Shown in pieces: positions 1 to 64,000 of a DNA stretch of 64,000 nt (its first letter is position 1; each line of letters opens with the position of its first letter). The notes beneath the pieces were generated by a model. The model saw nothing but the letters and a program-made list of their open reading frames with translations. It did no database searches and was not told the origin of the DNA. The stretch spans positions 62,001-126,000 of the forward strand of contig NZ_VNHJ01000009.1 in assembly GCF_008124525.1 (NCBI RefSeq), in the 5' to 3' direction. The position numbers and the translations under genes were made by a program. The DNA comes from Oceanicella actignis (GTDB lineage Bacteria > Pseudomonadota > Alphaproteobacteria > Rhodobacterales > Rhodobacteraceae).

Positions 1-29
1 CGAAATGAGGCGCGACCGGGCCCGCGCCC

Positions 30-1127
30 TCAGGTGTTGAACAGGAAGTGCAGGACGTCGCCGTCCGCGACCTCGTAGTTCTTGCCCTCGATGCGCATCT
101 TGCCGGCCTCTTTCGCGCCCTGCTCGCCGCCGCAGGCGACGTAGTCCTCGTAGGCGATGGTCTCGGCGCGGATGAAGCCGCGCTCGAAATCGCCGTGGAT
201 CACGCCCGCGGCCTGAGGCGCCCTGGTCCCGGCCTTGATGGTCCAGGCGCGGGCCTCCTTGGGGCCGACGGTGAAGTAGGTGCGCAGACCCAGAAGCTCG
301 TAGCCCGCGCGGATCAGCCGGTCGAGGCCCGGCTCGGACAGCCCCAGCTCGGCCAGGAACTCGGCCCGCTCGGCGTCGTCGAGCTGGGCGATCTCTTCCT
401 CGATGGCGGCCGAGATGACCACCGACGCCGCGCCCTGCTCGGCGGCCATGGCGGCCACCTTCTCGGACAGCGCATTGCCCGTGGCGGCCGAGGCTTCGTC
501 CACGTTGCACACGTAAAGCACCGGCTTGGCCGTCAGCAGCTGCAGGGCGCGCCAGGCGCGCGCGTCCTCTTCGGCCACGGCGACGGTGCGCGCGGGGCGC
601 CCCTGCTCGAGCGCCTCGGCGGCCATGCGCAGCAGGCGGTCCTGGTCGCGCGCCTCCTTGTCGCCGCTCTTGAGCCGCCGCGCCAGGCCCTGAAGGCGGC
701 GCTCGACGCTTTCCAGATCCGCCAGCATCAGCTCGGTCTCGATGGTCTGGGCGTCGGCGATGGGGTCCACGCGGCCCTCGACATGGGTCACGTCGTCATC
801 CTCGAAGCAGCGCAGCACATGGGCGATGGCGTCGACCTCGCGGATGTTGGCGAGGAACTGGTTGCCCAGCCCCTCGCCCTTCGAGGCGCCCTTCACCAGC
901 CCGGCGATGTCCACGAAGGTCAGCCGCGCGGGGATGATCTGCCGCGAGCCGGCGATGCGCGCCAGCTCGTTCAGGCGCGGATCGGGCACCGAGACCTCGC
1001 CCACATTCGGCTCGATGGTGCAGAAGGGGAAGTTGGCCGCCTGCGCCGCGGCGGTGCGGGTGAGCGCGTTGAAGAGCGTGGACTTGCCGACGTTCGGCAG
1101 CCCGACGATGCCGCATTTGAAACCCAT
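30..1127 (-). CDS. ychF: Redox-regulated ATPase YchF (Obg-family P-loop NTPase)
   Basis: A cytosolic OBG-family NTPase that prefers ATP to GTP and binds ribosomes; in other bacteria it restrains translation and the oxidative stress response. The 365 residues match the usual length of about 363. The P-loop GLPNVGKS is at residues 9-16, and NVDE near residue 207 stands where GTPases have NKxD, which is the family hallmark behind ATP preference. The C-terminal TGS domain covers roughly residues 280-365. It lies downstream of rplY and pth on the same strand, a common alphaproteobacterial order that suggests a shared transcript. Identification is very secure; its exact physiological role is not settled in any species. 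Confidence 0.97.
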
Positions 1128-1202
1128 GGCGCTTTCCTCGATACAGCCTCGTTCCGGTCGGCCCGCCGCATGACATGCGCGCGCGGGCCGGTCAAGGGCG
1201 GG

Positions 1203-1925
1203 TCAGGAGAAGCGGCGCTTGAGCCGCTCGAGCGGCGAAAGGGCGGCGTCGTCCTTGGCCCCGTCGCCCCCCGCATCTGGCCCGCGGCGCCCTTCGTCGG
1301 CTTTGCGCCCGTCGTCGGCCGCGCCGCCCGGCGGGGTCTGCGCGGCGGGGCGCGGCGGGGGCGCCATGCGCAGCGCGACGGCGTTCATGAAGCCCGAGTC
1401 GTCGTCCTCGGCCAGCCTGGGGGCGGCGTCCGAGACGGCGCGCAGCAGATCGTCGAGCCAGGCCTCGTCCGCCTTGGCGAAGTCGTGCAGCACATAGGCG
1501 GCCACCTGCGCCTTCTGGGCCGGGCGGCCGATGCCCAGGCGCACGCGCGCATAGTCGGGCCCCGCGTGCTGGTGGATCGAGCGCAGGCCGTTGTGGCCGG
1601 CATGGCCGCCGCCGCGCTTGACGCGGCACTTGCCCGGGGCCAGGTCCAGCTCGTCGTGGAAGACGGTCACATCGGCGGGGTCGAGCTTGTGAAAGCGCAT
1701 GGCCGCGCCGACCGACTGGCCCGACAGGTTCATGTAGGTCTGGGGCTTGAGCAGCAGGACCTTCTCGCGCCCCAGCCGGCCTTCGCTGACCAGGCCCTGG
1801 AACTTGGCGCGCCAGGGCGAGAAGCCGTGATCGGCCGCGATGCGGTCGAGGGCCATGAAGCCGATGTTGTGGCGGTTGCGGGCGTATTTCTCGCCCGGGT
1901 TCCCAAGGCCGACGAACAGTTTCAT
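1203..1925 (-). CDS. pth: Peptidyl-tRNA hydrolase
   Basis: Cleaves the ester bond of peptidyl-tRNAs that drop off the ribosome and so recycles tRNA. Active-site residues equivalent to E. coli Asn10, His20, Asn68, Asp93 and Asn114 are visible as Asn9, His19, Asn66, Asp91 and Asn112. The catalytic core ends near residue 190. About 50 further residues, rich in Gly, Ala, Asp and charged residues and ending in a basic segment, make it longer than the 194-residue E. coli enzyme; such tails are common in alphaproteobacteria. It sits 89 bases downstream of rplY and 75 bases upstream of ychF on the same strand, so the three are probably cotranscribed. Confidence 0.97.
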
Positions 1926-2014
1926 GGCGTCATGCTCCTTGCGCGCGGTCCTGAACGCAAGCCGCCGCCCGGCGGGGCCGGGCGGCGGCGAGGGTCAAGG
2001 GCGGCCGGGCCCCG

Positions 2015-2644
2015 TCACTCCTCGGTTTCGGCCTCGGCCTCTGCCTCGGCCTCTTCCTCGTCATCGGCCGAGCGCAGGCTGGAGGGCGCCGAGATGTTCG
2101 CGATCACGAAGTCGCGGTCGGTGATGACCGGGCGCGCGCCCTTGGGCAGCGCGACGTCCGAGATGTGGATCACGTCGCCGATGTCGCGGCCGGCCAGGTC
2201 CACCACGATCTTCTCGGGGATGTCGCCGGCGGTCACGCGCAGCTCGACCTCGGGACGCACGACGACCAGCGTGCCGCCCTTCTTGATGCCGGGCGCCTCT
2301 TCCTCGTTCACGAACTCGACGGGGATGTAGAGGTTGATGCGGCTGCGCTCGGACAGGCGCAGGAAGTCGACATGCGTGGGCAGGTCGCGCACGATGTCGC
2401 GCTGCACGCCGCGGCAGATCACGCGGTTGTCCTCGCCGTCGACGCGCACGTTGATCAGCGTGGCCAGGAACTTGCCGGCCTTGAGGCGCTTGATCAGCTC
2501 GTTGAACTTCACGTTGATCGCGACGGGGTCCTTGCCGCCGCCATAGATCACGCCCGGAACGAGGCCCGCGCGACGGGCGGCGCGGGCAGCCCCTTTGCCC
2601 GTGCCTTCGCGACGCGTGGCTTCGAGAATCGGCATCTCGGCCAT
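2015..2644 (-). CDS. rplY: 50S ribosomal protein bL25 (Ctc-type, long form)
   Basis: Binds 5S rRNA in the large ribosomal subunit. The 209-residue protein is the long Ctc/TL5 form: an N-terminal 5S-binding beta-barrel (about residues 1-95) followed by a C-terminal domain (about 100-190). It ends in a strongly acidic Glu/Ala tail with alternating E and A, typical of alphaproteobacterial L25. It is the first gene of the minus-strand rplY-pth-ychF group, and its promoter must lie in the 195-base gap shared with the divergent lut operon. Confidence 0.96.
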
Positions 2645-2802
2645 GTCATGTCTCCTGTCTGTGAGGCGCGGCGATCCTCCAGGGGTGTAAGCGCCGCGAA
2701 CCGCGGGCTTTTAGCCGAGTCGGCGGGCGAAGGCAAAGGGAAAGCCGCTCCGATGGCCGCGGCCGCGCGGGCCGGCGCGGCGGGCTTGCGCGCGGGGCGA
2801 AG

Positions 2803-2828
2803 AATTGGATAAATGTTCTGACCAATTC
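2803..2828. promoter_or_regulatory. Inverted repeat, putative GntR/LldR-type operator of lutABC
   Basis: GAATTGG (2803-2809) and CCAATTC (2822-2828) are perfect inverted copies 13 bases apart, just upstream of the lutA ribosome-binding site (GGGAGG). Inside them, TGTTCTGACCA (2814-2824) matches the FCD-type GntR half-sites TGGTCnGACCA at all but one position. LutR and LldR, which control lactate genes elsewhere, belong to this regulator family. The repeat is seen directly; the regulator is inferred, and no gntR gene is present in the window. Confidence 0.55.
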
Positions 2829-2839
2829 GGGAGGCGCCC

Positions 2840-3646
2840 ATGTCAACCACCCCCGCGCCGCGCGTGGCGCTGTTCGTCACCTGCCTTGTGGACGCGTTCC
2901 GTCCCTCGGTGGGATTCGCCGCGCTCAGGCTGCTCGAGGAGGCGGGCTGCGAGGTCGAGGTTCCGGCCGTCCAGACATGCTGCGGCCAGCCCTCGTGGAA
3001 CTCGGGCGACCGCGAGGGGGCGCGGCGCATGGCCCGGCGCGTCGTCGAGGCCTTCGATGGCTACGATCACGTGGTCGCCCCCTCGGGCAGCTGCGCGGCC
3101 ACCGTCGCGCGCGACTATCCGGCCATGTTCGAACCCGGCGATCCCTGGCGCGCCCGGGCCGAGGCGCTGGCCGCGCGCACGCACGAGATCGTCAGCTTCC
3201 TGACCGACGTTCTCGGGCTGAGCGAGGTGTCGGCGCGGCTCGACGCGGCCGCGACCTATCACGACAGCTGCTCGGGGCTGCGCGCGCTGGGGGTCAAGGC
3301 GCAGCCGCGCAAGCTCCTGGCCTCGGTGCAGGGGCTGGAGCTGCGCGAGATGTCCGATCCCGAGGCGTGCTGCGGCTTCGGCGGCACGTTCTGCGTCAAG
3401 TATCCCGAGATCTCGGGCGCCATGGTCGCCGACAAGGCCGAGGACATCGCCGCCACCGGCGCCGATCTGGTGCTGGCGGGCGACCTGGGCTGCCTGATGA
3501 ACATGGCGGGCAAGCTCTCGCGCCAGGGGCGGGCGATCCGCGCGCGCCACGTGGTCGAGGTGCTGGCCGGCATGACCGACGGCCCCGCCATCGGCGAGGC
3601 CCCCGAGGCCGACGCCCGCGACGCGCGCAAGGGGAAGGCGACATGA
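2840..3646 (+). CDS. lutA: L-lactate oxidation complex subunit LutA (Fe-S, CCG domains)
   Basis: One of three subunits that in Bacillus oxidise L-lactate to pyruvate; the E. coli homologue is YkgE. The 268-residue protein has two cysteine-rich CCG domains, with CCG near residue 50 (TCCGQPS) and near residue 177 (ACCGFGG), which bind an iron-sulfur cluster as in heterodisulfide reductase subunit B. The start follows GGGAGG at good spacing. Its stop overlaps the lutB start as ATGA, so translation is probably coupled. In this family glycolate oxidase GlcF is the main alternative, but the lutA-lutB-lutC order favours lactate utilisation. Confidence 0.9.
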   Translation: MSTTPAPRVALFVTCLVDAFRPSVGFAALRLLEEAGCEVEVPAVQTCCGQPSWNSGDREGARRMARRVVEAFDGYDHVVAPSGSCAATVARDYPAMFEPGDPWRARAEALAARTHEIVSFLTDVLGLSEVSARLDAAATYHDSCSGLRALGVKAQPRKLLASVQGLELREMSDPEACCGFGGTFCVKYPEISGAMVADKAEDIAATGADLVLAGDLGCLMNMAGKLSRQGRAIRARHVVEVLAGMTDGPAIGEAPEADARDARKGKAT

Positions 3647-5124
3647 CCCATCTGCAGACATCGGACCGCTTCGCGCAGAATGTGCGCGAGGCGCTGGCCG
3701 ACGCCAACCTTCAGGCGGCGCTGCGCGGCGCGCGCGGCAACTTCATCGCCAAGCGCGCCAAGGCGGCCGCCTTGGTGCCCGAGTTCGACGCCATCCGCGA
3801 CGCGGCGCGCGACATGAAGAACGCGACGCTGGCCGATCTGGACCTGTGGCTCGAGCATTACGAGCGCAAGGTGACCGAGGCGGGCGGCGTCGTGCACTGG
3901 GCCGAAAGCGCCGAGGACGCCCGCGCCATCGTGCTGGACATCTGCCGCAAGGCCGGCGCGCGCACGGTCAACAAGGGCAAGACGATGATCTCGGAGGAAT
4001 GCGGGATCAACGACTGGCTCGAGCGCAACGGCATCCGCCCGGTCGAGACGGATCTGGGCGAATACATCATCCAGCTGCGCGGCGAGACGCCCAGCCACAT
4101 CATCGCCCCGGCCGTGCACGTCACCGTGCCGCAGGTGCGCGAAGAGTTCCGCAAGGCCCATGCCGACCTGCCGCCCGACCGCGACCTCGAGGGGCTGGAC
4201 ACGCTGCTGACCGAGGCCCGCCGCGTGCTGCGGCGCAAGTATTTCGAGGCCGAGGTTGGCATCACCGGCGCCAACATGCTGATCGCCGAGACGGGCCAGA
4301 GCGTGATCGTCACCAATGAGGGCAACGGCGATCTGAGCCAGTCGCTGCCGCGGGTGCACATCGTGCTGGCCTCGATCGAGAAGGTCGTGCCCACGCTCGA
4401 GGACGCCTCGACGGTGCTGCGCCTGCTGGCGCGCTCGGCCACGGGGCAGGAGATGTCGGTCTACACCACCTTCTCGTCCGGCCCGCGCCGCCGCGACGAC
4501 CCGGACGGCCCCGAGGAATACCACGTCGTGCTGCTGGACAACGGGCGCTCGAACATGGTCGGCGGTCCGTTCCAGGACATGCTGCGCTGCATCCGCTGCG
4601 GCGCGTGCATGAACCACTGCCCCGTCTATCAGACCATCGGCGGGCACGCCTATGGCTGGGTCTATCCGGGGCCGATGGGGGCGGTGCTGACGCCGGCGCT
4701 GACGGGGATCGAGAAATCGCGCGACCTGCCCAACGCCTCGACCTTCTGCGGCCGCTGCGAAGAGGTCTGCCCCATGCGCATCCCCCTGCCGGGCATGATG
4801 CGCCACTGGCGCGCGCAGGAGTTCGAGCGCCGCCTGACCCCGGGCGCGGTGCGCTGGGGGCTGGGCGCGTGGACCTGGCTGGCCGAGCGTCCGCGCCTTT
4901 ACCGCGCCGCCACCCGCGCCGCGGCGCTGGCGCTGCGGGCGATGGCGCGCGGCGGGCGGCTGCGGCGCCTGCCGCTGGGGCGCGGCTGGACCGCGCATCG
5001 CGACTTCCCGGCGCCCGAGGGCGACACCTTCATGGCCCGCTATGCGCGCGGCGAGCGCCCGCCCGCGCGGCAGGCCGCCGCGCCGCCGCCGCGCGCCCAA
5101 GCGCAAGACGGAGCGCGGCCATGA
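3643..5124 (+). CDS. lutB: L-lactate oxidation complex subunit LutB (ferredoxin-type Fe-S protein)
   Basis: The iron-sulfur subunit of the lactate-oxidising complex (E. coli YkgF family). The N-terminal two thirds form a LUD domain (about residues 60-290). Two 4Fe-4S motifs follow: CIRCGACMNHCP near residue 316 and CGRCEEVCP near residue 369. The last 100 residues are basic and Ala/Arg rich, ending in a low-complexity tail, which makes the protein (493 residues) slightly longer than E. coli YkgF. The ATG start overlaps the lutA stop, and its own stop overlaps the lutC start in the same ATGA fashion, so the three subunits are translated as one unit. Electrons presumably pass to the quinone pool or a cytochrome; the acceptor is not known from sequence. 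Confidence 0.92.
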   Translation: MTHLQTSDRFAQNVREALADANLQAALRGARGNFIAKRAKAAALVPEFDAIRDAARDMKNATLADLDLWLEHYERKVTEAGGVVHWAESAEDARAIVLDICRKAGARTVNKGKTMISEECGINDWLERNGIRPVETDLGEYIIQLRGETPSHIIAPAVHVTVPQVREEFRKAHADLPPDRDLEGLDTLLTEARRVLRRKYFEAEVGITGANMLIAETGQSVIVTNEGNGDLSQSLPRVHIVLASIEKVVPTLEDASTVLRLLARSATGQEMSVYTTFSSGPRRRDDPDGPEEYHVVLLDNGRSNMVGGPFQDMLRCIRCGACMNHCPVYQTIGGHAYGWVYPGPMGAVLTPALTGIEKSRDLPNASTFCGRCEEVCPMRIPLPGMMRHWRAQEFERRLTPGAVRWGLGAWTWLAERPRLYRAATRAAALALRAMARGGRLRRLPLGRGWTAHRDFPAPEGDTFMARYARGERPPARQAAAPPPRAQAQDGARP

Positions 5125-5783
5125 GCGCGCGCGACCGCATCCTGTCCCGCATCCGCCGCGCCACGGCGCAGGGCCGCGACGAGGCCGAGCGGCGCGAGGC
5201 CGTGCGCGCGCGCCTGGCCGCCGCGGGTCGTCAGACCGCCCCCACCCCCGCCGGCGCCCGCACGCCGCCCGAGGCCCGCCTGGCCCAGTTCGAGGACAAG
5301 CTGCGCGCGGTGGACGCCACCGTGTCGCATGTGCCGCGGCTGGCCGATCTGCCCGCGGCGCTGGCGCATGAGCTGCGCGCGCGCAACCTGCCGCCGTCGC
5401 TGCGCATGGGCGAGGAGCCGGCCTTCGCCGCGCTCGACTGGACGGGGCTCGAGGTCTCGCGCGGCCCCGGCCGGCTCGAAGAGCCCGCCGCCCTCTCGCG
5501 CGCCTGGTTCGGCGTGGCCGAGACCGGCACGCTGGCGTTGCTTTCGGGTCCCGACAACCCGGTGACGCTGACCTTCCTGGCCGAGACGCATTTCGTCGCC
5601 CTGCGCCGGGCCGACATCCTGCCCGGGCTGGACGAGCTGTGGGCCGCGCTGCGCGCTTCGGGGCGCGACGCGCGCACGGTCAACCTGGTCACGGGGCCGT
5701 CGCGCTCGGCCGACATCGGCCAGGTGCTGCAGCTGGGCGCGCATGGCCCGGTGGCGCTGCATGTGTTCGTGATCGACGACTGA
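5121..5783 (+). CDS. lutC: L-lactate oxidation complex subunit LutC (LUD domain)
   Basis: Third subunit of the LutABC complex (E. coli YkgG family, LUD/DUF162). The 220-residue protein has a variable charged N-terminus and a LUD domain over about residues 90-218. The conserved FGVAETGTLAL and LVTGPSRSADIG segments are typical of LutC. No cysteine cluster is present, as expected. Its start is nested in the lutB stop (ATGA). It is the last gene of the operon; 36 GC-rich bases separate it from the convergent hydrolase gene. Confidence 0.92.
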   Translation: MSARDRILSRIRRATAQGRDEAERREAVRARLAAAGRQTAPTPAGARTPPEARLAQFEDKLRAVDATVSHVPRLADLPAALAHELRARNLPPSLRMGEEPAFAALDWTGLEVSRGPGRLEEPAALSRAWFGVAETGTLALLSGPDNPVTLTFLAETHFVALRRADILPGLDELWAALRASGRDARTVNLVTGPSRSADIGQVLQLGAHGPVALHVFVIDD

Positions 5784-5819
5784 GCCGGCCGGCCCGCGGG
5801 CGCGGCGCGGCGCCGCGGC

Positions 5820-6743
5820 TCAGTCGTCCCAAACGAGCGGCCAGGCGGCGGCGTTCGCCTGGCGGAACAGGCCGACATGACCGATCGCCCGCGTTCCCGC
5901 GTCGCGGGGCGAGATCACGCGCAGCTCGGACTCGGCTTCGGGGTGGAACTCGGCCAGGCGGGCCGCGGTGGCGGGCGAGAGGATGGCGTCGTCCTCGATC
6001 GCGGCGATGATCAGGCGCCCCGAGAAGGGCGGCGAGACGGGCGCGGGCAGGCGGCCGCCCCAATCGGGCCGGTGCAGGTCGCGGTTGCAGCACCAGCGTT
6101 TCCATTCGCGGAACACGCCGGGGGGCATGTCCTCGCCCAGCCCCAGCCGGCTGCCGGGCAGGTAGCCCAGCGCGCGCACGGCCAGAGGCCCCAGAACATG
6201 CCAGAACAGAAAGGCCATCGGCATCCCGCGCAGCGGCGCGGCGCGCCACCATGCCGGCCCCGAGGCCACCGCGATCAGCCGCGCCACGCGGTGCGCGTCC
6301 TTGTGGAACATGGTCATGAACCCGCCCAGCGAGTGCCCGACGACGCGGATCTCGGCGTCGGGGTGGCGCGCGCACAGCCATGCCAGCGCCGCCTCCTGAT
6401 CGCACACCCCCCAGTCGGACATGCCGACGGTCGAGCGGCGCAGCGCGCGCGGGCTGCGGTCGTCGGTCGCGCGATAGCCGTAGATCAGGCAGGCGACGCC
6501 GCGCTCGGCGGCCAGCCAGCGGGCGAAGCGGGCGTAGTAGTCGCGCGGCACGCCGGTGGCGGGGTGAATCACTGCCGCGACCTCGGGCGTCCGGCCCTCG
6601 GGTTCGAACAGGCGCCCGCGCAGCGTCAGCCCCGGCGGGGTCGGACCCGACAGGGTGCGCGCGACGGGGATGCGCACGTCGCTCACGCGCAGCTGCGCCT
6701 CCTGGCCCTCGGCGGCGGGCGAAGGGGAATCGGCAAGTGTCAT
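5820..6743 (-). CDS. Alpha/beta-fold hydrolase
   Basis: A 307-residue serine hydrolase of unknown substrate. The nucleophile elbow GHSLGG is visible near residue 138, after strand/loop segments typical of the fold. A C-terminal His lies in IGHVGLF near residue 292, and an acidic residue in IEDDAIL near residue 251 could complete the triad. The phrase AVIHPATGVPRDYYARFARWL near residue 60 is characteristic of a bacterial family sometimes called alpha/beta hydrolase with YheT/esterase similarity. I chose the ATG at 6743 rather than the in-frame ATG at 6809, because the extra 22 residues are basic and non-conserved in character. It is divergent from the acyl-CoA dehydrogenase at 6900, so a thioesterase or lipid-ester role is possible but unproven. 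Confidence 0.8.
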   Translation of the reverse strand: MTLADSPSPAAEGQEAQLRVSDVRIPVARTLSGPTPPGLTLRGRLFEPEGRTPEVAAVIHPATGVPRDYYARFARWLAAERGVACLIYGYRATDDRSPRALRRSTVGMSDWGVCDQEAALAWLCARHPDAEIRVVGHSLGGFMTMFHKDAHRVARLIAVASGPAWWRAAPLRGMPMAFLFWHVLGPLAVRALGYLPGSRLGLGEDMPPGVFREWKRWCCNRDLHRPDWGGRLPAPVSPPFSGRLIIAAIEDDAILSPATAARLAEFHPEAESELRVISPRDAGTRAIGHVGLFRQANAAAWPLVWDD

Positions 6744-6799
6744 GGTCGGCCGTCGCTCGTTCCGTTCCGCGCGCCATGCGATTGCTTTCGGCGCGATGC

Positions 6800-6818
6800 T
6801 GTGGAACAACGTTCCGCA
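6800..6818. promoter_or_regulatory. Palindrome between divergent hydrolase and dehydrogenase genes
   Basis: TGTGGAAC (6800-6807), AAC, GTTCCGCA (6811-6818) form an 8-base inverted repeat with one mismatch in the 156-base divergent intergenic region. The size and position suit a dimeric TetR-like repressor acting on one or both genes. The palindrome is observed; its function is inferred. Confidence 0.45.
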
Positions 6819-6899
6819 AGGATCGGCGGCGGGTCAACCGCGACCGCGCGTCAGCGCCCGGCCCCGACCGCGACAAGACGCCAACCGGGGGGGGGGATC

Positions 6900-8681
6900 A
6901 TGCCCGACATTCTGCGCCGCGAGGACCTCGACTTTCTGCTCAACGACGTCTTCGACCTCGAGGAGCTGTGCCGCCGGCCCTTCTACGCCGAGCATGAGCG
7001 CGCCGACATCGACGCCATGATGGACACCGCCGAGCGCCTGGCCGAAGAGGTGTTCCAGCCCTTCGCCGCCAAGCTCGACGCCAACGAGCCCACCTTCGAC
7101 GGCGAGCGCGTGCACATCATCCCCGAGGTCCCCGCCGCGCTGGAAACCTACCGCCAGGCGGGCTTTCCGGCCATGGCCTTTCCCGCCGAGATCGGCGGCA
7201 TGGGCCTGCCCTACATGGCGGCCACGGCCATCGGCGCCTGGTTCGCGGCGGCCAACGGCCCGGCCATGGGCTATCTGAGCCTGACGGGCTGGGCGGCGAA
7301 CCTTCTGGCCACTCATGGCTCGGAAGAGCTCAAGGCGCGCTATCTGGGCCCGATGTGCGAGGGGCGCTATTTCGGCACCATGTGCCTGAGCGAGCCGCAG
7401 GCCGGCTCGTCGCTGGGCGACATCCGCACCCGCGCCGAGCGGCGCGAGGACGGAACCTTCCGCCTGTTCGGCTCGAAGATGTGGATCTCGGGCGGCGAGC
7501 ACGACATGTCCGAGAACATCATCCACTTCGTCCTCGCGCGCATCCCCGGCGCGCCGCCGGGCGTCAAGGGCATCTCGCTGTTCTGCGTGCCGCGCATCCT
7601 GCCCGACGGCGCGCGCAACGACGTGCGGCTGATGGGGCTGAACCACAAGATGGGCAATCGCGGCACGGTGAACACCGCCCTCGCCTTCGGCGAGAAGGAG
7701 GGCGCCGTGGGCTGGCTGGTCGGGCAGGAGAATCACGGCCTGGCCTGCATGTTCGTGATGATGAACGAGGCGCGCGTATCCGTCGGCCTGTCGGCCGCCG
7801 CGCTGGCCATGACGGGCTATCTGCACGCCCTGTCCTACGCGCGCGAGCGCCTTCAGGGCCGGCCGCTGACGGGGCGCGATCCCTCCGCGCCCATGATCCC
7901 CATCATCCAGCACGCGGATGTGCGGCGCATGCTGCTGCAGGCCAAGTGCTACGCCGAGGGCGGCATGGCGCTGTGCCTTTACGCGGCGCGCCTGATCGAC
8001 GATCTGCGCTCGGGAACCGACGAGGACGCCGCCGAGGCGCGCCGCCTGCTCGAGATCCTGACCCCGATCGTCAAGTCCTGGCCCTCGGAGTTCGGCCTGC
8101 GCGCGAACGACAACGCGATCCAGGTGCATGGCGGCTACGGCTACACGCGCGACTACCCCGTCGAGCGCATGTATCGCGACAACCGCCTGAACCCGATCCA
8201 CGAGGGCACGAAGGGCATCCAGGGCCTGGACCTGCTGGGCCGCAAGGTTCCCATGGAGGGCGGCGCCCCCTTCCGCGCCCTGCTGGCGCGCATGCGCCGC
8301 ACGCTGGCCGAGGCCGAGGGCGACGAGGCGCTGGCCGACATCCGCGCCGCGGTGGCCGAGGCCGTCGACGGCGCCGAGCGCACCACCGCCGCCATGCTGG
8401 CCGCCGCGCCCAAGGCGGGCGCCGAGGCCTTCACCGCCAACGCCACCATCTATCTCGACATGCTGGGGCATGTGACGGTGGGCTGGCTGTGGCTGCGCCA
8501 GGCGCTGGCGGCGCGGCGCGCCCTCGCCGCCGGCGGGGCGGGGCGCGAGGACTTCCTGCGCGGCAAGATCGACGCCGCGCGCTGGTTCTGCCGCTACGAG
8601 CTGCCGCTGACGCATGCATGGCGCGGCATGATCGAGGGGCTCGACCGCACCACGCTGGACACGCCGCCCGAACATCTGTGA
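6900..8681 (+). CDS. Acyl-CoA dehydrogenase with extended N- and C-terminal domains
   Basis: A 593-residue FAD-dependent acyl-CoA dehydrogenase. Domain order: the N-terminal extension seen in this subfamily (residues 1-35), the helical and beta middle domains (about 40-280), the C-terminal helical domain (about 290-450) and the extra C-terminal acyl-CoA dehydrogenase domain (about 470-590). The likely catalytic Glu is in NPIHEGT near residue 434, and GGYGYTRDYPVERMYRD is the usual flavin-proximal segment. This long subfamily includes DmdC, the methylmercaptopropionyl-CoA dehydrogenase of DMSP demethylation, as well as medium- or long-chain enzymes, so the substrate cannot be fixed from sequence. 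The ATG is preceded by a G-run that can serve as ribosome-binding site. Confidence 0.92.
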   Translation: MPDILRREDLDFLLNDVFDLEELCRRPFYAEHERADIDAMMDTAERLAEEVFQPFAAKLDANEPTFDGERVHIIPEVPAALETYRQAGFPAMAFPAEIGGMGLPYMAATAIGAWFAAANGPAMGYLSLTGWAANLLATHGSEELKARYLGPMCEGRYFGTMCLSEPQAGSSLGDIRTRAERREDGTFRLFGSKMWISGGEHDMSENIIHFVLARIPGAPPGVKGISLFCVPRILPDGARNDVRLMGLNHKMGNRGTVNTALAFGEKEGAVGWLVGQENHGLACMFVMMNEARVSVGLSAAALAMTGYLHALSYARERLQGRPLTGRDPSAPMIPIIQHADVRRMLLQAKCYAEGGMALCLYAARLIDDLRSGTDEDAAEARRLLEILTPIVKSWPSEFGLRANDNAIQVHGGYGYTRDYPVERMYRDNRLNPIHEGTKGIQGLDLLGRKVPMEGGAPFRALLARMRRTLAEAEGDEALADIRAAVAEAVDGAERTTAAMLAAAPKAGAEAFTANATIYLDMLGHVTVGWLWLRQALAARRALAAGGAGREDFLRGKIDAARWFCRYELPLTHAWRGMIEGLDRTTLDTPPEHL

Positions 8682-9125
8682 GCGCGCCGGCGGCGCCGGG
8701 CCGCCCCCGCCCCCGCCCCCGCCCCCCTTGCGCCCCCGCCGCGGCGGGTCCGAGGGGGCGGGGTCGGCCGCCGCTTCGCCCCCTTCGCCGGGCTCGGCTG
8801 CGCCTGATCCGCGCCGGCCGCCGGGCGCGCGCCCGGTGCGACGCCCATGGCCGCGCCGGGGGACGGCTTCGGAGAGGGGTTCGGAGCCGCCCGCGGCCTC
8901 CGCGCCCGGCCCCCCGCCGCGCGCGGCGGCCAGCGGCCGCGCCCGCGCGCAACGCCGCCTCCGGCCCCGCCGATCATCCCCCGCTGCGCTCCCCCGCCGC
9001 CGCGCCCGCGCCTTGCAGCCTGGTCTGCGCGCGCGCCTTGCCTGCGCGCGCGCTTGCGTGCATTGTGCAGCGCGTCATGGGGCCGCGGGCTCCGCCGTCG
9101 TCGCAGAAGGGGTGAGCAGGTCGCA
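8682..9125. other. 444-base intergenic region without a gene; simple-sequence tract
   Basis: No supported gene. At 8703-8727 there are four perfect GCCCCC hexamers in a row. The rest is extremely GC-rich with many CG-rich self-complementary words, including GCGCGCGC blocks near 9029-9055. Just before the pyc start, GAAGGGGTGAG provides a ribosome-binding site. The pyc promoter presumably lies in the last 120 bases, which are less extreme in composition. Confidence 0.6.
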
Positions 9126-12100
9126 ATGCGCAGCTTCCAGAAGATACTCGTCGCCAACCGCTCCGAGATCGCCATCCGCGTCATGCGCGCGGCCAACGAG
9201 CTGGGCAAGCGAACCGTCGCGGTCTATGCCGAGGAGGACCGCCTGGGCCTGCACCGCTTCAAGGCCGACGAAGCCTACAAGATCGGCGAGGGGCTGGGGC
9301 CGGTCGAGGCCTATCTGTCGATCGACGAGATCATCCGCGTCGCGCGCGAAAGCGGCGCCGACGCGATCCACCCGGGCTATGGCCTGCTGTCCGAGAACCC
9401 CGACTTCGTCGACGCCTGCGAGGCCGCCGGCATCGCCTTCATCGGCCCGCGCGCCGAAACCATGCGCATGCTGGGCGACAAGGCGTCGGCCCGCCGCGCC
9501 GCCATCGAGGCGGGCGTGCCCGTGGTGCCCGCCAGCCCGGTGCTGCCCGACCCCGACCAGGGCATGGACGAGATCCGCCGCATGGCCGAGGAGATCGGCT
9601 ACCCCCTCATGCTCAAGGCCAGCTGGGGCGGCGGCGGGCGCGGCATGCGGCCGATCATGGGGCCGGACGAGCTGGAAGAGAAGGTGCGCGCCGGCCGGCG
9701 CGAGGCCGAGGCCGCCTTCGGCAACGGCGAGGGATACCTTGAAAAGCTCATCCCCCGCGCGCGCCATGTCGAGGTGCAGATCCTGGGCGACGGCCAGGGC
9801 AACATCGTGCATCTGTTCGAGCGCGACTGCTCGGTGCAGCGCCGCAACCAGAAGGTGGTCGAGCGCGCCCCCGCCCCCTACCTGACCGACGAGCAGCGCG
9901 CCGAGCTGTGCGAGCTGGCCCTGCGCATCGCCCGCCACGCGCGCTATCAGAACGCCGGCACGGTCGAGTTCCTGCAGGACATGGCGACCGGCGAGTTCCA
10001 TTTCATCGAGGTCAACCCCCGCATCCAGGTCGAGCACACCGTGACCGAAGAGGTCACCGGCATCGACATCGTCAAGGCGCAGATCCGCATCGCCGAGGGC
10101 GCCGACATCGCCCAGGCCACCGGCGTTCCGGGGCAGGAGGCCATCAAGCTTGCCGGCCACGCCATCCAGTGCCGCATCACCACCGAGGACCCGCTCAACA
10201 ACTTCATCCCCGACTACGGCCGCATCACCGCCTATCGCGGGGCGACGGGCTTCGGCATCCGGCTTGACGGGGGCACCGCCTATTCGGGCGCGGTCATCAC
10301 GCGCTACTACGACAGCCTGCTCGAGAAGGTCACCGCCTGGGCGCCGACGCCCGAGGAGGCGATCGCGCGCATGGACCGCGCCTTGCGCGAGTTCCGCATC
10401 CGCGGCGTGGCCACCAACATCGCCTTCGTCGAGAACCTGCTCAAGCACCCGAAATTCCGCGACAACTCGTATCACACCAAGTTCATCGACGAGACGCCCG
10501 AGCTGTTCGACTTCAAGCCGCGGCGCGACCGCGCCACGCGGCTGCTGACCTTCATCGCGGACGTGACCGTGAACGGAAACCCCGAGGTCGCCGGCCGCCC
10601 GCGCCCGCCCGCCCATGCGCGCCAGCCCCAGCCCCCGCGCCTTCTGGCCGAGGCGCCCGCGCCGGGAACGAAGACCCTGCTCGAACGCGAGGGGCCCAAG
10701 GCCGTGGCCGACTGGGCGCTGGCGCAGCGCGCGGCGCTGATCACCGACACGACCATGCGCGATGCGCACCAGTCGCTGCTGGCCACGCGCATGCGCTCGT
10801 TCGACATGCTGCGCGTCGCGGACGCCTATGCGCGCAACCTGCCGCAGCTGTTCTCGGTCGAGTGCTGGGGCGGCGCGACCTTCGACGTGGCCTATCGCTT
10901 CTTGCAGGAATGCCCGTGGAAGCGGCTGGTCGAGCTGCGCAAGAAGCTGCCCAACGTGATGACGCAGATGCTGCTGCGCGGGGCGAACGGGGTCGGCTAC
11001 GCCAACTATCCCGACAACGTGGTGCGCAAGTTCGTCCATCAGGCCGCCGAGTCGGGGGTGGACGTGTTCCGCGTCTTCGACAGCCTGAACTGGGTCGAGA
11101 ACATGCGCGTGGCCATGGACGCTGTGCTCGAGAGCGGCCGCGTGCTCGAGGGCGCGATCTGCTACACCGGCGACATCCTGGACCCCGACCGCGCGAAATA
11201 CGACCTGAAGTATTACGTCTCGATGGCGCGGCAGCTGCGCGACGCGGGCGTGCACATGATCGGCGTCAAGGACATGGCGGGCCTGCTCAAGCCCGCCCAG
11301 GCGCGCATCCTGATCCGCGCGATCAAGGAGGATGTCGGCCTGCCGATCCACTTCCACACCCATGACACCTCGGGCATCGGCGCGGCGGGCGTGCTGGCCG
11401 CGATCGAGGCGGGGGCCGACATCGTGGACGCGGCCATGGACTCGATGTCGGGCCTGACCTCGCAGCCCTGCCTCGGTTCGATCGTCGAGGCGCTGCGCTT
11501 CACCGAGCACGAGACCGGGCTCGACCCGGCGGCCATCCGGGCGATCTCGGATTACTGGGAGCAGGTGCGCCTGCAATACGCCGCCTTCGAGACCGAGATG
11601 AAGTCGGGCGCCTCGGAAGTCTATCTGCACGAGATGCCCGGCGGCCAGTTCACCAACCTCAAGGCCCAGGCCCGCGCGCTGGGGCTGGAAGAGCGCTGGC
11701 ACGAGGTCGCGCGCATGTATGCCGAGGTGAACCGCATGTTCGGCGACATCGTCAAGGTCACCCCCTCGTCCAAGGTGGTGGGCGACATGGCGCTGATGAT
11801 GGTCTCGGCCGGGCTGACGCCGCAGGACGTGCTCGACCCCGAGAAGGAGATCTCGTTCCCCGAGTCGGTGGTGGGCATGATCCGCGGCGATCTCGGCCAG
11901 CCGCCGGGCGGCTGGCCCGAGGCGCTGACGCGCAAGATCCTCAAGGGCGAGGCGCCGAGCCTCGAGCGGCCGGGCGCCAAGCTGCCCCCGGTCGATCTCG
12001 AGGCCGAGCGCGCGGCGCTGTCGAAGCGGCTGGGCGTTCCGGTCGACGACGAGGATCTGTGCGGCTACCTGATGTATCCCAAGGTGTTCGTCGACTACCG

Positions 12101-12578
12101 CGAGCGGCACAAGGATTACGGCCCCGTGCGCGTCCTGCCGACCAGGACCTTCTTCTACGGCATGGAGCCGCAGGAAGAGGTCGAGATCGAGCTCGAGCCG
12201 GGCAAGCGGCTTCAGGTCGTGCTCTCCGCCATCGGCGAGACGGCCGAGGACGGAACGGTGAAGGTGTTCTTCGAGCTGAACGGCCAGCCGCGCACCATCA
12301 CCGTGCCCAACCGCCACGTCGCCGCGGCGACGGCGCGCCGGCCCAAGGCCGACCTGTCGAACCCCGCCCATGTCGCCGCGCCCATGCCGGGCATGGTCGC
12401 GTCGGTGGCCGTGCAGCCGGGGCGCGCGGTCAAGGCGGGCGATCTGCTGCTGACCATCGAGGCGATGAAGATGGAGACCGCCATCCACGCCGAGCGCGAC
12501 GGCGTGGTCAAGGCCGTGCACGCCCCCGCCGGCGCGCAGATCGACGCCAAGGATCTGCTGCTGGAATTCGAGGACTGA
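9126..12578 (+). CDS. pyc: Pyruvate carboxylase
   Basis: ATP- and biotin-dependent anaplerotic enzyme converting pyruvate and bicarbonate to oxaloacetate. At 1150 residues it has the full single-chain architecture: biotin carboxylase with ATP-grasp fold (about 1-455), a pyruvate carboxyltransferase TIM barrel (about 535-800, with TDTTMRDAHQSLLATR at its start), the conserved PYC/OADA domain (about 830-1030) and a biotinyl domain with the EAMKMET motif, where Lys1115 is the biotinylation site. The start is supported by a GGGGTGAG ribosome-binding site. Its context in this window (lactate oxidation and alanine dehydrogenase feeding pyruvate) fits anaplerosis during growth on C3 substrates. Confidence 0.98.
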   Translation: MRSFQKILVANRSEIAIRVMRAANELGKRTVAVYAEEDRLGLHRFKADEAYKIGEGLGPVEAYLSIDEIIRVARESGADAIHPGYGLLSENPDFVDACEAAGIAFIGPRAETMRMLGDKASARRAAIEAGVPVVPASPVLPDPDQGMDEIRRMAEEIGYPLMLKASWGGGGRGMRPIMGPDELEEKVRAGRREAEAAFGNGEGYLEKLIPRARHVEVQILGDGQGNIVHLFERDCSVQRRNQKVVERAPAPYLTDEQRAELCELALRIARHARYQNAGTVEFLQDMATGEFHFIEVNPRIQVEHTVTEEVTGIDIVKAQIRIAEGADIAQATGVPGQEAIKLAGHAIQCRITTEDPLNNFIPDYGRITAYRGATGFGIRLDGGTAYSGAVITRYYDSLLEKVTAWAPTPEEAIARMDRALREFRIRGVATNIAFVENLLKHPKFRDNSYHTKFIDETPELFDFKPRRDRATRLLTFIADVTVNGNPEVAGRPRPPAHARQPQPPRLLAEAPAPGTKTLLEREGPKAVADWALAQRAALITDTTMRDAHQSLLATRMRSFDMLRVADAYARNLPQLFSVECWGGATFDVAYRFLQECPWKRLVELRKKLPNVMTQMLLRGANGVGYANYPDNVVRKFVHQAAESGVDVFRVFDSLNWVENMRVAMDAVLESGRVLEGAICYTGDILDPDRAKYDLKYYVSMARQLRDAGVHMIGVKDMAGLLKPAQARILIRAIKEDVGLPIHFHTHDTSGIGAAGVLAAIEAGADIVDAAMDSMSGLTSQPCLGSIVEALRFTEHETGLDPAAIRAISDYWEQVRLQYAAFETEMKSGASEVYLHEMPGGQFTNLKAQARALGLEERWHEVARMYAEVNRMFGDIVKVTPSSKVVGDMALMMVSAGLTPQDVLDPEKEISFPESVVGMIRGDLGQPPGGWPEALTRKILKGEAPSLERPGAKLPPVDLEAERAALSKRLGVPVDDEDLCGYLMYPKVFVDYRERHKDYGPVRVLPTRTFFYGMEPQEEVEIELEPGKRLQVVLSAIGETAEDGTVKVFFELNGQPRTITVPNRHVAAATARRPKADLSNPAHVAAPMPGMVASVAVQPGRAVKAGDLLLTIEAMKMETAIHAERDGVVKAVHAPAGAQIDAKDLLLEFED

Positions 12579-12586
12579 GGCCCCAT

Positions 12587-12624
12587 GCGCCGCGCGCGGG
12601 CGCTGGCCCGGCGCGGCGCTTTCT
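12587..12624 (+). terminator. Rho-independent terminator of pyc
   Basis: A 14-pair stem with one bulged G (arms 12587-12601 and 12606-12619) closed by the tetraloop GCTG is followed directly by TTTCT. It begins 9 bases after the pyc stop and ends shortly before the next gene's start. Confidence 0.75.
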
Positions 12625-12638
12625 GCTAGGCCGAAGGC

Positions 12639-13667
12639 ATGTTCGATCCGATGACGCTGCTGGCCGCGCCATTCGCGCGCGGCGATCTGCCCGCGCCGGG
12701 GCCCGAGGCGCCGATGGCGGTCCTGCGCGCGCGTCCGCCTTCGGCCCCGGTCTTCGCGCCCGGCGATCTGAAATGCGAGCAGGGCATGCGCCCGCTGCAC
12801 GATGCGCTGGCGCAGGCGGGTTTCGACGTGACCCCGCGCCTTGACGCGCCCGAGGGCGCCTTCGCGGCCGCCGCCGTCGCGCTGACCCGCGCCAAGGCCG
12901 AGAACCGCGCCAATTTCGCCCGCGCCTGGCGCATGACCCGCCCCGGCGGCGCGGTGCTGGCGGCGGGGGCCAAGACCGACGGCGTGGAAAGCCTGCAAAA
13001 GGACCTGCGCCGCGTCATCGCGCTTGACGGCGCGATCCCCCGCGACCATGGCCGCGTCATCTGGGCGCGGCGCACGTCCGACACGCCGCCCGAGTTCGAC
13101 CGCTGGATCGCCGAGGCGGCGCCCGCCATCCGCGTCGAGGGCCGCTTTCGGACCGTGGCCGGCGCCTTCAGCTGGACCGAGGCGGACCCCGGCTCGCAGC
13201 TTCTGGCGCAGAACCTGCCGCCGCTGTCGGGCAAGGTGGCCGATCTTGGCGCGGGCTGGGGCTGGCTGGCCGATGCGGCGCTGCGCCGCGGCGCGCCCGA
13301 GGCGGTGGACCTGTTCGAAGCCGACGCGGCCGCGCTCGACTGCGCGCGCCGCAACGTCGCCGACCCGCGCGCGCGCTTCTTCTGGGCCGACGCGGCGGGT
13401 CCCGAGATCCCGCGCGGGGAATATGACTGGGTCATCTCGAACCCGCCCTTTCACGAGGGGCGCGCGGTGTCGATCGCGCTCGGCCACGGGTTTCTGGAGG
13501 CGGCGGCGCGGATGCTGGCGCCGGGCGGAACCTTCATGCTGGTCGCCAATCGCAGCCTGCCCTACGAAAGGCGCCTGAACGAGCTGTTCGGCCAGGTCGA
13601 GCAGCTGGCCCTGACGCCGCGCTACAAGGTGCTGAGCGCGCGCCGCCCCCGCCGCCGCCGCGCATGA
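12639..13667 (+). CDS. Class I SAM-dependent methyltransferase, RsmC/RlmG-like (MTS domain)
   Basis: Probable rRNA guanine-N2 methyltransferase acting in the cytosol. The 342-residue protein has the two-part build of RsmC: a degenerate N-terminal domain (about 1-165) and a catalytic C-terminal MTS domain. The SAM-binding glycine motif VADLGAGWGWLA is near residue 200, and the catalytic NPPF motif (SNPPFHEG) near residue 268 marks methylation of a base exocyclic amine. Its target could be 16S G1207 (RsmC) or 23S G1835 (RlmG), which I cannot separate by eye. It stands alone between pyc and tamA. Confidence 0.85.
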   Translation: MFDPMTLLAAPFARGDLPAPGPEAPMAVLRARPPSAPVFAPGDLKCEQGMRPLHDALAQAGFDVTPRLDAPEGAFAAAAVALTRAKAENRANFARAWRMTRPGGAVLAAGAKTDGVESLQKDLRRVIALDGAIPRDHGRVIWARRTSDTPPEFDRWIAEAAPAIRVEGRFRTVAGAFSWTEADPGSQLLAQNLPPLSGKVADLGAGWGWLADAALRRGAPEAVDLFEADAAALDCARRNVADPRARFFWADAAGPEIPRGEYDWVISNPPFHEGRAVSIALGHGFLEAAARMLAPGGTFMLVANRSLPYERRLNELFGQVEQLALTPRYKVLSARRPRRRRA

Positions 13668-13746
13668 GCGCGCGTCGCCCGCTTTTCGCCGCATTGGCGC
13701 GGGATGGATCGGGGCGGGTCCGGCCGATGAATCGCGAGGAGCGCGG

Positions 13747-15717
13747 ATGAGTTCGTCCCTTCGCCGCAGCTGCGTCGCCGCATGCGTCATGGCCGCGCTG
13801 GCCGGCGCCTTGCCGGGCTGCGCGTGGCTTGGGGGCGATGCGGCGCCCGGGCTTGCGCCGGCCGCCGAGGCCTTCGAGGCGCCGCGCACCCAGGTGCGCT
13901 ACGAGGTCGAGCTGCGCGGCGCGCCGGACGACGATGTGGCCGCGCTGCTCGAGCAATCCCTGGCCCTCTACCGCTTTCAGGACGAGGGGGCGCAAAGCGT
14001 CGCCTTCCTGCGCCGCCGCGCCGAGCAGGACGCCGAGCTTGCGCGCAAGATCCTGCGCTCGCGCGGGTATTACGAGGGCAAGCTTGCCTTTCGCATCCTG
14101 CGCGGCGAGAAGGCCGCGTCCGGGGCCGCGCCCGCGCCGGCCGCCGATCCCTTCGCGCGCGAACCCGCCGCCCCGGCCGAGGCCGGCCCCGCGCACGAAG
14201 CCGCGCCACAGCCTGCGCCCGACGCGGCCGAGCGGGTGCGCGTGCGCCTGCGCGTGAAGCCCGGCCGCCCCTTCATCCTTGCCGAGCACCGTTTCGTCGT
14301 CGTCGATCATGGCCAGGGCGCCGCCCCCGTCCCGCCCGACGCGGCGGCGCTGGGCTCGCCCGTGGGGCGGCGCGCGTTGGCCGCGCGCATCCTGGGCGCC
14401 GAGCAGGCCGCCGTCGCCGCCCTGCGCCGCGACGGGCGCCCCTTCGCCCGCATCGAGGGCCGCCGCGCCGTCGCCGACATGCAGGCGGCCCGCCTCGAGG
14501 TCGAGACCATCCTTTCCGCCGGTCCCGAGCAGCGTTTCGGCCCCGTGCGCTTCGAGGGCCTGTCGCAGGTGCGCGAGGACTACCTGCTCAGCTACCTGCC
14601 CTGGCGCGAGGGCGAGCCGGTCGACGCCGACAAGCTGGCCGAGTTCCAGAAGCGCCTCGCATCGACGAACCTGTTCTCGACCGTGGTCGTGCGCCTGCCG
14701 GACGGACCGGCGCCGGACGGCGCCGCGCCGGTGATCGTTGCCGCCGAGGAAGGCCCCCCGCGCACGGTGGCGGCAGAGCTGAACCTGTCCACCGCCCGCG
14801 GCCCCGAGCTGGCGGCGTCGTTCGTCCACCGCAATCTGTGGGGCGCGAACGAGCGTCTGGGCGCCGAGCTCGATCTGGGCTTCGCGCTGCAGGCCCTGTC
14901 GGTCGAACTGCGCAAGCCGCAGTTCCGCCGCGCGGGGCAGGAGCTGGCGCTGGGCGCTTCGGCGCGGCACGAATCCGACGACGCCTTCGAGCAGTCGGCC
15001 CTGACGCTGACCGCCGGCGTCCAGCGCGCGCTCGACCCGAGTCTGACCGTGGGCTTGGGCGGGCTGGCCGAGGTCTCGGAGATCGACGACGGCGCCCGCC
15101 AGGAGGACGCCTTCCTGCTGGGCGCGCCCGCCTTCGCCCGCTACGAGGGGGCCGACGACCTGATCAATCCCACCCAGGGCTGGCGGGCCGAGCTCAAGGC
15201 CGCGCCCTTCGCGGGGCTGGTCGGCGGCCGCGCGGCGCCTTTCCTCGTGGCGGACGCGCGCGGGGCGGTCTACTTCCCGCTGGATGCGGGCGGGCGCACG
15301 GTGCTGGCGGCGCATGGGCGGGCGGCGGCGATCCTGTCGGAATCGCTGGGCGACGTGCCCGCCCCGCGCCGTCTTTACGCCGGGGGCGGGGGCTCGGTCC
15401 GCGGCTATCGCGAACGCTTCGTCGGGCCGCTCGATTCGGCGGGCGACCCGATCGGCGGACGCTCGGCGCTCGAGCTGGGCGCCGAGCTGCGCTGGCGCGT
15501 GCGCGGCGATCTGGGCGCGGCGGCCTTCGTCGACGCGGGTTCGGTCTCGACCAGCGTCTTTCCCGACTTCGCCGAGGGCGTGCAGCTCGCCGCCGGGCTT
15601 GGCGCGCGCTACTATTCGCCCGTGGGGCCGCTGCGCCTGGACGTGGCCGCGCCGCTGAACCCCCGGGACGCGGACGACGCGTTCCAGATCTATTTCTCGA
15701 TCGGGCAGGCGTTCTGA
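13747..15717 (+). CDS. tamA: Autotransporter/translocation assembly module outer-membrane protein TamA
   Basis: An Omp85-family barrel that works with TamB in inserting or supplying proteins or lipids to the outer membrane. The 656-residue product has an N-terminal signal sequence, POTRA domains (about 45-320) and a 16-strand barrel (about 330-656). The VRGY motif of the Omp85 loop L6 is present in GGGGSVRGYRERF near residue 555, and the C-terminal residue is Phe, the usual barrel end. The signal sequence contains LPGC at residues 22-25, which reads as a lipobox; see findings. The POTRA region carries an Ala/Pro-rich insertion near residues 122-160. Its stop overlaps the tamB start by one base (TGATG). 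The start follows GAGGAG. Confidence 0.93.
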   Translation: MSSSLRRSCVAACVMAALAGALPGCAWLGGDAAPGLAPAAEAFEAPRTQVRYEVELRGAPDDDVAALLEQSLALYRFQDEGAQSVAFLRRRAEQDAELARKILRSRGYYEGKLAFRILRGEKAASGAAPAPAADPFAREPAAPAEAGPAHEAAPQPAPDAAERVRVRLRVKPGRPFILAEHRFVVVDHGQGAAPVPPDAAALGSPVGRRALAARILGAEQAAVAALRRDGRPFARIEGRRAVADMQAARLEVETILSAGPEQRFGPVRFEGLSQVREDYLLSYLPWREGEPVDADKLAEFQKRLASTNLFSTVVVRLPDGPAPDGAAPVIVAAEEGPPRTVAAELNLSTARGPELAASFVHRNLWGANERLGAELDLGFALQALSVELRKPQFRRAGQELALGASARHESDDAFEQSALTLTAGVQRALDPSLTVGLGGLAEVSEIDDGARQEDAFLLGAPAFARYEGADDLINPTQGWRAELKAAPFAGLVGGRAAPFLVADARGAVYFPLDAGGRTVLAAHGRAAAILSESLGDVPAPRRLYAGGGGSVRGYRERFVGPLDSAGDPIGGRSALELGAELRWRVRGDLGAAAFVDAGSVSTSVFPDFAEGVQLAAGLGARYYSPVGPLRLDVAAPLNPRDADDAFQIYFSIGQAF

Positions 15718-18700
15718 TGACCGTATCGCGCCTTGCACGCCTTTCTCGCGCCGCGCTCGTGGGCGCCGCGCTGGCCTTGGCGCCGCCGCCCCCGGCGGGG
15801 GCGCAGATCTCGATTCTGGGGCTGAAGAACTCGCTGGTGCAGTTCGCGCTCTCGCAGCTGTCCACGCCGGGAAGCCTCGAGATCACCGCCGAGGGCGTGG
15901 CCGAACCCGAGGACGGCGTGACCGAGCTGCGCGGCCTTGCGGTGGCCGACGCGCAGGGCGTGTGGCTGCGCGCCGAGGCCGTGGGCGTCAGCTGGAGCCC
16001 CTCGCGCCTGTTGTCGGGCGAGCTGGCGATCCGCGCCCTGACCGCGCGCGGCGTCGAGGTGCTGCGCCGGCCGGTCCTGCCGCCCTCGGAGGCGCCCGCG
16101 AAGGACGAAGCGCCGCAAGAGAGCGGCGGCGGCTGGCCGCGCGCGCCGCTGACGGTGGTGGTCGATGCGCTGACGCTGAGCGGCGTGCGCCTTGCGCCGG
16201 GGGTGGCGGCGGCGCAGGGGGTGGCGTTCGACGCGCAGGGCGCGGCGCGCGACGAGGGCGACGTGCAGGCGCTTGAGCTGCGCATCGCGCGCACCGATGC
16301 GGTCGAGGGCGTGTTCGACCTGCGATATGCGCGCGACTTCGCCGCCGATACGCTGCGCGTCGCGCTTGACGCGCGCGAGGGGCCGGGCGGGCTTGCGGCC
16401 GAGTATGCGGGCCTGGGCGCCGGCGCGCCCAGCCGCCTGAAGCTGGACGCCGACGGTCCGCTGAGCAACTGGCGCATGACCGCGGCGCTCGACGTCGAAC
16501 GGGTGCTGAGCGCGCATGGCTCGGCGCTGGCCGATCTCGAGGCGCCGGTGCGCCTGGAGGCCGACTTCGTGGCCGCGCCCGGTCCCGACGCGCCGCCCGA
16601 GGCGCAGGCGGCCCTGGCGCCGCAGGCGGCGCTGGGGCTGCGCGTGGCCGAGGGCGCCGACGGCGTGATCCGCATCGAGCGCGCGCGCCTTGCGGCGCCG
16701 GCGCTCGACGCGCGCGCGGCGGGGTTCTACCGGCGCGCGGACCGGGGGCTGGAGCTTGACCTGTCGCTCGAGGCGCGGCGCGCGCTTGCGGCGCTTGTCC
16801 CCGGCGTGGATTTCGCGCGCCTCGGCTTCGACGGTCGCCTGAGCGGCGCCGCCGACGACCTGACCGCCAGCGGCGCGGCCACGCTCGAGGGTCTTGCTTC
16901 GGACGCGGTCGATGCGGCTTCGGCGCGGCTGGACGTGACAGGGCGCCTGCGTTCGCAGGACGGCCCGCAGGGCGAGCTGACGCTGCAGGGCGCGGCGACG
17001 GGCGTGCGCCTCGACCGGCTGACGCCCGATCTGATCGGACCGGCGCGGCTGTCGCTTCAGGCGGCCTATGACGGGCGGCGTGCGACGGTGAAGGCGGCGC
17101 GCTTTTCCTCGTCGCTGCTCGAGGCGACGGCCTCGGGCGTCGTGGCGCTGAGCGAGGGCGCGCATGACCTGACCTATGCGCTCGACGCGCCCGACCTTGC
17201 GCCGATCGCGCGCGCTTACGGGCGCGAGGCGGCAGGCCGGCTGAGCGCCGCCGGCGCGCTGGGCGGCGCGGTCGGCGCGGCGCGGCTGACCGGCGAGGCG
17301 GTTCTGTCCCACGCCGTCGCCGCCGGGCGCAGCTGGGGCGAGGCGCGGCTGACCCATGACGTGACCATCGCCGAAGGCGTTGCGGGCCGCGCCGCGCTGA
17401 GCGCGCGCGGCGGGCCCATCGGGCCGGTGGACGCCCAGTTGCGCGGCGCGCTGCGCGGCGTGCGCCTGACGCTGGATGCGCTGTCGTTCGAGGGTTTGCG
17501 CAGCGCGCTCGAAGGGCGGCTGGACGCCGATCTCGACGCACGCCTGGCCGAGGGGGCGCTGCGCTTCGAGGCGCGCGACCTGTCGGCCTTCGAGGCCTTC
17601 GCCGACCTGTTCCCGCAGCTTGCCGGGGCGGGGCTGGGCGGCGCGGTTTCGGGAACGCTCGAGCTGAGCGCGCCCGAGGGCCGACAGGCCGCGACGCTGC
17701 GCGCCCAGGCGCAAGGGGCCCGCGGTTTCGGCGCGGCGATCGAGGCGGCCGAGCTGGCCGGATGGGCGCGCGATCTGTTCGGCGCGCCCGAGGGCGGGCT
17801 GACGGCCAAGGCGCAGGGCCTGCGGGCGGGCGACGCGGCGCTGAGCGCGCTCGACGCCGGCGCCGAACTGGCGCAGGCCGACGGCGCGGCCGCGCTGACG
17901 CTGCACGCCGACGCGCCCGATCTGCGCCTTGCCGGCGCCGCGGCGCGCGGCCTGCGGTTGCGCGCGCGGGCGGATGACGCGCTGGGCGCGGCGCCGCGGC
18001 TCGAGGTCTCGGCCGGCGCGGGCGGCGCCGCCATGGGGGCTGTGCGGCTTGGCCGGCTCGAGGCGCGGGCCTCGGGTGCGCTGGACGCGCTTGACGTGCG
18101 CTTCGACGCCGAAGGAGACGCGCCGCGGCGCAAGAAGGCCGGCCGCCGTCCGCTTTTCGCGCGCCTCGCCGCGCGGCTCGATCTGAGCGGCGAGGCGGCG
18201 GCCGGGACGCTGACGCGCCTCGAGGCGGGCTTGGGCAAGGCGCGCGCGCGCCTGCGCGCCCCCGCGCGGATCGAAAGCGCGGGCGGCGTGACGGCGCTGC
18301 GCGGGCTTGATCTGGCGTTGCCGGGCGGACGGCTCCGGGGCGATCTGGGCGCGGGCGCGCAGGGCGCGACCGGCGACGTGACGCTGAACCTGCCGCGCCT
18401 GGTCGAGGCCGCGCGCCTGGCCGGCGCGCCGATCGAGGGCGGCGCCCTGCGCGCGCGGGCCCGCTTCGACACCCGGCCGGGCAAGCCCTTCGCCCGTATC
18501 CGCCTGAATGCCGAGGGCCTCGATCCCGCCGGCGTCGAGGCCGAGGATGCGCTCGACGCCGAGGCGCGGCTGGACTGGGACGGAGGCGAGGCGACGGCGC
18601 GCGCCAGCCTGTCGGGGCGCTTCGGCGAGCCGGTCCGGCTGCGCGCGCGCGCGCGGGCGCGGCCGGCGGGCGTCCTGCCGGCGCTCGAACCCGGCGCCCC

Positions 18701-19958
18701 GATCGAGGCCCGGGCCAGCTGGAAGGGGCGTCTTGGGGCGTTCTGGGGCTATGTGCCGGCTCCGGCGCATGTGCTGGACGGCGATCTGGACCTGGATCTG
18801 GGCGCCAAGGGACTGCCCGGGCGTCTGCGCCCGACGGGGCGGCTGGTCCTGACCAACGGCCAGTATCAGAACCTTGACCTGGGCACGATCCTGACCGGGA
18901 TCGAGGCGCGCACCCGTGTCGGCGACGGCGCGGATCTGACGCTGGACCTGCGCGCGACCGACGGCTCGGGCGCGCCGCTGAGCGCCAGCCTGACCGTGGA
19001 CGGCCAGACGCTGCGGGGGCGCCTGTCCGCCGACGGCGCGATCCTTGTGCGGCGCGACGACGTGACGGCGAAGGTCAGCCTTGACCTCACGGCGGCGGGG
19101 CCGTTGAGCGCGCCGCTGATCGCCGGCGAGGCGGTGATCGACCGCGCCGAGGTGCGGCTGGTCAACGCGCTGCCGCCTTCGGTGGCCGATCTGGGCGAAG
19201 TCGCGGTCAAGGGCGCGCCGCCGCCGGAAGAGGACGCGCCGCCGCCGGCAGACTCGGACGGCCCGCAGCTGGACCTGCGCGTGCGCGCGCCGGGCGGCGT
19301 GTTCGTGCGCGGGCGCGGGCTCGACAGCGAGTGGGAGGCCGATCTGAGCATCAAGGGCCCCGCCGCCGATCCCATCGTCGTCGGCGCCGTCGAGCGCCGC
19401 CGCGGCGAGCTGGACCTTCTGGGCAAGACCTTCGAGCTGACGCGCGGGCGCATCGCCTTTTCGGGCGCAAGGCCGCCCGACCCGGCGCTTGACGTCGCGC
19501 TTTGGACCGAGAGCGACGACATCGAGGGCGGGATCGTGGTTTCGGGAACCGCGTCGGCGCCGCAGGTGTCGTTCGCCTCGCGCCCGGCGCTGCCAGAGGA
19601 GGAGGTGATGCCGCGCCTTCTGTTCGGGACCTCGCGCCAGTCGCTGTCGGCCTCGCAGGCGCTGCAGCTGGCCACGGGGCTGGCGACGCTGCTCAACGGC
19701 GAGGCGGGGCTGCTCGACGGGGTGCGGGGGGCGCTGGGCGTGGACATGCTGAGCGTGGACCAGTCGGGCGAGGAAACCGCCGTGCGCGTGGGCAAGTCGC
19801 TGGCCGACGGGGTGTTCGTGGGCGCGCGCCAGCCGCTCGACGGCGGGCCGGCCTCTGTCGAGGTCGAGGTCGAGCTGTTCGACGGCGTCTCGGCCACCAG
19901 CGAGGCCGGCGGCGCGGGCGGCGCCTCGGTCGGGCTGCGCTGGAAGAAGGATTTCTGA
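15717..19958 (+). CDS. tamB: Translocation and assembly module subunit TamB (AsmA-like bridge protein)
   Basis: A long periplasm-spanning AsmA-like protein of 1413 residues, anchored in the inner membrane by an N-terminal hydrophobic segment (about residues 8-28), that pairs with TamA and is also linked to phospholipid transport. The body is repetitive beta-strand with many Ala/Gly/Leu/Asp repeats forming the expected groove. The C-terminal TamB/DUF490 domain (about residues 1060-1413) contains LNLPRL- and FELTRGRIAFSG-like signatures and ends in WKKDF with a terminal Phe. The start codon is within the tamA stop, so expression is coupled. Length is within the family's wide range. Confidence 0.93.
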   Translation: MTVSRLARLSRAALVGAALALAPPPPAGAQISILGLKNSLVQFALSQLSTPGSLEITAEGVAEPEDGVTELRGLAVADAQGVWLRAEAVGVSWSPSRLLSGELAIRALTARGVEVLRRPVLPPSEAPAKDEAPQESGGGWPRAPLTVVVDALTLSGVRLAPGVAAAQGVAFDAQGAARDEGDVQALELRIARTDAVEGVFDLRYARDFAADTLRVALDAREGPGGLAAEYAGLGAGAPSRLKLDADGPLSNWRMTAALDVERVLSAHGSALADLEAPVRLEADFVAAPGPDAPPEAQAALAPQAALGLRVAEGADGVIRIERARLAAPALDARAAGFYRRADRGLELDLSLEARRALAALVPGVDFARLGFDGRLSGAADDLTASGAATLEGLASDAVDAASARLDVTGRLRSQDGPQGELTLQGAATGVRLDRLTPDLIGPARLSLQAAYDGRRATVKAARFSSSLLEATASGVVALSEGAHDLTYALDAPDLAPIARAYGREAAGRLSAAGALGGAVGAARLTGEAVLSHAVAAGRSWGEARLTHDVTIAEGVAGRAALSARGGPIGPVDAQLRGALRGVRLTLDALSFEGLRSALEGRLDADLDARLAEGALRFEARDLSAFEAFADLFPQLAGAGLGGAVSGTLELSAPEGRQAATLRAQAQGARGFGAAIEAAELAGWARDLFGAPEGGLTAKAQGLRAGDAALSALDAGAELAQADGAAALTLHADAPDLRLAGAAARGLRLRARADDALGAAPRLEVSAGAGGAAMGAVRLGRLEARASGALDALDVRFDAEGDAPRRKKAGRRPLFARLAARLDLSGEAAAGTLTRLEAGLGKARARLRAPARIESAGGVTALRGLDLALPGGRLRGDLGAGAQGATGDVTLNLPRLVEAARLAGAPIEGGALRARARFDTRPGKPFARIRLNAEGLDPAGVEAEDALDAEARLDWDGGEATARASLSGRFGEPVRLRARARARPAGVLPALEPGAPIEARASWKGRLGAFWGYVPAPAHVLDGDLDLDLGAKGLPGRLRPTGRLVLTNGQYQNLDLGTILTGIEARTRVGDGADLTLDLRATDGSGAPLSASLTVDGQTLRGRLSADGAILVRRDDVTAKVSLDLTAAGPLSAPLIAGEAVIDRAEVRLVNALPPSVADLGEVAVKGAPPPEEDAPPPADSDGPQLDLRVRAPGGVFVRGRGLDSEWEADLSIKGPAADPIVVGAVERRRGELDLLGKTFELTRGRIAFSGARPPDPALDVALWTESDDIEGGIVVSGTASAPQVSFASRPALPEEEVMPRLLFGTSRQSLSASQALQLATGLATLLNGEAGLLDGVRGALGVDMLSVDQSGEETAVRVGKSLADGVFVGARQPLDGGPASVEVEVELFDGVSATSEAGGAGGASVGLRWKKDF

Positions 19959-19965
19959 GTCTGCA

Positions 19966-19995
19966 TTGACGGGATGCTAACCATTTTCCGCTAAG
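19966..19995 (+). promoter_or_regulatory. Putative promoter of the lysis cassette with CtrA-like half-site
   Basis: TTGACG (19966-19971) is a good -35. GCTAAG (19990-19995) lies 18 bases downstream where a -10 is expected. Between them CTAACCAT (19977-19984) matches the CtrA half-site TTAACCAT at seven of eight positions, and a second CTAA (19991-19994) follows. The motifs are visible; regulation by CtrA is inferred. Confidence 0.45.
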
Positions 19996-20088
19996 TCTCG
20001 AGGCGGGACTCGCGCAGGCCGTTCGGCCGCCGCCCGCCACGCGCCAGGCGTCGGCATCGGTCCTGCATGGATCGAGAGGTTGGCGGAC

Positions 20089-20952
20089 ATGAACGCTTTC
20101 AAGGGATCGGCCCTGCCGATCCGCACGGACGCGCCTTATCGGGCGTTGGCCGACGAGCTCGGCTGCGAGGTCGCGGCCATCAAGGCGGTGGCCGAGGTGG
20201 AAAGCCGCGGCGCGGCCTTTCTGCCCGACGGGCGGCCGACGATCCTGTTCGAACGGCATGTCTTTCGCCGCCTGACGGGCGGCGCCTTCGACGCCGCCGC
20301 GCCCGATCTTTCGGCGCCGGCGCCGGGGGGCTACGGGCCGGGCGGCGCGGCGCAATACGCGCGCCTCGAGCGCGCGACGGCGCTCGACCGCGAGGCGGCG
20401 CTGCGCGCGACCTCGTGGGGGCGCTTCCAGATCATGGGCTTCAACGCCGAGCTGGTGGGCTTTGCGGGCGTCGAGCCCTTCGTCGCCGCGATGTGCGAAA
20501 GCGAGGCGGCGCAGCTGGCCGCCTTCGGCGCCTATGTGCGCGCCGCGGGGCTGGCCGGCGCGCTGGCGCGGCGCGACTGGGCGGCCTTCGCGCGCGGCTA
20601 CAACGGCCCCGACTGGCGGCGCAACGCCTATGACCGCAAGCTGGCCGCGGCCTATGCCCGCCATGCCGGCGACGGGAGGGGCGAAGGGCCGAGCGACCGG
20701 GCGGCGGGCGCGTTTCGCGTGCGCGGGGTGCGCGAGCTGCAGGCCGCGCTGGATTACCTGGGCGCAGACCCCGGCCCCGCGGACGGGCTGATGGGCCCGC
20801 GCACCGCCGCCGCCATCCGCCGCTTCGAGCGCCAGTGCCGCCTGCCGCCCACGGGCGCGCCCGGCCCCGCCCTGATGGCCGCCGTGCAGGCGGTGTATTT
20901 CGCTCTGGGCGGACCGGAGCGCCCCGAAGCGGCCCTGCGCGGCGCCGCGTGA
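20089..20952 (+). CDS. Endolysin: N-acetylmuramidase with C-terminal peptidoglycan-binding domain
   Basis: A phage-type cell-wall hydrolase of 287 residues. The N-terminal N-acetylmuramidase domain (PF11860/DUF3380 type, about residues 15-185) contains AVAEVESRGAAFLPDGRP, with the likely catalytic Glu in AEVES near residue 35, followed by FERHVF and TSWGRFQIMGFN. A PG-binding-1 domain covers about residues 205-260 (RELQAALDYLG, DGLMGPRTAAAIRRF). There is no signal peptide, so export needs a holin, and the next gene encodes one. I prefer the ATG at 20089, which has GAGAGG at 9 bases, over the TTG at 20080, which has no spacing. The same pair, endolysin then holin, releases the Rhodobacter gene transfer agent from a locus separate from the capsid genes. 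Confidence 0.88.
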   Translation: MNAFKGSALPIRTDAPYRALADELGCEVAAIKAVAEVESRGAAFLPDGRPTILFERHVFRRLTGGAFDAAAPDLSAPAPGGYGPGGAAQYARLERATALDREAALRATSWGRFQIMGFNAELVGFAGVEPFVAAMCESEAAQLAAFGAYVRAAGLAGALARRDWAAFARGYNGPDWRRNAYDRKLAAAYARHAGDGRGEGPSDRAAGAFRVRGVRELQAALDYLGADPGPADGLMGPRTAAAIRRFERQCRLPPTGAPGPALMAAVQAVYFALGGPERPEAALRGAA

Positions 20953-20996
20953 CCTTGCCCGCCGCGGCGCCCCCTGCAAGCAGAAAGGACCCTTCC

Positions 20997-21623
20997 ATGC
21001 CCCTTGTTTCGCTGATCCTGCCCATTCTTTCCGCGGTGGCGCCTTCGCTGGTCAAGGCCGTGGCCGGCGACGACGAAAACGCGCAGGTCATCTCGCGCAC
21101 CGTGCGCGACGTGGTGGCCGAGGTGACCGGCGTCGCCGTCACCACCGCCGAAGAGCGCGACGAGGCCCTGCGCCGCATCCGCGAGGACGCCGAGCTGCGC
21201 GCCGAGCTCAAGCTGCGCCTGGCCGACATCGCCCTGCGCGAGACCGAGGCCCTGCTGGCCGACCGCGCCGATGCGCGCCGGCGCGACGTCGAGCTGACCC
21301 GCGTCACCGGCCGCGTCAACGACCGCGCCACCAACATGCTGATCGCCGCCTTCGCCGCGGTGGCGGTGATCACGGTGGCGCTGATCGTGCTGAACTTCTA
21401 CGTCTCGGCCGAGAACGACCGCTACATCGGCGCGGTGATCGGCTTCCTGACCGGGGTCGGGGGCATGTTCGCGCGCAACATCGGCACGGCGTTCGATTTC
21501 GAGTTCGGCTCGTCGCGCGGCTCGCAGATCAAGAGCAGCCAGATCGAGGCGCTGTCGGCGCAGATCGCGCGCGCGCCCGAGGCGCCGCTCGAGGCCTTCC
21601 GCCGGCGGCTGGCGGCCTACTGA
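20997..21623 (+). CDS. Three-TM holin of the gene-transfer-agent release family
   Basis: A 208-residue inner-membrane protein. Hydrophobic segments lie at about 3-23, 113-136 and 143-159. Between the first and second is a long, highly charged alpha-helical linker (about 25-108) rich in Arg, Glu and Ala and of coiled-coil character. The C-terminal 45 residues are soluble. This layout matches the GTA holin family (PF11351), whose founding member forms the membrane lesion through which the R. capsulatus endolysin reaches the wall. It lies 44 bases after the endolysin, with a GAAAGGA ribosome-binding site. It converges with the metallopeptidase gene, only 6 bases away. Confidence 0.82.
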   Translation: MPLVSLILPILSAVAPSLVKAVAGDDENAQVISRTVRDVVAEVTGVAVTTAEERDEALRRIREDAELRAELKLRLADIALRETEALLADRADARRRDVELTRVTGRVNDRATNMLIAAFAAVAVITVALIVLNFYVSAENDRYIGAVIGFLTGVGGMFARNIGTAFDFEFGSSRGSQIKSSQIEALSAQIARAPEAPLEAFRRRLAAY

Positions 21624-21629
21624 GCGCGG

Positions 21630-22049
21630 TCACTCCCACCAGCGGTCCACCTGGGCGATGTCCTCGTCGGACCAGCCCAGGTGGTGCGCGATCTCGTGCA
21701 CCAGCACATGCGTCACCAGCCGCCCCAGGGCCACGTCGCCGCGGGCGATCCATTCGTCGAGGATCGGGCGGCGGAAGAGGATGACCTCGTCGGGCAGGCG
21801 CACGGGATCGTCCACGCTGCGCTCGGTCAGCGGCACGCCGCGGTAGAGGCCGGTCAGCTCCCACGGGTCGTCCAGCCCGGTCTCGGCCAGCATGTCGTCG
21901 TCGGGCAGCTCCTCGACGCGGATGACCAGGCCCTCGCACGCGGCGCGCACGCCCTCGGGCAGGCGCGCGAAGGCCTCGCGGGCCATGCGGGCCAGGTCCT
22001 CGGCGTCCGGCGCGCGGGCGCCGGCCAGGCGCGGGCGGGTCAGGGCCAT
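21630..22049 (-). CDS. Small zincin-like metallopeptidase (DUF1025/PF06262 family)
   Basis: A 139-residue cytosolic protein with the zinc motif HEIAHH (HExxH) near residue 118, followed by a conserved acidic patch (SDEDIAQVD). The family is widespread, small and of unknown physiological substrate; it resembles a minimal zincin. The ATG at 22049 overlaps the 3' end of hemF by 10 bases, so it is the downstream partner of hemF. Function beyond predicted peptidase activity is not established. Confidence 0.85.
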   Translation of the reverse strand: MALTRPRLAGARAPDAEDLARMAREAFARLPEGVRAACEGLVIRVEELPDDDMLAETGLDDPWELTGLYRGVPLTERSVDDPVRLPDEVILFRRPILDEWIARGDVALGRLVTHVLVHEIAHHLGWSDEDIAQVDRWWE

Positions 22050-22957
22050 TTGGCGACGGGCGGCAGGCTCATGAGCACGGCGTCGGGGTTGTGCCCGGTC
22101 TCGAGCCCGAAGCGCGTGCCGCGGTCATAGACCAGGTTGAACTCGGCGTAGCGGCCGCGCTTGATCAGCTGCCATTCGCGCTCTTCCTCGGTCCAGGGCT
22201 CGCGCATGCGTTTGCGCGTCAGGGCCGGGAAGGCGTCGAGGAAGGCCTCGCCCACGTCGCGGGTGAAGGCGAAGTCGGCCTCCCAGTCGCCGGTGCACAG
22301 GTCGTCGTAGAAGATGCCGCCCACGCCGCGCGGCTCGTTGCGGTGGCGGATCATGAAATACTCGTCCGCCCAGGCCTTGAAGCGCGGGTAGTAGTCGGGA
22401 TCGTGCCGGTCGCAGGCGGCGCGCAGGCGCTGGTGGAAGAAGGCGGTGTCCTCGGGGACCTCGACCATGGGGTTGAGGTCGGCGCCGCCGCCGAACCACC
22501 AGGCCTGCGGGGTCCAGAACATGCGCGTGTTCATGTGAACCGCCGGCGTGCGCGGCGAGCGCATGTGCGCCACAAGGCTGATGCCGGCGGCCCAGAAGCG
22601 CGGGTCGCGGTCAAGGCCGGGAATGGACTTGCGCGCGGTCAGGCTGGCGCGGGCGCGTTCGGCCAGGCGTCCGTGAACCGCCGAGACGTTGACCCCGACC
22701 TTCTCGAACACGCGCCCGCCGCGCATCACGCTCATCACGCCGCCGCCCCCGTCGGCGCCGTCCTCGTCGCGGCGGAAGGTGGGGGTGCGTTCGAAGCGGC
22801 CGGGGGGCAGATGGGCGTGGGGGCCCTGGTCAAGCTCGTCCTCGATCGCCTCGAAGGCGGCGCAGATGCGGCCCTGCAGCTGCTCGAACCAGGCCTTCGC
22901 GCGCGCCTTGCGCGCCTCGAACTCGGGATCGGCGTCGGTGGGGGGCGTTTGCGTCAC
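22040..22957 (-). CDS. hemF: Oxygen-dependent coproporphyrinogen III oxidase
   Basis: Converts coproporphyrinogen III to protoporphyrinogen IX with O2 in haem and bacteriochlorophyll synthesis. The 305-residue length matches E. coli HemF (299). Conserved stretches are visible: GGVMSVMRGGRVFEKVGVN, HMNTRMF, WWFGGGADLNPM, RGVGGIFYDDL and the C-terminal YNLVYDRGTRFGLETG-type segment (FNLVYDRGTRFGL). The GTG start at 22957 has an ideal AAGGAG site 7 bases upstream. An in-frame ATG at 23014 would add 19 non-conserved residues and has no such site. The gene lies 67 bases downstream of the Nudix gene on the same strand. Confidence 0.96.
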   Translation of the reverse strand: MTQTPPTDADPEFEARKARAKAWFEQLQGRICAAFEAIEDELDQGPHAHLPPGRFERTPTFRRDEDGADGGGGVMSVMRGGRVFEKVGVNVSAVHGRLAERARASLTARKSIPGLDRDPRFWAAGISLVAHMRSPRTPAVHMNTRMFWTPQAWWFGGGADLNPMVEVPEDTAFFHQRLRAACDRHDPDYYPRFKAWADEYFMIRHRNEPRGVGGIFYDDLCTGDWEADFAFTRDVGEAFLDAFPALTRKRMREPWTEEEREWQLIKRGRYAEFNLVYDRGTRFGLETGHNPDAVLMSLPPVAKWP

Positions 22958-23024
22958 GGGCGTCTCCTTCGCGGCTGGCCTGGCGATGTAGCCGCGCGCG
23001 CCGCCTGCGCGCAAGGGGCGCGGG

Positions 23025-23465
23025 TCAGAAGCGCGCCAGCAGCTCGGCCAGCTCGGGCTCGGTCACCACGCCGGCGGCGTCGCGCAGCGCGAACCAGCGG
23101 CGCTGGCGCTGGTGCGCCTCGGGCCAGTCTTCGGCCAGCGACAGCACGCGCGCGGGATAGACGATGACGCGCACGGCGCGCGGCTCGCCGCTCTTGAGCC
23201 GCTTGACCGCCGGGTAGTCGCCAAGCGGGCGGGGCGCGGCGAGGGCGATGCGCACGCCCGCTTCCTCCCACGCCTCGCGCAGGGCCGCGCCGGCTTCGCC
23301 GAGGCGCGCGATGGGCCAGCCCTTGGGCAGGATCCAGCGCCCGCCGCCGCGGCTGGTGACCAGCAGCCCCTCGCGGCCGCAGGGGGCCTCGCGCCAGCAA
23401 AGGGCGGCGATCTGGGTGTCGCGCGCGGTCTGGCCGCGCGGCTTGGCGTCGGCGGTGATCGCCAT
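23025..23465 (-). CDS. Nudix hydrolase, DIPP-like
   Basis: A 146-residue Nudix-fold phosphohydrolase. The catalytic helix region reads PKGWPIARLGEAGAALREAWEEAGV, with REAWEEAG matching the REUxEExGU core, while the upstream GX5E glutamate position is not conserved. The PKGWP opening is typical of diphosphoinositol-polyphosphate/ApnA-type (DIPP-like) bacterial members. The second ATG (23465) was chosen because CAGGAGG lies 8 bases before it; a longer frame from 23534 lacks such a signal. The substrate is unknown. It is followed by hemF. Confidence 0.85.
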   Translation of the reverse strand: MAITADAKPRGQTARDTQIAALCWREAPCGREGLLVTSRGGGRWILPKGWPIARLGEAGAALREAWEEAGVRIALAAPRPLGDYPAVKRLKSGEPRAVRVIVYPARVLSLAEDWPEAHQRQRRWFALRDAAGVVTEPELAELLARF

Positions 23466-23566
23466 GGCGCCGCCCTCCTGGCGGATCGGAAATCGGGAAA
23501 GGGGATCGTCGCAAATGCGAGCGGGCGGCCGCACGGGCCGCCCATCGCGCAGGGTCCTGGGCGCGC

Positions 23567-23890
23567 TCAGGCCGCGATCTTGTCCGAGCCGCCCTCGGAA
23601 TCGTCCGAGTCATGCTCGCCGCGCAGGGCGACCGAGGTGCGCACGCCCTTGGCGACGAAGTCCATCATGCCCTTGACGGTGCGCTCGTTGGGATCGATCC
23701 CGGCGCACATGAGAACCTCGCGCCCGTCGCGCGAGCGCGCCCAGCGGGCGATGGCCTCGACCCCGGTTCCGTTCTTGCGCTGGTCGGCGATGGCGTCGTC
23801 CAGAGCGGCCAGCACCACGGCTGCGAACATCTTGCGCGCCCGCATGCCCTGCTCATGCGAAAAAGACTGCTTGTCGGCGTCGTCGAACAT
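23567..23890 (-). CDS. Small conserved protein, DUF6280 family
   Basis: A 107-residue protein of unknown function that I recognise as the DUF6280 family found in Rhodobacterales. Conserved features are EQGMRARKMFAAVVLAALDDAI, AIARWARSRDGREVLMCAGIDPNER and FVAKGVRTSVAL. The first part is predicted helical. The C-terminal tail is acidic and Ser/Asp-rich. There is no signal peptide or membrane segment. The ATG is preceded by GAGGAG. Two palindromes lie in its upstream region. Confidence 0.75.
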   Translation of the reverse strand: MFDDADKQSFSHEQGMRARKMFAAVVLAALDDAIADQRKNGTGVEAIARWARSRDGREVLMCAGIDPNERTVKGMMDFVAKGVRTSVALRGEHDSDDSEGGSDKIAA

Positions 23891-23969
23891 CGCGCCGCTT
23901 CTCCTCGTGATTTTGAGTGCAAAGGATTACTGCGGCGCAATATGACGCTTTCGCGACGCCAGGGTAGCC

Positions 23970-24003
23970 CATGCGGCGCATGGCAGATATGCGCTCAGCG
24001 CAT
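23970..24003. promoter_or_regulatory. Pair of adjacent palindromes upstream of the DUF6280 gene
   Basis: CCATGC-GGC-GCATGG (23970-23984) and ATGCGCT-C-AGCGCAT (23989-24003) are two perfect inverted repeats within 34 bases, sharing the GCGCAT word. They sit between two minus-strand genes and could be an operator for the DUF6280 gene or the terminator of the gene before it. The second has no T-run on either strand. Confidence 0.45.
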
Positions 24004-24043
24004 GGCTGGCGCGTTCTCGCAACGTCCGCAGTCTCTTGCGTCG

Positions 24044-24307
24044 TTATCGTGGCAAATTCTGCGAGCGAAGAAAATGCCTCAATGCGCCCATCAAGGCCGC
24101 CGCATGCGACATGTCGCCGCGGGCGCGGGCGGCGCGGATGTCGTCGGCGATCATTTGCGCGACGATTCGGGGGCCCTTCTCCTGATGCATCAGGTAGTCG
24201 GCCAGCGCCGCCGCGGCGGCTTCGGGAATGTGCTCATGCTCGGCGACGGCGTCGATCTCTTCGCGCGTCAGGCCGGTCATGCCGATGATGTCCTCGATCG
24301 AGATCAT
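24044..24307 (-). CDS. Conserved small hypothetical protein
   Basis: An 87-residue, mostly helical soluble protein starting MISIEDIIGMTGL, with EIDAVAEHEHIPEAAAAALADYL and a C-terminal RAARARGD segment. I recall similar proteins of the same size in other alphaproteobacteria but no known function. The ATG at 24307 has GGGGAG 7 bases upstream; an in-frame ATG at 24337 would add ten residues. It is divergent from the phytase-like gene and lies 153 bases upstream of the DUF6280 gene. Confidence 0.65.
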   Translation of the reverse strand: MISIEDIIGMTGLTREEIDAVAEHEHIPEAAAAALADYLMHQEKGPRIVAQMIADDIRAARARGDMSHAAALMGALRHFLRSQNLPR

Positions 24308-24445
24308 GCCGATTCTCCCCTTTTCCATTCCCATCATGCGCCTTGCCGGCGCGCGGGGCCTTGACCGGTGTCAAGCGGCGGGCGCTTGGCGCGCGGGGGG
24401 CGGCGGTCTAGGCTGGCGCCGGATCCGGGCGCGAGGAAGGACGGC

Positions 24446-25432
24446 ATGGGCATGCGGCGAAAGGCGGCGCTGGCTCTGGCGCTTGGGCTGGCGGGGGCGG
24501 CGGGCGCCTGCGCCCTGGGCGGGGCCGAAGGCGAAAGCGCGCGCCCGGTCGAGCTGCGCCTTGACGCGGGCGCGCGGGCGGTCTTCGCCGGCGGGATCGA
24601 GCTGCGCTCGTCGCGGCCGACCTTCGGCGGGCTTTCGGGGATCGAGGTCTCGGCCGACGGGCGGCGTTTCGTCGCCGTTTCGGATGCGGGCCGCTGGGTC
24701 GAGGGCGCGCTGGAGCGCGGCGCGAATGAGCGCCTGACCGGCTGGCGGCTCGAGATTCTGGCGGGGATGCTGGGCCCCGACGGCGCGCGCGCCGCCTATT
24801 CCGAGCGCGACGCCGAGGGGCTGGACATCGCCGCGCCCGACCTGTCGGGGCCGCGGCTGGTCTCGTTCGAGCGCGACCACCGCATCGCGCGCTTCGCCGG
24901 TCCGCGCGCGCCCGAAGAGCTGCTCTGGAGCCTGCGCGCCTGGAGCCGCATGCCCATCAACAACGGCTTCGAGGCGCTGGCCCGCCGCCCCGACGGCGCG
25001 CTGCTGGCGATCCAGGAGGCCGATGCGGGGCCGGGCCGCCAGGCGGCGCAGCTCCTTTTCCCCGACGGCCGCGTCCTGCCGCTGGCGCTGCCCAGAGAGA
25101 AGGGGTTGATCATCACCGGCGCCGATTTCGGCCCCGACGGGCGGCTTTACGTGGTCGATCGCGGGCTGAGCTTCTGGCGCGGCTTTCACATGCGCCTTCG
25201 CCGCCTGACGCTGGAGGGCGCGCGCGTGATCGCGGAAGAGGAGCTGGCGCGCATCTCGGGCGTCATGGGCGCGGACAACGCCGAGGGCATCTCGATCTGG
25301 CGCGACGGCGCGGGGCGTCTGCGCGCGCTGGTGGCGACGGACGACAACTTCAACATGCTTCAGCGCACGCTGCTGCTGGAATTCATCCTGCCCGAGGCGG
25401 ACGCGCCGCAGGCCGGGGCCGGCGGCGGCTGA
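24446..25432 (+). CDS. Phytase-like esterase domain protein, exported
   Basis: A 328-residue exported protein with a phytase-like (PF13449) beta-propeller esterase domain. The N-terminus is basic then hydrophobic (residues 4-22), with a possible weak lipobox AGAC at residues 20-23, so it may be a lipoprotein. Domain signatures include FGGLSGIEVSADGRRFVAVSDAG and GADFGPDGRLYVVDRG, spread over the propeller blades, and NAEGISIW near the end. Family members are annotated as esterases but substrates are rarely known. The ATG at 24446 is preceded by GAGGAAGG; a GTG at 24368 is possible but gives a charged extension ahead of the signal. Confidence 0.82.
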   Translation: MGMRRKAALALALGLAGAAGACALGGAEGESARPVELRLDAGARAVFAGGIELRSSRPTFGGLSGIEVSADGRRFVAVSDAGRWVEGALERGANERLTGWRLEILAGMLGPDGARAAYSERDAEGLDIAAPDLSGPRLVSFERDHRIARFAGPRAPEELLWSLRAWSRMPINNGFEALARRPDGALLAIQEADAGPGRQAAQLLFPDGRVLPLALPREKGLIITGADFGPDGRLYVVDRGLSFWRGFHMRLRRLTLEGARVIAEEELARISGVMGADNAEGISIWRDGAGRLRALVATDDNFNMLQRTLLLEFILPEADAPQAGAGGG

Positions 25433-25974
25433 AGGCGCGCGGCGCGCAAGGCCAGGGCGCGGCCAGCCGCAGCGCCCGTCTCGCCAGGCGGTCGGGTCGG
25501 GCATGGCGGGCGGTATCGGCGCGACGGCGCAAGGTCGTCCCGGCGCGGGCGCCGTGGCTGACGGGCGTCGGCCGGCTTGGATGGGGGGCGGATGGCGCAA
25601 GCCCGGTCGGGGCGGCGGCGGTTGGAACGAGGGCGGTTGGGGCGAGAGGGGATGGGGCGTGAAGGGCCGAGGCGACGACGCTTGGGACGAGGGCGCCGCG
25701 CGCGACCTGCGCCGCCGTTTCCCCGGCCCGTCGCATGGGCCCTTGGCCCGGACCCGTGGCGCCGGCCGCTCGCCCTTGTCCGTCGCCCCGGCACGTCCGG
25801 CACTTTCGCGCTGCGAGAGGGTGGGGCGGGCCGGCGCACCGGCCAATCGCTTGGGCCCTTCGTCCCGGCCAGCCGCGTCGGCCAGCCGCGCAGGCCCGCA
25901 GCCCCGGCCCGCCGGCCCCTCGGCGCCGGATGCCGCGATGGCGGGGGCGCCTCTCGCGCCGCCCCTTCGCGCGG
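25433..25974. other. 542-base convergent intergenic region without a gene
   Basis: No supported gene. The region separates two genes pointing towards each other and is unusually long for this compact genome. It is G-rich on the plus strand and includes a 15-base tandem duplication with two differences (25617-25631 and 25632-25646, unit GGCGGTTGGnnCGAG). Open frames here encode Gly/Trp/Arg low-complexity sequence and run on antisense into the next gene, so I do not call them. Confidence 0.55.
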
Positions 25975-27609
25975 TCAGATCAGTGCCGCGATGCGCGCCG
26001 CGTCCACCCCCTGGGGCAGGGCGCCATGGGTGCGCCCCCAGTCGCCCCCCAGCCGCGTGCGGCAGAAGGCGTCGGCCGCCGAGCCGTCGCCGTGGCGCAG
26101 CAGCTCGGAGCCCTGCAGCAGAAGCGCCAGCCGCTCGGCGATCCAGCGCGCCTCGGATTCGTGCGGCCCGCGGCTCAGCGCCGCCTCGGCCTCGGCCAGC
26201 GCGGCGTCGTAGCGGCGGTCGGCGCCACGCGCGCCGCGCAGCTCGCCCAGCAGGGCGTCCACGGCCTGCGGCGCGCGCGCCATGGTGCGCAGGATGTCGA
26301 GGCAGATGACGTTGCCCGACCCCTCCCAGATCGAGTTGAGGGGCGCCTCGCGGTAGATCCAGGGCATGGGGCTTTCCTCGACATAGCCCGCGCCGCCCAG
26401 GCACTCCATCGCCTCGTAGGCGACGACGGGGCAGCGCTTGTTGGACCAGAACTTGGCCAGCGCCACCGCGATGCGGGCGAAGGCGCGCTCGGCCGGGTCG
26501 CGCTCGGCGGCGTCGAAGGCGGCGGCCACGCGCATGGCCGCGGCCAGCGCGCCCATCCAGTCCAGCGCCAGATCGGCCAGCACGGCGGTCATCAGCGGCT
26601 GATCGATCAGCCGCTTCTGGAAGGCCGAGCGCCCGCGCGCCCACCAGGCGGCCTCGTCCAGCGCGCGGCGCATCAGCGCCGCCGGGGCGACGGCGGTGTC
26701 GAGGCGCGTGTGATGCACCATCTCGAGTATGGCGTTGACGCCGCGTCCCTCTTCGCCGACCAGCTCGGCCCAGGCGCCGTGATACTCGATCTCGGACGAG
26801 GCGTTGGCCTTGTTGCCCAGCTTGTCCTTGAGCCGCATCAGCTGGAAGGCGTTGCGCGTCCCGTCGGGCGTCCAGCGCGGCATCAGGAAGCAGGACAGCC
26901 CCTTGTCGGTCCAGGCCAGCGTCAGGAAGGCGTCGGACATGGGCGCCGAGCAGAACCACTTGTGCCCGGTCAGGCGCCAGCCCTCGCCGTCGCGCGCGGC
27001 GCGGGTGGTGTTGGCGCGCACGTCCGATCCGCCCTGCTTTTCGGTCATGGCCATGCCGAAGGTCAGCCCGGCCTTTTCCGGCGCGGGCCGCGAGGCCGGA
27101 TCGTAGCGCCCCGACAGCGCGCCCCATTCCCACCTGGCGGCCAGCTCGGGCGTCGCGCGCAGCGCGGGCACGGCGGCGTAGGTCATGGTCATGGGGCAGC
27201 ACACGCCCGGCTCGATCTGGGTGGACATGTAGACCATGGCCGCATGGGCCACATGCCCGCCGGGCGCGCCGCTCCAGGCGCGGGCGGCGTAGCCGCCCTC
27301 GAGCCCCCGGCGCATCAGGGCGTGATAGGCGGGGTGAAAGGCGACCTCGTCGATGCGCCGCCCGGCGCGGTCGAAGGGCCTGAGCTCGGGCGCGAAGCGG
27401 TTGGCCGCGCGGCCGTCCTCGACCGCCTCGGGCGCGCCCCATGCGGCGGCGTAGCGGGCCAGGGCGGGGGCCTCGTCCGGCGCAAGGCGCGCGACGGCCG
27501 CGCGCAGGGGGCCGTCGCCCTCCCACAGCGCGACGGCGTCGCGCGGCTCGGGCTGGTTGAAGACCTCGTGCGTGGCCAGATCGGCGCGGGGGCGAAGGGG
27601 CGCGGTCAT
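25975..27609 (-). CDS. AidB-like acyl-CoA dehydrogenase
   Basis: A flavoprotein of 544 residues with the length and layout of E. coli AidB (541), which is induced by alkylation and binds DNA, and of isovaleryl-CoA-type dehydrogenases. It begins TAPLRPRADLATHEVFNQP, typical of AidB-like proteins. GMAMTEKQGGSDVRANTT (middle domain) and the segment around NSIWEGSGNVICLDILR (C-terminal domain) are AidB signatures. True catalysis on acyl-CoA is weak in AidB, so the role may be protective rather than catabolic. Of two adjacent ATGs (27612 and 27609), the second has better spacing from AAGGAGGAG. Confidence 0.9.
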   Translation of the reverse strand: MTAPLRPRADLATHEVFNQPEPRDAVALWEGDGPLRAAVARLAPDEAPALARYAAAWGAPEAVEDGRAANRFAPELRPFDRAGRRIDEVAFHPAYHALMRRGLEGGYAARAWSGAPGGHVAHAAMVYMSTQIEPGVCCPMTMTYAAVPALRATPELAARWEWGALSGRYDPASRPAPEKAGLTFGMAMTEKQGGSDVRANTTRAARDGEGWRLTGHKWFCSAPMSDAFLTLAWTDKGLSCFLMPRWTPDGTRNAFQLMRLKDKLGNKANASSEIEYHGAWAELVGEEGRGVNAILEMVHHTRLDTAVAPAALMRRALDEAAWWARGRSAFQKRLIDQPLMTAVLADLALDWMGALAAAMRVAAAFDAAERDPAERAFARIAVALAKFWSNKRCPVVAYEAMECLGGAGYVEESPMPWIYREAPLNSIWEGSGNVICLDILRTMARAPQAVDALLGELRGARGADRRYDAALAEAEAALSRGPHESEARWIAERLALLLQGSELLRHGDGSAADAFCRTRLGGDWGRTHGALPQGVDAARIAALI

Positions 27610-27833
27610 CATCTCCTCCTTTTTGCGCAGATTGGGCGCGCGCCCCGCGCCGCCGTCAAGGCGGTCGTGGCGTCAGGCCCGGGCGCCGCGGGGCGGTTCG
27701 GGTCCGGGGCGGCGAGGGTCCGGCGCGGGGCGCGGCACGGGGCGCGGCTCGGGGCCGGGGCGGCGCGGCGCTTGCGCCCGGCGCGCCGGCGGGCATGATC
27801 GCAGGCCCAACGCCATAGCCAGGGAGCAGGACC

Positions 27834-28457
27834 ATGATTCTATACGGGCGCGACCTTTCGCCCTTCACCCGCCGCGTCGCGATCTGGTGCGCCCTTCAGG
27901 GCCGACCCGTCATCCGCCGTCCGCTGATGGTCAGCGGCGAGGATTTCGACGCCCTCAAGCGCATCAACCCCCTTGGCCGCGTGCCGATCCTGCAGCTGGA
28001 CGACGGCGCGACGCTGATCGAGACCTTCGCCATCATCGACTGGCTCGAGGACACGGCCGAACCGGGCGCGCGCCTTCTGCCCGAGACCGGCCTGCCGCGG
28101 CGCAAGGCGATGCAGGAGATCGCCTACGCCAATTCGGTCGCCGAGAAGGCCGTGGCGCTGGTCTACGAGCACAACCGCCGCCCCGAGCAATACCGCTGGC
28201 CCGAATGGTGCGCGCGGCTCGAGGGGCAGATCCGCGGCGGCCTCGAGGCGATGGAGGCCCACGCCCCCGAAGAAGAGGGCTGGCTGGGCGGCGCCACGCC
28301 CTATGGCGGCGACGTGGCCTTCGTGTGCGCCTACGACTTCATCGCCGCGACCAACCCGCGCCTGCTCGAAGGGCCGTCCTATCCGCGCCTTGCGTGGCTG
28401 TCCGAGCGCGCGAACCGCATGCCGGCCTTCGGCGACTCGCGCCCCGAGCCGGCCTGA
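27834..28457 (+). CDS. Glutathione S-transferase family protein
   Basis: A 207-residue cytosolic GST. The N-terminal thioredoxin-like domain (about 1-78) opens with MILYGRDLSPFTRRVAIWCALQ, where Ser9 is the likely glutathione-activating residue. RVPILQLDDGATLIETFAI contains the cis-Pro and the ES/T motif that binds glutathione. A C-terminal all-helical domain follows. The substrate is unknown. It is divergent from the AidB-like gene across 224 GC-rich bases, and its start follows AGGGAGCAGG. A terminator hairpin begins right after the stop. Confidence 0.9.
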   Translation: MILYGRDLSPFTRRVAIWCALQGRPVIRRPLMVSGEDFDALKRINPLGRVPILQLDDGATLIETFAIIDWLEDTAEPGARLLPETGLPRRKAMQEIAYANSVAEKAVALVYEHNRRPEQYRWPEWCARLEGQIRGGLEAMEAHAPEEEGWLGGATPYGGDVAFVCAYDFIAATNPRLLEGPSYPRLAWLSERANRMPAFGDSRPEPA

Positions 28458-28479
28458 GCGCCCGGCCCGCCGGGCGCTT
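28458..28479 (+). terminator. Hairpin terminator of the GST gene
   Basis: Perfect 8-pair stem GCGCCCGG / CCGGGCGC with loop CCCG (28458-28477) starting at the base after the stop codon, followed by TTGGGG. The T-tract is short. Confidence 0.55.
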
Positions 28480-28853
28480 GGGGCGCGGCCGACAGGAAGG
28501 CGCCGGCGGCGTGGCGGGTTCCCGCGGGCGGGGGCGAGGGTTCGCGCCGGCGGCGGGGCGCCGACGGCCGCGATCGCCCGCGCGGCGGCGCCGTCCGGCA
28601 TGATCGCCGAGCCGCGGCCGATGCGGGGCCGCGGCGGATGCGGGGGGGCCGCGGCGGATGCAGGTGGCCGCGGGTGGTCCGAGCGCGCAGAGCGCGTGGT
28701 CGATCAGGCTGCCCGCGACGCCGCGCGACGCATCATCGCCCGCGCGCGGAACGCCGCGCTTGCGCGGAGGCGAGGGGGTGGGGCCGCCTGCGATCCGCCG
28801 CGCGCCGCGCCGCCCGCGCGTCGCGCAGGCGCAAGGGGTGGCGCGCTTGCGCT
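28480..28853. other. Intergenic region without a gene, with a tandem repeat
   Basis: No gene supported in the 374 bases between the GST terminator and the convergent DUF2855 gene. It contains three near-identical 17-base units GCCGCGGCSGATGCRGG (28611-28627, 28628-28644, 28648-28664) and a fourth partial unit to 28677. The remainder is GC-rich sequence without recognisable signals. Confidence 0.6.
28611..28677. repeat. 17-base tandem repeat, three full units and one partial
   Basis: Units at 28611, 28628 and 28648 differ at one or two bases; the spacing is 17 and 20 bases, with a truncated copy from 28667. Non-coding. Confidence 0.7.
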
Positions 28854-29927
28854 TCAGTCCAGCGTCACGATCAGCCCCTGGTCGGGGGCGACGCGGCCTT
28901 CGGCGGCCTCGGCCCAGGCCGCCTGCGCCGCCTCGGGGCCGTTGACCCGCGTCACCTTCAGCCAGCGGCGCGAGTCGCGCGCCAGCCGCTCCCACGCGCC
29001 GTGGATCTCGGCCTCGATCCGCTCGCGCCCCCACTCGGCGCGGCGCTTTTCCGACTGGCGCGGCGCGAAGAAGAATTCCGGCTTGGGGCCGGGCAGCGCC
29101 GTGCCGGGCGCGAACTTGTCCCAGTGGCTGGTGCCCACCGCGATCGAGCGCGTCAGCGCGTCGCCCAGCCGCGCATGGACCGCCTCGCGCACCGGCGCCG
29201 AGCCGGCCATGTCCACGAAGACCGACGGCGCCTGCGGCAGCGCCTGGGCGATCTCGTCGTAAAGGACCACGCGCGCATAGGGGCCCAGCCCCTCGACGAA
29301 GGCGCGGTTGCCCGCCGAGGTCAGCCCCGTCACCTTGCGCCCCGCCTCGGCCAGAAGGCTGGCCAGCCCGATCGCGGTCTTCGAGCTGGCCGAGGACAGC
29401 ACGAACGCCTCGGCGCCGAACCAGTCGTTGTCGCGCAGATAGTCGAACAGCAGGAACGAGGTCGCGTAGAGCGGCTGGAGCAGCGCCATGCGGTCCTCCA
29501 TGTCCTCGTCCATCGGGGGCAGGGCGTCGAGGCGGCGATAGGCGTTGTAGATGATCGGCAGCTCGCGCCGGTGGGCGGCGCCGTCGAGAAAGCCCGCCGG
29601 GGTGACGCGCTCGGGCGCGGCGACGAAGGCCTGGGCCATGGGCAGAAAGCCGTAGACCCGCGCGCCCTCGGGCAGATCGGGGTGCAGGCTGCGCTCGACC
29701 TCGGCGAAGCCCCATACCGGCGTCAGGCCCCATTCCTCGTCCACCGGAAAGAACTGCCAGTAGCGCAGCACGTCGCCGCTGGCGGCGTAGGTGACGTTGT
29801 TGGCCGTCAGGGCGAAGCGCCGGACGCGCAGCCGCGCCTCGCCGGGGGCAAGGGGGCGCTCGGGCGCCGCGACCGCGCGGGTGCGGCGGATGTCGTCGCG
29901 GCGGGTCTGGATCTGAAGGTCGCTCAT
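28854..29927 (-). CDS. DUF2855 family protein (MDR-like fold)
   Basis: A 357-residue cytosolic protein of the uncharacterised DUF2855 family. The N-terminal part (PGEARLRVRRFALTANNVTYAASGD, then LTPVWGFAEV and GARVYGFLPM) resembles the GroES-like domain of medium-chain dehydrogenases/reductases. The centre (AFVLSSASSKTAIGLASLL, GLTSAGNRAFVEGLG) resembles its nucleotide-binding fold, but without the classic GxGxxG. No zinc ligands are evident. Activity is unknown; an NAD(P)H-dependent enoyl reductase-like role is a guess from fold. It is divergent from the acyl-CoA synthetase. The start follows ACGGAG. Confidence 0.82.
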   Translation of the reverse strand: MSDLQIQTRRDDIRRTRAVAAPERPLAPGEARLRVRRFALTANNVTYAASGDVLRYWQFFPVDEEWGLTPVWGFAEVERSLHPDLPEGARVYGFLPMAQAFVAAPERVTPAGFLDGAAHRRELPIIYNAYRRLDALPPMDEDMEDRMALLQPLYATSFLLFDYLRDNDWFGAEAFVLSSASSKTAIGLASLLAEAGRKVTGLTSAGNRAFVEGLGPYARVVLYDEIAQALPQAPSVFVDMAGSAPVREAVHARLGDALTRSIAVGTSHWDKFAPGTALPGPKPEFFFAPRQSEKRRAEWGRERIEAEIHGAWERLARDSRRWLKVTRVNGPEAAQAAWAEAAEGRVAPDQGLIVTLD

Positions 29928-30019
29928 GGGGGCTCCGTATTTCTTGCGGTTTCGCGGCATTCTGTAGCGGAACGGCGTTTCGCGAAAGCCCCCGCATGCG
30001 CCTTGCGCGGGCTTTCATC

Positions 30020-30049
30020 TTGACGTTGCGTCAGATTCGCGGCTAGCAT
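30020..30049 (+). promoter_or_regulatory. Putative promoter of acyl-CoA synthetase with MerR/LiuR-like palindrome
   Basis: TTGACG (30020-30025), an 18-base spacer and TAGCAT (30044-30049) form a sigma-70-like promoter. TGACG-TTG-CGTCA (30021-30033) is a perfect palindrome overlapping the -35 and resembles sites of MerR-type acyl-CoA catabolism regulators such as LiuR. A GANTC site (GATTC, 30034-30038) also lies in the spacer. Signals are visible; the regulator is inferred. Confidence 0.5.
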
Positions 30050-30115
30050 TCCTGGCATCAGATACGCATGGCGCTCGCGTCATGCGCGACGCGCGGCCGA
30101 GTCGGCGGCGCACCG

Positions 30116-30137
30116 GGCCTCGGCCAACGCCGAGGTC
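30116..30137 (+). other. Hairpin in the leader of the acyl-CoA synthetase transcript
   Basis: CCTCGGC / GCCGAGG stem with loop CAAC, extended by a G-U and a G-C pair to nine pairs. It is followed by ATTTCTTG, so it could attenuate transcription, or simply be a structured leader about 110 bases before the start codon. Confidence 0.4.
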
Positions 30138-30244
30138 CGATTTCTTGCGATCCCCTTTTCAAGCGATCTCGCGGCCTCGACCGTCGGCGCCGCTTGCGCC
30201 CGGCCCGCGCGCGGCTATGCTGCGTTGCGTCAAGGAGCGTGCCC

Positions 30245-31957
30245 ATGATCGAGCTTCCCCGCCGCCCCGATTGGGACAGCGTGCGCGCCGACTTCCGCTG
30301 GCCGCGGCTGGCGCAGTGCAACATCGCCGAGCAGATCTGCGGCGTCTGGGCCCGCCGCGCCCCCGACCGCGTGGCGCTGATCTATCTGCGGCCCGACGGC
30401 GCGCTGCGCGAATACACCTACGCGCAGCTGGCGCGCGCCGCCGCGCGGCTGGCCAACGCGCTGGCCGCGCACGGGCTCGGGCGCGGCGACCGCTGCGCGG
30501 TGCTGCTGCCGCAGACGCCCGAAGCGGCGCTCACCCACATCGCGTGCTACATGCTGGGCGCGGTGGCGACGCCGCTCTTCACCCTGTTCGGCGAAGACGG
30601 GCTGCGCTACCGCCTTGCCGACAGCGGCGCGCGCATCGTGGTCACCGACGAGGCCAGCCTGCCCAAGATCGCCGCCATCCGCGACCAGCTGCCCGAGCTG
30701 CGGGCCGTCTTCTCGATCGACCGCCCCGGCCCCGGCGCCTGGGGCTTCTGGCAGGAGCTGGGCAAGGCCGCCGAGCTGGCCGCCCCCGCGCGCACCGGCC
30801 CGGACGATCCCGCCTTCCTCAGCTACACCTCGGGCACCACGGGCCCGCCCAAGGGCGCGCTGCATGGCCACCGGGTGCTGATGGGCCACATGCCCGGCTT
30901 CATCGCTCAGCACGACTACGCCCCCGCGCCGGGCGACCGCATCTGGACGCCGGCGGACTGGGCCTGGATGGGCGGACTGACCAATGTGATGATGCCCGCC
31001 CTGGCGCTGGGCATTCCCGTGGTCGCGCACCGCATGCCGAAATTCGACCCCGAGCGCGCCGTCTGGCTCATGGCCCGGCTCGAGGTGCGCAACGCCTTCA
31101 TGCCGCCGACGGCGCTCAAGCTCATGCGCCAGGCCGGGCTGCGCGCGGCCGCGCCGCTGCGCTCGCTGGCCTCGGCGGGCGAGGCGCTGGGCGCCGAGCT
31201 GCTCGAATGGGGGCGCGAGGCCTTCGGCCTGACCATCAACGAGGCCTATGGCCAGACCGAGTGCAACCTTGTGCTGGGCAATTGCGCGGCGGCCTTCGCG
31301 CCCCGGCCGGGCTCGGCGGGCAAGGTCACGCCGGGGCACGAGGTGGCGGTGATCGACGCCGAGGGCCGGCCGCTGCCCGACGGCGAGACGGGCGAGATCG
31401 CCGTGCGCCGCGGCAGTCCCTCGATGTTCCTGCGCTACTGGAACAAGCCCGAGCGCACGGTCGAGAAATTCGCCGGCGAGTGGATGCGCACCGGCGATCT
31501 GGGCCGGCGCGACGCCGAGGGCTACTTTCACTTCGCCTCGCGCGCGGACGACGTCATCACCTCTTCGGGCTACCGCATCGGGCCGACCGAGATCGAAGAC
31601 TGCGTCGCCGGCGATCCCGCCGTGGCGATGGCGGCGGCGGTGGGCCTGCCCGACCCGATCCGCACCGAGGCGGTGACCCTGTTCGTGGTCCTGCGCGACG
31701 GCGCCGCGCGCGACGGTCTGGCCGCGCGTCTGACCGCCCGCGTGCGCGAACGCATCAGCCCCCATGTCGCGCCGCGCGCGGTGCGGGTGGTGGACGCCCT
31801 GCCCATGACCGCGACGGGCAAGATCATGCGCCGCGAGCTGAAGCGCCAGGCGCTGGAGCAGGCCGCCTCGGCCGCCGGGCGGGGCGACGCGGGCGACGGG
31901 GGCGCAGCGGGCGACGGGTGCGACGGGGGCGACGGGGGCGCCGCGCCGTCGCGCTGA
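30245..31957 (+). CDS. AMP-dependent acyl-CoA synthetase (medium-chain type)
   Basis: Activates a carboxylic acid to its CoA thioester via an acyl-adenylate. The 570-residue protein has the ANL core: YTSGTTGPPKGAL (motif A5/P-loop) near residue 195, NEAYGQTE (motif A5-A6 region) near residue 332, GEWMRTGDLGRRDAEGYF (hinge Asp) near residue 415 and the C-terminal catalytic Lys in MTATGKIMRREL near residue 525. The N-terminal IELPRRPDWDSVRADFRWP resembles acetyl/medium-chain ACSM-like enzymes. Odd feature: the last 30 residues are a Gly/Asp/Ala-rich tail after the normal end. The ATG at 30245 has AAGGAG at 8 bases. Confidence 0.92.
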   Translation: MIELPRRPDWDSVRADFRWPRLAQCNIAEQICGVWARRAPDRVALIYLRPDGALREYTYAQLARAAARLANALAAHGLGRGDRCAVLLPQTPEAALTHIACYMLGAVATPLFTLFGEDGLRYRLADSGARIVVTDEASLPKIAAIRDQLPELRAVFSIDRPGPGAWGFWQELGKAAELAAPARTGPDDPAFLSYTSGTTGPPKGALHGHRVLMGHMPGFIAQHDYAPAPGDRIWTPADWAWMGGLTNVMMPALALGIPVVAHRMPKFDPERAVWLMARLEVRNAFMPPTALKLMRQAGLRAAAPLRSLASAGEALGAELLEWGREAFGLTINEAYGQTECNLVLGNCAAAFAPRPGSAGKVTPGHEVAVIDAEGRPLPDGETGEIAVRRGSPSMFLRYWNKPERTVEKFAGEWMRTGDLGRRDAEGYFHFASRADDVITSSGYRIGPTEIEDCVAGDPAVAMAAAVGLPDPIRTEAVTLFVVLRDGAARDGLAARLTARVRERISPHVAPRAVRVVDALPMTATGKIMRRELKRQALEQAASAAGRGDAGDGGAAGDGCDGGDGGAAPSR

Positions 31958-32072
31958 CCGCCGGCGCCCGCTGCGCTCTTGCCGCGGCGCGCGGCGTTAA
32001 CCGGACCGCAATGCGCGCGCGCGCACCATGCGGGCGGCGGGCGCCGGGTCCGCCGCATCCGTCGGAGGAGTC

Positions 32073-32567
32073 ATGCGCGCCGTCCCGCCCTTGCTTCTGG
32101 CCGCCCTTCTGGCCTTGCTTGCGACCGCCCTTGCGCCGACGGGCGCCGCGCTTGGGCGCGGGCGCTTGTCCCCTCGGCGGCCCCGCGACGCGCGCCGGTG
32201 CGGGGGGCTGACGCGGCCCGCCCGGGGGTCCGACGCTTTCCGGCCCGCGGCGGCTCTGGCGGCGGCTCTGGCGTCGGCGCTGGCGGTCGGCGCGGCGCCC
32301 GCCGGCGCGGCGGCGGCCGAGCTTGAGGCGCGCCTGCGTCAGGACGTTCCCGCGGGCGTGTGCTGGCACGAGGGGCGCGAGTATTCGCCCGGCGCCGTGG
32401 TCCGGCGCGAGCTTCCGCGCGGCTGCACGCGCGAAGGCACGCGGCTGCTGCGCATGTCCTCGACCCTTGTGTGCGAGGCGGGCCCCGAAGGGCCGCGCTG
32501 GCGTCCGCTCTACGAGATCCCGCTCAAGAACGTCACGCGCGAGGTCGGGCCAGATTGCGAGCCCTAG
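32073..32567 (+). CDS. Secreted or periplasmic small protein with DUF1496-like motif
   Basis: A 164-residue exported protein. Residues 1-25 are a hydrophobic signal-like segment, a basic stretch follows (about 28-50), and a second Ala-rich hydrophobic segment spans about 57-82. The C-terminal 65 residues have four cysteines and the phrase VCWHEGREYSPGAVV, which resembles the CxxxxxxYSxGA signature of the DUF1496 family (E. coli YnjH type). Disulfides in the periplasm are likely. The ATG at 32073 has GGAGGAG; an upstream ATG at 32028 would only lengthen the charged N-terminus. Function unknown. Confidence 0.6.
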   Translation: MRAVPPLLLAALLALLATALAPTGAALGRGRLSPRRPRDARRCGGLTRPARGSDAFRPAAALAAALASALAVGAAPAGAAAAELEARLRQDVPAGVCWHEGREYSPGAVVRRELPRGCTREGTRLLRMSSTLVCEAGPEGPRWRPLYEIPLKNVTREVGPDCEP

Positions 32568-32625
32568 CGGCCCATGCGCGCCGCGTGTAACGTGCGCGCC
32601 GGACCACGGTGAGGGGGCGCGCAGC

Positions 32626-34410
32626 ATGACCGACACGACCACGGCGATCGCGCTGATCGGCGCGCTGGGCATCGGGGCGCAATGGCTGGCCTGGCGCTTC
32701 CAGCTGCCCGCCATCGTGCTGATGCTGCTGGCCGGCATTCTGGCGGGGCCGGCGACGGGGCTCGTCAGCCCGCGCGCGCAGTTCGGCCCCGTCATCGACG
32801 CCGCCGTCGGCGCCGCCGTGGCGCTGATCCTGTTCGAGGGCGGGCTGACGCTGAACTTCAACGAGCTGCGCACCGCGCGCCCCGCCGTGCGCCGTCTGGC
32901 GGCGCTTGGCGCGCCGCTCGGCTGGCTGACGGCGACGCTGGCCGCGCATTGGGTGGCGGGGCTGAGCTGGGAGGTGGCTGCCGTGTTCGGCGGCGTGCTG
33001 GTGGTGACGGGGCCGACCGTAGTCACGCCGCTCTTGCGCCAGGCGCGGCTCGACCCGCGGCCGGCCTCGATCCTGCGCTGGGAGGCCATCGTCAACGACC
33101 CTCTGGGCGCGCTGGCGGCGGTGCTGGCCTTCGAGATCGTCGCCGCGCTGGCGGCGGCGGGCGGCCACGCGGTGCCCATGGCGCTGGCGCATCTGGCGCT
33201 GGGGGTGGCGATCGCCGGCGCCGCGGGCTGGGCGGCGGGCAAGGCGCTGGCCGCCGCGTTCCGCCGCGGCGCGGCGCCCGAATTCCTGAAGGCGCCGGCC
33301 ATGATCGCCGCGGTGCTGGCGGTGTATGCCGCCTGCGATTCCCTGCTGCACGAAAGCGGGCTTCTGGCCGTGACGGTGATGGGCGTGGTGATGGGCAACG
33401 CGCGCCTGCCCTCGCTGGGCGAGCTGCTGCGCTTCAAGGAAGCGGTGACCGTGCTGCTGGTCTCGGGCGTTTTCATCGTGCTGGCCGCGGGGCTGGACGC
33501 GCCCATGATCGCGGCGCTGGACTGGCGCGCGGCGCTGTTCGTGCTGGCGGTGATGTTCGTGGCCCGCCCGGCGGCGGTGCTGGCCTCGCTGATCGGCACG
33601 AACCTGCCCTGGCGCGAGCGCGCGATGATCGCCTGGATCGGCCCGCGCGGCATCGTGGCGGTGGCGATCTCGGGCTTTTTCGGCGCGCGCCTGGCCGAGC
33701 TGGGCGTGCCCGACGCGCACATGCTGGCGCCGCTGGCCTTCGCGCTGTCGGCGGCCACGGTGGTGGCGCACGGCTTCTCGATCGGACCGGCGGCGCGGCT
33801 TCTGGGGCTGACCTCGACCGAGCCGCCCGGGGCGCTGATCGTGGGCGGCTCGCCCTGGAGCGCGGCGCTGGCCGAGACGCTGCTCAAGGCCGGGGCGCCG
33901 GTGCTGGTCGCCGACCGCAACTGGTCGCATCTGCGCCATGCGCGCGTGCTGGGCGTGCCCACCTATTACGGCGAGATCCTGTCCGAGCAGGCCGAGCACA
34001 GCCTGAACCTGAGCCGCTACGGCTGGCTTCTGGCCACCACCGACAATGACGACTACAACGCCCTCGTGTGCACCGATTTCGCGCCCGAATTCGGCCGTCG
34101 CAACGTGTTCCAGGTCGGCCGCTCGGACGAGGACGAGGGCGAGCGCGGCCTGCCCGTGACGCTGGGCGGCCGACCGCTGGGCGCGGGGGGCGACCATGCC
34201 GCCTATGCCGAGCGCTTCGCGCGCGGCTGGCGCTTTCGCCGCACGGCGCTGACCGAGGATTACGGCTTCGAGGACTGGCGCCGCGACCAGCCCGAGGCCG
34301 AGCTGATCGCCGTTCAGGGGCGCAGCGGCGCGCTGGCCTTCTCGGGGCCGGACGATCCGATCACGCCCCGCCCCGGCGCGGCGATCATCTTCTTCGGCCC
34401 GCCGAAATAA
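32626..34410 (+). CDS. Cation:proton antiporter with C-terminal TrkA-N domain
   Basis: An inner-membrane monovalent cation/H+ antiporter (CPA family) of 594 residues. About twelve TM helices cover residues 5-395, including LILFEGGLTLNF, VTGPTVVTPLLRQARL (inhibitor/ion site region) and EAIVNDPLGALAAVL, whose NDP provides the conserved ion-binding Asp. The C-terminal domain starts with GALIVGGSPWSAALAETLLKAG near residue 405, a TrkA-N/RCK-like Rossmann fold; WLLATTDNDDYNALVCTDF is the second half. It is thus like NhaP2/YbaL-type systems gated by nucleotide. The transported ion (K+ or Na+) is not resolved. It is followed by cfa, 88 bases later. Confidence 0.9.
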   Translation: MTDTTTAIALIGALGIGAQWLAWRFQLPAIVLMLLAGILAGPATGLVSPRAQFGPVIDAAVGAAVALILFEGGLTLNFNELRTARPAVRRLAALGAPLGWLTATLAAHWVAGLSWEVAAVFGGVLVVTGPTVVTPLLRQARLDPRPASILRWEAIVNDPLGALAAVLAFEIVAALAAAGGHAVPMALAHLALGVAIAGAAGWAAGKALAAAFRRGAAPEFLKAPAMIAAVLAVYAACDSLLHESGLLAVTVMGVVMGNARLPSLGELLRFKEAVTVLLVSGVFIVLAAGLDAPMIAALDWRAALFVLAVMFVARPAAVLASLIGTNLPWRERAMIAWIGPRGIVAVAISGFFGARLAELGVPDAHMLAPLAFALSAATVVAHGFSIGPAARLLGLTSTEPPGALIVGGSPWSAALAETLLKAGAPVLVADRNWSHLRHARVLGVPTYYGEILSEQAEHSLNLSRYGWLLATTDNDDYNALVCTDFAPEFGRRNVFQVGRSDEDEGERGLPVTLGGRPLGAGGDHAAYAERFARGWRFRRTALTEDYGFEDWRRDQPEAELIAVQGRSGALAFSGPDDPITPRPGAAIIFFGPPK

Positions 34411-34471
34411 CGCCCGCGGCGGCTTTTCGCGCGCGGATGTGGCGCTTTTTGCGAATTTGGCGCTAATCTTC

Positions 34472-34484
34472 GTCCTGTGAGGAC
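34472..34484 (+). other. Small hairpin immediately upstream of the cfa ribosome-binding site
   Basis: GTCCT-GTG-AGGAC, a perfect 5-pair stem, lies 15 bases before the start codon next to AAGGGAG. It could modulate translation initiation. AT-rich sequence just upstream (34447-34468) probably holds the promoter. Confidence 0.35.
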
Positions 34485-34498
34485 AAGGGAGCGTCACG

Positions 34499-35728
34499 AT
34501 GAGCGTGAAGTTGACGAGCGCAAAGGGGCAGGGCGGCCTGCCGCGGTGGTTCGGCTCCGTGTTCGGCGCGGTGTCGCGCATCGAGCGCGGCGCGTTGGAG
34601 TTCGTGCTGCCCGACGGGCGCGTGTTCCGCGCCCAGGGGCCCGAGCCCGGACCCGAGGGGCGCGTGATCGTGCGCGACGGGCGCACCTTCGCGCGGCTGG
34701 TGCGCGACGCCGACATCGGCTTCGCCGAGGCCTACATGGACGGATGGTGGGACACGCCCGATCTTCAGGCGGTGCTGGACGTGGCGCTGCTGAACAACGA
34801 CCAGGTCGCCCGCCGCTTCAGCGCCGCCCCGCTGGCGCGCATGATCGAGCGTCTTCGCCACTGGATGAACCGCAACACGCGCGAGGGCGCGCGGCGCAAC
34901 ATCGCGGCGCATTACGATCTGGGCAACGCCTTCTACGCGCGCTGGCTGGACCCGACGATGACCTATTCCTCGGCGCTGTTCCGCGGCACGCAGGAAACGC
35001 TCGAGGCGGCGCAGATCAACAAATACGCCGCCATCTGCGATTCGATCGCCGCGCCCGAGGGGGGGCATGTGCTCGAGATCGGCTGCGGCTGGGGCGGCTT
35101 CGCCGAATACGCCGCGCGCGAGCGCGGGCTGCGCGTCACGGGGCTGACCATCTCGCGCGAGCAGCACGATTACGCCCGCCGCCGCATTCACGAGGCGGGC
35201 CTGTCCGAGCGCGTCGAGATCGTGCTGCGCGACTACCGCGACGAGCGCGGAACCTATGACGGCATCGCCTCGATCGAGATGATCGAGGCGGTGGGCGAAC
35301 GCTGGTGGCCCGTCTATTTCGACGCCGTGCGCGAGCGCCTGCGCCCCGGCGCGCGGGCGACGATCCAGGCCATCACCATCGCCGACCGCCTGTTCGACGG
35401 CTACCGGCGGGGGGTGGACTTCGTGCAGAAGCACATCTTCCCCGGCGGCATGCTGCTGTCGCCCTCCGAGCTGCGCACGCAGGCGCGGCGCGCCGGGCTC
35501 GAGATCGTGGGCGGGTTCGAGTTCGGCCAGTCCTATTCCGAGACCTTGCGCCGCTGGCGCGCGCGGTTCCTCGAGGAATGGGACGAGATCGCGCCCCTGG
35601 GCTTCGACGAGCGCTTCCGCCGCATGTGGGATTTCTACCTGGCCAGCTGCGCCGCGTGCTTCCTGGCCGGCACCACCGACGTCACGCAGGTCACGCTGCG
35701 CGCGGCGGGAGCGGGAGCGGGCCGATGA
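34499..35728 (+). CDS. Cyclopropane-fatty-acyl-phospholipid synthase family methyltransferase
   Basis: Transfers a methylene from SAM to unsaturated acyl chains of membrane phospholipids, or makes a related furan/cyclopropane modification. The 409-residue protein has an N-terminal lipid-binding region (about 1-105, with VRDADIGFAEAYMDGWWDTPDL) and a C-terminal class I methyltransferase with LEIGCGWGGFAEYAA near residue 185, AHYDLGNAFYARWLDPTMTYSSALF near residue 138 and the family phrase YFDAVRERLRPGA. In Rhodobacter a cfa gene belongs to the sigma-E response to singlet oxygen, but I do not see that promoter here. Its stop overlaps the trgA start (ATGA). Confidence 0.92.
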   Translation: MSVKLTSAKGQGGLPRWFGSVFGAVSRIERGALEFVLPDGRVFRAQGPEPGPEGRVIVRDGRTFARLVRDADIGFAEAYMDGWWDTPDLQAVLDVALLNNDQVARRFSAAPLARMIERLRHWMNRNTREGARRNIAAHYDLGNAFYARWLDPTMTYSSALFRGTQETLEAAQINKYAAICDSIAAPEGGHVLEIGCGWGGFAEYAARERGLRVTGLTISREQHDYARRRIHEAGLSERVEIVLRDYRDERGTYDGIASIEMIEAVGERWWPVYFDAVRERLRPGARATIQAITIADRLFDGYRRGVDFVQKHIFPGGMLLSPSELRTQARRAGLEIVGGFEFGQSYSETLRRWRARFLEEWDEIAPLGFDERFRRMWDFYLASCAACFLAGTTDVTQVTLRAAGAGAGR

Positions 35729-36195
35729 GCGCCCTCGCCGCGCGCGACCGCTGGTCGGCCGGGCGTCTGGTGGCGGCGGCGGGGCTGGCGCTGGCGGCGA
35801 TGGGGGCGGCGAACGTGATGTTCCAGGTCGCGCCCCCCGCGCCGGGCGAGCCGGTGGGCCCGGTCTATCTGGCCGCCGCCGCCGCGGGCGCGCTGGCGGG
35901 CTGGGCGCATCTGGGCCGGCAGCTGGGGCGCGGCTTCGCCCATGCCATGGTCATGGGGCTGGGCGCGGCGGGGCTGGCGGCGCTGTATGCGCTGCTGGCC
36001 GGGGCGCTGCGCGACGTGGTGCATGTCTATTCCTATGCGGGCTTTTCCAGCGTCATGCGGCTGCTCGACTACATGGCGGTGCGGTTTCTCGAGCATCTGT
36101 GGACCTTCGCGCGGCCGCGGCCCCTGGGCGCGCTGGCGGTCGGGGCCATGATCGCCGGCGTCTTCGCCGAGCATTACCACCGCCTGTGGCGCTGA
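35725..36195 (+). CDS. trgA: TrgA-family membrane protein
   Basis: A 156-residue inner-membrane protein with about four hydrophobic segments (near 15-37, 47-65, 72-95 and 127-147). The GWAHLGRQLGRGF segment, the pre-terminal FLEHLWTFARPRP and the ending IAGVFAEHYHRLW place it in the TrgA family, named for a Rhodobacter sphaeroides tellurite-resistance locus. The biochemical role is unknown. It is translationally coupled to cfa by an ATGA overlap, suggesting a membrane-stress function. Confidence 0.75.
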   Translation: MSALAARDRWSAGRLVAAAGLALAAMGAANVMFQVAPPAPGEPVGPVYLAAAAAGALAGWAHLGRQLGRGFAHAMVMGLGAAGLAALYALLAGALRDVVHVYSYAGFSSVMRLLDYMAVRFLEHLWTFARPRPLGALAVGAMIAGVFAEHYHRLWR

Positions 36196-36211
36196 GAACG
36201 CCGGGGCGGGG

Positions 36212-36239
36212 TTGCTTTTGGCGCTGCAGATGGTATCGC
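36212..36239 (+). promoter_or_regulatory. Putative promoter of pheST
   Basis: TTGCTT (36212-36217), 16-base spacer, TATCGC (36234-36239), located 59 bases before the pheS start and after the trgA stop. No Phe-rich leader peptide is visible. Confidence 0.35.
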
Positions 36240-36297
36240 CTGCCACGGCGACGGCGCGATGCGCGCGCCGCCGGGGACGACATGCCGGGGGATAGAC

Positions 36298-37380
36298 ATG
36301 CAGGGCCTTGACGAGCTGCGCGACCGCCACCTTGCCGCCATCGAGGCGGCCCGCTCGGAAGAGGAGCTGGAGGCCGCGCGCCTGGCCGCGCTGGGCAAGA
36401 AGGGCGAGGTCAGCCTGCGAATGCGCGAGCTGGGCCGCATGACGCCCGAAGAGCGCAAGCTGGCCGGCCCGGCGCTGAACGCGCTCAAGGAAACGCTGAC
36501 CGAGGCGCTGGCCGCGCGCAAGGCCGCGCTGGCCGAGGCGGCGCTGGCCGCCCGGCTCGAGGCCGAGCGCCAGGACATGACGCTGCCCGCGCGCCCCGCG
36601 CGCGCCGGCACGGTGCATCCGGTCAGCCAGGTGACCGAAGAGATCGTGGCGATCTTCTCGGATCTGGGCTTCGCGGTGGCCGAGGGGCCGCAGATCGAGA
36701 CCGACTGGCACAATTTCGACGCGCTCAACATCCCGCCGGACCATCCCGCGCGGCAAGAGCACGACACCTTCTTCATGCACCGCGCCGAGGGCGACGAGCG
36801 CCCGCCCCATGTGCTGCGCACCCACACCTCGCCGGTGCAGATCCGCGCCATGCTGGACCAGGGCGCGCCGATCCGGGTGATCGCGCCGGGGCGGGTGTAT
36901 CGCTGCGACTACGACCAGACGCACACGCCCATGTTCCACCAGGTCGAGGGGCTGGCGATCGACCGCGACATCTCGATGGCGCATCTCAAATGGGTGCTCG
37001 AGGAGTTCTGCCGCGCCTTCTTCGAGACGCCCTCGATCGAGCTGCGCTTCCGCGCCTCGCACTTCCCCTTCACCGAGCCCTCGGCCGAGGTGGACATCCG
37101 CTGCTCGTGGCGCGACGGGCAGCTGAAGCTTGGCGAGGGCGACGACTGGATGGAGATCCTGGGCTCGGGCATGGTGCATCCCAAGGTGCTCGAGGCCGCG
37201 GGCATCGACCCGGCGCAGTGGCAGGGCTTCGCCTTCGGCATCGGCATCGACCGGCTGGCGATGCTCAAATACGGCATTCCCGACCTGCGCGCCTTCTTCG
37301 ACGCCGATCTGCGCTGGCTGCGGCATTACGGCTTCGGCGCGCTGGACGTGCCGACGCTGCACGCGGGGCTGAGCGGCTGA
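36298..37380 (+). CDS. pheS: Phenylalanyl-tRNA synthetase alpha subunit
   Basis: Catalytic subunit of the (alpha-beta)2 enzyme that charges tRNA-Phe. 360 residues. An N-terminal coiled-coil (about 1-95, [15 protein letters not shown] onward) is followed by the class II catalytic domain. Motif 1 is around [19 protein letters not shown], motif 2 around [23 protein letters not shown], and motif 3 in [18 protein letters not shown]. The Phe-binding region [17 protein letters not shown] is intact. The ATG at 36298 was chosen over an upstream ATG at 36259 because the family begins with MxxLxxL and GGGGGAT provides the ribosome-binding site. It is followed 55 bases later by pheT. Confidence 0.97.
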
Positions 37381-37435
37381 GCGCGCGCGCCGCCGCCCGC
37401 CCCTTCGCGCACCCGACATTCACGAGGCCCCGACG

Positions 37436-39868
37436 ATGAAGTTCACCCTATCCTGGCTCAAGGACCACCTGGAAACCGAGGCGAGCCTCGACGAGATCGC
37501 CGACGCGCTGACCGATCTCGGGCTCGAGGTCGAGGGGATCGAGGACCCCGCCAGGACGCTGGGCGCCTTCACCATCTGCCGCGTCATCGAGGCGGTCAAG
37601 CACCCCAACGCCGACAAGCTGAAGCTGTGCCGCGTCGAGGCCTGGCCCGACGGTCCCGACAAGCCCTCGCAAGAGGTGCAGGTGGTGTGCGGCGCGCCCA
37701 ACGCGCGCACCGGGCTGATCGGGGTGTTCGCGGCGCCCGGCACGCATGTGCCCGGCACGGGGGTGGATCTCAAGCCCGGGGTGATCCGCGGGGTCGAGTC
37801 GAACGGGATGCTGTGCTCGGAGCGCGAGCTGATGATCTCGGACGACCATGACGGCATCATCGACCTGCCGCAGGACGCTCCGCTGGGCGCGCGCTACATC
37901 GATTACGCCGGGCTGAACGATCCGGTCATCGAGATCGCCGTCACCCCCAACCGCCCCGACGCGCTGGGCGTGCGCGGGATCGCGCGCGATCTGGCGGCGC
38001 GCGGGCTGGGGCGGCTGCGGCCGGCGCCGACGCAGCCGGTTCCCGGCGCCTTCCCCAGCCCGATCGGCGTCTCGATCGACCCCGAGGCGCGCGAGGGCTG
38101 CCCGCATTTCGTCGGCCGCGTCATCCGCGGCGTGCGCAACGGGCCCTCGCCGCAATGGCTGCAGCGCCGGCTGCGGGCGATCGGGCTGCGGCCCATCTCG
38201 GCGCTGGTCGACGTGACCAACTACCTGACCTTCGACCGCGCCCGGCCGCTGCACGTGTTCGACGCGGCCAAGGTGCGGGGCGATCTGCGCGTGCATCTGG
38301 CGACGGGAGTCGAGCGCCTGACCGCCCTTGACGAGAAGGAATACCAGCTGCCGCCCGGCGCGCTGACCATCTCGGACGAGGCCGGGCCCGAAAGCATCGG
38401 CGGCATCATGGGCGGCGCCGCCACCGGCTGCGACGAGAACACGGTGGACGTGTTCCTCGAATCCGCCTGGTGGCGGCCCTCGGACATCGCCGCGACGGGG
38501 CGCAAGCTGCGCATCAATTCCGACGCGCGCTATCGCTTCGAGCGCGGCGTGGACCCCGCCTTCACCCGCGAGGGGCTCGAGCTGGCCACGCGCATGATCC
38601 TCGATCTGTGCGGCGGCGAGGCGTCCGAGGTGGTCGAGGCCGGCGCGCCGCGGATCGAGCGGCGCAGCTACCGCCTCGATCCGGCGCGCTGCGTCTCGCT
38701 GGTGGGCATGGACGTGCCCGAGGCCGAGCAGCGGCGCATCCTGTCCGATCTGGGCTTCGAGATCCGCGACGAGGACGGCGCGATCATGGTCTCGCCCCCC
38801 AGCTGGCGGCCCGACGTGCTGGGCGAGGCCGACCTGGTCGAGGAGGTGGCCCGCGTCGCCTCGCTCTCGCGCCTGCCCGCGCGCCCGCTGCCGCGGCCCG
38901 AGCCGGGCGTGCCCGCGCCGCGCCTGACCCCGATGCAGAAGCGCGCCGCGCGCACCCGCCGCAGCCTGGCCGCGCAGGGCTTCCACGAATGCGTGACCTA
39001 CTCGTTCATCTCCGAGCGCGACGCGCGGCTGTTCGGCGGCGGCGGCGACGAGATGCGCCTTCAGAACCCGATCAGCTCCGAGATGAGCCACATGCGCCCC
39101 TCGCTGCTGCCGGGCCTTCTGGCGGCGGCGGCGCGCAACCAGGCGCGCGGCTTCGCCGATCTGGCGCTGTTCGAGCTGGGGCCGGTCTTCGACGGCCCCG
39201 AGCCGGGGCAGGAGCGCCTGGTCGCCGCCGCCGTGCTGACCGGGGCGGCGGCGCCGCGGCACTGGGCCGTGCCGCGCCGTCCCGTCGACGCCTGGGACGC
39301 CCGCGCCGCCGCCGAGGCGGCGCTGGCCGCCGCCGGCGCGCCGGTCGATCGGCTGACGACCCTGCCGACCGCGCCCGCCTGGTTCCACCCGGGCCGTTCG
39401 GCCACGCTGGCGCTGGGGCCCAAGAACCCGCTGGCCGTGTTCGGCGAGCTGCACCCGCGCGTCGTCGAGGCCATGGGCCTGAAGGGCCGGGCCATGGGCA
39501 TGAGCGTCGACCTTCAGGCCATCCCCTTCCCCAAGGCGCGCGGCACGGCGCGCCCGCCGCTTCAGGCATCGGACCTGCAGGCGGTCGAGCGCGACTTCGC
39601 CTTCGTGGTCGCCGCCGACGTGCCGGCCGAGCAGCTGTTGCGCGCGGCGCGCGGCGCGGACAAGGCGCTGATCGAGTCGGCGTCGGTGTTCGACGTCTTC
39701 GACGGCCCCCGCGCCGCCGAGGCGCTGGGCGAGGGGCGCAAGTCCATCGCGCTGACCGTCCGCCTTCAGCCGCGCGAGCGCACCTTGACGGATGAAGAGA
39801 TCGAGGCCGTCTCGGCGCGCATCGTCGCCGCCGTGCGCAAGGCCACGGGGGGCGAGCTGCGCGCCTGA
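37436..39868 (+). CDS. pheT: Phenylalanyl-tRNA synthetase beta subunit
   Basis: Second subunit of phenylalanyl-tRNA synthetase, with editing of Tyr-tRNA-Phe. 810 residues, close to the family norm of about 800. Order: N-terminal domain with [16 protein letters not shown], tRNA-binding (EMAP-like) domain (about 40-155), B3/4 editing domain (about 215-385), B5 domain (about 410-480), catalytic-like core (about 490-700) and the C-terminal ferredoxin-fold anticodon-binding domain (about 715-810, [25 protein letters not shown]). No anomalies seen. Confidence 0.97.
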
Positions 39869-39887
39869 GCGCGGCCGCCCCCGCTTG

Positions 39888-39912
39888 CGCCGCGCCCCGC
39901 CCGGGCGCGGCG
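39888..39912 (+). terminator. Hairpin terminator after pheT
   Basis: Perfect 10-pair stem CGCCGCGCCC / GGGCGCGGCG with loop CGCCC, starting 19 bases after the pheT stop. There is no T-tract, so termination may depend on Rho or the hairpin may mainly stabilise the 3' end. Confidence 0.45.
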
Positions 39913-39992
39913 TCACGCATTCGCCCCATTTGGCGGTCATTCATGTCCGCCTCAGGCGCGCCGCGCCGCCGCAACGCCGTCAGGAGGGGCAC

Positions 39993-40424
39993 ATGCTGAA
40001 GGAATTCAAGGAATTCGCCGTCAAGGGCAACGTCGTGGACATGGGCGTCGGCATCGTGATCGGCGCCGCCTTCACCTCGATCGTCAAGAGCTTCGTCGAG
40101 GACATCGTCAATCCCTTCATCGGGCTGTTCACCGGCGGGATCGATTTCTCGAACCTGTTCATCAACATCTCGGGGCAGGAGGTGGCGTCGCTGGCCGAGG
40201 CGCGCGAGAAGGGGCTGGCGGTCATCGCCTATGGCTCGTTCCTCAACGCGGTGGTCAGCTTTCTGATCGTCGCCTGGGTGCTGTTCCTGGTGGTCAAGGG
40301 GGTCAACACGCTCAAGCGCCGCGTCGCGGCCGAGGAAGAGGCCGCCCCCGCCGCGCCGCCCAAGCCCTCGCGCGAAGAGCAGCTTCTGGAAGAGATCCGC
40401 GACCTTCTGGCCCGCAAGGCCTGA
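39993..40424 (+). CDS. mscL: Large-conductance mechanosensitive channel MscL
   Basis: Homopentameric inner-membrane channel that opens under hypo-osmotic shock. 143 residues. The N-terminal amphipathic helix [13 protein letters not shown] is followed by TM1 (about 14-44, [18 protein letters not shown]), a periplasmic loop, TM2 (about 78-105, [21 protein letters not shown]) and a cytoplasmic charged helical bundle ending [10 protein letters not shown]. The acidic/proline linker [13 protein letters not shown] before the bundle is usual. The start has an excellent CAGGAGGGG site. Confidence 0.97.
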
Positions 40425-40532
40425 TCGCCGGCGCATGGCGCGTGCGGGCGCAGGGTCCGCGCCCGCCGCATTCGGCCACGCGCCCGCCGCATCCGGTCAC
40501 GGGCCGGCCGCCCGGGCCCGCCCGTCGGCTTT

Positions 40533-40574
40533 GTCCCGCCGGCCCGGTCCCGCCGGCCCGGTCCCGCCGGCCCC
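40533..40574. repeat. Three tandem 14-base units in the mscL-ald convergent gap
   Basis: GTCCCGCCGGCCCG at 40533-40546 and 40547-40560, then GTCCCGCCGGCCCC at 40561-40574. The last unit is the left arm of the ald terminator hairpin. Confidence 0.85.
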
Positions 40575-40596
40575 GGCCGCGCGCGGCCGGCGGGAC
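40561..40596 (-). terminator. Terminator of ald (minus strand), also facing mscL
   Basis: GTCCCGCCGGCC (40561-40572) and GGCCGGCGGGAC (40585-40596) form a perfect 12-pair stem with a self-complementary loop, beginning 6 bases beyond the ald stop. The position between converging genes suits a bidirectional terminator. Confidence 0.65.
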
Positions 40597-40602
40597 GAGG
40601 CG

Positions 40603-41721
40603 TCACAGGTCGAGCGCCTCGCGCGGGTCGATGGCCTCGAGCCCCTGCGCCTCGGCCACGGGGCGCGAGGTCAGCTTGCCCGCATGCACGTTCAGGCCGT
40701 TCAGCAGGTGGGGGTCGTCCTGGCAGGCCTTGCGCCAGCCCTTGTCGGCCAGCGCCAGCATGAAGGGCAGCGTGGCGTTGCCCAGCGCGATGGTCGAGGT
40801 GCGCGGCGTGGCGCCGGGCATGTTGGCCACGCAGTAATGCACGATGCCGTCCACGATGTAGATCGGATCGTCATGCGTGGTGGGGCGCGAGGTCTCGAAG
40901 CACCCGCCCTGGTCGATGGCCACGTCCACGATCGCGGCGCCGGGCTTCATCTCGGCCAGCTGCGCGCGCGACACCAGCTTGGGCGCGGCGGCGCCGGGCA
41001 CCAGCACCGCGCCGATGACCATGTCGGCCTGGGCGACCAGCTCTTCGGTCGCCGCGCGCGAGGCGTAGCGGGTGACGAAATGGCCGCGGAAGGCCTCGTC
41101 CAGATGGCGCAGCCGCGGGATCGAGCGGTCCAGCACGGTGACCTGCGCGCCCATGCCCGCCGCCACCCGCGCGGCGTTGGTCCCCACCACGCCGCCGCCG
41201 ATGACGACCACCTGCGCGGGGCTCACGCCCGGCACGCCGCCCAGCAGAACGCCGCGCCCGCCATTGGCCTTCTGCAGCGCCCATGCGCCCATCTGCGGCG
41301 CGAGGCGCCCGGCGACCTCGGACATGGGGGCCAGCAGGGGCAGGCCGCCATGATCGTCGGTGACGGTCTCGTAGGCGATGGCGGTCACGCCGCTGGCCAT
41401 GAGGTCGCGGGTCTGCTCGGGGTCGGGGGCGAGGTGCAGATAGGTGAACAGGACCTGGCCCTTGCGCAGCATGCGCCGCTCGGCGGGCTGGGGCTCCTTG
41501 ACCTTCACGATCATCTCGGCCTCGGCGAAGACCGAGGCGGCGTCGGGAAGGATGCGCGCGCCCGCCTCGACATAGTCCTGGTCGGCGAAGCCGGCGCCGC
41601 GGCCGGCGCCGGTCTCGATCAGCACCTCGTGGCCATGGGCGACGGCCTCGCGCGCGGCGGCGGGGGTGACGCCGACCCGGTGCTCCTGATTCTTGATTTC
41701 GCGTGGGCAACCGATCTTCAT
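40603..41721 (-). CDS. ald: Alanine dehydrogenase
   Basis: NAD-dependent reversible oxidative deamination of L-alanine to pyruvate and ammonia. The 372-residue length is exactly typical. Catalytic Lys75 (VKVKEP) and His96 (FTYLHLAP) are present, and the Rossmann fold [22 protein letters not shown] begins near residue 167. Asp270-equivalent is in [11 protein letters not shown]. It is divergent from an Lrp/AsnC regulator across 135 bases containing paired inverted repeats, the classic AldR arrangement, so alanine-dependent activation is likely. The downstream hairpin ends the transcript. Confidence 0.97.
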
Positions 41722-41733
41722 GTTTCGGACTCG

Positions 41734-41796
41734 CATTTCGCGCGCGGCCGACGCGGCCGCGCATCTGCCGCATGTTGACGCAGCTGCCGCGAAATG
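41734..41796. promoter_or_regulatory. Symmetric double inverted repeat between ald and lrp
   Basis: CATTTCGCG (41734-41742) and CGCGAAATG (41788-41796) are perfect inverted 9-mers whose centres are 54 bases apart, about five helical turns. Nested inside, GCGCGGCC (41742-41749) and GGCCGCGC (41755-41762) form another perfect inverted repeat. This phased layout fits Lrp/AsnC octamers that wrap DNA, controlling both divergent genes. Confidence 0.6.
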
Positions 41797-41856
41797 TGCA
41801 TGCAAAGATCGTGTGTGCGGCGCCGAAGCGGCGCAATGATCGGCGGCGGAGGCGGC

Positions 41857-42333
41857 ATGGAGCCGAAGAATGTTCAACTCGACGCCCGAGACCGGGCGAT
41901 TCTTGCGATTCTGCAGCGCGAGGGGCGCATCCCCAACGCCGAGCTGGCGGCGCGGGTGAACCTGTCGGCCTCGGCCTGCCATCGGCGCGTGGCGCGGCTC
42001 GAGGCGGCGGGGGTCATCCGCCGCTACGCCGCGCTGGTCGATCCGCGCGCGGTGGGGCGGCGCTCGACCGTCTTCGTCGAGATCACGCTGCGCGGGCAGA
42101 GCGACGAGCTTCTGCGCCAGTTCGAGGCCGCGGTGGCGCGCATTCCCGACGTGCTCGAATGCCACCTGATGGCCGGCGCGGCCGACTATCTGCTGAAGGT
42201 CGCCGCGCGCGATCCCGAGGATTTCGCGCGCATCCACCGCCAGCACCTGTCGCGCCTGCCGGGGGTCAGCCAGATGCAGTCCAGCTTCGCGCTTCGCCGC
42301 GTGGTCAGCACCACGGCGCTGCCGCTGGACTGA
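41857..42333 (+). CDS. Lrp/AsnC family transcriptional regulator (AldR-like)
   Basis: A 158-residue feast/famine regulator. An N-terminal winged HTH (about 8-60: LDARDRAILAILQREGRIPNAELA, then SASACHRRVARLEAAGVIRRY) is followed by an alpha-beta RAM/effector domain (about 68-145, VFVEITLRG, VLECHLMAGAADYLLKV). Divergent placement from ald predicts that it senses alanine and controls ald, as AldR does in other bacteria. The start at 41857 has GGAGG at 5 bases; an earlier ATG at 41836 gives only a Gly-rich leader. Confidence 0.92.
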   Translation: MEPKNVQLDARDRAILAILQREGRIPNAELAARVNLSASACHRRVARLEAAGVIRRYAALVDPRAVGRRSTVFVEITLRGQSDELLRQFEAAVARIPDVLECHLMAGAADYLLKVAARDPEDFARIHRQHLSRLPGVSQMQSSFALRRVVSTTALPLD

Positions 42334-42343
42334 GGCGGCGGGC

Positions 42344-42676
42344 TCAGCCCATCAGCGCCTGCGCGGCGTAAAGCGCGCCCATCCCCGCGACCACGGCGCC
42401 CAGCATGCGCCCACTGAACGCGCCCACCATCAGCGCGGCGGCCGCGCCTGCAAGGCGCGCGGGGTCGATCTGCCCGCCCGCGGCGGCCGGCCACGCGATC
42501 AGCGGCGCGACCAGCGCCGGCAGCACCGCCGTGGGCACGTAGCGCAGCAGCCGCATGGCCCAGCCCGGCATGGGGCGCCCGCCGATCAGGCCCAGGAACG
42601 AGAAGCGGATCAGGAAGGTGCCGAGGCCAAGCGCCAGGGTCGCGCTCCAGAACACGGAATCGGGAATGGGGGTCAT
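42344..42676 (-). CDS. azlD: AzlD-type branched-chain amino acid transport subunit
   Basis: A 110-residue membrane protein with three to four TM segments, the small partner of AzlC in branched-chain amino-acid (and analogue) export. It contains GTFLIRFSFLGLIGGR near residue 20 and RYVPTAVLPALVAPL near residue 45, typical of AzlD. Its start overlaps the azlC stop by four bases (ATGA). It ends 10 bases from the convergent lrp gene. Confidence 0.92.
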   Translation of the reverse strand: MTPIPDSVFWSATLALGLGTFLIRFSFLGLIGGRPMPGWAMRLLRYVPTAVLPALVAPLIAWPAAAGGQIDPARLAGAAAALMVGAFSGRMLGAVVAGMGALYAAQALMG

Positions 42677-43410
42677 GCGGCGTTCCTCCGCTCGTCCTGC
42701 GCCTCGGGGGCCGGGCGGCGGCGTTCGAGCGCCAGCTCGACCGCCGCGCCGGCGCCCATGCCCGCCGCCGAGGCCAGCAGCAGCCCCGAGCCGTAGGGCG
42801 CCCAGGCCAGCGCCAGCGCCGCCGCGCTGGCGACGAAGGCCGCCGCCAGGTTGGGCAGGCTGCGCAGCATGGGCGCGACGATGGCCACGAAGGTGATCGG
42901 CACGGCGAAGTCGAGCGCGTATTCGGGCGGGATGCGCGCGCCCAGCGTCGCCCCCGCCAGCGTGCCCAGGAACCAGACGGGCACGACCGGCAACAGCACG
43001 CCGAAATAGAACGCGATCTTGCGCGGCAGGGGCTCGTCCGGGCGGCGCGAATAGCGCGCGATGGCGGCGGCGTAGGCCTGATCCACAAGGAAATACGCCG
43101 CCAGCGCCCGCACCCACAGCGGCGCCTTGCCCAGATGCGGCGTCAGCGAGGCCGAATACATCGCCATGCGCAGGTTGACCGCCAGCGCGGTCAGCACCGC
43201 CAGCGCCGCGGGCGCGCCGTCGGACAGCATCTGCACCAGCGCGAATTGCGACGCGCCCGCGATCACCAGCGAGGTCAGCGCGAAGGTCTGCATGAGGTCC
43301 AGCCCCGCCTCGGTCGCCACCACCCCGAACAGCGCCCCGAAGGGCAGGATCACGAGAAGAAAGGGCGCGCCGGCGGCAACTCCCTCGACGAACGCGCCTC
43401 GGGTGCGCAT
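42673..43410 (-). CDS. azlC: AzlC-type branched-chain amino acid permease
   Basis: A 245-residue inner-membrane permease with about five to six TM helices. Family signatures include LPFGALFGVVATEAGLDLMQTFALTSLVIAGASQFA (near 22-57) and NLRMAMYSASLTPHL near residue 80. It forms a two-subunit exporter with AzlD, coupled through ATGA. The C-terminus is charged and cytosolic. Nearby ald and lrp suggest a shared amino-acid theme but no shared operon. Confidence 0.94.
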   Translation of the reverse strand: MRTRGAFVEGVAAGAPFLLVILPFGALFGVVATEAGLDLMQTFALTSLVIAGASQFALVQMLSDGAPAALAVLTALAVNLRMAMYSASLTPHLGKAPLWVRALAAYFLVDQAYAAAIARYSRRPDEPLPRKIAFYFGVLLPVVPVWFLGTLAGATLGARIPPEYALDFAVPITFVAIVAPMLRSLPNLAAAFVASAAALALAWAPYGSGLLLASAAGMGAGAAVELALERRRPAPEAQDERRNAA

Positions 43411-43530
43411 GCGCGGAACTCCTCTTGCCGTATCGTTGCCTTGCCGCGTTCGCAGACGCGCCGCCTTGCGCGCGCGGCGGCTCAGGCATAGCCTGCCCGC
43501 GCCGCGAAGGCCAATGAAGGTTCGTGCCCC

Positions 43531-44400
43531 ATGTCAGAAGAATTCCTGATCGCCCCCGATCCCGCCGCGCCCGGCCTCTCGCGCGAGGTCGAGGGCGTGG
43601 ACCACGAGGGCGCGCGCCGCCGCATCCGCGTGGTCGAGGAGCGTCCGCTGACCATCTTCCTCAACGCGCAGGAGATCGTCACCGCCATGACCATCGGCGA
43701 CTATCCGCGCCATCTGGCGGTGGGCTATCTGCGCAACCAGGGCATGCTGCGCCCCGACGACGAGATCACCGCCGTCGATCACGACGAGGAGCTGGGCGTG
43801 GTCGTGGTGCGCACCCGCCGCGCCACCGATTACGAAGAGAAGCTGCGCCGCAAGACGCGCACCTCGGGCTGCGCGGTGGGCACGGTGTTCGGCGACATGA
43901 TGGAGGGGCTCGAGGGGCTGACCCTGCCGCCGGCCGAGCTGCGCGCCTCGTGGCTCTACGCGCTGGCGCGCAAGATCAACACCGCCCCGAGCCTCTATCT
44001 CGAGGCCGGCGCCATCCACGGCACGGTGCTGTGCCGGCAGGACCGGCCGCTGGTCTACATGGAGGATGTCGGCCGCCACAACGCGGTGGACAAGATCGCC
44101 GGGTGGATGACGCTGGAAGGCGAGGGCGGCGCGGACAAGATCCTTTACACCACCGGGCGGCTGACCTCGGAGATGGTCATCAAGACCGCGCTCATGGGCA
44201 TTCCGGCGCTGGCCTCGCGCTCGGGCTTCACCGCCTGGGGGGTCGAGATCGCGCGCCAGGTCGGGCTGACGCTGATCGGGCGCATGCGCGGGCGGCGCTT
44301 CGTGTGCCTGAGCGGCGAAGAGCGGCTGATCTTCGACGCCGATCCCGCCGCCGTGGCCGACGAGCCCGAGGCGCTGCGCCGCAAGGGCGCGCGCGAATGA
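43531..44400 (+). CDS. fdhD: Formate dehydrogenase accessory protein FdhD
   Basis: Needed to make active formate dehydrogenase: it binds bis-MGD cofactor and passes sulfur from a cysteine desulfurase to molybdenum. 289 residues. The family motif YMEDVGRHNAVDKI near residue 176 is intact. The active loop reads TRTSGCAVGT with a single Cys (Cys114), where E. coli FdhD has two (CxxC). R. capsulatus FdsC, a related chaperone, also differs from E. coli here as far as I recall. It is the first of five genes, each overlapping the next by four bases. No formate dehydrogenase gene is in the window. Confidence 0.93.
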   Translation: MSEEFLIAPDPAAPGLSREVEGVDHEGARRRIRVVEERPLTIFLNAQEIVTAMTIGDYPRHLAVGYLRNQGMLRPDDEITAVDHDEELGVVVVRTRRATDYEEKLRRKTRTSGCAVGTVFGDMMEGLEGLTLPPAELRASWLYALARKINTAPSLYLEAGAIHGTVLCRQDRPLVYMEDVGRHNAVDKIAGWMTLEGEGGADKILYTTGRLTSEMVIKTALMGIPALASRSGFTAWGVEIARQVGLTLIGRMRGRRFVCLSGEERLIFDADPAAVADEPEALRRKGARE

Positions 44401-45056
44401 GCGCGCGGCCCCCCGCCCCGGACCTGCGCCCGCCCGGCGTGATCCTCGCCGGCGGGCGCGCGACGCGCATGGGCGGCGGCGACAAGGGGCTGCGGCTGGT
44501 GGCCGGGCGCTCGCTGATGGCGCGCGCGATCGAGCGGCTGCGCCCGCAATGCGGCCCGCTTGCGCTCAACGCCAACGGCGATCCGGCGCGGCTGGCGGGC
44601 TTCGGCCTGCCGGTGCTGCCCGACGGCGCGCCCGGCTTTCCGGGGCCGCTGGCCGGCGTGCTGGCGGCGATGGACTGGGCGGCGGGGCTGGGGGCCTCGC
44701 ATGTGGTCACCGCGGCGGCGGACACGCCCTTCTTCCCCACCGATCTGGTGCGGCGCCTGGCCGAGGCCGCGCACGCGGCGGGCGCGCCCATGGCCATGGC
44801 CGCCACCCCCGATCCCGAGCGCCCCGGCCGTCTGTGGCGGCACCCGACCTTCGCCCTCTGGCCGACGGCGCTGCGCGAGGACCTGCGCGCCGCGCTGGCT
44901 TCGGGCGTGCGCAAGGTGGTGCTGTGGACCGACGCCCATGGCTGCGTCGATGCGCCCTTCCCGGCGGGGCCGTTCGATCCGTTCTTCAACGTCAACGCCC
45001 CCGATGATATCGACGAGGCCGAGCGCATCGTGCGCGCCAACCCGGAGCTGAGATGA
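44397..45056 (+). CDS. mobA: Molybdenum cofactor guanylyltransferase MobA
   Basis: Attaches GMP to Mo-molybdopterin to form the MGD cofactor. The 219-residue nucleotidyltransferase has VILAGGRATRMGGGDKGL (residues 15-32) with the LAGGxxxRMGGxDK signature, and VTAAADTPFFPTDLV with the metal-binding Asp near residue 105. NVNAPDDIDEAERI at the end is the usual MobA C-terminus. ATGA overlap with fdhD upstream and mobB downstream implies translational coupling. Confidence 0.95.
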   Translation: MSARPPAPDLRPPGVILAGGRATRMGGGDKGLRLVAGRSLMARAIERLRPQCGPLALNANGDPARLAGFGLPVLPDGAPGFPGPLAGVLAAMDWAAGLGASHVVTAAADTPFFPTDLVRRLAEAAHAAGAPMAMAATPDPERPGRLWRHPTFALWPTALREDLRAALASGVRKVVLWTDAHGCVDAPFPAGPFDPFFNVNAPDDIDEAERIVRANPELR

Positions 45057-45577
45057 CCCAACGCGTTTACGGAATCGTCGGCTGGAAGAACTCGGGCAAG
45101 ACGACGCTGATGGAGCGGGTCGTGGCGCGGATCGTGGCGCGGGGCTTCAGCGTCTCGACCGTCAAGCATGCGCATCACGAGGTGGACGTGGACCGCCCCG
45201 GCAAGGACAGCCGCCGCCATCGCGACGCCGGCGCGCGCGAGGTGATGCTGGCCTCGTCGCGGCGCTGGGCCTTGATGCACGAGCTGCGCGGCGCCCCCGA
45301 GCCCTCGCTCGAGGCGCTGCTGGCGCGCATGTCGCCGGTCGATCTGGTGCTGGTCGAGGGTTACAAGCGCGACTCCCACCCCAAGGTCGAGGCGCACCGC
45401 GTGGGGCGGGGCGCCCCGCTGATCGCGAACGAGGACCCCACCGTGCGGGCCGTGGCCTCGGACGCGCCGCTGGCGGGGCTGCACGTGCCCAATCTGCCGC
45501 TCGACGACGCCGACGCCGTGGCCGATTTCATCTTGGCCGAGCTGGGGCTGATCCCGGCGCGGGAGGGCGCGCGATGA
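45053..45577 (+). CDS. mobB: Molybdopterin-guanine dinucleotide biosynthesis adapter MobB
   Basis: P-loop GTP-binding partner that enhances MobA or cofactor delivery. 174 residues. Walker A GWKNSGKTT lies at residues 10-18. The VSTVKHAHHEVDVDRPGKDSRRHRDAGAREVMLASS segment (near residues 37-72) is the MobB signature, and LVEGYKRD near residue 101 follows. Coupled to mobA and moeA by ATGA overlaps. Confidence 0.95.
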   Translation: MTQRVYGIVGWKNSGKTTLMERVVARIVARGFSVSTVKHAHHEVDVDRPGKDSRRHRDAGAREVMLASSRRWALMHELRGAPEPSLEALLARMSPVDLVLVEGYKRDSHPKVEAHRVGRGAPLIANEDPTVRAVASDAPLAGLHVPNLPLDDADAVADFILAELGLIPAREGAR

Positions 45578-46881
45578 CCGCGGGCGACGGCGCGGGCGAG
45601 GGCGTGGACGAGGGCGCGGGCGGGCTGCCGCCGCGGCTGCGCGACGATTGCTTCGCCCTGCCGCCGGGCGTGAGCTGGACCCCGGCGGCCGAGGCGCTCG
45701 AGCGTCTGCGCGAGGCCTGCGTTCCCGTGTGCGAGGCGCGCTCCGTCCCGCTCGAGCGGGCGCTCGGCGCCATCCTGGCCGAGCCGGTGCGCGCGGCGCG
45801 CGACAACCCTCCGCAGGCCAACTCGGCGGTGGATGGCTATGCCTTCGCCCATGCCTCGCTGCGCGGCGCCGATCCCGAGACGCTGACCCTGCTGCCCGGC
45901 CGCGCCGCCGCGGGCCGCCCCTTCGCCGGGCGCGTGCCGCCGGGCGCGGCGCTGCGCGTGCTGACCGGCGCGGTCATTCCCGAGGGTTGCGACACCGTTG
46001 TCATGCAGGAGGACGCGGCGGCCGAGGGCGGCGTTCTGCGGCTGCGGCCGGGGCTGAAGAAGGGCGCCAATCTGCGCCGTGCGGCCGAGGATTTCGCCGC
46101 CGGCGAAGCGATCCTGCCCCAGGGCCGGCGCCTGGCGCCGCAGGATCTGGCGCTGGCCGCGGCGGCGGGGCTGGCCGAGCTGCCCGTGCGCCGCCCCTTG
46201 CGCGTGGCGGTCCTGTCCACAGGCGACGAGCTGCGCCCCCCCGGCGCGCCCCTGGCGCCGGGGCAGCTGCACGACGCCAACCGCCCCATGCTGCTGGGGC
46301 TGGCGCGGGCCTGGGGCTTCGAGGCGCGCGACCTTGGCTGCGCCCCCGACGACCGCGACGCGCTGCGCGCCGCGCTCGACGCGGGCGCGGCCGAGGCCGA
46401 TGCGATCCTGACCACGGGCGGCGCCTCGGCGGGCGACGAGGATCACGTCTCGGCCATCCTGCGCGCCGAGGGGGCGCTGAACCTGTGGCGCGTGGCCATC
46501 AAGCCGGGCCGGCCGCTGGCGCTGGCGACGTGGCGCGGCGCGGCGGTGTTCGGCCTGCCGGGCAATCCGGTGGCGGCCTTCGTGTGCGCGCTGATCTTCG
46601 CGCGCCCGGCGCTGTTGCGCCTGGCCGGCGCGCGCTGGGAGCTGCCGCGCGGCCGCGCCTTGCCCGCCGCCTTCGCCAAGCGCCGCAAGCCGGGCCGGCG
46701 CGAGTATCTGCGCGCGCGCCTTGACGCCGAGGGGCGGGTCGAGGTCTTCCGCTCCGAGGGGTCGGGGCTTGTCTCGGGGCTGAGCTGGGCCGAGGGGCTG
46801 TGCGAGCTGCCCGAGGACGGGGCCGAGATCCGGCCGGGCGATCCGGTGCGCTTCGTGCCCTTTTCCGAGTTCGGGCTTTGA
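45574..46881 (+). CDS. moeA: Molybdopterin molybdenumtransferase MoeA
   Basis: Inserts molybdate into adenylated molybdopterin. 435 residues, with about 25 extra acidic/Gly-rich residues before the MoeA core. Domain signatures: ANSAVDGYAFA (near residue 86), LTGAVIPEGCDTVVMQED, VAVLSTGDELRPPG and ILTTGGASAGDEDHV, where Asp is catalytic. Then AVFGLPGNPVAAFV and a C-terminal beta-barrel domain with KRRKPGRREYLRARL. Both ends overlap the neighbouring genes by four bases, ATGA at the start and TTGA at the stop. Confidence 0.95.
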   Translation: MTAGDGAGEGVDEGAGGLPPRLRDDCFALPPGVSWTPAAEALERLREACVPVCEARSVPLERALGAILAEPVRAARDNPPQANSAVDGYAFAHASLRGADPETLTLLPGRAAAGRPFAGRVPPGAALRVLTGAVIPEGCDTVVMQEDAAAEGGVLRLRPGLKKGANLRRAAEDFAAGEAILPQGRRLAPQDLALAAAAGLAELPVRRPLRVAVLSTGDELRPPGAPLAPGQLHDANRPMLLGLARAWGFEARDLGCAPDDRDALRAALDAGAAEADAILTTGGASAGDEDHVSAILRAEGALNLWRVAIKPGRPLALATWRGAAVFGLPGNPVAAFVCALIFARPALLRLAGARWELPRGRALPAAFAKRRKPGRREYLRARLDAEGRVEVFRSEGSGLVSGLSWAEGLCELPEDGAEIRPGDPVRFVPFSEFGL

Positions 46882-48065
46882 GCGCGCGCCCGCGGGGCGG
46901 GCGCGCGGTCCTGCCCGCATTTCGCACCGGCGCCTTCTATGCCGCCGTTTTCGCGGCGCTGGGGGTGCATCTGCCCTTCTGGCCGCTCTGGCTCGAGGAT
47001 CGGGGGCTGAGCGCGGCGCAGATCGGGGTCTATTCGGCGCTGGCGGTGGCGGCCAAGGTGGCGGTCGGCCTGGCGGCGCCGGCGCTGGCCGACCGTTTCG
47101 AGGCGCGCCGCGCCATGCTGGCTGGGGCGGGGCTGTTCGGCGCGGCGGCCTTCGCGGCGCATCTGCTGGCGGCCGAGGCGGCGGCGCTGGTGGCGCTGAG
47201 CGTCGCGGCGGCCGCGACCTTTTCGGCCATGATGCCGGTGGGCGAGGCGTTGGGCGCCGCGGCGGCGCGCGATTTCGGCTTCGACTACGCGCGCGTGCGG
47301 GCGGTCGGCTCGGCGGGGTTTCTGGCGGCCAGCCTGCTCATGGGCGCGGCGGTGGCGCAGGCGGGGCCCGGGGCGGCGCTGTGGGCGATCGTGGCCTGCC
47401 TTCTGGCGGCGGCGGCGCTGGGGCGCACGCATCCGGGCGGCGGGCGCGCGCGCGCGCTCGGGCGGCCCGATCTCGGCCAGATGCGGCGCCTGTTCTCGGA
47501 CGGGCGCTTTGCGCTGTTCCTGCTGGCCATCGGCATGGCGCAGGGCGCGCATGGGGTGATCTACGCCTTCGGCTCGCTGCATTGGCGCGCGCTGGGGCTG
47601 GACGAGGGGCGCATCGGCGCGCTGTGGGCCTTCGGCGTGGCGGCCGAGATCGCGCTCATGGCGCTGGCGGGGCGGGCGTTGGTGCGAAGGCTGGGCGCGG
47701 CGGGGGCGATCGCGCTGTCGGGCGCGGCGGGGGCGGTGCGCTGGGCGGCGATGGCCTTCGACCCGGTCGGCGCGGCGCTGTGGGCGCTGCAGGGGCTGCA
47801 CGCGCTGACCTTCGCGGCGGGGCACCTGGGCGCCATCGCCTTCGTCTCGGCCGCCGCGCCCGAGCGCCTTGCCGGCGCGGCGCAGGGCGCGCTGGGCGCG
47901 CTGGCGAGCGGCGCGCTGATGGCGGCGGCGACGGCGCTGGCGGCGGCGATCTATGGCTGGGCGGGCGGCGGGGTCTACTGGATCCCGGCGCTGATGTCGG
48001 CGGCGGGCGCGGCGGCGGCGCTGCGCCTCGGGCGCGTCTGGCGCGGCGAGCGGATCATGGATTGA
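46878..48065 (+). CDS. MFS transporter (MFS_1-like/HcaT-type), coupled to the moe operon
   Basis: A 395-residue inner-membrane major facilitator with about twelve TM helices, almost all Ala/Leu/Gly. The first half has FYAAVFAALGVHLPFWPLWLEDRGLSAAQIG, a phrase typical of the MFS_1-like group that includes HcaT. GAAAARDFGFDYARVRAVGSAGF is the equivalent of motif A between TM4 and TM5. The start is the TTG at 46878, which overlaps the moeA stop as TTGA; no ATG fits. The substrate is unknown. Coupling to Moco genes suggests, but does not prove, a related solute. Confidence 0.8.
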   Translation: MSARPRGGRAVLPAFRTGAFYAAVFAALGVHLPFWPLWLEDRGLSAAQIGVYSALAVAAKVAVGLAAPALADRFEARRAMLAGAGLFGAAAFAAHLLAAEAAALVALSVAAAATFSAMMPVGEALGAAAARDFGFDYARVRAVGSAGFLAASLLMGAAVAQAGPGAALWAIVACLLAAAALGRTHPGGGRARALGRPDLGQMRRLFSDGRFALFLLAIGMAQGAHGVIYAFGSLHWRALGLDEGRIGALWAFGVAAEIALMALAGRALVRRLGAAGAIALSGAAGAVRWAAMAFDPVGAALWALQGLHALTFAAGHLGAIAFVSAAAPERLAGAAQGALGALASGALMAAATALAAAIYGWAGGGVYWIPALMSAAGAAAALRLGRVWRGERIMD

Positions 48066-48092
48066 GACGCCCGCCCGTGAGACGCCCGCCCG
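48063..48092. repeat. 15-base tandem duplication covering the MFS stop codon
   Basis: TGAGACGCCCGCCCG occurs twice without a gap (48063-48077 and 48078-48092). The first copy contains the stop codon of the MFS gene. Confidence 0.9.
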
Positions 48093-48218
48093 GCGCGTCC
48101 GTCCGGCGCGTATGGCGGCTGGCGCGGCGATGATGGGACCGGGCCGCCGGGACGCGCCGCGTGCCGGGCCGGTGCGCGGCGCTGCGCCTTGGGCGGGCGG
48201 GGCGTTCGGGCGGCGCGG

Positions 48219-49058
48219 TCAGTCCTCGACGGGCACGTTGTCGATCAGCCGCGCGTCGCCGATGCGGATGGCGCCGAAGACCCGCCCTGGCCGGGCGCGG
48301 TCATGCGCGGTCTGCTCGGCCAGCGTGTCGGGGTCGCGCAGGTCCAGATACTCGACCTCGGCGCCGGCGTCGGCCAGCGCGTCGGCGGCGGCGTCAAGGG
48401 TCTGGTCCACGTCGGCGCCGGCGCCGATGGCGCGCGCGGCGCGCGTCAGCTCGCGATGCAGGCGGCGGGCCACGGCGCGGTCGGCGTCGTTCAGCGCAAG
48501 GGCCGCGGCGCTCAGGGCGACGTCGTCCTGGTCGCGCTCGGTGGGCGCGGGCAGGATGCGCGCGCTCAGCCCCAGATCCTGCGCCGCGCGCCGCAGCAGC
48601 GCCAGCTTCTGCCAGTCGCGCTCGCCCACCATCGTCACGTCGGGCTGGGCGATGATCATCAGGCGCAGCATCGCGCACAGGAAATCGTCGAAGGCGGCGG
48701 GGTCCTCTTCGCCGCACAGCACCTCGCTCAGGCCGGGGACGGCGATGCGGGTGCGCCGGTCGGGGGGCAGGCACTCGTCCAGCGGGGGGATGTAGAGCGC
48801 GTCGGCCCCCTCCTGATCCAGAAGGTCGGCGTCGCGCTGCAGGCGGGCGGAGTCGGCGGCGGCGTCCTCGTCGCCCTCGGGCAGCAGAACGGCCAGCACG
48901 CGGTCCGCCTCGCGCTGGGCCTCGCGCACCAGGCTCAGATGTCCGTCATGCAGCCCCGGGCGCATCGCGGCCAGCGCCACGGTTTCGCCGAAGGCGCGCC
49001 AGGATTTGACGCGCGAGCGAAGCTGGGCGGCGGAGCGGAGCGTCGGCAGGTTGTTCAT
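48219..49058 (-). CDS. panC: Strongly diverged pantoate-beta-alanine ligase homologue (PanC-like)
   Basis: PanC condenses pantoate and beta-alanine using ATP to make pantothenate. This 279-residue protein aligns along its whole length with PanC (E. coli 283): LHDGHLSLVREA, VPGLSEVLCG, GERDWQKLALLRRAAQDLG and IRIGDARLIDN are clear. However, several active-site residues differ. PTMG is replaced by AAMR with one extra residue, the VNPxQF loop by LLPEGD (loss of the Asn and Gln), GEKDxQQ by GERDWQK, and the SSRN motif by SAAA. The HxGH pair is kept. It may be a diverged enzyme, a pseudoenzyme or have a new substrate. No panB is adjacent. Confidence 0.75.
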   Translation of the reverse strand: MNNLPTLRSAAQLRSRVKSWRAFGETVALAAMRPGLHDGHLSLVREAQREADRVLAVLLPEGDEDAAADSARLQRDADLLDQEGADALYIPPLDECLPPDRRTRIAVPGLSEVLCGEEDPAAFDDFLCAMLRLMIIAQPDVTMVGERDWQKLALLRRAAQDLGLSARILPAPTERDQDDVALSAAALALNDADRAVARRLHRELTRAARAIGAGADVDQTLDAAADALADAGAEVEYLDLRDPDTLAEQTAHDRARPGRVFGAIRIGDARLIDNVPVED

Positions 49059-49158
49059 GGCGTCCAAGGCGTGCTGCGCGCCCCATGGGCGCGGGAAGGG
49101 TGTGCGAGTCGATGAAGCGGACGGGCGGCCGCGCTCAATTCGCGACTGCCGGGCGAAC

Positions 49159-49881
49159 CTATGGCGTCGCGCTCGCCTTTTCAAGCAGCCGCACGCCCAG
49201 CGCCCCTTCGAGCCGCTCGGCGAGGGCGCGGCGCGGCGCGTCCCAGGGCGCGGCGCGCGAGACGCACAGATTGGCCTGGCTGCGCAGGATCAGCCCGTCG
49301 GCAAGGATCTTGAGGTGGTTGGCGCGCAGCGTCTCGCCCGACGAGGTGATGTCCACGATCGCCTCGGCCGTGCGGTTCTTGGCCACGCCCTCGGTGGCGC
49401 CCTGGCTGTCGACCAGGCGATAGTCGGCGACCCCGTGGCGGGCGAAGAAGCGCCGCGCCAGGAGGTGATACTTGGTCGCCACGCGCAGGCTGAAGCCATG
49501 GCGGGCGCGGAAATCGGCGGCGACGGCGTCTAGGTCGGACATGGTCTCGACATCGACCCAGGCGGCGGGAACGGCCACGATCAGATCCGCGTGGCCAAAG
49601 CCCAGGGGCGCCGCCAGGGTCACGACGCGGCGCCAGTCGGGGATCTTCTCCTGCACGAGATCCTCGCCGGTGACGCCCAGATGCAGGCGCCCGGCGGCCA
49701 GCTCGCGCGGGATCTCGGCGGCCGACAGCAGCACCAGCTCGACCCCCTCGACGCCGCGCACGCGTCCGGCGTATTCGCGCTCGGCGCCGGCGTTCTCGAT
49801 GGTCACGCCGCGCTCGGCGAACCAGGCGGCGGTCTTGTCGCGCAAGCGCCCCTTCGAGGGCAGGCCCAGGCGGATGGTCAT
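49159..49881 (-). CDS. hisG: ATP phosphoribosyltransferase catalytic subunit, short form
   Basis: First step of histidine synthesis, joining ATP and PRPP. The 240-residue HisG is the short form, which lacks the C-terminal regulatory domain and needs HisZ. It contains RLGLPSKGRLRDKT at the start, GVTGEDLVQE near residue 71 and the PRPP loop with EAIVDITSSGETLRANHL near residue 174. The start overlaps the hisZ stop by four bases. Order hisS-hisZ-hisG on one strand is typical of Rhodobacterales. Confidence 0.95.
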   Translation of the reverse strand: MTIRLGLPSKGRLRDKTAAWFAERGVTIENAGAEREYAGRVRGVEGVELVLLSAAEIPRELAAGRLHLGVTGEDLVQEKIPDWRRVVTLAAPLGFGHADLIVAVPAAWVDVETMSDLDAVAADFRARHGFSLRVATKYHLLARRFFARHGVADYRLVDSQGATEGVAKNRTAEAIVDITSSGETLRANHLKILADGLILRSQANLCVSRAAPWDAPRRALAERLEGALGVRLLEKASATP

Positions 49882-51125
49882 GCGCGCGTCTCCTCGGCGG
49901 GGGCGGGGCGGGAGGCCGCGCCCTCGGGGGCGCCCGGCGGGCCGGCTTCGCCGGCGCCCTCGTCGTCGCAGGCGGCGCGGCGCGCGGCGATGAGCGCCTC
50001 GGGGCGGACCACGCCGCCCACCGCCGGCAGCGTGCGGCCGCCGCCCAGCCTGCGGGTGAGCGCATCGTAGCGCCCGCCGCCGCCCAGCGGCGGCAGGTGC
50101 GGCGCGGCGGGAGCGCGGAACTCGAACACGAAGCCGTCGTAATACTCCAGCGCCCGGCCGAACGAGGCGTCGAAGGGCAGCGCGGCGGCGTCGACGCCGC
50201 GGCGGGCCAGCGCCTCGAGCCGCGCCTCCATGCGGTCGAGCGCGGGCGTCAGCGCGGGCGCCTCGGCGGCGATGTCGCGCAGCTCGGCCAGCGAGCGCGC
50301 CGAGGGGCCGCGCACGGCCAGCGCCCGCTCGATCAGCGCGATGCGCCCGGGGTCGAGCGGCGGCAGGGCCGCGTCCTCGGCCAGCTGGCGCGCGCGCTGC
50401 ATGATCTCGTCCAGCCCGCGCAGCCCGACCAGCTTGTGCCGGCGGATGTGGCGGCGCAGGGGCTCGTCGCCGGCGCGGACGGCCTCGAGCAGGGCGCGGC
50501 GCTCGGGGCCGGGTTCGGGGCGGGCGGGGCCGAAGCTTTCCAGCAGGGCGCGAAAGCGGGCCGGGCGCCAGATGTGCCGGCGCAGCGCGGCGCGGCGGCG
50601 CTCGGGGCCCTCGACCGTGTCGATCATGGCCAGCGCGACGGCCAGGTCGCCGGTCAGCGCGCTCAGCTCGGGGGCGTCGGGGCCTTCGCCCAGGGCGCGG
50701 CGGATCAGGTCGAAGGCCTCGGCGTCGGCTTCGATGGGGTCTTCGGCGCCCAGGATCTCGACGCCCGCCTGAAGGTATTCTGTGGGCCGCGACGAGCCCG
50801 GCTCCTGCCGCCGCCAGACGGGGCCGCAATAGGCGTAGCGCGCGGGCGTGGCGCCGTGGGCCATGTGCAGGCGCACCACCGGCGCGGTGAAGTCGGGCCG
50901 CAGCACCAGATCGCCGGCCACCGGGTCGTGGGTGACGAAGGCGCGCGCGCGGATGTCCTCGCCGTAGAGCTCGAGCATGATGTCGGCGGGCTGAAGGGTC
51001 TCGGGCTCGACCGCGACGGCGCCGGCGGCGGCGAACAGGGCGTTGATGCGGGCGGTCTCGGCGGCCAGCTCGGCCAGGCCCGCCCCCAGCCGCCCGCCGG
51101 GAAGATAGGCGCGCGAGGCGGCCAT
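49878..51125 (-). CDS. hisZ: ATP phosphoribosyltransferase regulatory subunit HisZ
   Basis: A histidyl-tRNA-synthetase paralogue without aminoacylation that forms an octameric complex with short HisG and carries histidine feedback control. 415 residues, with a class II synthetase-like core: LRPDFTAPVVRLHMA near residue 75 as motif-2-like region, PTEYLQAGVEILGAEDPIEADAEAF and the motif-3-like LGGGGRYDALTRRLGG near residue 360. The last 25 residues are Gly/Ala/Pro/Glu-rich. It starts within the hisS stop (1-base overlap) and ends within the hisG start. Confidence 0.92.
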   Translation of the reverse strand: MAASRAYLPGGRLGAGLAELAAETARINALFAAAGAVAVEPETLQPADIMLELYGEDIRARAFVTHDPVAGDLVLRPDFTAPVVRLHMAHGATPARYAYCGPVWRRQEPGSSRPTEYLQAGVEILGAEDPIEADAEAFDLIRRALGEGPDAPELSALTGDLAVALAMIDTVEGPERRRAALRRHIWRPARFRALLESFGPARPEPGPERRALLEAVRAGDEPLRRHIRRHKLVGLRGLDEIMQRARQLAEDAALPPLDPGRIALIERALAVRGPSARSLAELRDIAAEAPALTPALDRMEARLEALARRGVDAAALPFDASFGRALEYYDGFVFEFRAPAAPHLPPLGGGGRYDALTRRLGGGRTLPAVGGVVRPEALIAARRAACDDEGAGEAGPPGAPEGAASRPAPAEETRA

Positions 51126-52630
51126 CAGCCCCGCTCCGCCCGCGCCAGCATGCGGCGCACCTCGGCCACCAGCTCGGCGCGGGGGACCTCGATCTGGGCG
51201 GGCTGGGCCTTCCATTCCTCGTTGGTCTCGATCTGCGCGGCCAGCCGCGCGCCCAGCGCCAGGTCCTTGAGCTGGACGACGCCGCGGGCGCGCTCGTCCT
51301 CGCCTTCGATGACGGCGACGGGGGCGGCGCGGCGGTCGGCGTATTTGAGCTGCTTGCCCATGGCGCCGCCGCCCAGGAACATCTCGGCGCGGATGCCGGC
51401 GGCGCGCAGCTCGGCGGTCATGCGCTGGTAATCGGCCAGGCGCGCGCGGTCCATGACGGTGACCACCACGGGGCCGGGCGCCTCGTCGCCGGCGCGGCCG
51501 ACGGCGCGCAGCGCGGCCAGAAGCCGGTCGACGCCGACCGAGACGCCGCAGGCCGGAACGCTCTGGCCGGTGAAGCGCTTGACCAGGTCGTCGTAGCGCC
51601 CGCCGCCGGCGACCGAGCCGAACTGGCGCTTGCGCCCCTTTTCGTCGAGGATCTCGAAGGTCAGCTCTGCCTCGTAGACCGGGCCGGTGTAGTAGCCCAG
51701 GCCGCGCACCACCGAGGGGTCGATCACGACGCGGTCGGGGCCCAGCCCCTGCGCCGCCAGCAGCTCGGCGATCTGCTCGAGCTCGGCCACGCCCTCTTCG
51801 CCGACGGCGCTGCCGGCGACCAGCTCGCGCAGGCGCGCGCAGGTTGCGGCGCCGTCCTCGCGGCGCGCGTCGAGAAAGCTCATCACGATCTCGGCGGCCG
51901 CGTCGTCGAGCCCGGCGCCGGGGGTGAAGTCGCCGCTCTCGTCCTTGCGGCCGGCGCCCAGCAGGGCGCGCACGCCCTCGCGGCCCAGCCGGTCGAGCTT
52001 GTCGATCGCGCGCAGCACGATGCCGCGCCGGGCGGCGTCGCGCTCGGGGTCGGCGGGGTCGAGCACGCCCGCGCGCTCCATCACGCCGTTGAGCACCTTG
52101 CGGTCGTTGATGCGGATCACATAGTCGCCGCGCGCGATGCCCGCGGCCTCGAGCGCCTCGGCCAGCATGGCGCAGATCTCGGCGTCGGCGGCCATCGAGG
52201 CCGCGCCCACCGTGTCGGCGTCGCACTGGTAGAACTGGCGGAAGCGGCCGGGGCCGGGCTTTTCGTTGCGCCAGACGGGGCCGACGGCGTAGCGCCGGTA
52301 GGGCGTGGGCAGCTCGTTGCGGTGCTGGGCGTAGACGCGCGCGAGCGGCGCGGTCAGGTCGTAGCGCAGCGCCAGCCAGCCCTCGTCCTCGTCCTGCCAG
52401 GCGAAGACGCCTTCGTTCGGGCGGTCCACGTCGGGCAGGAACTTGCCCAGCGCCTCGACGGTCTCGACCGCCGAGCTTTCGAGCGGGTCGAAGCCGTAGC
52501 GGGCGTAGACCTCGGTGATGCGCTCGAGCATGCGGGCGCGCTCGGTGACCTCGGCGCCGAAATAGTCGCGGAAGCCGCGCGGGGTCTCGGCGCGGGGGCG
52601 CCGCGTCTTGGTGGGCTTGGTCTTGGCCAT
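51125..52630 (-). CDS. hisS: Histidyl-tRNA synthetase
   Basis: Charges tRNA-His. 501 residues, longer than the E. coli enzyme (424), as in the alphaproteobacterial subtype. It begins with a basic N-terminus, then [17 protein letters not shown]. Motif 2 is around [27 protein letters not shown], and histidine-binding [10 protein letters not shown] near residue 330 precedes the motif-3 [16 protein letters not shown]. The C-terminal anticodon-binding domain covers about 410-500. The 5' region contains direct repeats a few bases before the start. It is the first gene of hisS-hisZ-hisG. Confidence 0.97.
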
Positions 52631-52660
52631 CGGCTGATCGTCCGTTTGAGGTCGCGCGCG

Positions 52661-52700
52661 GGTTTCCTGGCGGATCGTCCGGTTTCCTAGCGGATCGTCC
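52661..52700. repeat. 20-base tandem duplication upstream of hisS
   Basis: GGTTTCCTRGCGGATCGTCC at 52661-52680 and 52681-52700, differing at one base. The core GATCGTCC occurs a third time at 52636-52643, directly before the hisS start codon. Confidence 0.9.
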
Positions 52701-52774
52701 GGGCCGGAGCAAGGCGGCGGGCGCGCGGGGCGGTTCGCGCGCGGGCGTGGCGCAGACCGGGCGGCGCGCGGGGC

Positions 52775-52863
52775 GGTTCGCGCGCGCGGGCGGGGGCGCA
52801 GGGGCGACATGCTGGGCGAGCGCGGGCTTTGGTTCGGTTCGCGCGCGCGGGCGGGGGCGCAGG
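52775..52863. repeat. Exact 28-base direct repeat, 61 bases apart
   Basis: The word beginning GGTTCGCGCGCG at 52775-52802 recurs exactly at 52836-52863. A shorter copy of its first 12 bases is at 52732. Confidence 0.85.
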
Positions 52864-53064
52864 CGGGGCGGGTGCGGGCCTGCGCGCGCCTCGAGCGGCC
52901 GGGTGGGGGTCGGCGCGCCTCTTGCAGGGCGAGCGTCGCGCGCCCGCGCGCCGCCTGCGATGCCGTCGAGCGCAGGCACGTCCCGCGCGGCGGATGAGCG
53001 GCGCCGCGAGTCCTGATGCGGGGCGGGCGGGGCGCGAGGGCGCCGCAAGGCGGGGGCGAGGGGG

Positions 53065-53245
53065 CGCAAGGGCCGGCTGTGCAGGGTTCGCAAGGCTGGG
53101 GCGCGCGGGTGCGCAAGCTGGGGCGCGCGGGTGCGCAAGGCAGGACGCACGTGTGCGCGAGGCAAGCCGTGCGTGCGCGCGAGGCAGGCCGTGCGTGTGC
53201 GCGAGGGCTGGGCGCGTGGGTGCGCAAGGGCGGACGGCGCGGATG
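53065..53245. repeat. Array of eight degenerate 22-24-base units
   Basis: The word CGCAAG or CGCGAG recurs at 53065, 53089, 53112, 53134, 53156, 53178, 53200 and 53223, that is every 22-24 bases, each followed by GGC/CTG and a G/C-rich spacer ending GTG or GGG. It is non-coding on both strands. It is not a CRISPR array: there are no unique spacers. Confidence 0.75.
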
Positions 53246-53328
53246 GCAAGAGCGCTGCGCGCGGGGCGCGCGAGGGCGCACCGCGCAGGGGCCGCAAGGG
53301 CAGGGGCGCAGGACGCGGCGGCGGGCGC

Positions 53329-54285
53329 TCAGGCGGCGCGCCAGAACCAGGCCTGGGCGCCGGCGGCGCGGGCGGCGGCGCGGGCCGGCGCCTCGTCCAT
53401 CAGGCACAGGGCGGTGGACAGCGCGTCGGCCAGCGCCGCCGAGGGGGCGCGCACGCTGACCTGCGCCCAGCGCGGCCCCGCGCCCTCGGGGCGGGGGTCG
53501 AGGATGTGCCCCGGCCCGCTGGGCGCGAACAGAAGCCCCGCCGGCGCCGAGGTGGCCAGCGCCGCGTCGCGCAACGCGAAGGGCGCGCGCCGCCCCTCGG
53601 CGCCCGGCGGCGGCGCAAGGCCGATGCGCCAGGGCCCGCCGTCGGGGCGCGCGCCCAGCGCCCGGTGCTCGCCCGCATCGATCAGCGCGCTGCGCAGGCC
53701 GGCGGCGCGCAGCAGCGCCGCGACGCGGTCGGCGGCCAGCCCTTGCGCCAGGCCGTTGAAGGTCAGCGCCATGCCCGGCGCGGCGAAGCGCAGCGCGCGC
53801 CCGTCGTCGATGACGCGGCCAAGCCCGATGCGCGCGCGCGCTTCGGCCAGCTCGGCCGCCGAGGGCCGCCCGCCGCTGCGCGCCATCAGCCGCCAGAGCG
53901 GCTGCACGGTGGGATCGAAGGCGCCGCCGGTCAGCGCATGCACGCGCCGCGCCAGCGCCACCGCCGCGCGCAGCTCGGGCGGGGGCGCGTCCAGACGGCC
54001 CTCGCGGTTGAGGCGCGCCAGCGCGCTGTCGGGCCGGTGCAGCGAGAAGATCGCCTCGATGCGCGCCAGCTCGTCGCGGGCGGCGGCCAGCAGGGGGCCG
54101 GGTTCGGGGTGGTCGAGCAGGATCTGCGCCTCGGCGCCCAGCGCGACGCCGCGCCAGCGCGCAAGCGGCCTCGCGCCGGCGCGGCCCTCGCGCCCGGGGC
54201 CGAGAGCCGCGGCGACGGCCGCCGCGCCGGCCGCGATCAGCACGAAGCGGCGCCCGCGCGCGGGCGGCTCGGCGGCGGGCGGCAT
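53329..54285 (-). CDS. apbE: FAD:protein FMN transferase ApbE family
   Basis: Attaches FMN covalently to threonine of target flavoproteins in the periplasm. 318 residues. An N-terminal [20 protein letters not shown] segment (near residues 10-29) is a hydrophobic export signal with twin arginines. The ApbE core has [22 protein letters not shown] (near residue 72), [12 protein letters not shown] (near 122), LNxLAQG-like [15 protein letters not shown] (near 172) and [13 protein letters not shown] in the usual order. The usual partners (Rnf, Nqr, NosR) are absent nearby. The start at 54285 has GAAGGA; an ATG at 54357 would add 24 basic residues. Confidence 0.9.
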
Positions 54286-54679
54286 GGCGCGGGCATCCTT
54301 CGCGCCGGGCCGGGCGCGGCGTCGGGGCGGGCGGTGGGGCGTCTGGCGCTCTGGCATGGCGGCGTCCGGGTCCTGGCGCGGGCCGCGGCTGCGGCGGCGG
54401 CTGGGGGCGGCTGGGGGGCGGGCATCGCAACATGGCGCCCCGTTCGGCGGCGCCGCGCAACTGGACTTTGGTCGGGTCCGGCCGGATTTGGGGCCGGAAT
54501 GGGGCGAAAAGCGGGTCGTGCCGCCGCAAAACCGCCGTCTTGGGCGTGTTTTCGTCCGTTTCCGCCCATGTGCGCCCATCGGCGCGCGACGGGAAGCCGC
54601 AGGGCGCGGCAGATGTTAACATTCGCCCATGCGCCCCGGAGAATCGCTTGGGGGCGGAACAACGAGACAGGAGGGTTCG
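54286..54679. other. 394-base divergent intergenic region with palindrome
   Basis: Separates apbE (minus) from the TAXI protein gene (plus). No gene. It holds a perfect palindrome ATGTTAACAT (54613-54622), a GANTC site (GAATC, 54641-54645) and a strong AGGAGG ribosome-binding site for the TAXI gene. G-rich and A/T-containing stretches around 54460-54560 are the likeliest promoter area, but I cannot pick a clear -35/-10 pair. Confidence 0.5.
54613..54622. promoter_or_regulatory. Palindrome ATGTTAACAT upstream of the TAXI transporter gene
   Basis: A perfect 10-base palindrome 58 bases before the TAXI start, in an otherwise GC-rich setting. Possible operator; regulator unknown. Confidence 0.4.
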
Positions 54680-55663
54680 ATGAAGACCACGATCACGAGA
54701 TTCGCCCGCGGCGTCGCCGCGGCCGCCGGGCTGGCGGCGGGCTTCGCCGCCGGCGGCGCGCTGGCGCAGGAGAAGTTCATCACCATCGGCACCGGCGGTC
54801 AGACGGGCGTCTACTATGTGGTCGGCCAGTCGATCTGCAAGCTGGTCAACCGCGGCGCCGCCGAGCACGGCATCAAGTGCACCGCGCCGTCCACCGGCGG
54901 CTCGATCGCCAACATCAACGCCATCCGCGCCGGCGACATGGACATGGGCGTGGCCCAGTCCGACTGGCAATATCACGCCTATCACGGCACCTCGAAGTTC
55001 GAGGGCCAGCCCTTCCCCGAGCTGCGCGCCGTCTTCTCGGTGCATCCCGAGCCCTTCACCGTGGTCGCGCGCGCCGACAGCGGCATCCGCACCTTCGACG
55101 ATCTGAAGGGCAAGCGCGTGAACATCGGCAACCCCGGTTCGGGTCAGCGCGGCACCATGGAGGTGCTGATGGCCGCCAAGGGCTGGACGATGGACGACTT
55201 CGCCCTGGCCTCCGAGCTGAAGGCCGCCGAGCAGAGCCAGGCTCTGTGCGACAACAAGGTGGACGCCATCATCTACACCGTCGGCCACCCGAACGGCTCG
55301 ATTCAGGAGGCGACCACCTCGTGCGCCGCGGTCATCGTGCCCGTCGAGGGCCCCGAGATCGACAAGCTGGTGGCCGAGAACCCCTACTACTCGAGCGCCG
55401 TCATCCCGGGCGGCATGTATGCCGGCAACGACAAGGACGTGAAGACCTTCGGCGTGCGCGCCACCTTCGTGTCGTCCTCGAAGGTCGATCCGGACGTGGT
55501 CCATGCGGTGGTCAAGGCGGTGTTCGACAACTTCGACCGCTTCAAGCGCCTGCATCCCGCCTTCGCCCATCTGAAGGAGGAGGAGATGATCTCGGCCGGC
55601 CTGTCGGCGCCGCTGCATGAAGGCGCCGTGCGCTATTACAAGGAGCGCGGCTGGCTGAAGTGA
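54680..55663 (+). CDS. TAXI-family TRAP transporter substrate-binding protein
   Basis: Periplasmic ligand-binding protein of a TRAP transporter. 327 residues with a Sec signal peptide (about 1-29, cleaved near GGALAQ). The TAXI signature [25 protein letters not shown] begins near residue 32. [26 protein letters not shown] and [20 protein letters not shown] follow, and [23 protein letters not shown] is in the second lobe. TAXI ligands are mostly organic acids or glutamate, but the ligand here is not predictable. The start has AGGAGG at 6 bases. The permease gene follows. Confidence 0.95.
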
Positions 55664-55973
55664 CGCCGGCGCGCCGGGGCGTGGGCCGCGCGCCCGCGCC
55701 CCGGCCCTGGCGCGCGGCCCCCGAACGGGGCGGCGCGCCTTGCCGCGGGGCCTTCGGCGCCGCGGAACGATCGCCGATCGGGCGCGGGGCCGCCTCGCCG
55801 CCCTGGGGCGTCCCGCCCCCTGCGTCCGGCCCCCCTGCGCCCGGGCGCCTCGCAGCCAAAGCCGGCGCGCCCCGCCGCGCGCGCCGGACGCGGCCCGCCG
55901 CGGGCCTGCTTCGTCCCGTCGCGGCCGGCCTCTTCCGCCGCGCATCGCGCCACACCTTGCCAGGAGACCGCCC
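55664..55973 (+). other. 310-base gap between TRAP binding protein and permease
   Basis: No gene seen. It begins with a strong hairpin (55676-55702) and ends with the CAGGAG ribosome-binding site of the permease. The remainder is GC-rich with no clear promoter. Confidence 0.55.
55676..55702 (+). terminator. Hairpin after the TAXI gene (partial terminator or 3' stabiliser)
   Basis: 11-pair stem with one G-U pair, arms 55676-55686 and 55692-55702, loop CGCGC, starting 13 bases after the stop. No T-tract follows. Such a structure between binding protein and permease usually keeps the binding-protein message more abundant. Confidence 0.55.
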
Positions 55974-58709
55974 ATGACCAGAACGACGGCAAGTCCCGAG
56001 GGCCGCCCCGCGGCCGACGTCGAAGACCTGGTGGCCGCCGCCGACACCGGCGCGCGCGCGCCCGAAGGGGGCGTGGGGCGGCTGCTGATGCTGACGGCGC
56101 TGGCCTGGTCGCTGTTCCAGCTGTGGTTCGCCTCGCCGCTGCCCTTCATGCTGGGCTTCGGCGTCTTCAACGACACCGAGGCGCGCTCGATCCACCTGGC
56201 CTTCGCCATGTTCCTGGCCTTCACCGCCTTTCCGGCGGGCGAGGGGCCGGCGCGCAACGTGCTGGGCATCGTCGTGCCTCTGGCGCTGACGGGGCTGTTC
56301 ATGATGGGCGCCAAGGACGAGGTTCCCGTCTGGTGGATCCCGCTGGTCGGCCTGGGCGTGGCGGGCGCGGCGGCGCTGGGTTCGCGGCGCGAGCGCATCG
56401 CGCCGTGGGAATGGGCGCCGGCGCTGCTGGGCGCGGCGGCGGGGGCGTATCTGTTCGTCTTCTACAGCCAGATCTCCGAGCGCGTGGGCGCCGCCAACAT
56501 GCAGGACATCGTCGTTGGCGTCGCGGGGCTGCTCCTGCTGCTCGAAGCTGCCCGGCGCGCGCTGGGTCCGGCGCTGATGGTCGTGGCGACGCTGTTCCTG
56601 GCCTACGCCTTTCTCGGGCCGCACATGCCCGAGATCATCGCGCACAAGGGCAACTCGCTGGGCGAGGTGATCAATCACCAGTGGATCACCACCGAGGGCG
56701 TGTTCGGCATCGCGCTGGGGGTCTCGACCAGCTTCGTCTTCCTGTTCGTGCTGTTCGGGGCGCTGCTCGACAAGGCGGGCGCGGGCAACTACTTCATCCA
56801 GGTCGCCTTCTCGCTGATGGGGCACCTGCGCGGCGGGCCGGCCAAGGCGGCGGTGGTCAGCTCGGCCATGACGGGGCTGATCTCGGGCTCGTCCATCGCC
56901 AATGTGGTGACCACGGGCACCTTCACCATTCCGCTGATGAAGAAGGTCGGCTTCTCGGCCGAGAAGGCCGGCGCGGTCGAGGTGGCCAGCTCGGTCAACG
57001 GGCAGATCATGCCGCCGGTCATGGGCGCGGCCGCCTTCCTGATGGTCGAGTATGTGGGCATTCCGTATTTCGACGTCGTCAAGCACGCCTTCGTGCCGGC
57101 GGTGATCAGCTACATCGCGCTGGTCTACATCGTGCATCTCGAGGCCATGAAGGCGGGGATGAAGGGCCTGCCGCGCGGCTACGAGCCCGGGCCGATCATG
57201 CGCCGCCTGGTCGGCTTCGCCTTCGGCGCCGCGCTGCTGAGCGGCCTGTCGCTGGCGGTCTATTACGGCATGGGCTGGATCCGCGCCGCCTTCCCCGACA
57301 CGGCGGGCTACATCGTGTTCGCGCTGCTGACGGCGGCCTATCTGGCGCTGCTGCGCGTCTCGGCGCGCGAGGCGCCGCTGCAGCTGGACGACCCCGACGC
57401 CCCCATCGCGGCGCTGCCGCGGCCCGGGCCGACGGTGCGGTCGGGGCTGCACTTCCTGCTGCCGGTGATCGTGCTGGTGTGGGCGCTGATGGTCGACCGC
57501 CTGTCGCCCGGCCTGTCGGCCTTCTGGGCGACGGCCTACATGATCTTCATCCTGCTGACGCAGCGCCCGCTGACCGCGCTGTTCCGCGGCGAGCCGCTGG
57601 ACGGGCAGCTGGCGCGCGGCGCGGCCGACCTTCTGGACGGGCTGGTCGCGGGCGCGCGCAACATGATCGGCATCGGCATCGCCACGGCGGCGGCCGGCAT
57701 CATCGTCGGGGCGGTCAGCCAGACGGGCGTCGGCTCGGCGCTGGCGGACGTGGTCGAGGTGCTGTCGGGCGGCAACCTGATGGCGATCCTGTTCCTGACG
57801 GCGATCCTGTCGCTGATCCTGGGCATGGGGCTGCCGACCACGGCCAACTACATCGTGGTGCAGGCGCTGCTGGCGCCGGTGATCGTCACGCTGGGGCAGC
57901 AGAACGGGCTGATCGTGCCGCTGATCGCGGTGCATCTGTTCGTGTTCTACTTCGGCATCATGGCCGATGTGACGCCGCCCGTCGGCCTGGCCAGCTTCGC
58001 CGCCGCGGCGGTGTCGGGGGGCGACCCGATCAAGACCGGCCTCATCGCCTTCTTCTACAGCCTGCGCACGGCGGCGCTGCCCTTCCTGTTCATCTTCAAC
58101 ACCGACCTTCTGCTGATCGACGTCGGGCCCTTGCACGGCGCCTTCGTGTTCGTCACGGCGACGCTGGCCATGCTGCTGTTCGCGGCGGCGACGCAGGGCT
58201 GGTTCCTGACGCGCAACCGCATTCACGAGGCGGCGGCGCTGCTGCTGGTGGCGTTCACGCTGTTCCGTCCGGGCTACTGGATGGACCAGCTCTACCCCCC
58301 CTTCGAAGAGACGCCGCCCGCCGCGCTGGTCGAGGCCGCCGCCGCCACCCCCGAGGGCGAGAGCCTGCGCATCCGCGTGCGCGGGGTGGACGAGGTGGGC
58401 GATCCGATCGAGTTCGTCGCCCTTGTGCCCATGCGCGGCCCGGCCGACGGCGCCGCCCGGCTCGAGGCGGCGGGCCTTGCGGTGGTCGAGCGCGACGGGC
58501 GCGTCGTCATCGACGACGTGGCCTTCGACTCGGCGGCGCAGAAGGCGGGGCTGGACTGGGATCAGGAGGTGCTCAAGGTGCTGCGCCCGCTGCCGCAGCC
58601 CTCGAAATACCTGATGTACATTCCCGCCCTGGCGCTGCTGGCGGGCGTGGCGGCCATGCAGCGGGCGCGCGCGCGGCGCGCTTCGCCGGCGGCGCCGGCC
58701 GCGGCCTGA
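55974..58709 (+). CDS. Fused TRAP transporter permease (4TM/12TM) with C-terminal DUF3394 domain
   Basis: Inner-membrane part of the TAXI-TRAP uptake system, driven by an ion gradient. 911 residues with small (DctQ-like) and large (DctM-like) subunits fused. Landmarks of the large subunit are [24 protein letters not shown] (near residue 302), [20 protein letters not shown] (near 338), [21 protein letters not shown] (near 617) and [29 protein letters not shown] (near 660). The C-terminal 150 residues include the DUF3394 region, with a PDZ-like stretch [26 protein letters not shown], and end in one more TM helix. The start has CAGGAG. Confidence 0.94.
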
Positions 58710-58711
58710 CC

Positions 58712-59368
58712 GTGGCCGTGCGGGCCGGGGAGCGGGGCGCGCCGGGCCCCGACTTCTCGCTCGAGCGGGCGGCGGCCGCGCGGCTGGGCGCCGGCGCCCG
58801 CCTCGTCTGCGGCGTGGACGAGGCCGGCCGCGGCCCCTGGGCCGGGCCGGTGGTGGCGGCGGCGGCGGCCTTTCCCGACCCCGCCGCGGCCCCCGAGGGG
58901 CTGAACGATTCCAAGAAGCTGACCCCCGCGCGCCGCGCCGCGCTGCTGGCGGCGCTGCGCGAGCGGGCGCTGATCGGGGTGGGCGTCGCGTCGGTCGAGG
59001 AGATCGACCGGCTGAACATCCTGCGCGCCACCTGGCTGGCGATGCGCCGCGCGGTGGCCGCGCTGCCGCGCGCGCCCGACTTCGCCCTGATCGACGGCAA
59101 GCATGTCCCCGACGGCCTGCCCTGTCCGTCCGAGGCCGTGGTGAAGGGCGATGCGCGCTCGATCTCGATCGCCGCCGCCTCGATCGTGGCCAAGGAAACG
59201 CGCGACGAGATCATGCGCGCGCTGGCCCGCGCCCATCCCGGCTACGGCTGGGAGCGCAACATGGGATATGGAGTCCCCGCCCATCGCGAGGCCCTCAAGC
59301 GCTTGGGGGTGACGCAACATCATCGGCGCTCCTTTGCCCCCATACACAAGATATTGCTTCAAGATTGA
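58712..59368 (+). CDS. rnhB: Ribonuclease HII
   Basis: Cleaves RNA in RNA-DNA hybrids and at single ribonucleotides. 218 residues from a GTG start two bases after the permease stop; a second GTG at 58718 is also possible. CGVDEAGRGPWAGPVVAAA carries the catalytic Asp36-Glu37 pair. The remaining acidic residues are in FALIDGKHVP (near residue 127) and AKETRDEIM. GYGWERNMGYGVPAHREALKRLG is a typical C-terminus. The gene precedes ccrM, as in related genomes. Confidence 0.95.
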   Translation: MAVRAGERGAPGPDFSLERAAAARLGAGARLVCGVDEAGRGPWAGPVVAAAAAFPDPAAAPEGLNDSKKLTPARRAALLAALRERALIGVGVASVEEIDRLNILRATWLAMRRAVAALPRAPDFALIDGKHVPDGLPCPSEAVVKGDARSISIAAASIVAKETRDEIMRALARAHPGYGWERNMGYGVPAHREALKRLGVTQHHRRSFAPIHKILLQD

Positions 59369-59381
59369 TTTCTAAATCCCT

Positions 59382-60604
<1,223 letters not shown>

Positions 60605-60628
60605 CCTTTCCGCCCGCCGGCGCGGCGG

Positions 60629-60652
60629 CGCCCGGAGCGCAGGCTCCGGGCG
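60629..60652. terminator. Bidirectional hairpin between ccrM and mutY
   Basis: Perfect 10-pair stem CGCCCGGAGC / GCTCCGGGCG with loop GCAG, in the 82-base gap between convergent genes. Flanking T-tracts are minimal. Confidence 0.6.
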
Positions 60653-60686
60653 TCTGCGCGTGCGCCGTGGTTGCGCGCCGGGGCCG

Positions 60687-61805
60687 TCAGCGCCCCGGGC
60701 CGGCGGCCTCGAGCTCGGGCAAGGCCAGCTCCACCGCCTTGCGGAACACGGTCGGCAGCTCGGCGGCGCGGGCACGCGCGTCGGGCGCGAAGAAGGCGCC
60801 GCCCTCGGGCGCCGCCTCGGGGCCGAGCCGCGCGGCGCGGATCTCGAGCGTCAGGGCGAAGTGGGTGAAGACGTGCCGCGCCTCGGCCGTCAGGCGGCGC
60901 CAATCGCCGGGGCAGGGCGGGGCCGGGTCGTCGAGCGGCTCGGCCGCCTCGCGCCACGCGCCGCCGGGCAGGCCGGTCATGCCGCCCAGCAGCCCCTCGG
61001 GCGGGCGCGTCTCGAGCAGCAGCGCGCCGTCTTCGCGCAAGCCCACGAAGACCACGCCGCGACGATGCGGGCGGGCGCGTCTGGGCGCCTTGCGCGGCAG
61101 CTCGGCGGCCAGGCCCAGGCGCCGGGCGGCGCAAGCCTCGCGCCAGGGGCAGGCGGGGCAGTCGGGCTTGCGCGGCGTGCAGACCGTGGCGCCCAGGTCC
61201 ATCACCGCCTGCGCATAATCGCCCGGCCGCCGCGCGGGCGTCAGCCCGGCGGCCAGCGCGCGCAGGCGGGGCTTGACGGCGGGCAGCGGATCGGTCGCCG
61301 CGAACAGGCGCGCCATCACGCGCTCGACATTGCCGTCCACCACCGTCGCGGGGATGTCGAAGGCGATGGCCGCGATGGCCGCCGCCGTGTAGGGGCCGAT
61401 ACCGGGCAGCGCGCGCAGCGCGGCCTCGTCGGCGGGAAAGCGCCCGCCCGCCGCCGCCACGATGCGCGCGCAGCGCAGCATGTTGCGCGCGCGCGCGTAG
61501 TAGCCCAGCCCCGCCCAGGCGGCCATGACCTGATCCTCGGGCGCGGCGGCCAGCTCGGCCACCGTGGGCCAGCGGCGGATGAAGGTCTGGAAATACGGAA
61601 TGACCGCCGCCACGGTGGTTTGCTGCAACATGATCTCGGACAGCCAGACGGCGTAGGGATCGGGCCGTGCCGCCGCGCCCGGCGGCGTGCGCCAGGGCAG
61701 GCGCCGCGCGGCGCGGTCATACCAGGCCAGCAGCGCCGCCGGGTCGGGGCGCGGCGCGTCGGGGCAGGGCGCTTCGGGGCGCGGCTCCTGGGGCGCCTCG
61801 GCCAT
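60687..61805 (-). CDS. mutY: A/G-specific adenine glycosylase MutY
   Basis: Removes adenine mispaired with 8-oxoguanine. 372 residues. The HhH domain has SEIMLQQTTVAAV (catalytic Glu region) and LPGIGPYTAAAIAAIAFDIPATVVDGNVERVMAR, with the catalytic Asp in VVDGNV. The iron-sulfur loop is a proper C-x6-C-x2-C-x5-C (CTPRKPDCPACPWREAC). A C-terminal Nudix-like domain (about 240-365) reads the 8-oxoG. The ATG at 61805 was chosen; in-frame ATGs further upstream (61862, 61877) would overlap the divergent DUF721 gene's start region. Confidence 0.96.
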   Translation of the reverse strand: MAEAPQEPRPEAPCPDAPRPDPAALLAWYDRAARRLPWRTPPGAAARPDPYAVWLSEIMLQQTTVAAVIPYFQTFIRRWPTVAELAAAPEDQVMAAWAGLGYYARARNMLRCARIVAAAGGRFPADEAALRALPGIGPYTAAAIAAIAFDIPATVVDGNVERVMARLFAATDPLPAVKPRLRALAAGLTPARRPGDYAQAVMDLGATVCTPRKPDCPACPWREACAARRLGLAAELPRKAPRRARPHRRGVVFVGLREDGALLLETRPPEGLLGGMTGLPGGAWREAAEPLDDPAPPCPGDWRRLTAEARHVFTHFALTLEIRAARLGPEAAPEGGAFFAPDARARAAELPTVFRKAVELALPELEAAGPGR

Positions 61806-61863
61806 GGGCCCTTCCGACTCGGGGGCGGGGCGCGTATCGTGCGCGCTGGAACGGAGCGAGGTC

Positions 61864-62643
61864 ATGACCAGCCACATTGACCATCACGACGCCGCGGGCA
61901 AGCCCCCCAGGGCCCCGCGCAAGCCGCGCGCGGCCGCCTCGGCGCCCCAGGAGCCGCCCCCGCGCAAGGCGGTGGGGTTCCTGCATGCGGCCGCCATGAT
62001 GCGCAAGCCCGTCGCCGGCGCCTTCGGCAAGCGCGGCTTCGCCGAGCCCGCCGTTCTGGCGCACTGGCCCGAGATCGTGGGCGAGTCGCTGGCCGCGCAT
62101 TGCCGCCCGGTGAAGATCTCGTATGCCGCCGGCGGCATGGGCGCGACCCTGATCGTGCTGGTCCCCGGCGCGCGCGCCCCCGAGGTCGAGATGCAGGCCC
62201 CCCGCATCATCGAGCGCATCAACGCCATGTATGGCTACCGCGCCGTCTCGCGCGTCAAGGTCACGCAGGTGGCGCCCGACGCGCCCGCCGGCATGGCCGA
62301 AGAGCCCGCCGCCTTCGCGCGCGCCCGCCGCCTCATGGCCGCGCGCCGGCTGCCGCCCGAGAAGGCGCGCGATCTGGCCCGAACCGTGGCGCCGGTGCAG
62401 GACGAACGTCTGCGCGCCGCGCTCGAGCTTCTGGGCCGCAACGTCAGCGCCCGCGCGCTGGGCCTCGGCGCCAAGCCCGCTTCGCCCGCCGCCGCGCCGC
62501 GCCCCGGGGCCGAGGGCCAGCGGCCCGCCGCGGCGCCCTCGCCCGGCGCGCCTGGCCCGAAGCCTGGCCCGAAGCCGGATCTGCGGTCGGGGCCGAAGCC
62601 GGCTCGCGCCGGGCGCGGCTCCGAAGGCGAGGGGGGGTTCTAG
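61864..62643 (+). CDS. DUF721 (DciA-like) domain protein
   Basis: A 259-residue cytosolic protein with a DUF721 domain (about residues 40-150: GFLHAAAMMRKPVAGAFGKRGFAEPAVLAHWPEIVGESLAAHC). The domain is shared with DciA, the common bacterial helicase loader, and this gene may load DnaB, though many DUF721 proteins are untested. The C-terminal half is less ordered and ends in a Pro/Gly/Lys/Arg-rich tail with GPKPGPKP repeats. It sits between mutY (divergent) and the DsbA-like gene, a conserved order in Rhodobacterales. Confidence 0.85.
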   Translation: MTSHIDHHDAAGKPPRAPRKPRAAASAPQEPPPRKAVGFLHAAAMMRKPVAGAFGKRGFAEPAVLAHWPEIVGESLAAHCRPVKISYAAGGMGATLIVLVPGARAPEVEMQAPRIIERINAMYGYRAVSRVKVTQVAPDAPAGMAEEPAAFARARRLMAARRLPPEKARDLARTVAPVQDERLRAALELLGRNVSARALGLGAKPASPAAAPRPGAEGQRPAAAPSPGAPGPKPGPKPDLRSGPKPARAGRGSEGEGGF

Positions 62644-62783
62644 GGCGGCGCCGCCCGGCCCGGCCTTCGGCCCCGGCGCGCTCAAGCATCCGTGAGCGGC
62701 ATTGCGAATCCGGCCCCGGACGGGCATCTGGAAACGGGCGGCCCATGACGCCGCCGCTTGGCATATCGCAGGAAGGAACGTCC

Positions 62784-63419
62784 ATGAGCTTCGACACCGC
62801 CATGACCCGCCGCGGCGCGCTGCGCCTTTCGCTGGGCGTCCTGGCCGCCGCCCCGCTGATGACCGCCGCCGGCGCGCGCGCCGAACAGTCCGCGCCCGAA
62901 TTCGTGCTGGGCGAGCAGGTCATGGGCGATCCCGACGCGCCGGTGACGGTGATCGAATACGCCTCGCTCACCTGCCCCCATTGCCGCCGCTTCCATGAAA
63001 CCGTGTTTCCGCGGCTCAAGCGCGAATACATCGACACGGGCAAGGTGCGCCTGATCTACCGCGAGGTCTATTTCGACCGTCTGGGCCTGTGGGGCGGCAT
63101 GCTGGCGCGCTGCGGCGGCAAGGACCGCTATTTCGGCTTCATCGACGCGCTGCTGCGCGGGCAGGAGAACTGGACCCGCGCCGACGACGTGATGGCCGAG
63201 TTCAAGAAGATCGGCCGCCTGGGCGGGCTGACCGACGAGCAGGTCGAGGCCTGCCTGCGCGACGAGGACAAGGCCCGCGCCCTGGTCGAGATGTATCAGG
63301 GCTACCGCGACGACCCGCGCCTGACCGGCACGCCGACCCTGATCGTCGGCGAAGAGAAGGTCGAGCAGCCCAGCTTCGAGCGCCTCTCCGCCGCGATCGA
63401 CAAGGCGCTGGCGGGCTGA
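62784..63419 (+). CDS. DsbA-family thioredoxin-fold oxidoreductase, exported
   Basis: Periplasmic thiol-disulfide enzyme of 211 residues. A signal of Tat character ([26 protein letters not shown], about residues 8-33) precedes a DSBA-like domain. The active site is C64-P-H-C67 in [10 protein letters not shown], the DsbA-type CPHC. The cis-Pro is in [11 protein letters not shown] near residue 176. It resembles DsbA-like proteins encoded just before smc in many relatives. The start has GGAAGGA. Confidence 0.93.
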
Positions 63420-63440
63420 TCCCAACATATGGGGGTCCGA

Positions 63441-63470
63441 GCGGCGCGCGCTTCAACATCTGCGCGCCGC
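63441..63470 (+). terminator. Hairpin after the DsbA-like gene
   Basis: GCGGCGCGC (63441-63449) and GCGCGCCGC (63462-63470) form a perfect 9-pair stem with a 12-base loop, 21 bases after the stop. No T-tract. Confidence 0.45.
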
Positions 63471-63474
63471 GGAC

Positions 63475-63518
63475 TTGACAGCAGCGCCGTGGCCCCGAGA
63501 CTTGTCAGATCGGGAATC
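63475..63518 (+). promoter_or_regulatory. Putative smc promoter with a nearby GANTC site
   Basis: Consensus -35 TTGACA (63475-63480), a 17-base spacer and AGACTT (63498-63503) as a weak -10. TGACA and TGTCA form an inverted repeat across it. GAATC (63514-63518) is a CcrM target between the promoter and the GTG start. Confidence 0.5.
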
Positions 63519-63531
63519 GACGGGGCCGCGC

Positions 63532-64000
63532 GTGCAGTTCGTCAGACTCAGGCTTCAGGGCTTCAAGAGCTTCGTGGACCCCACGGAGCTCGTCATCGCG
63601 CCCGGCCTGACGGGCGTGGTCGGGCCGAACGGCTGCGGCAAGTCGAACCTGCTCGAGGCGCTGCGCTGGGTGATGGGCGAAAGCTCGGCGCGGGCCATGC
63701 GCGGCGGCGCCATGGAGGACGTGATCTTCGCCGGCGCCGCCAGCCGCCCGCCGCGCAGCTTCGCCGAGGTGTCGCTGCTGATCGACAACGCCGAGCGCCG
63801 CGCGCCGCCCGGCTTCAACGATTCCGACACGATCGAGATCGTCCGCCGCATCACCCGCGAGGCCGGCTCGGCCTACAAGGCCAACGGCAAGGAGGTGCGC
63901 GCGCGCGACGTGCGCATGATGTTCGCCGACGCGGCGACGGGCGCGCACTCGCCCGCGCTGGTGCGCCAGGGGCAGATCTCCGAGCTCATCAACGCGCGGC
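63532..64000 (+). CDS. smc: Chromosome segregation protein SMC, 5' part
   Basis: Structural maintenance of chromosomes ATPase; the gene runs off the window, leaving 156 residues. The GTG start gives [22 protein letters not shown], the normal SMC opening. Walker [10 protein letters not shown] is at residues 31-39, followed by [26 protein letters not shown], the conserved SMC head sequence. The Q-loop region [14 protein letters not shown] is at the window's edge. Placed after dsbA-like and DUF721 genes, as in related genomes. Confidence 0.96.

Follow-up and report, generated by a model that had tools for sequence, protein, structure and literature searches.

We asked what a phage-type pair of genes, one for an endolysin and one for a holin-like membrane protein, does among the housekeeping genes of the Oceanicella actignis chromosome, and whether it could release gene transfer agent (GTA) particles, which resemble viruses and move bacterial DNA from cell to cell. 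The stretch of DNA that we analysed, here called the window, is 64,000 nucleotides long and corresponds to contig C9:62001-126000 of a 3.28 Mb genome that is 99.9% complete.

A muramidase and a holin-like protein behind tamB

Both genes lie on the plus strand of the window. The endolysin gene (20089-20952) encodes 287 amino acids and is followed, after exactly 44 bases (20953-20996), by the gene for the holin-like protein (20997-21623), which encodes 208 amino acids. An earlier reading of the same DNA, made from the sequence only, had described this order and spacing correctly; position 19966, however, at which its cassette begins, falls into untranslated sequence. The most likely start codon is the ATG at 20089, with an in-frame TTG at 20080. 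Upstream of the pair there is an intergenic region of 130 bases (19959-20088, plus strand) without a clear promoter or a TTAAC half-site, preceded by tamA (13789-15717) and tamB (ending at 19958), which are encoded on the plus strand and recognized by Omp85 and TamB matches. Downstream, on the minus strand, follow a zincin metallopeptidase gene (21630-22049; PF06262, E 3e-35) and the core gene hemF (22040-22957; PF01218, E 4e-95). Together with a NUDIX gene and other core genes these make up the flanks of the pair, among which neither a phage gene nor a tRNA was seen. The claim that the two genes stand alone in the core genome thus holds, and the pair is flanked by housekeeping genes where a prophage or a prophage remnant would have adjoining phage genes.

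The first gene encodes an N-acetylmuramidase, as predicted. Its PF11860 domain (residues 27-192, E 5e-62) covers positions 1-174 of the 175 positions of the Pfam profile, and a PG_binding_1 domain is found at the C-terminus (residues 213-265, E 1e-13; Pfam). The protein also matches the endolysin family phrog_1224 (E 4e-83) and the solved endolysin structures 7q4s, 5nm7 and 7rum, and it is the only PF11860 protein of the O. actignis genome. PADLOC and NCBIfam searches returned nothing specific for the pair. One of the matching structures, 5nm7, is AP3gp15 of Burkholderia phage AP3, a DUF3380/PF11860 enzyme which has the same catalytic domain with a single catalytic glutamate. Replacing this residue, Glu101, by alanine costs AP3gp15 99.4% of its muralytic activity (PMC5674055). 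Its counterpart in the window endolysin is Glu38 (codon 20200-20202, plus strand), the presumed catalytic glutamate, which is invariant across 16 aligned PF11860 proteins of chromosomal and phage origin. The context of Glu38, AVAEVESRG, matches AVNEVESKG around Glu101, which we took from the mutagenesis primer printed in PMC5674055. Both proteins have a peptidoglycan-binding domain, but it is C-terminal in the window endolysin and N-terminal in AP3gp15. Moreover, unlike PF11860 phage endolysins such as AP3gp15, the window endolysin is chromosomal and has no other phage genes around it. Finally, inspection of its N-terminus (MNAFKGSALPIRTDAP...) by eye shows no hydrophobic segment resembling a signal peptide. 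The muramidase would therefore presumably need a holin to reach the cell wall.

The second gene starts with the ATG at 20997, behind a ribosome-binding site (AGAAAGGA) in the 44-base gap, and stops at 21623. Its product matches phrog_1544 (E 6e-14), a family for which no function is listed. The sequence-only reading had assigned it to PF11351. We rejected this assignment: the protein does not match PF11351, and comparison of its family with 27 PF11351 proteins gave a profile probability of 0.9%. The same reading had called the protein a holin with three transmembrane segments and a charged linker. The charged helical linker is indeed found at residues 65-104, but the number of three segments is an approximation, as there is one strong segment at about 111-134, a weaker one at about 138-170 and a hydrophobic N-terminal helix (residues 1-23) that may either span the membrane or lie on it. 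The protein also contains a conserved AFDFEFGSSRGS motif. A structure model (pLDDT 81, 20 sequences) consists of a hydrophobic N-terminal helix, the long charged helix at 65-104 and two C-terminal helices of membrane-crossing length. Searching a viral structure library with this model revealed no similar fold at E 0.001, and a tblastn search of phage records for close relatives of the protein gave none.

We therefore looked at the gene neighbourhoods of the family, which was gathered from genomes and from 41 relatives on IMG/VR contigs. In phages and prophages an endolysin gene lies directly upstream of the phrog_1544 gene (second upstream in L127-like contigs). The kinds of endolysin found there are GH24 (L005, L108), amidase (L107), phrog_465 (L110, L113), phrog_315 (L111, L116, L117), phrog_873 (L133, L139 and others) and the GH19-like phrog_181 (L126, L132, L145 and also L127); at some contigs (L115, L118 and the ParB-neighbour group L120-L125) the endolysin neighbour is absent. 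A family that is found next to at least five unrelated endolysin families is best read as a holin, and from such gene contexts a holin role for the phrog_1544-type partner is well supported. The window protein thus shares with the phage phrog_1544 membrane proteins the profile family and the position after an endolysin. It differs from them, which are listed as being of unknown function, in that it is located outside any phage and is paired with a PF11860 enzyme. As a side observation, L120-L125 and L115 (the same phage as L008) encode short phrog_1544-type proteins of 96-106 amino acids that lack the N-terminal half, and in L120-L125 the short gene is found behind a ParB-like gene and not behind an endolysin gene.

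The same two genes are found in the same order after tamA-tamB in Albimonas donghaensis (L004). Between the window and Albimonas the endolysins are 68% and the holins 50% identical, compared to 45% for both TamA and TamB, and the dN/dS of the endolysin is about 0.33 (NG86), a value that is rough due to the high dS. The GC3 of the two window genes, 0.906 and 0.952, is host-like (host mean 0.934). The strong domain matches, the conserved order and place in Albimonas and the dN/dS of the endolysin together exclude a chance arrangement. The two genes are likely to form a working lysis pair of the phage type.

The GTA cluster and the canonical lysis genes

The presence of a GTA in the host, which the sequence-only reading had predicted, was confirmed by the genome search. 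An intact RcGTA-type cluster with terminase, portal, protease and capsid genes, g6-g15 and a GTA_TIM gene is located at C11:73626-88400, flanked by cysE and mltG/fabF, and thus on another contig than the lysis pair on C9. Albimonas (L241) and the genera G048 (L098), G050 and G040 also have this cluster, between identical flanking genes. G083 and G101 have it as well, in a segment that does not include cysE, G004 has GTA genes g2-g11 and the TIM gene, and G008 has pieces only, at contig ends. However, since a GTA marker occurs in 104 of the 120 sampled genera of the family (about 87%), the presence of a GTA is a weak test of the cassette. The genome contains a second GTA_TIM gene (C1:301054), which is part of a Mu-like prophage (C1:297758-321983; L010, L011) with a PF06074 portal, a PF03864 capsid and GTA-like tail genes g12-g15. 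At about C1:307794-309170 this prophage encodes a PF00959 lysozyme of its own (E 3e-26), accompanied by two small predicted proteins.

Rhodobacter capsulatus releases its GTA with the endolysin rcc00555 and the holin rcc00556, which are encoded away from the cluster (PMC3423380; PMC6854486). To place the window pair we surveyed 120 genera of the family with one genome each, the window genome included. Going by the family names, we take rcc00555 and rcc00556 to be members of PF05838 (GH108) and PF11351, respectively. PF05838 is present in 103 and PF11351 in 102 of the 120 genera, where their genes are usually neighbours, and both are missing in 15. The window genome is one of these 15: the models that score in 103 and 102 genera find neither family anywhere in it. 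In G050 the canonical pair is located between ccmE and ccmF, beside argC (L104:5195-11667), and its PF05838 protein is the NCBIfam family NF040573, 'holin-associated N-acetylmuramidase' (E 7e-103). In the window genome, Albimonas and G048 the gap between ccmE and ccmF contains no lysis gene but other genes, which in the window genome are two unrelated ones (L240). Albimonas gave no canonical hit with one joined argC-murI-holin-GH108-capsid query, which may have missed weak hits, so the absence of the canonical pair is less certain there than in the survey genomes searched with family models.

Like the RcGTA lysis pair, the window pair consists of neighbouring endolysin and holin-like genes that are separate from the capsid cluster, and the RcGTA-type cluster of the genome is intact. 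Moreover, both membrane proteins have a hydrophobic part at the N-terminus, then a linker, and membrane helices at the C-terminus. The endolysin, in contrast, belongs to PF11860 and not to PF05838, the partner is not a PF11351 protein, and the pair is found behind tamB, whereas that of G050 is located between ccmE and ccmF, with argC nearby. It is not of the RcGTA lysis gene families. The earlier label of a GTA-style cassette therefore fails at the level of the family, since in relatives it is PF05838 (NF040573), and not PF11860, that pairs with PF11351. The window pair may nevertheless work like the RcGTA lysis pair.

The promoter regions differ as well. In 17 of 22 canonical pairs, across many genera, the start is preceded by a TTAAC half-site at about -46 to -68 (L033-L062, upstream of the GH108 gene), in agreement with published CtrA half-sites of rcc00555/6 (PMC9638019). 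No such half-site is found upstream of the pair in the window, in Albimonas or in G048. A promoter of the CtrA/GafA type shared with the canonical pairs seemed suggestive by a first score and was dropped, since among 72 upstream regions taken from this genome the cassette ranks only 19th. The missing half-site and the lack of a canonical-like signal compared to these 72 controls suggest that the pair is either wired differently or not a GTA gene.

Distribution of PF11860 genes across the family

PF11860 is found in seven of the 120 genera. Among the 15 genera without canonical genes, seven have a GTA marker and eight do not. Five of the former contain PF11860 (the window genome, G004, G008, G048 and G083), but none of the latter, and in the 105 genera with a canonical gene it occurs only twice: in G050, which carries both PF11860 and the canonical pair, and in G092, where the gene lies beside phage genes at a contig end. 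Fisher's test, uncorrected for kinship, gives p = 2e-6 when the seven marker-bearing genera without canonical genes are compared to all other genera, and p = 0.007 when the comparison is limited to the 15. On the rpoB tree most of the GTA genera that lack canonical genes branch early, with G048 in addition inside the crown, which amounts to about four changes; the independent pairs, three to five in number, all point the same way but are too few to reach significance. The muramidases fall into at least three separate groups, which argues against a single inherited coincidence. Albimonas, which is outside the 120-genus count, fits the pattern with a GTA cluster, the pair and no canonical hit in the joined-query search. 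Conversely, the single-contig genome of G101 has a complete GTA cluster (L102, C1:653000-672500) and none of PF05838, PF11351 and PF11860. A GTA genome can thus lack both lysis systems.

A muramidase gene together with a holin-like gene is found only in the window genome, Albimonas and G048. In G048 the PF11860 gene and its phrog_1544-like partner are flanked by an amylase-type gene on one side and the ATP synthase operon on the other (L025), with no phage genes around them. This genus is nested among canonical genera, and its muramidase groups with that of phage Danklef and not with the window muramidase, suggesting a separate recruitment. The muramidase genes of G004, G008 and G083 have no neighbour related to the window holin-like protein, the one of G008 being located at a contig end.

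Some PF11860 genes are solitary. G048 has a second, solo copy (L026:9217-10035) among copper/cytochrome-type genes, which is sister to the cassette copy and has a dN/dS of about 0.19. Orthologous solo genes are found near pheT in G004 (L031:8106-9542), G050 (L032:9195-10363) and G083 (L030:8963-9829), in the first two directly downstream of mscL; their role may differ from that of the pair. The window has pheT-mscL-ald at 37436-41721, without a muramidase gene there.

What the pair may release

The best single explanation for these observations is that the pair releases the GTA in place of the missing canonical pair, although we give it no better than an even chance. A phage-derived pair would then have been domesticated in the chromosome. 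The holin-like protein would accumulate in the inner membrane and open it at a set time. This would give the apparently leaderless muramidase access to the cell wall, which it would cut, causing the cell to burst. The particle released would most likely be the RcGTA-type one encoded on the other contig, and the pair would stand in for the GH108 lysozyme and the PF11351 holin on which most of the family relies and which are absent here. Pore formation in the membrane, lysis and the link to GTA release are thus what we infer from the two genes and their distribution. Unrelated phage lysis genes may, in other words, have replaced the standard GTA release module. A broader version of this idea is more tentative and in our view somewhat short of an even chance: GTA release could be a plug-in function, for which lineages with an intact RcGTA-type cluster but without GH108/PF11351 would several times independently have recruited unrelated PF11860-based phage lysis genes, joined by a phrog_1544-type holin in this lineage and in G048.

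Alternatively, the domesticated pair could serve another use, either programmed lysis of a subpopulation that sets free DNA, vesicles or enzymes, or a holin-dependent export resembling type 10 secretion. We consider this unlikely, but it is the strongest of the competing readings. It would account for a pair that is conserved and intact in two genera and whose promoter lacks the canonical GTA lysis signature, and the solo PF11860 genes near mscL or pheT of related genera suggest that the enzyme alone may have roles in the cell wall. However, the neighbours of the pair are tamB, the zincin gene and hemF, with no adjoining cargo enzyme, spanin or toxin gene, and the setting varies by lineage (tamB in two genera, the atp operon in G048). 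Another use also leaves unexplained why PF11860 tracks GTA genomes without canonical genes. It is less probable still that the two genes are functionless lysis leftovers of an old prophage. Both belong to phage families and no other phage gene is left nearby, yet neither reading frame is broken at this shared site in two genera whose TamA and TamB proteins differ by 55%, conservation of the endolysin exceeds that of its neighbours, with the dN/dS given above, and the GC3 of the pair is that of the host. Finally, the pair might act in trans for a prophage in the same cell. The Mu-like prophage on C1, with a portal of the Mu type, a phage capsid and tail genes like those of GTAs, would be a candidate, but it brings its own lysozyme. 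This is the least probable reading.

If the pair does release the GTA, the lysis module would be exchangeable while the particle genes stay. This would bear on whether selection maintains GTAs, since a decaying prophage would hardly be expected to keep its particle while acquiring the means of lysis anew. It would also provide a function for the phage family phrog_1544, which has none listed. The exit of GTAs from the cell has been explained for R. capsulatus, by a holin and an endolysin, and, since 2026, for Caulobacter crescentus, by LypABC (PMC13236601). The CARD-NLR-like LypABC releases a related GTA in a way that, like the one proposed for the window pair, is lineage-specific, not of the RcGTA kind and encoded outside the capsid cluster. 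In contrast to the window pair, it is not a holin-endolysin system, and the two share no genes. The idea can be directly tested in Albimonas donghaensis, for which a type strain is available. As a further observation from the survey, the genome of G054 has a GH108 gene about 3 kb from a GTA_TIM gene (C34:16893-21043), so that in this genus the lysozyme gene may be part of the GTA cluster or adjoin it.
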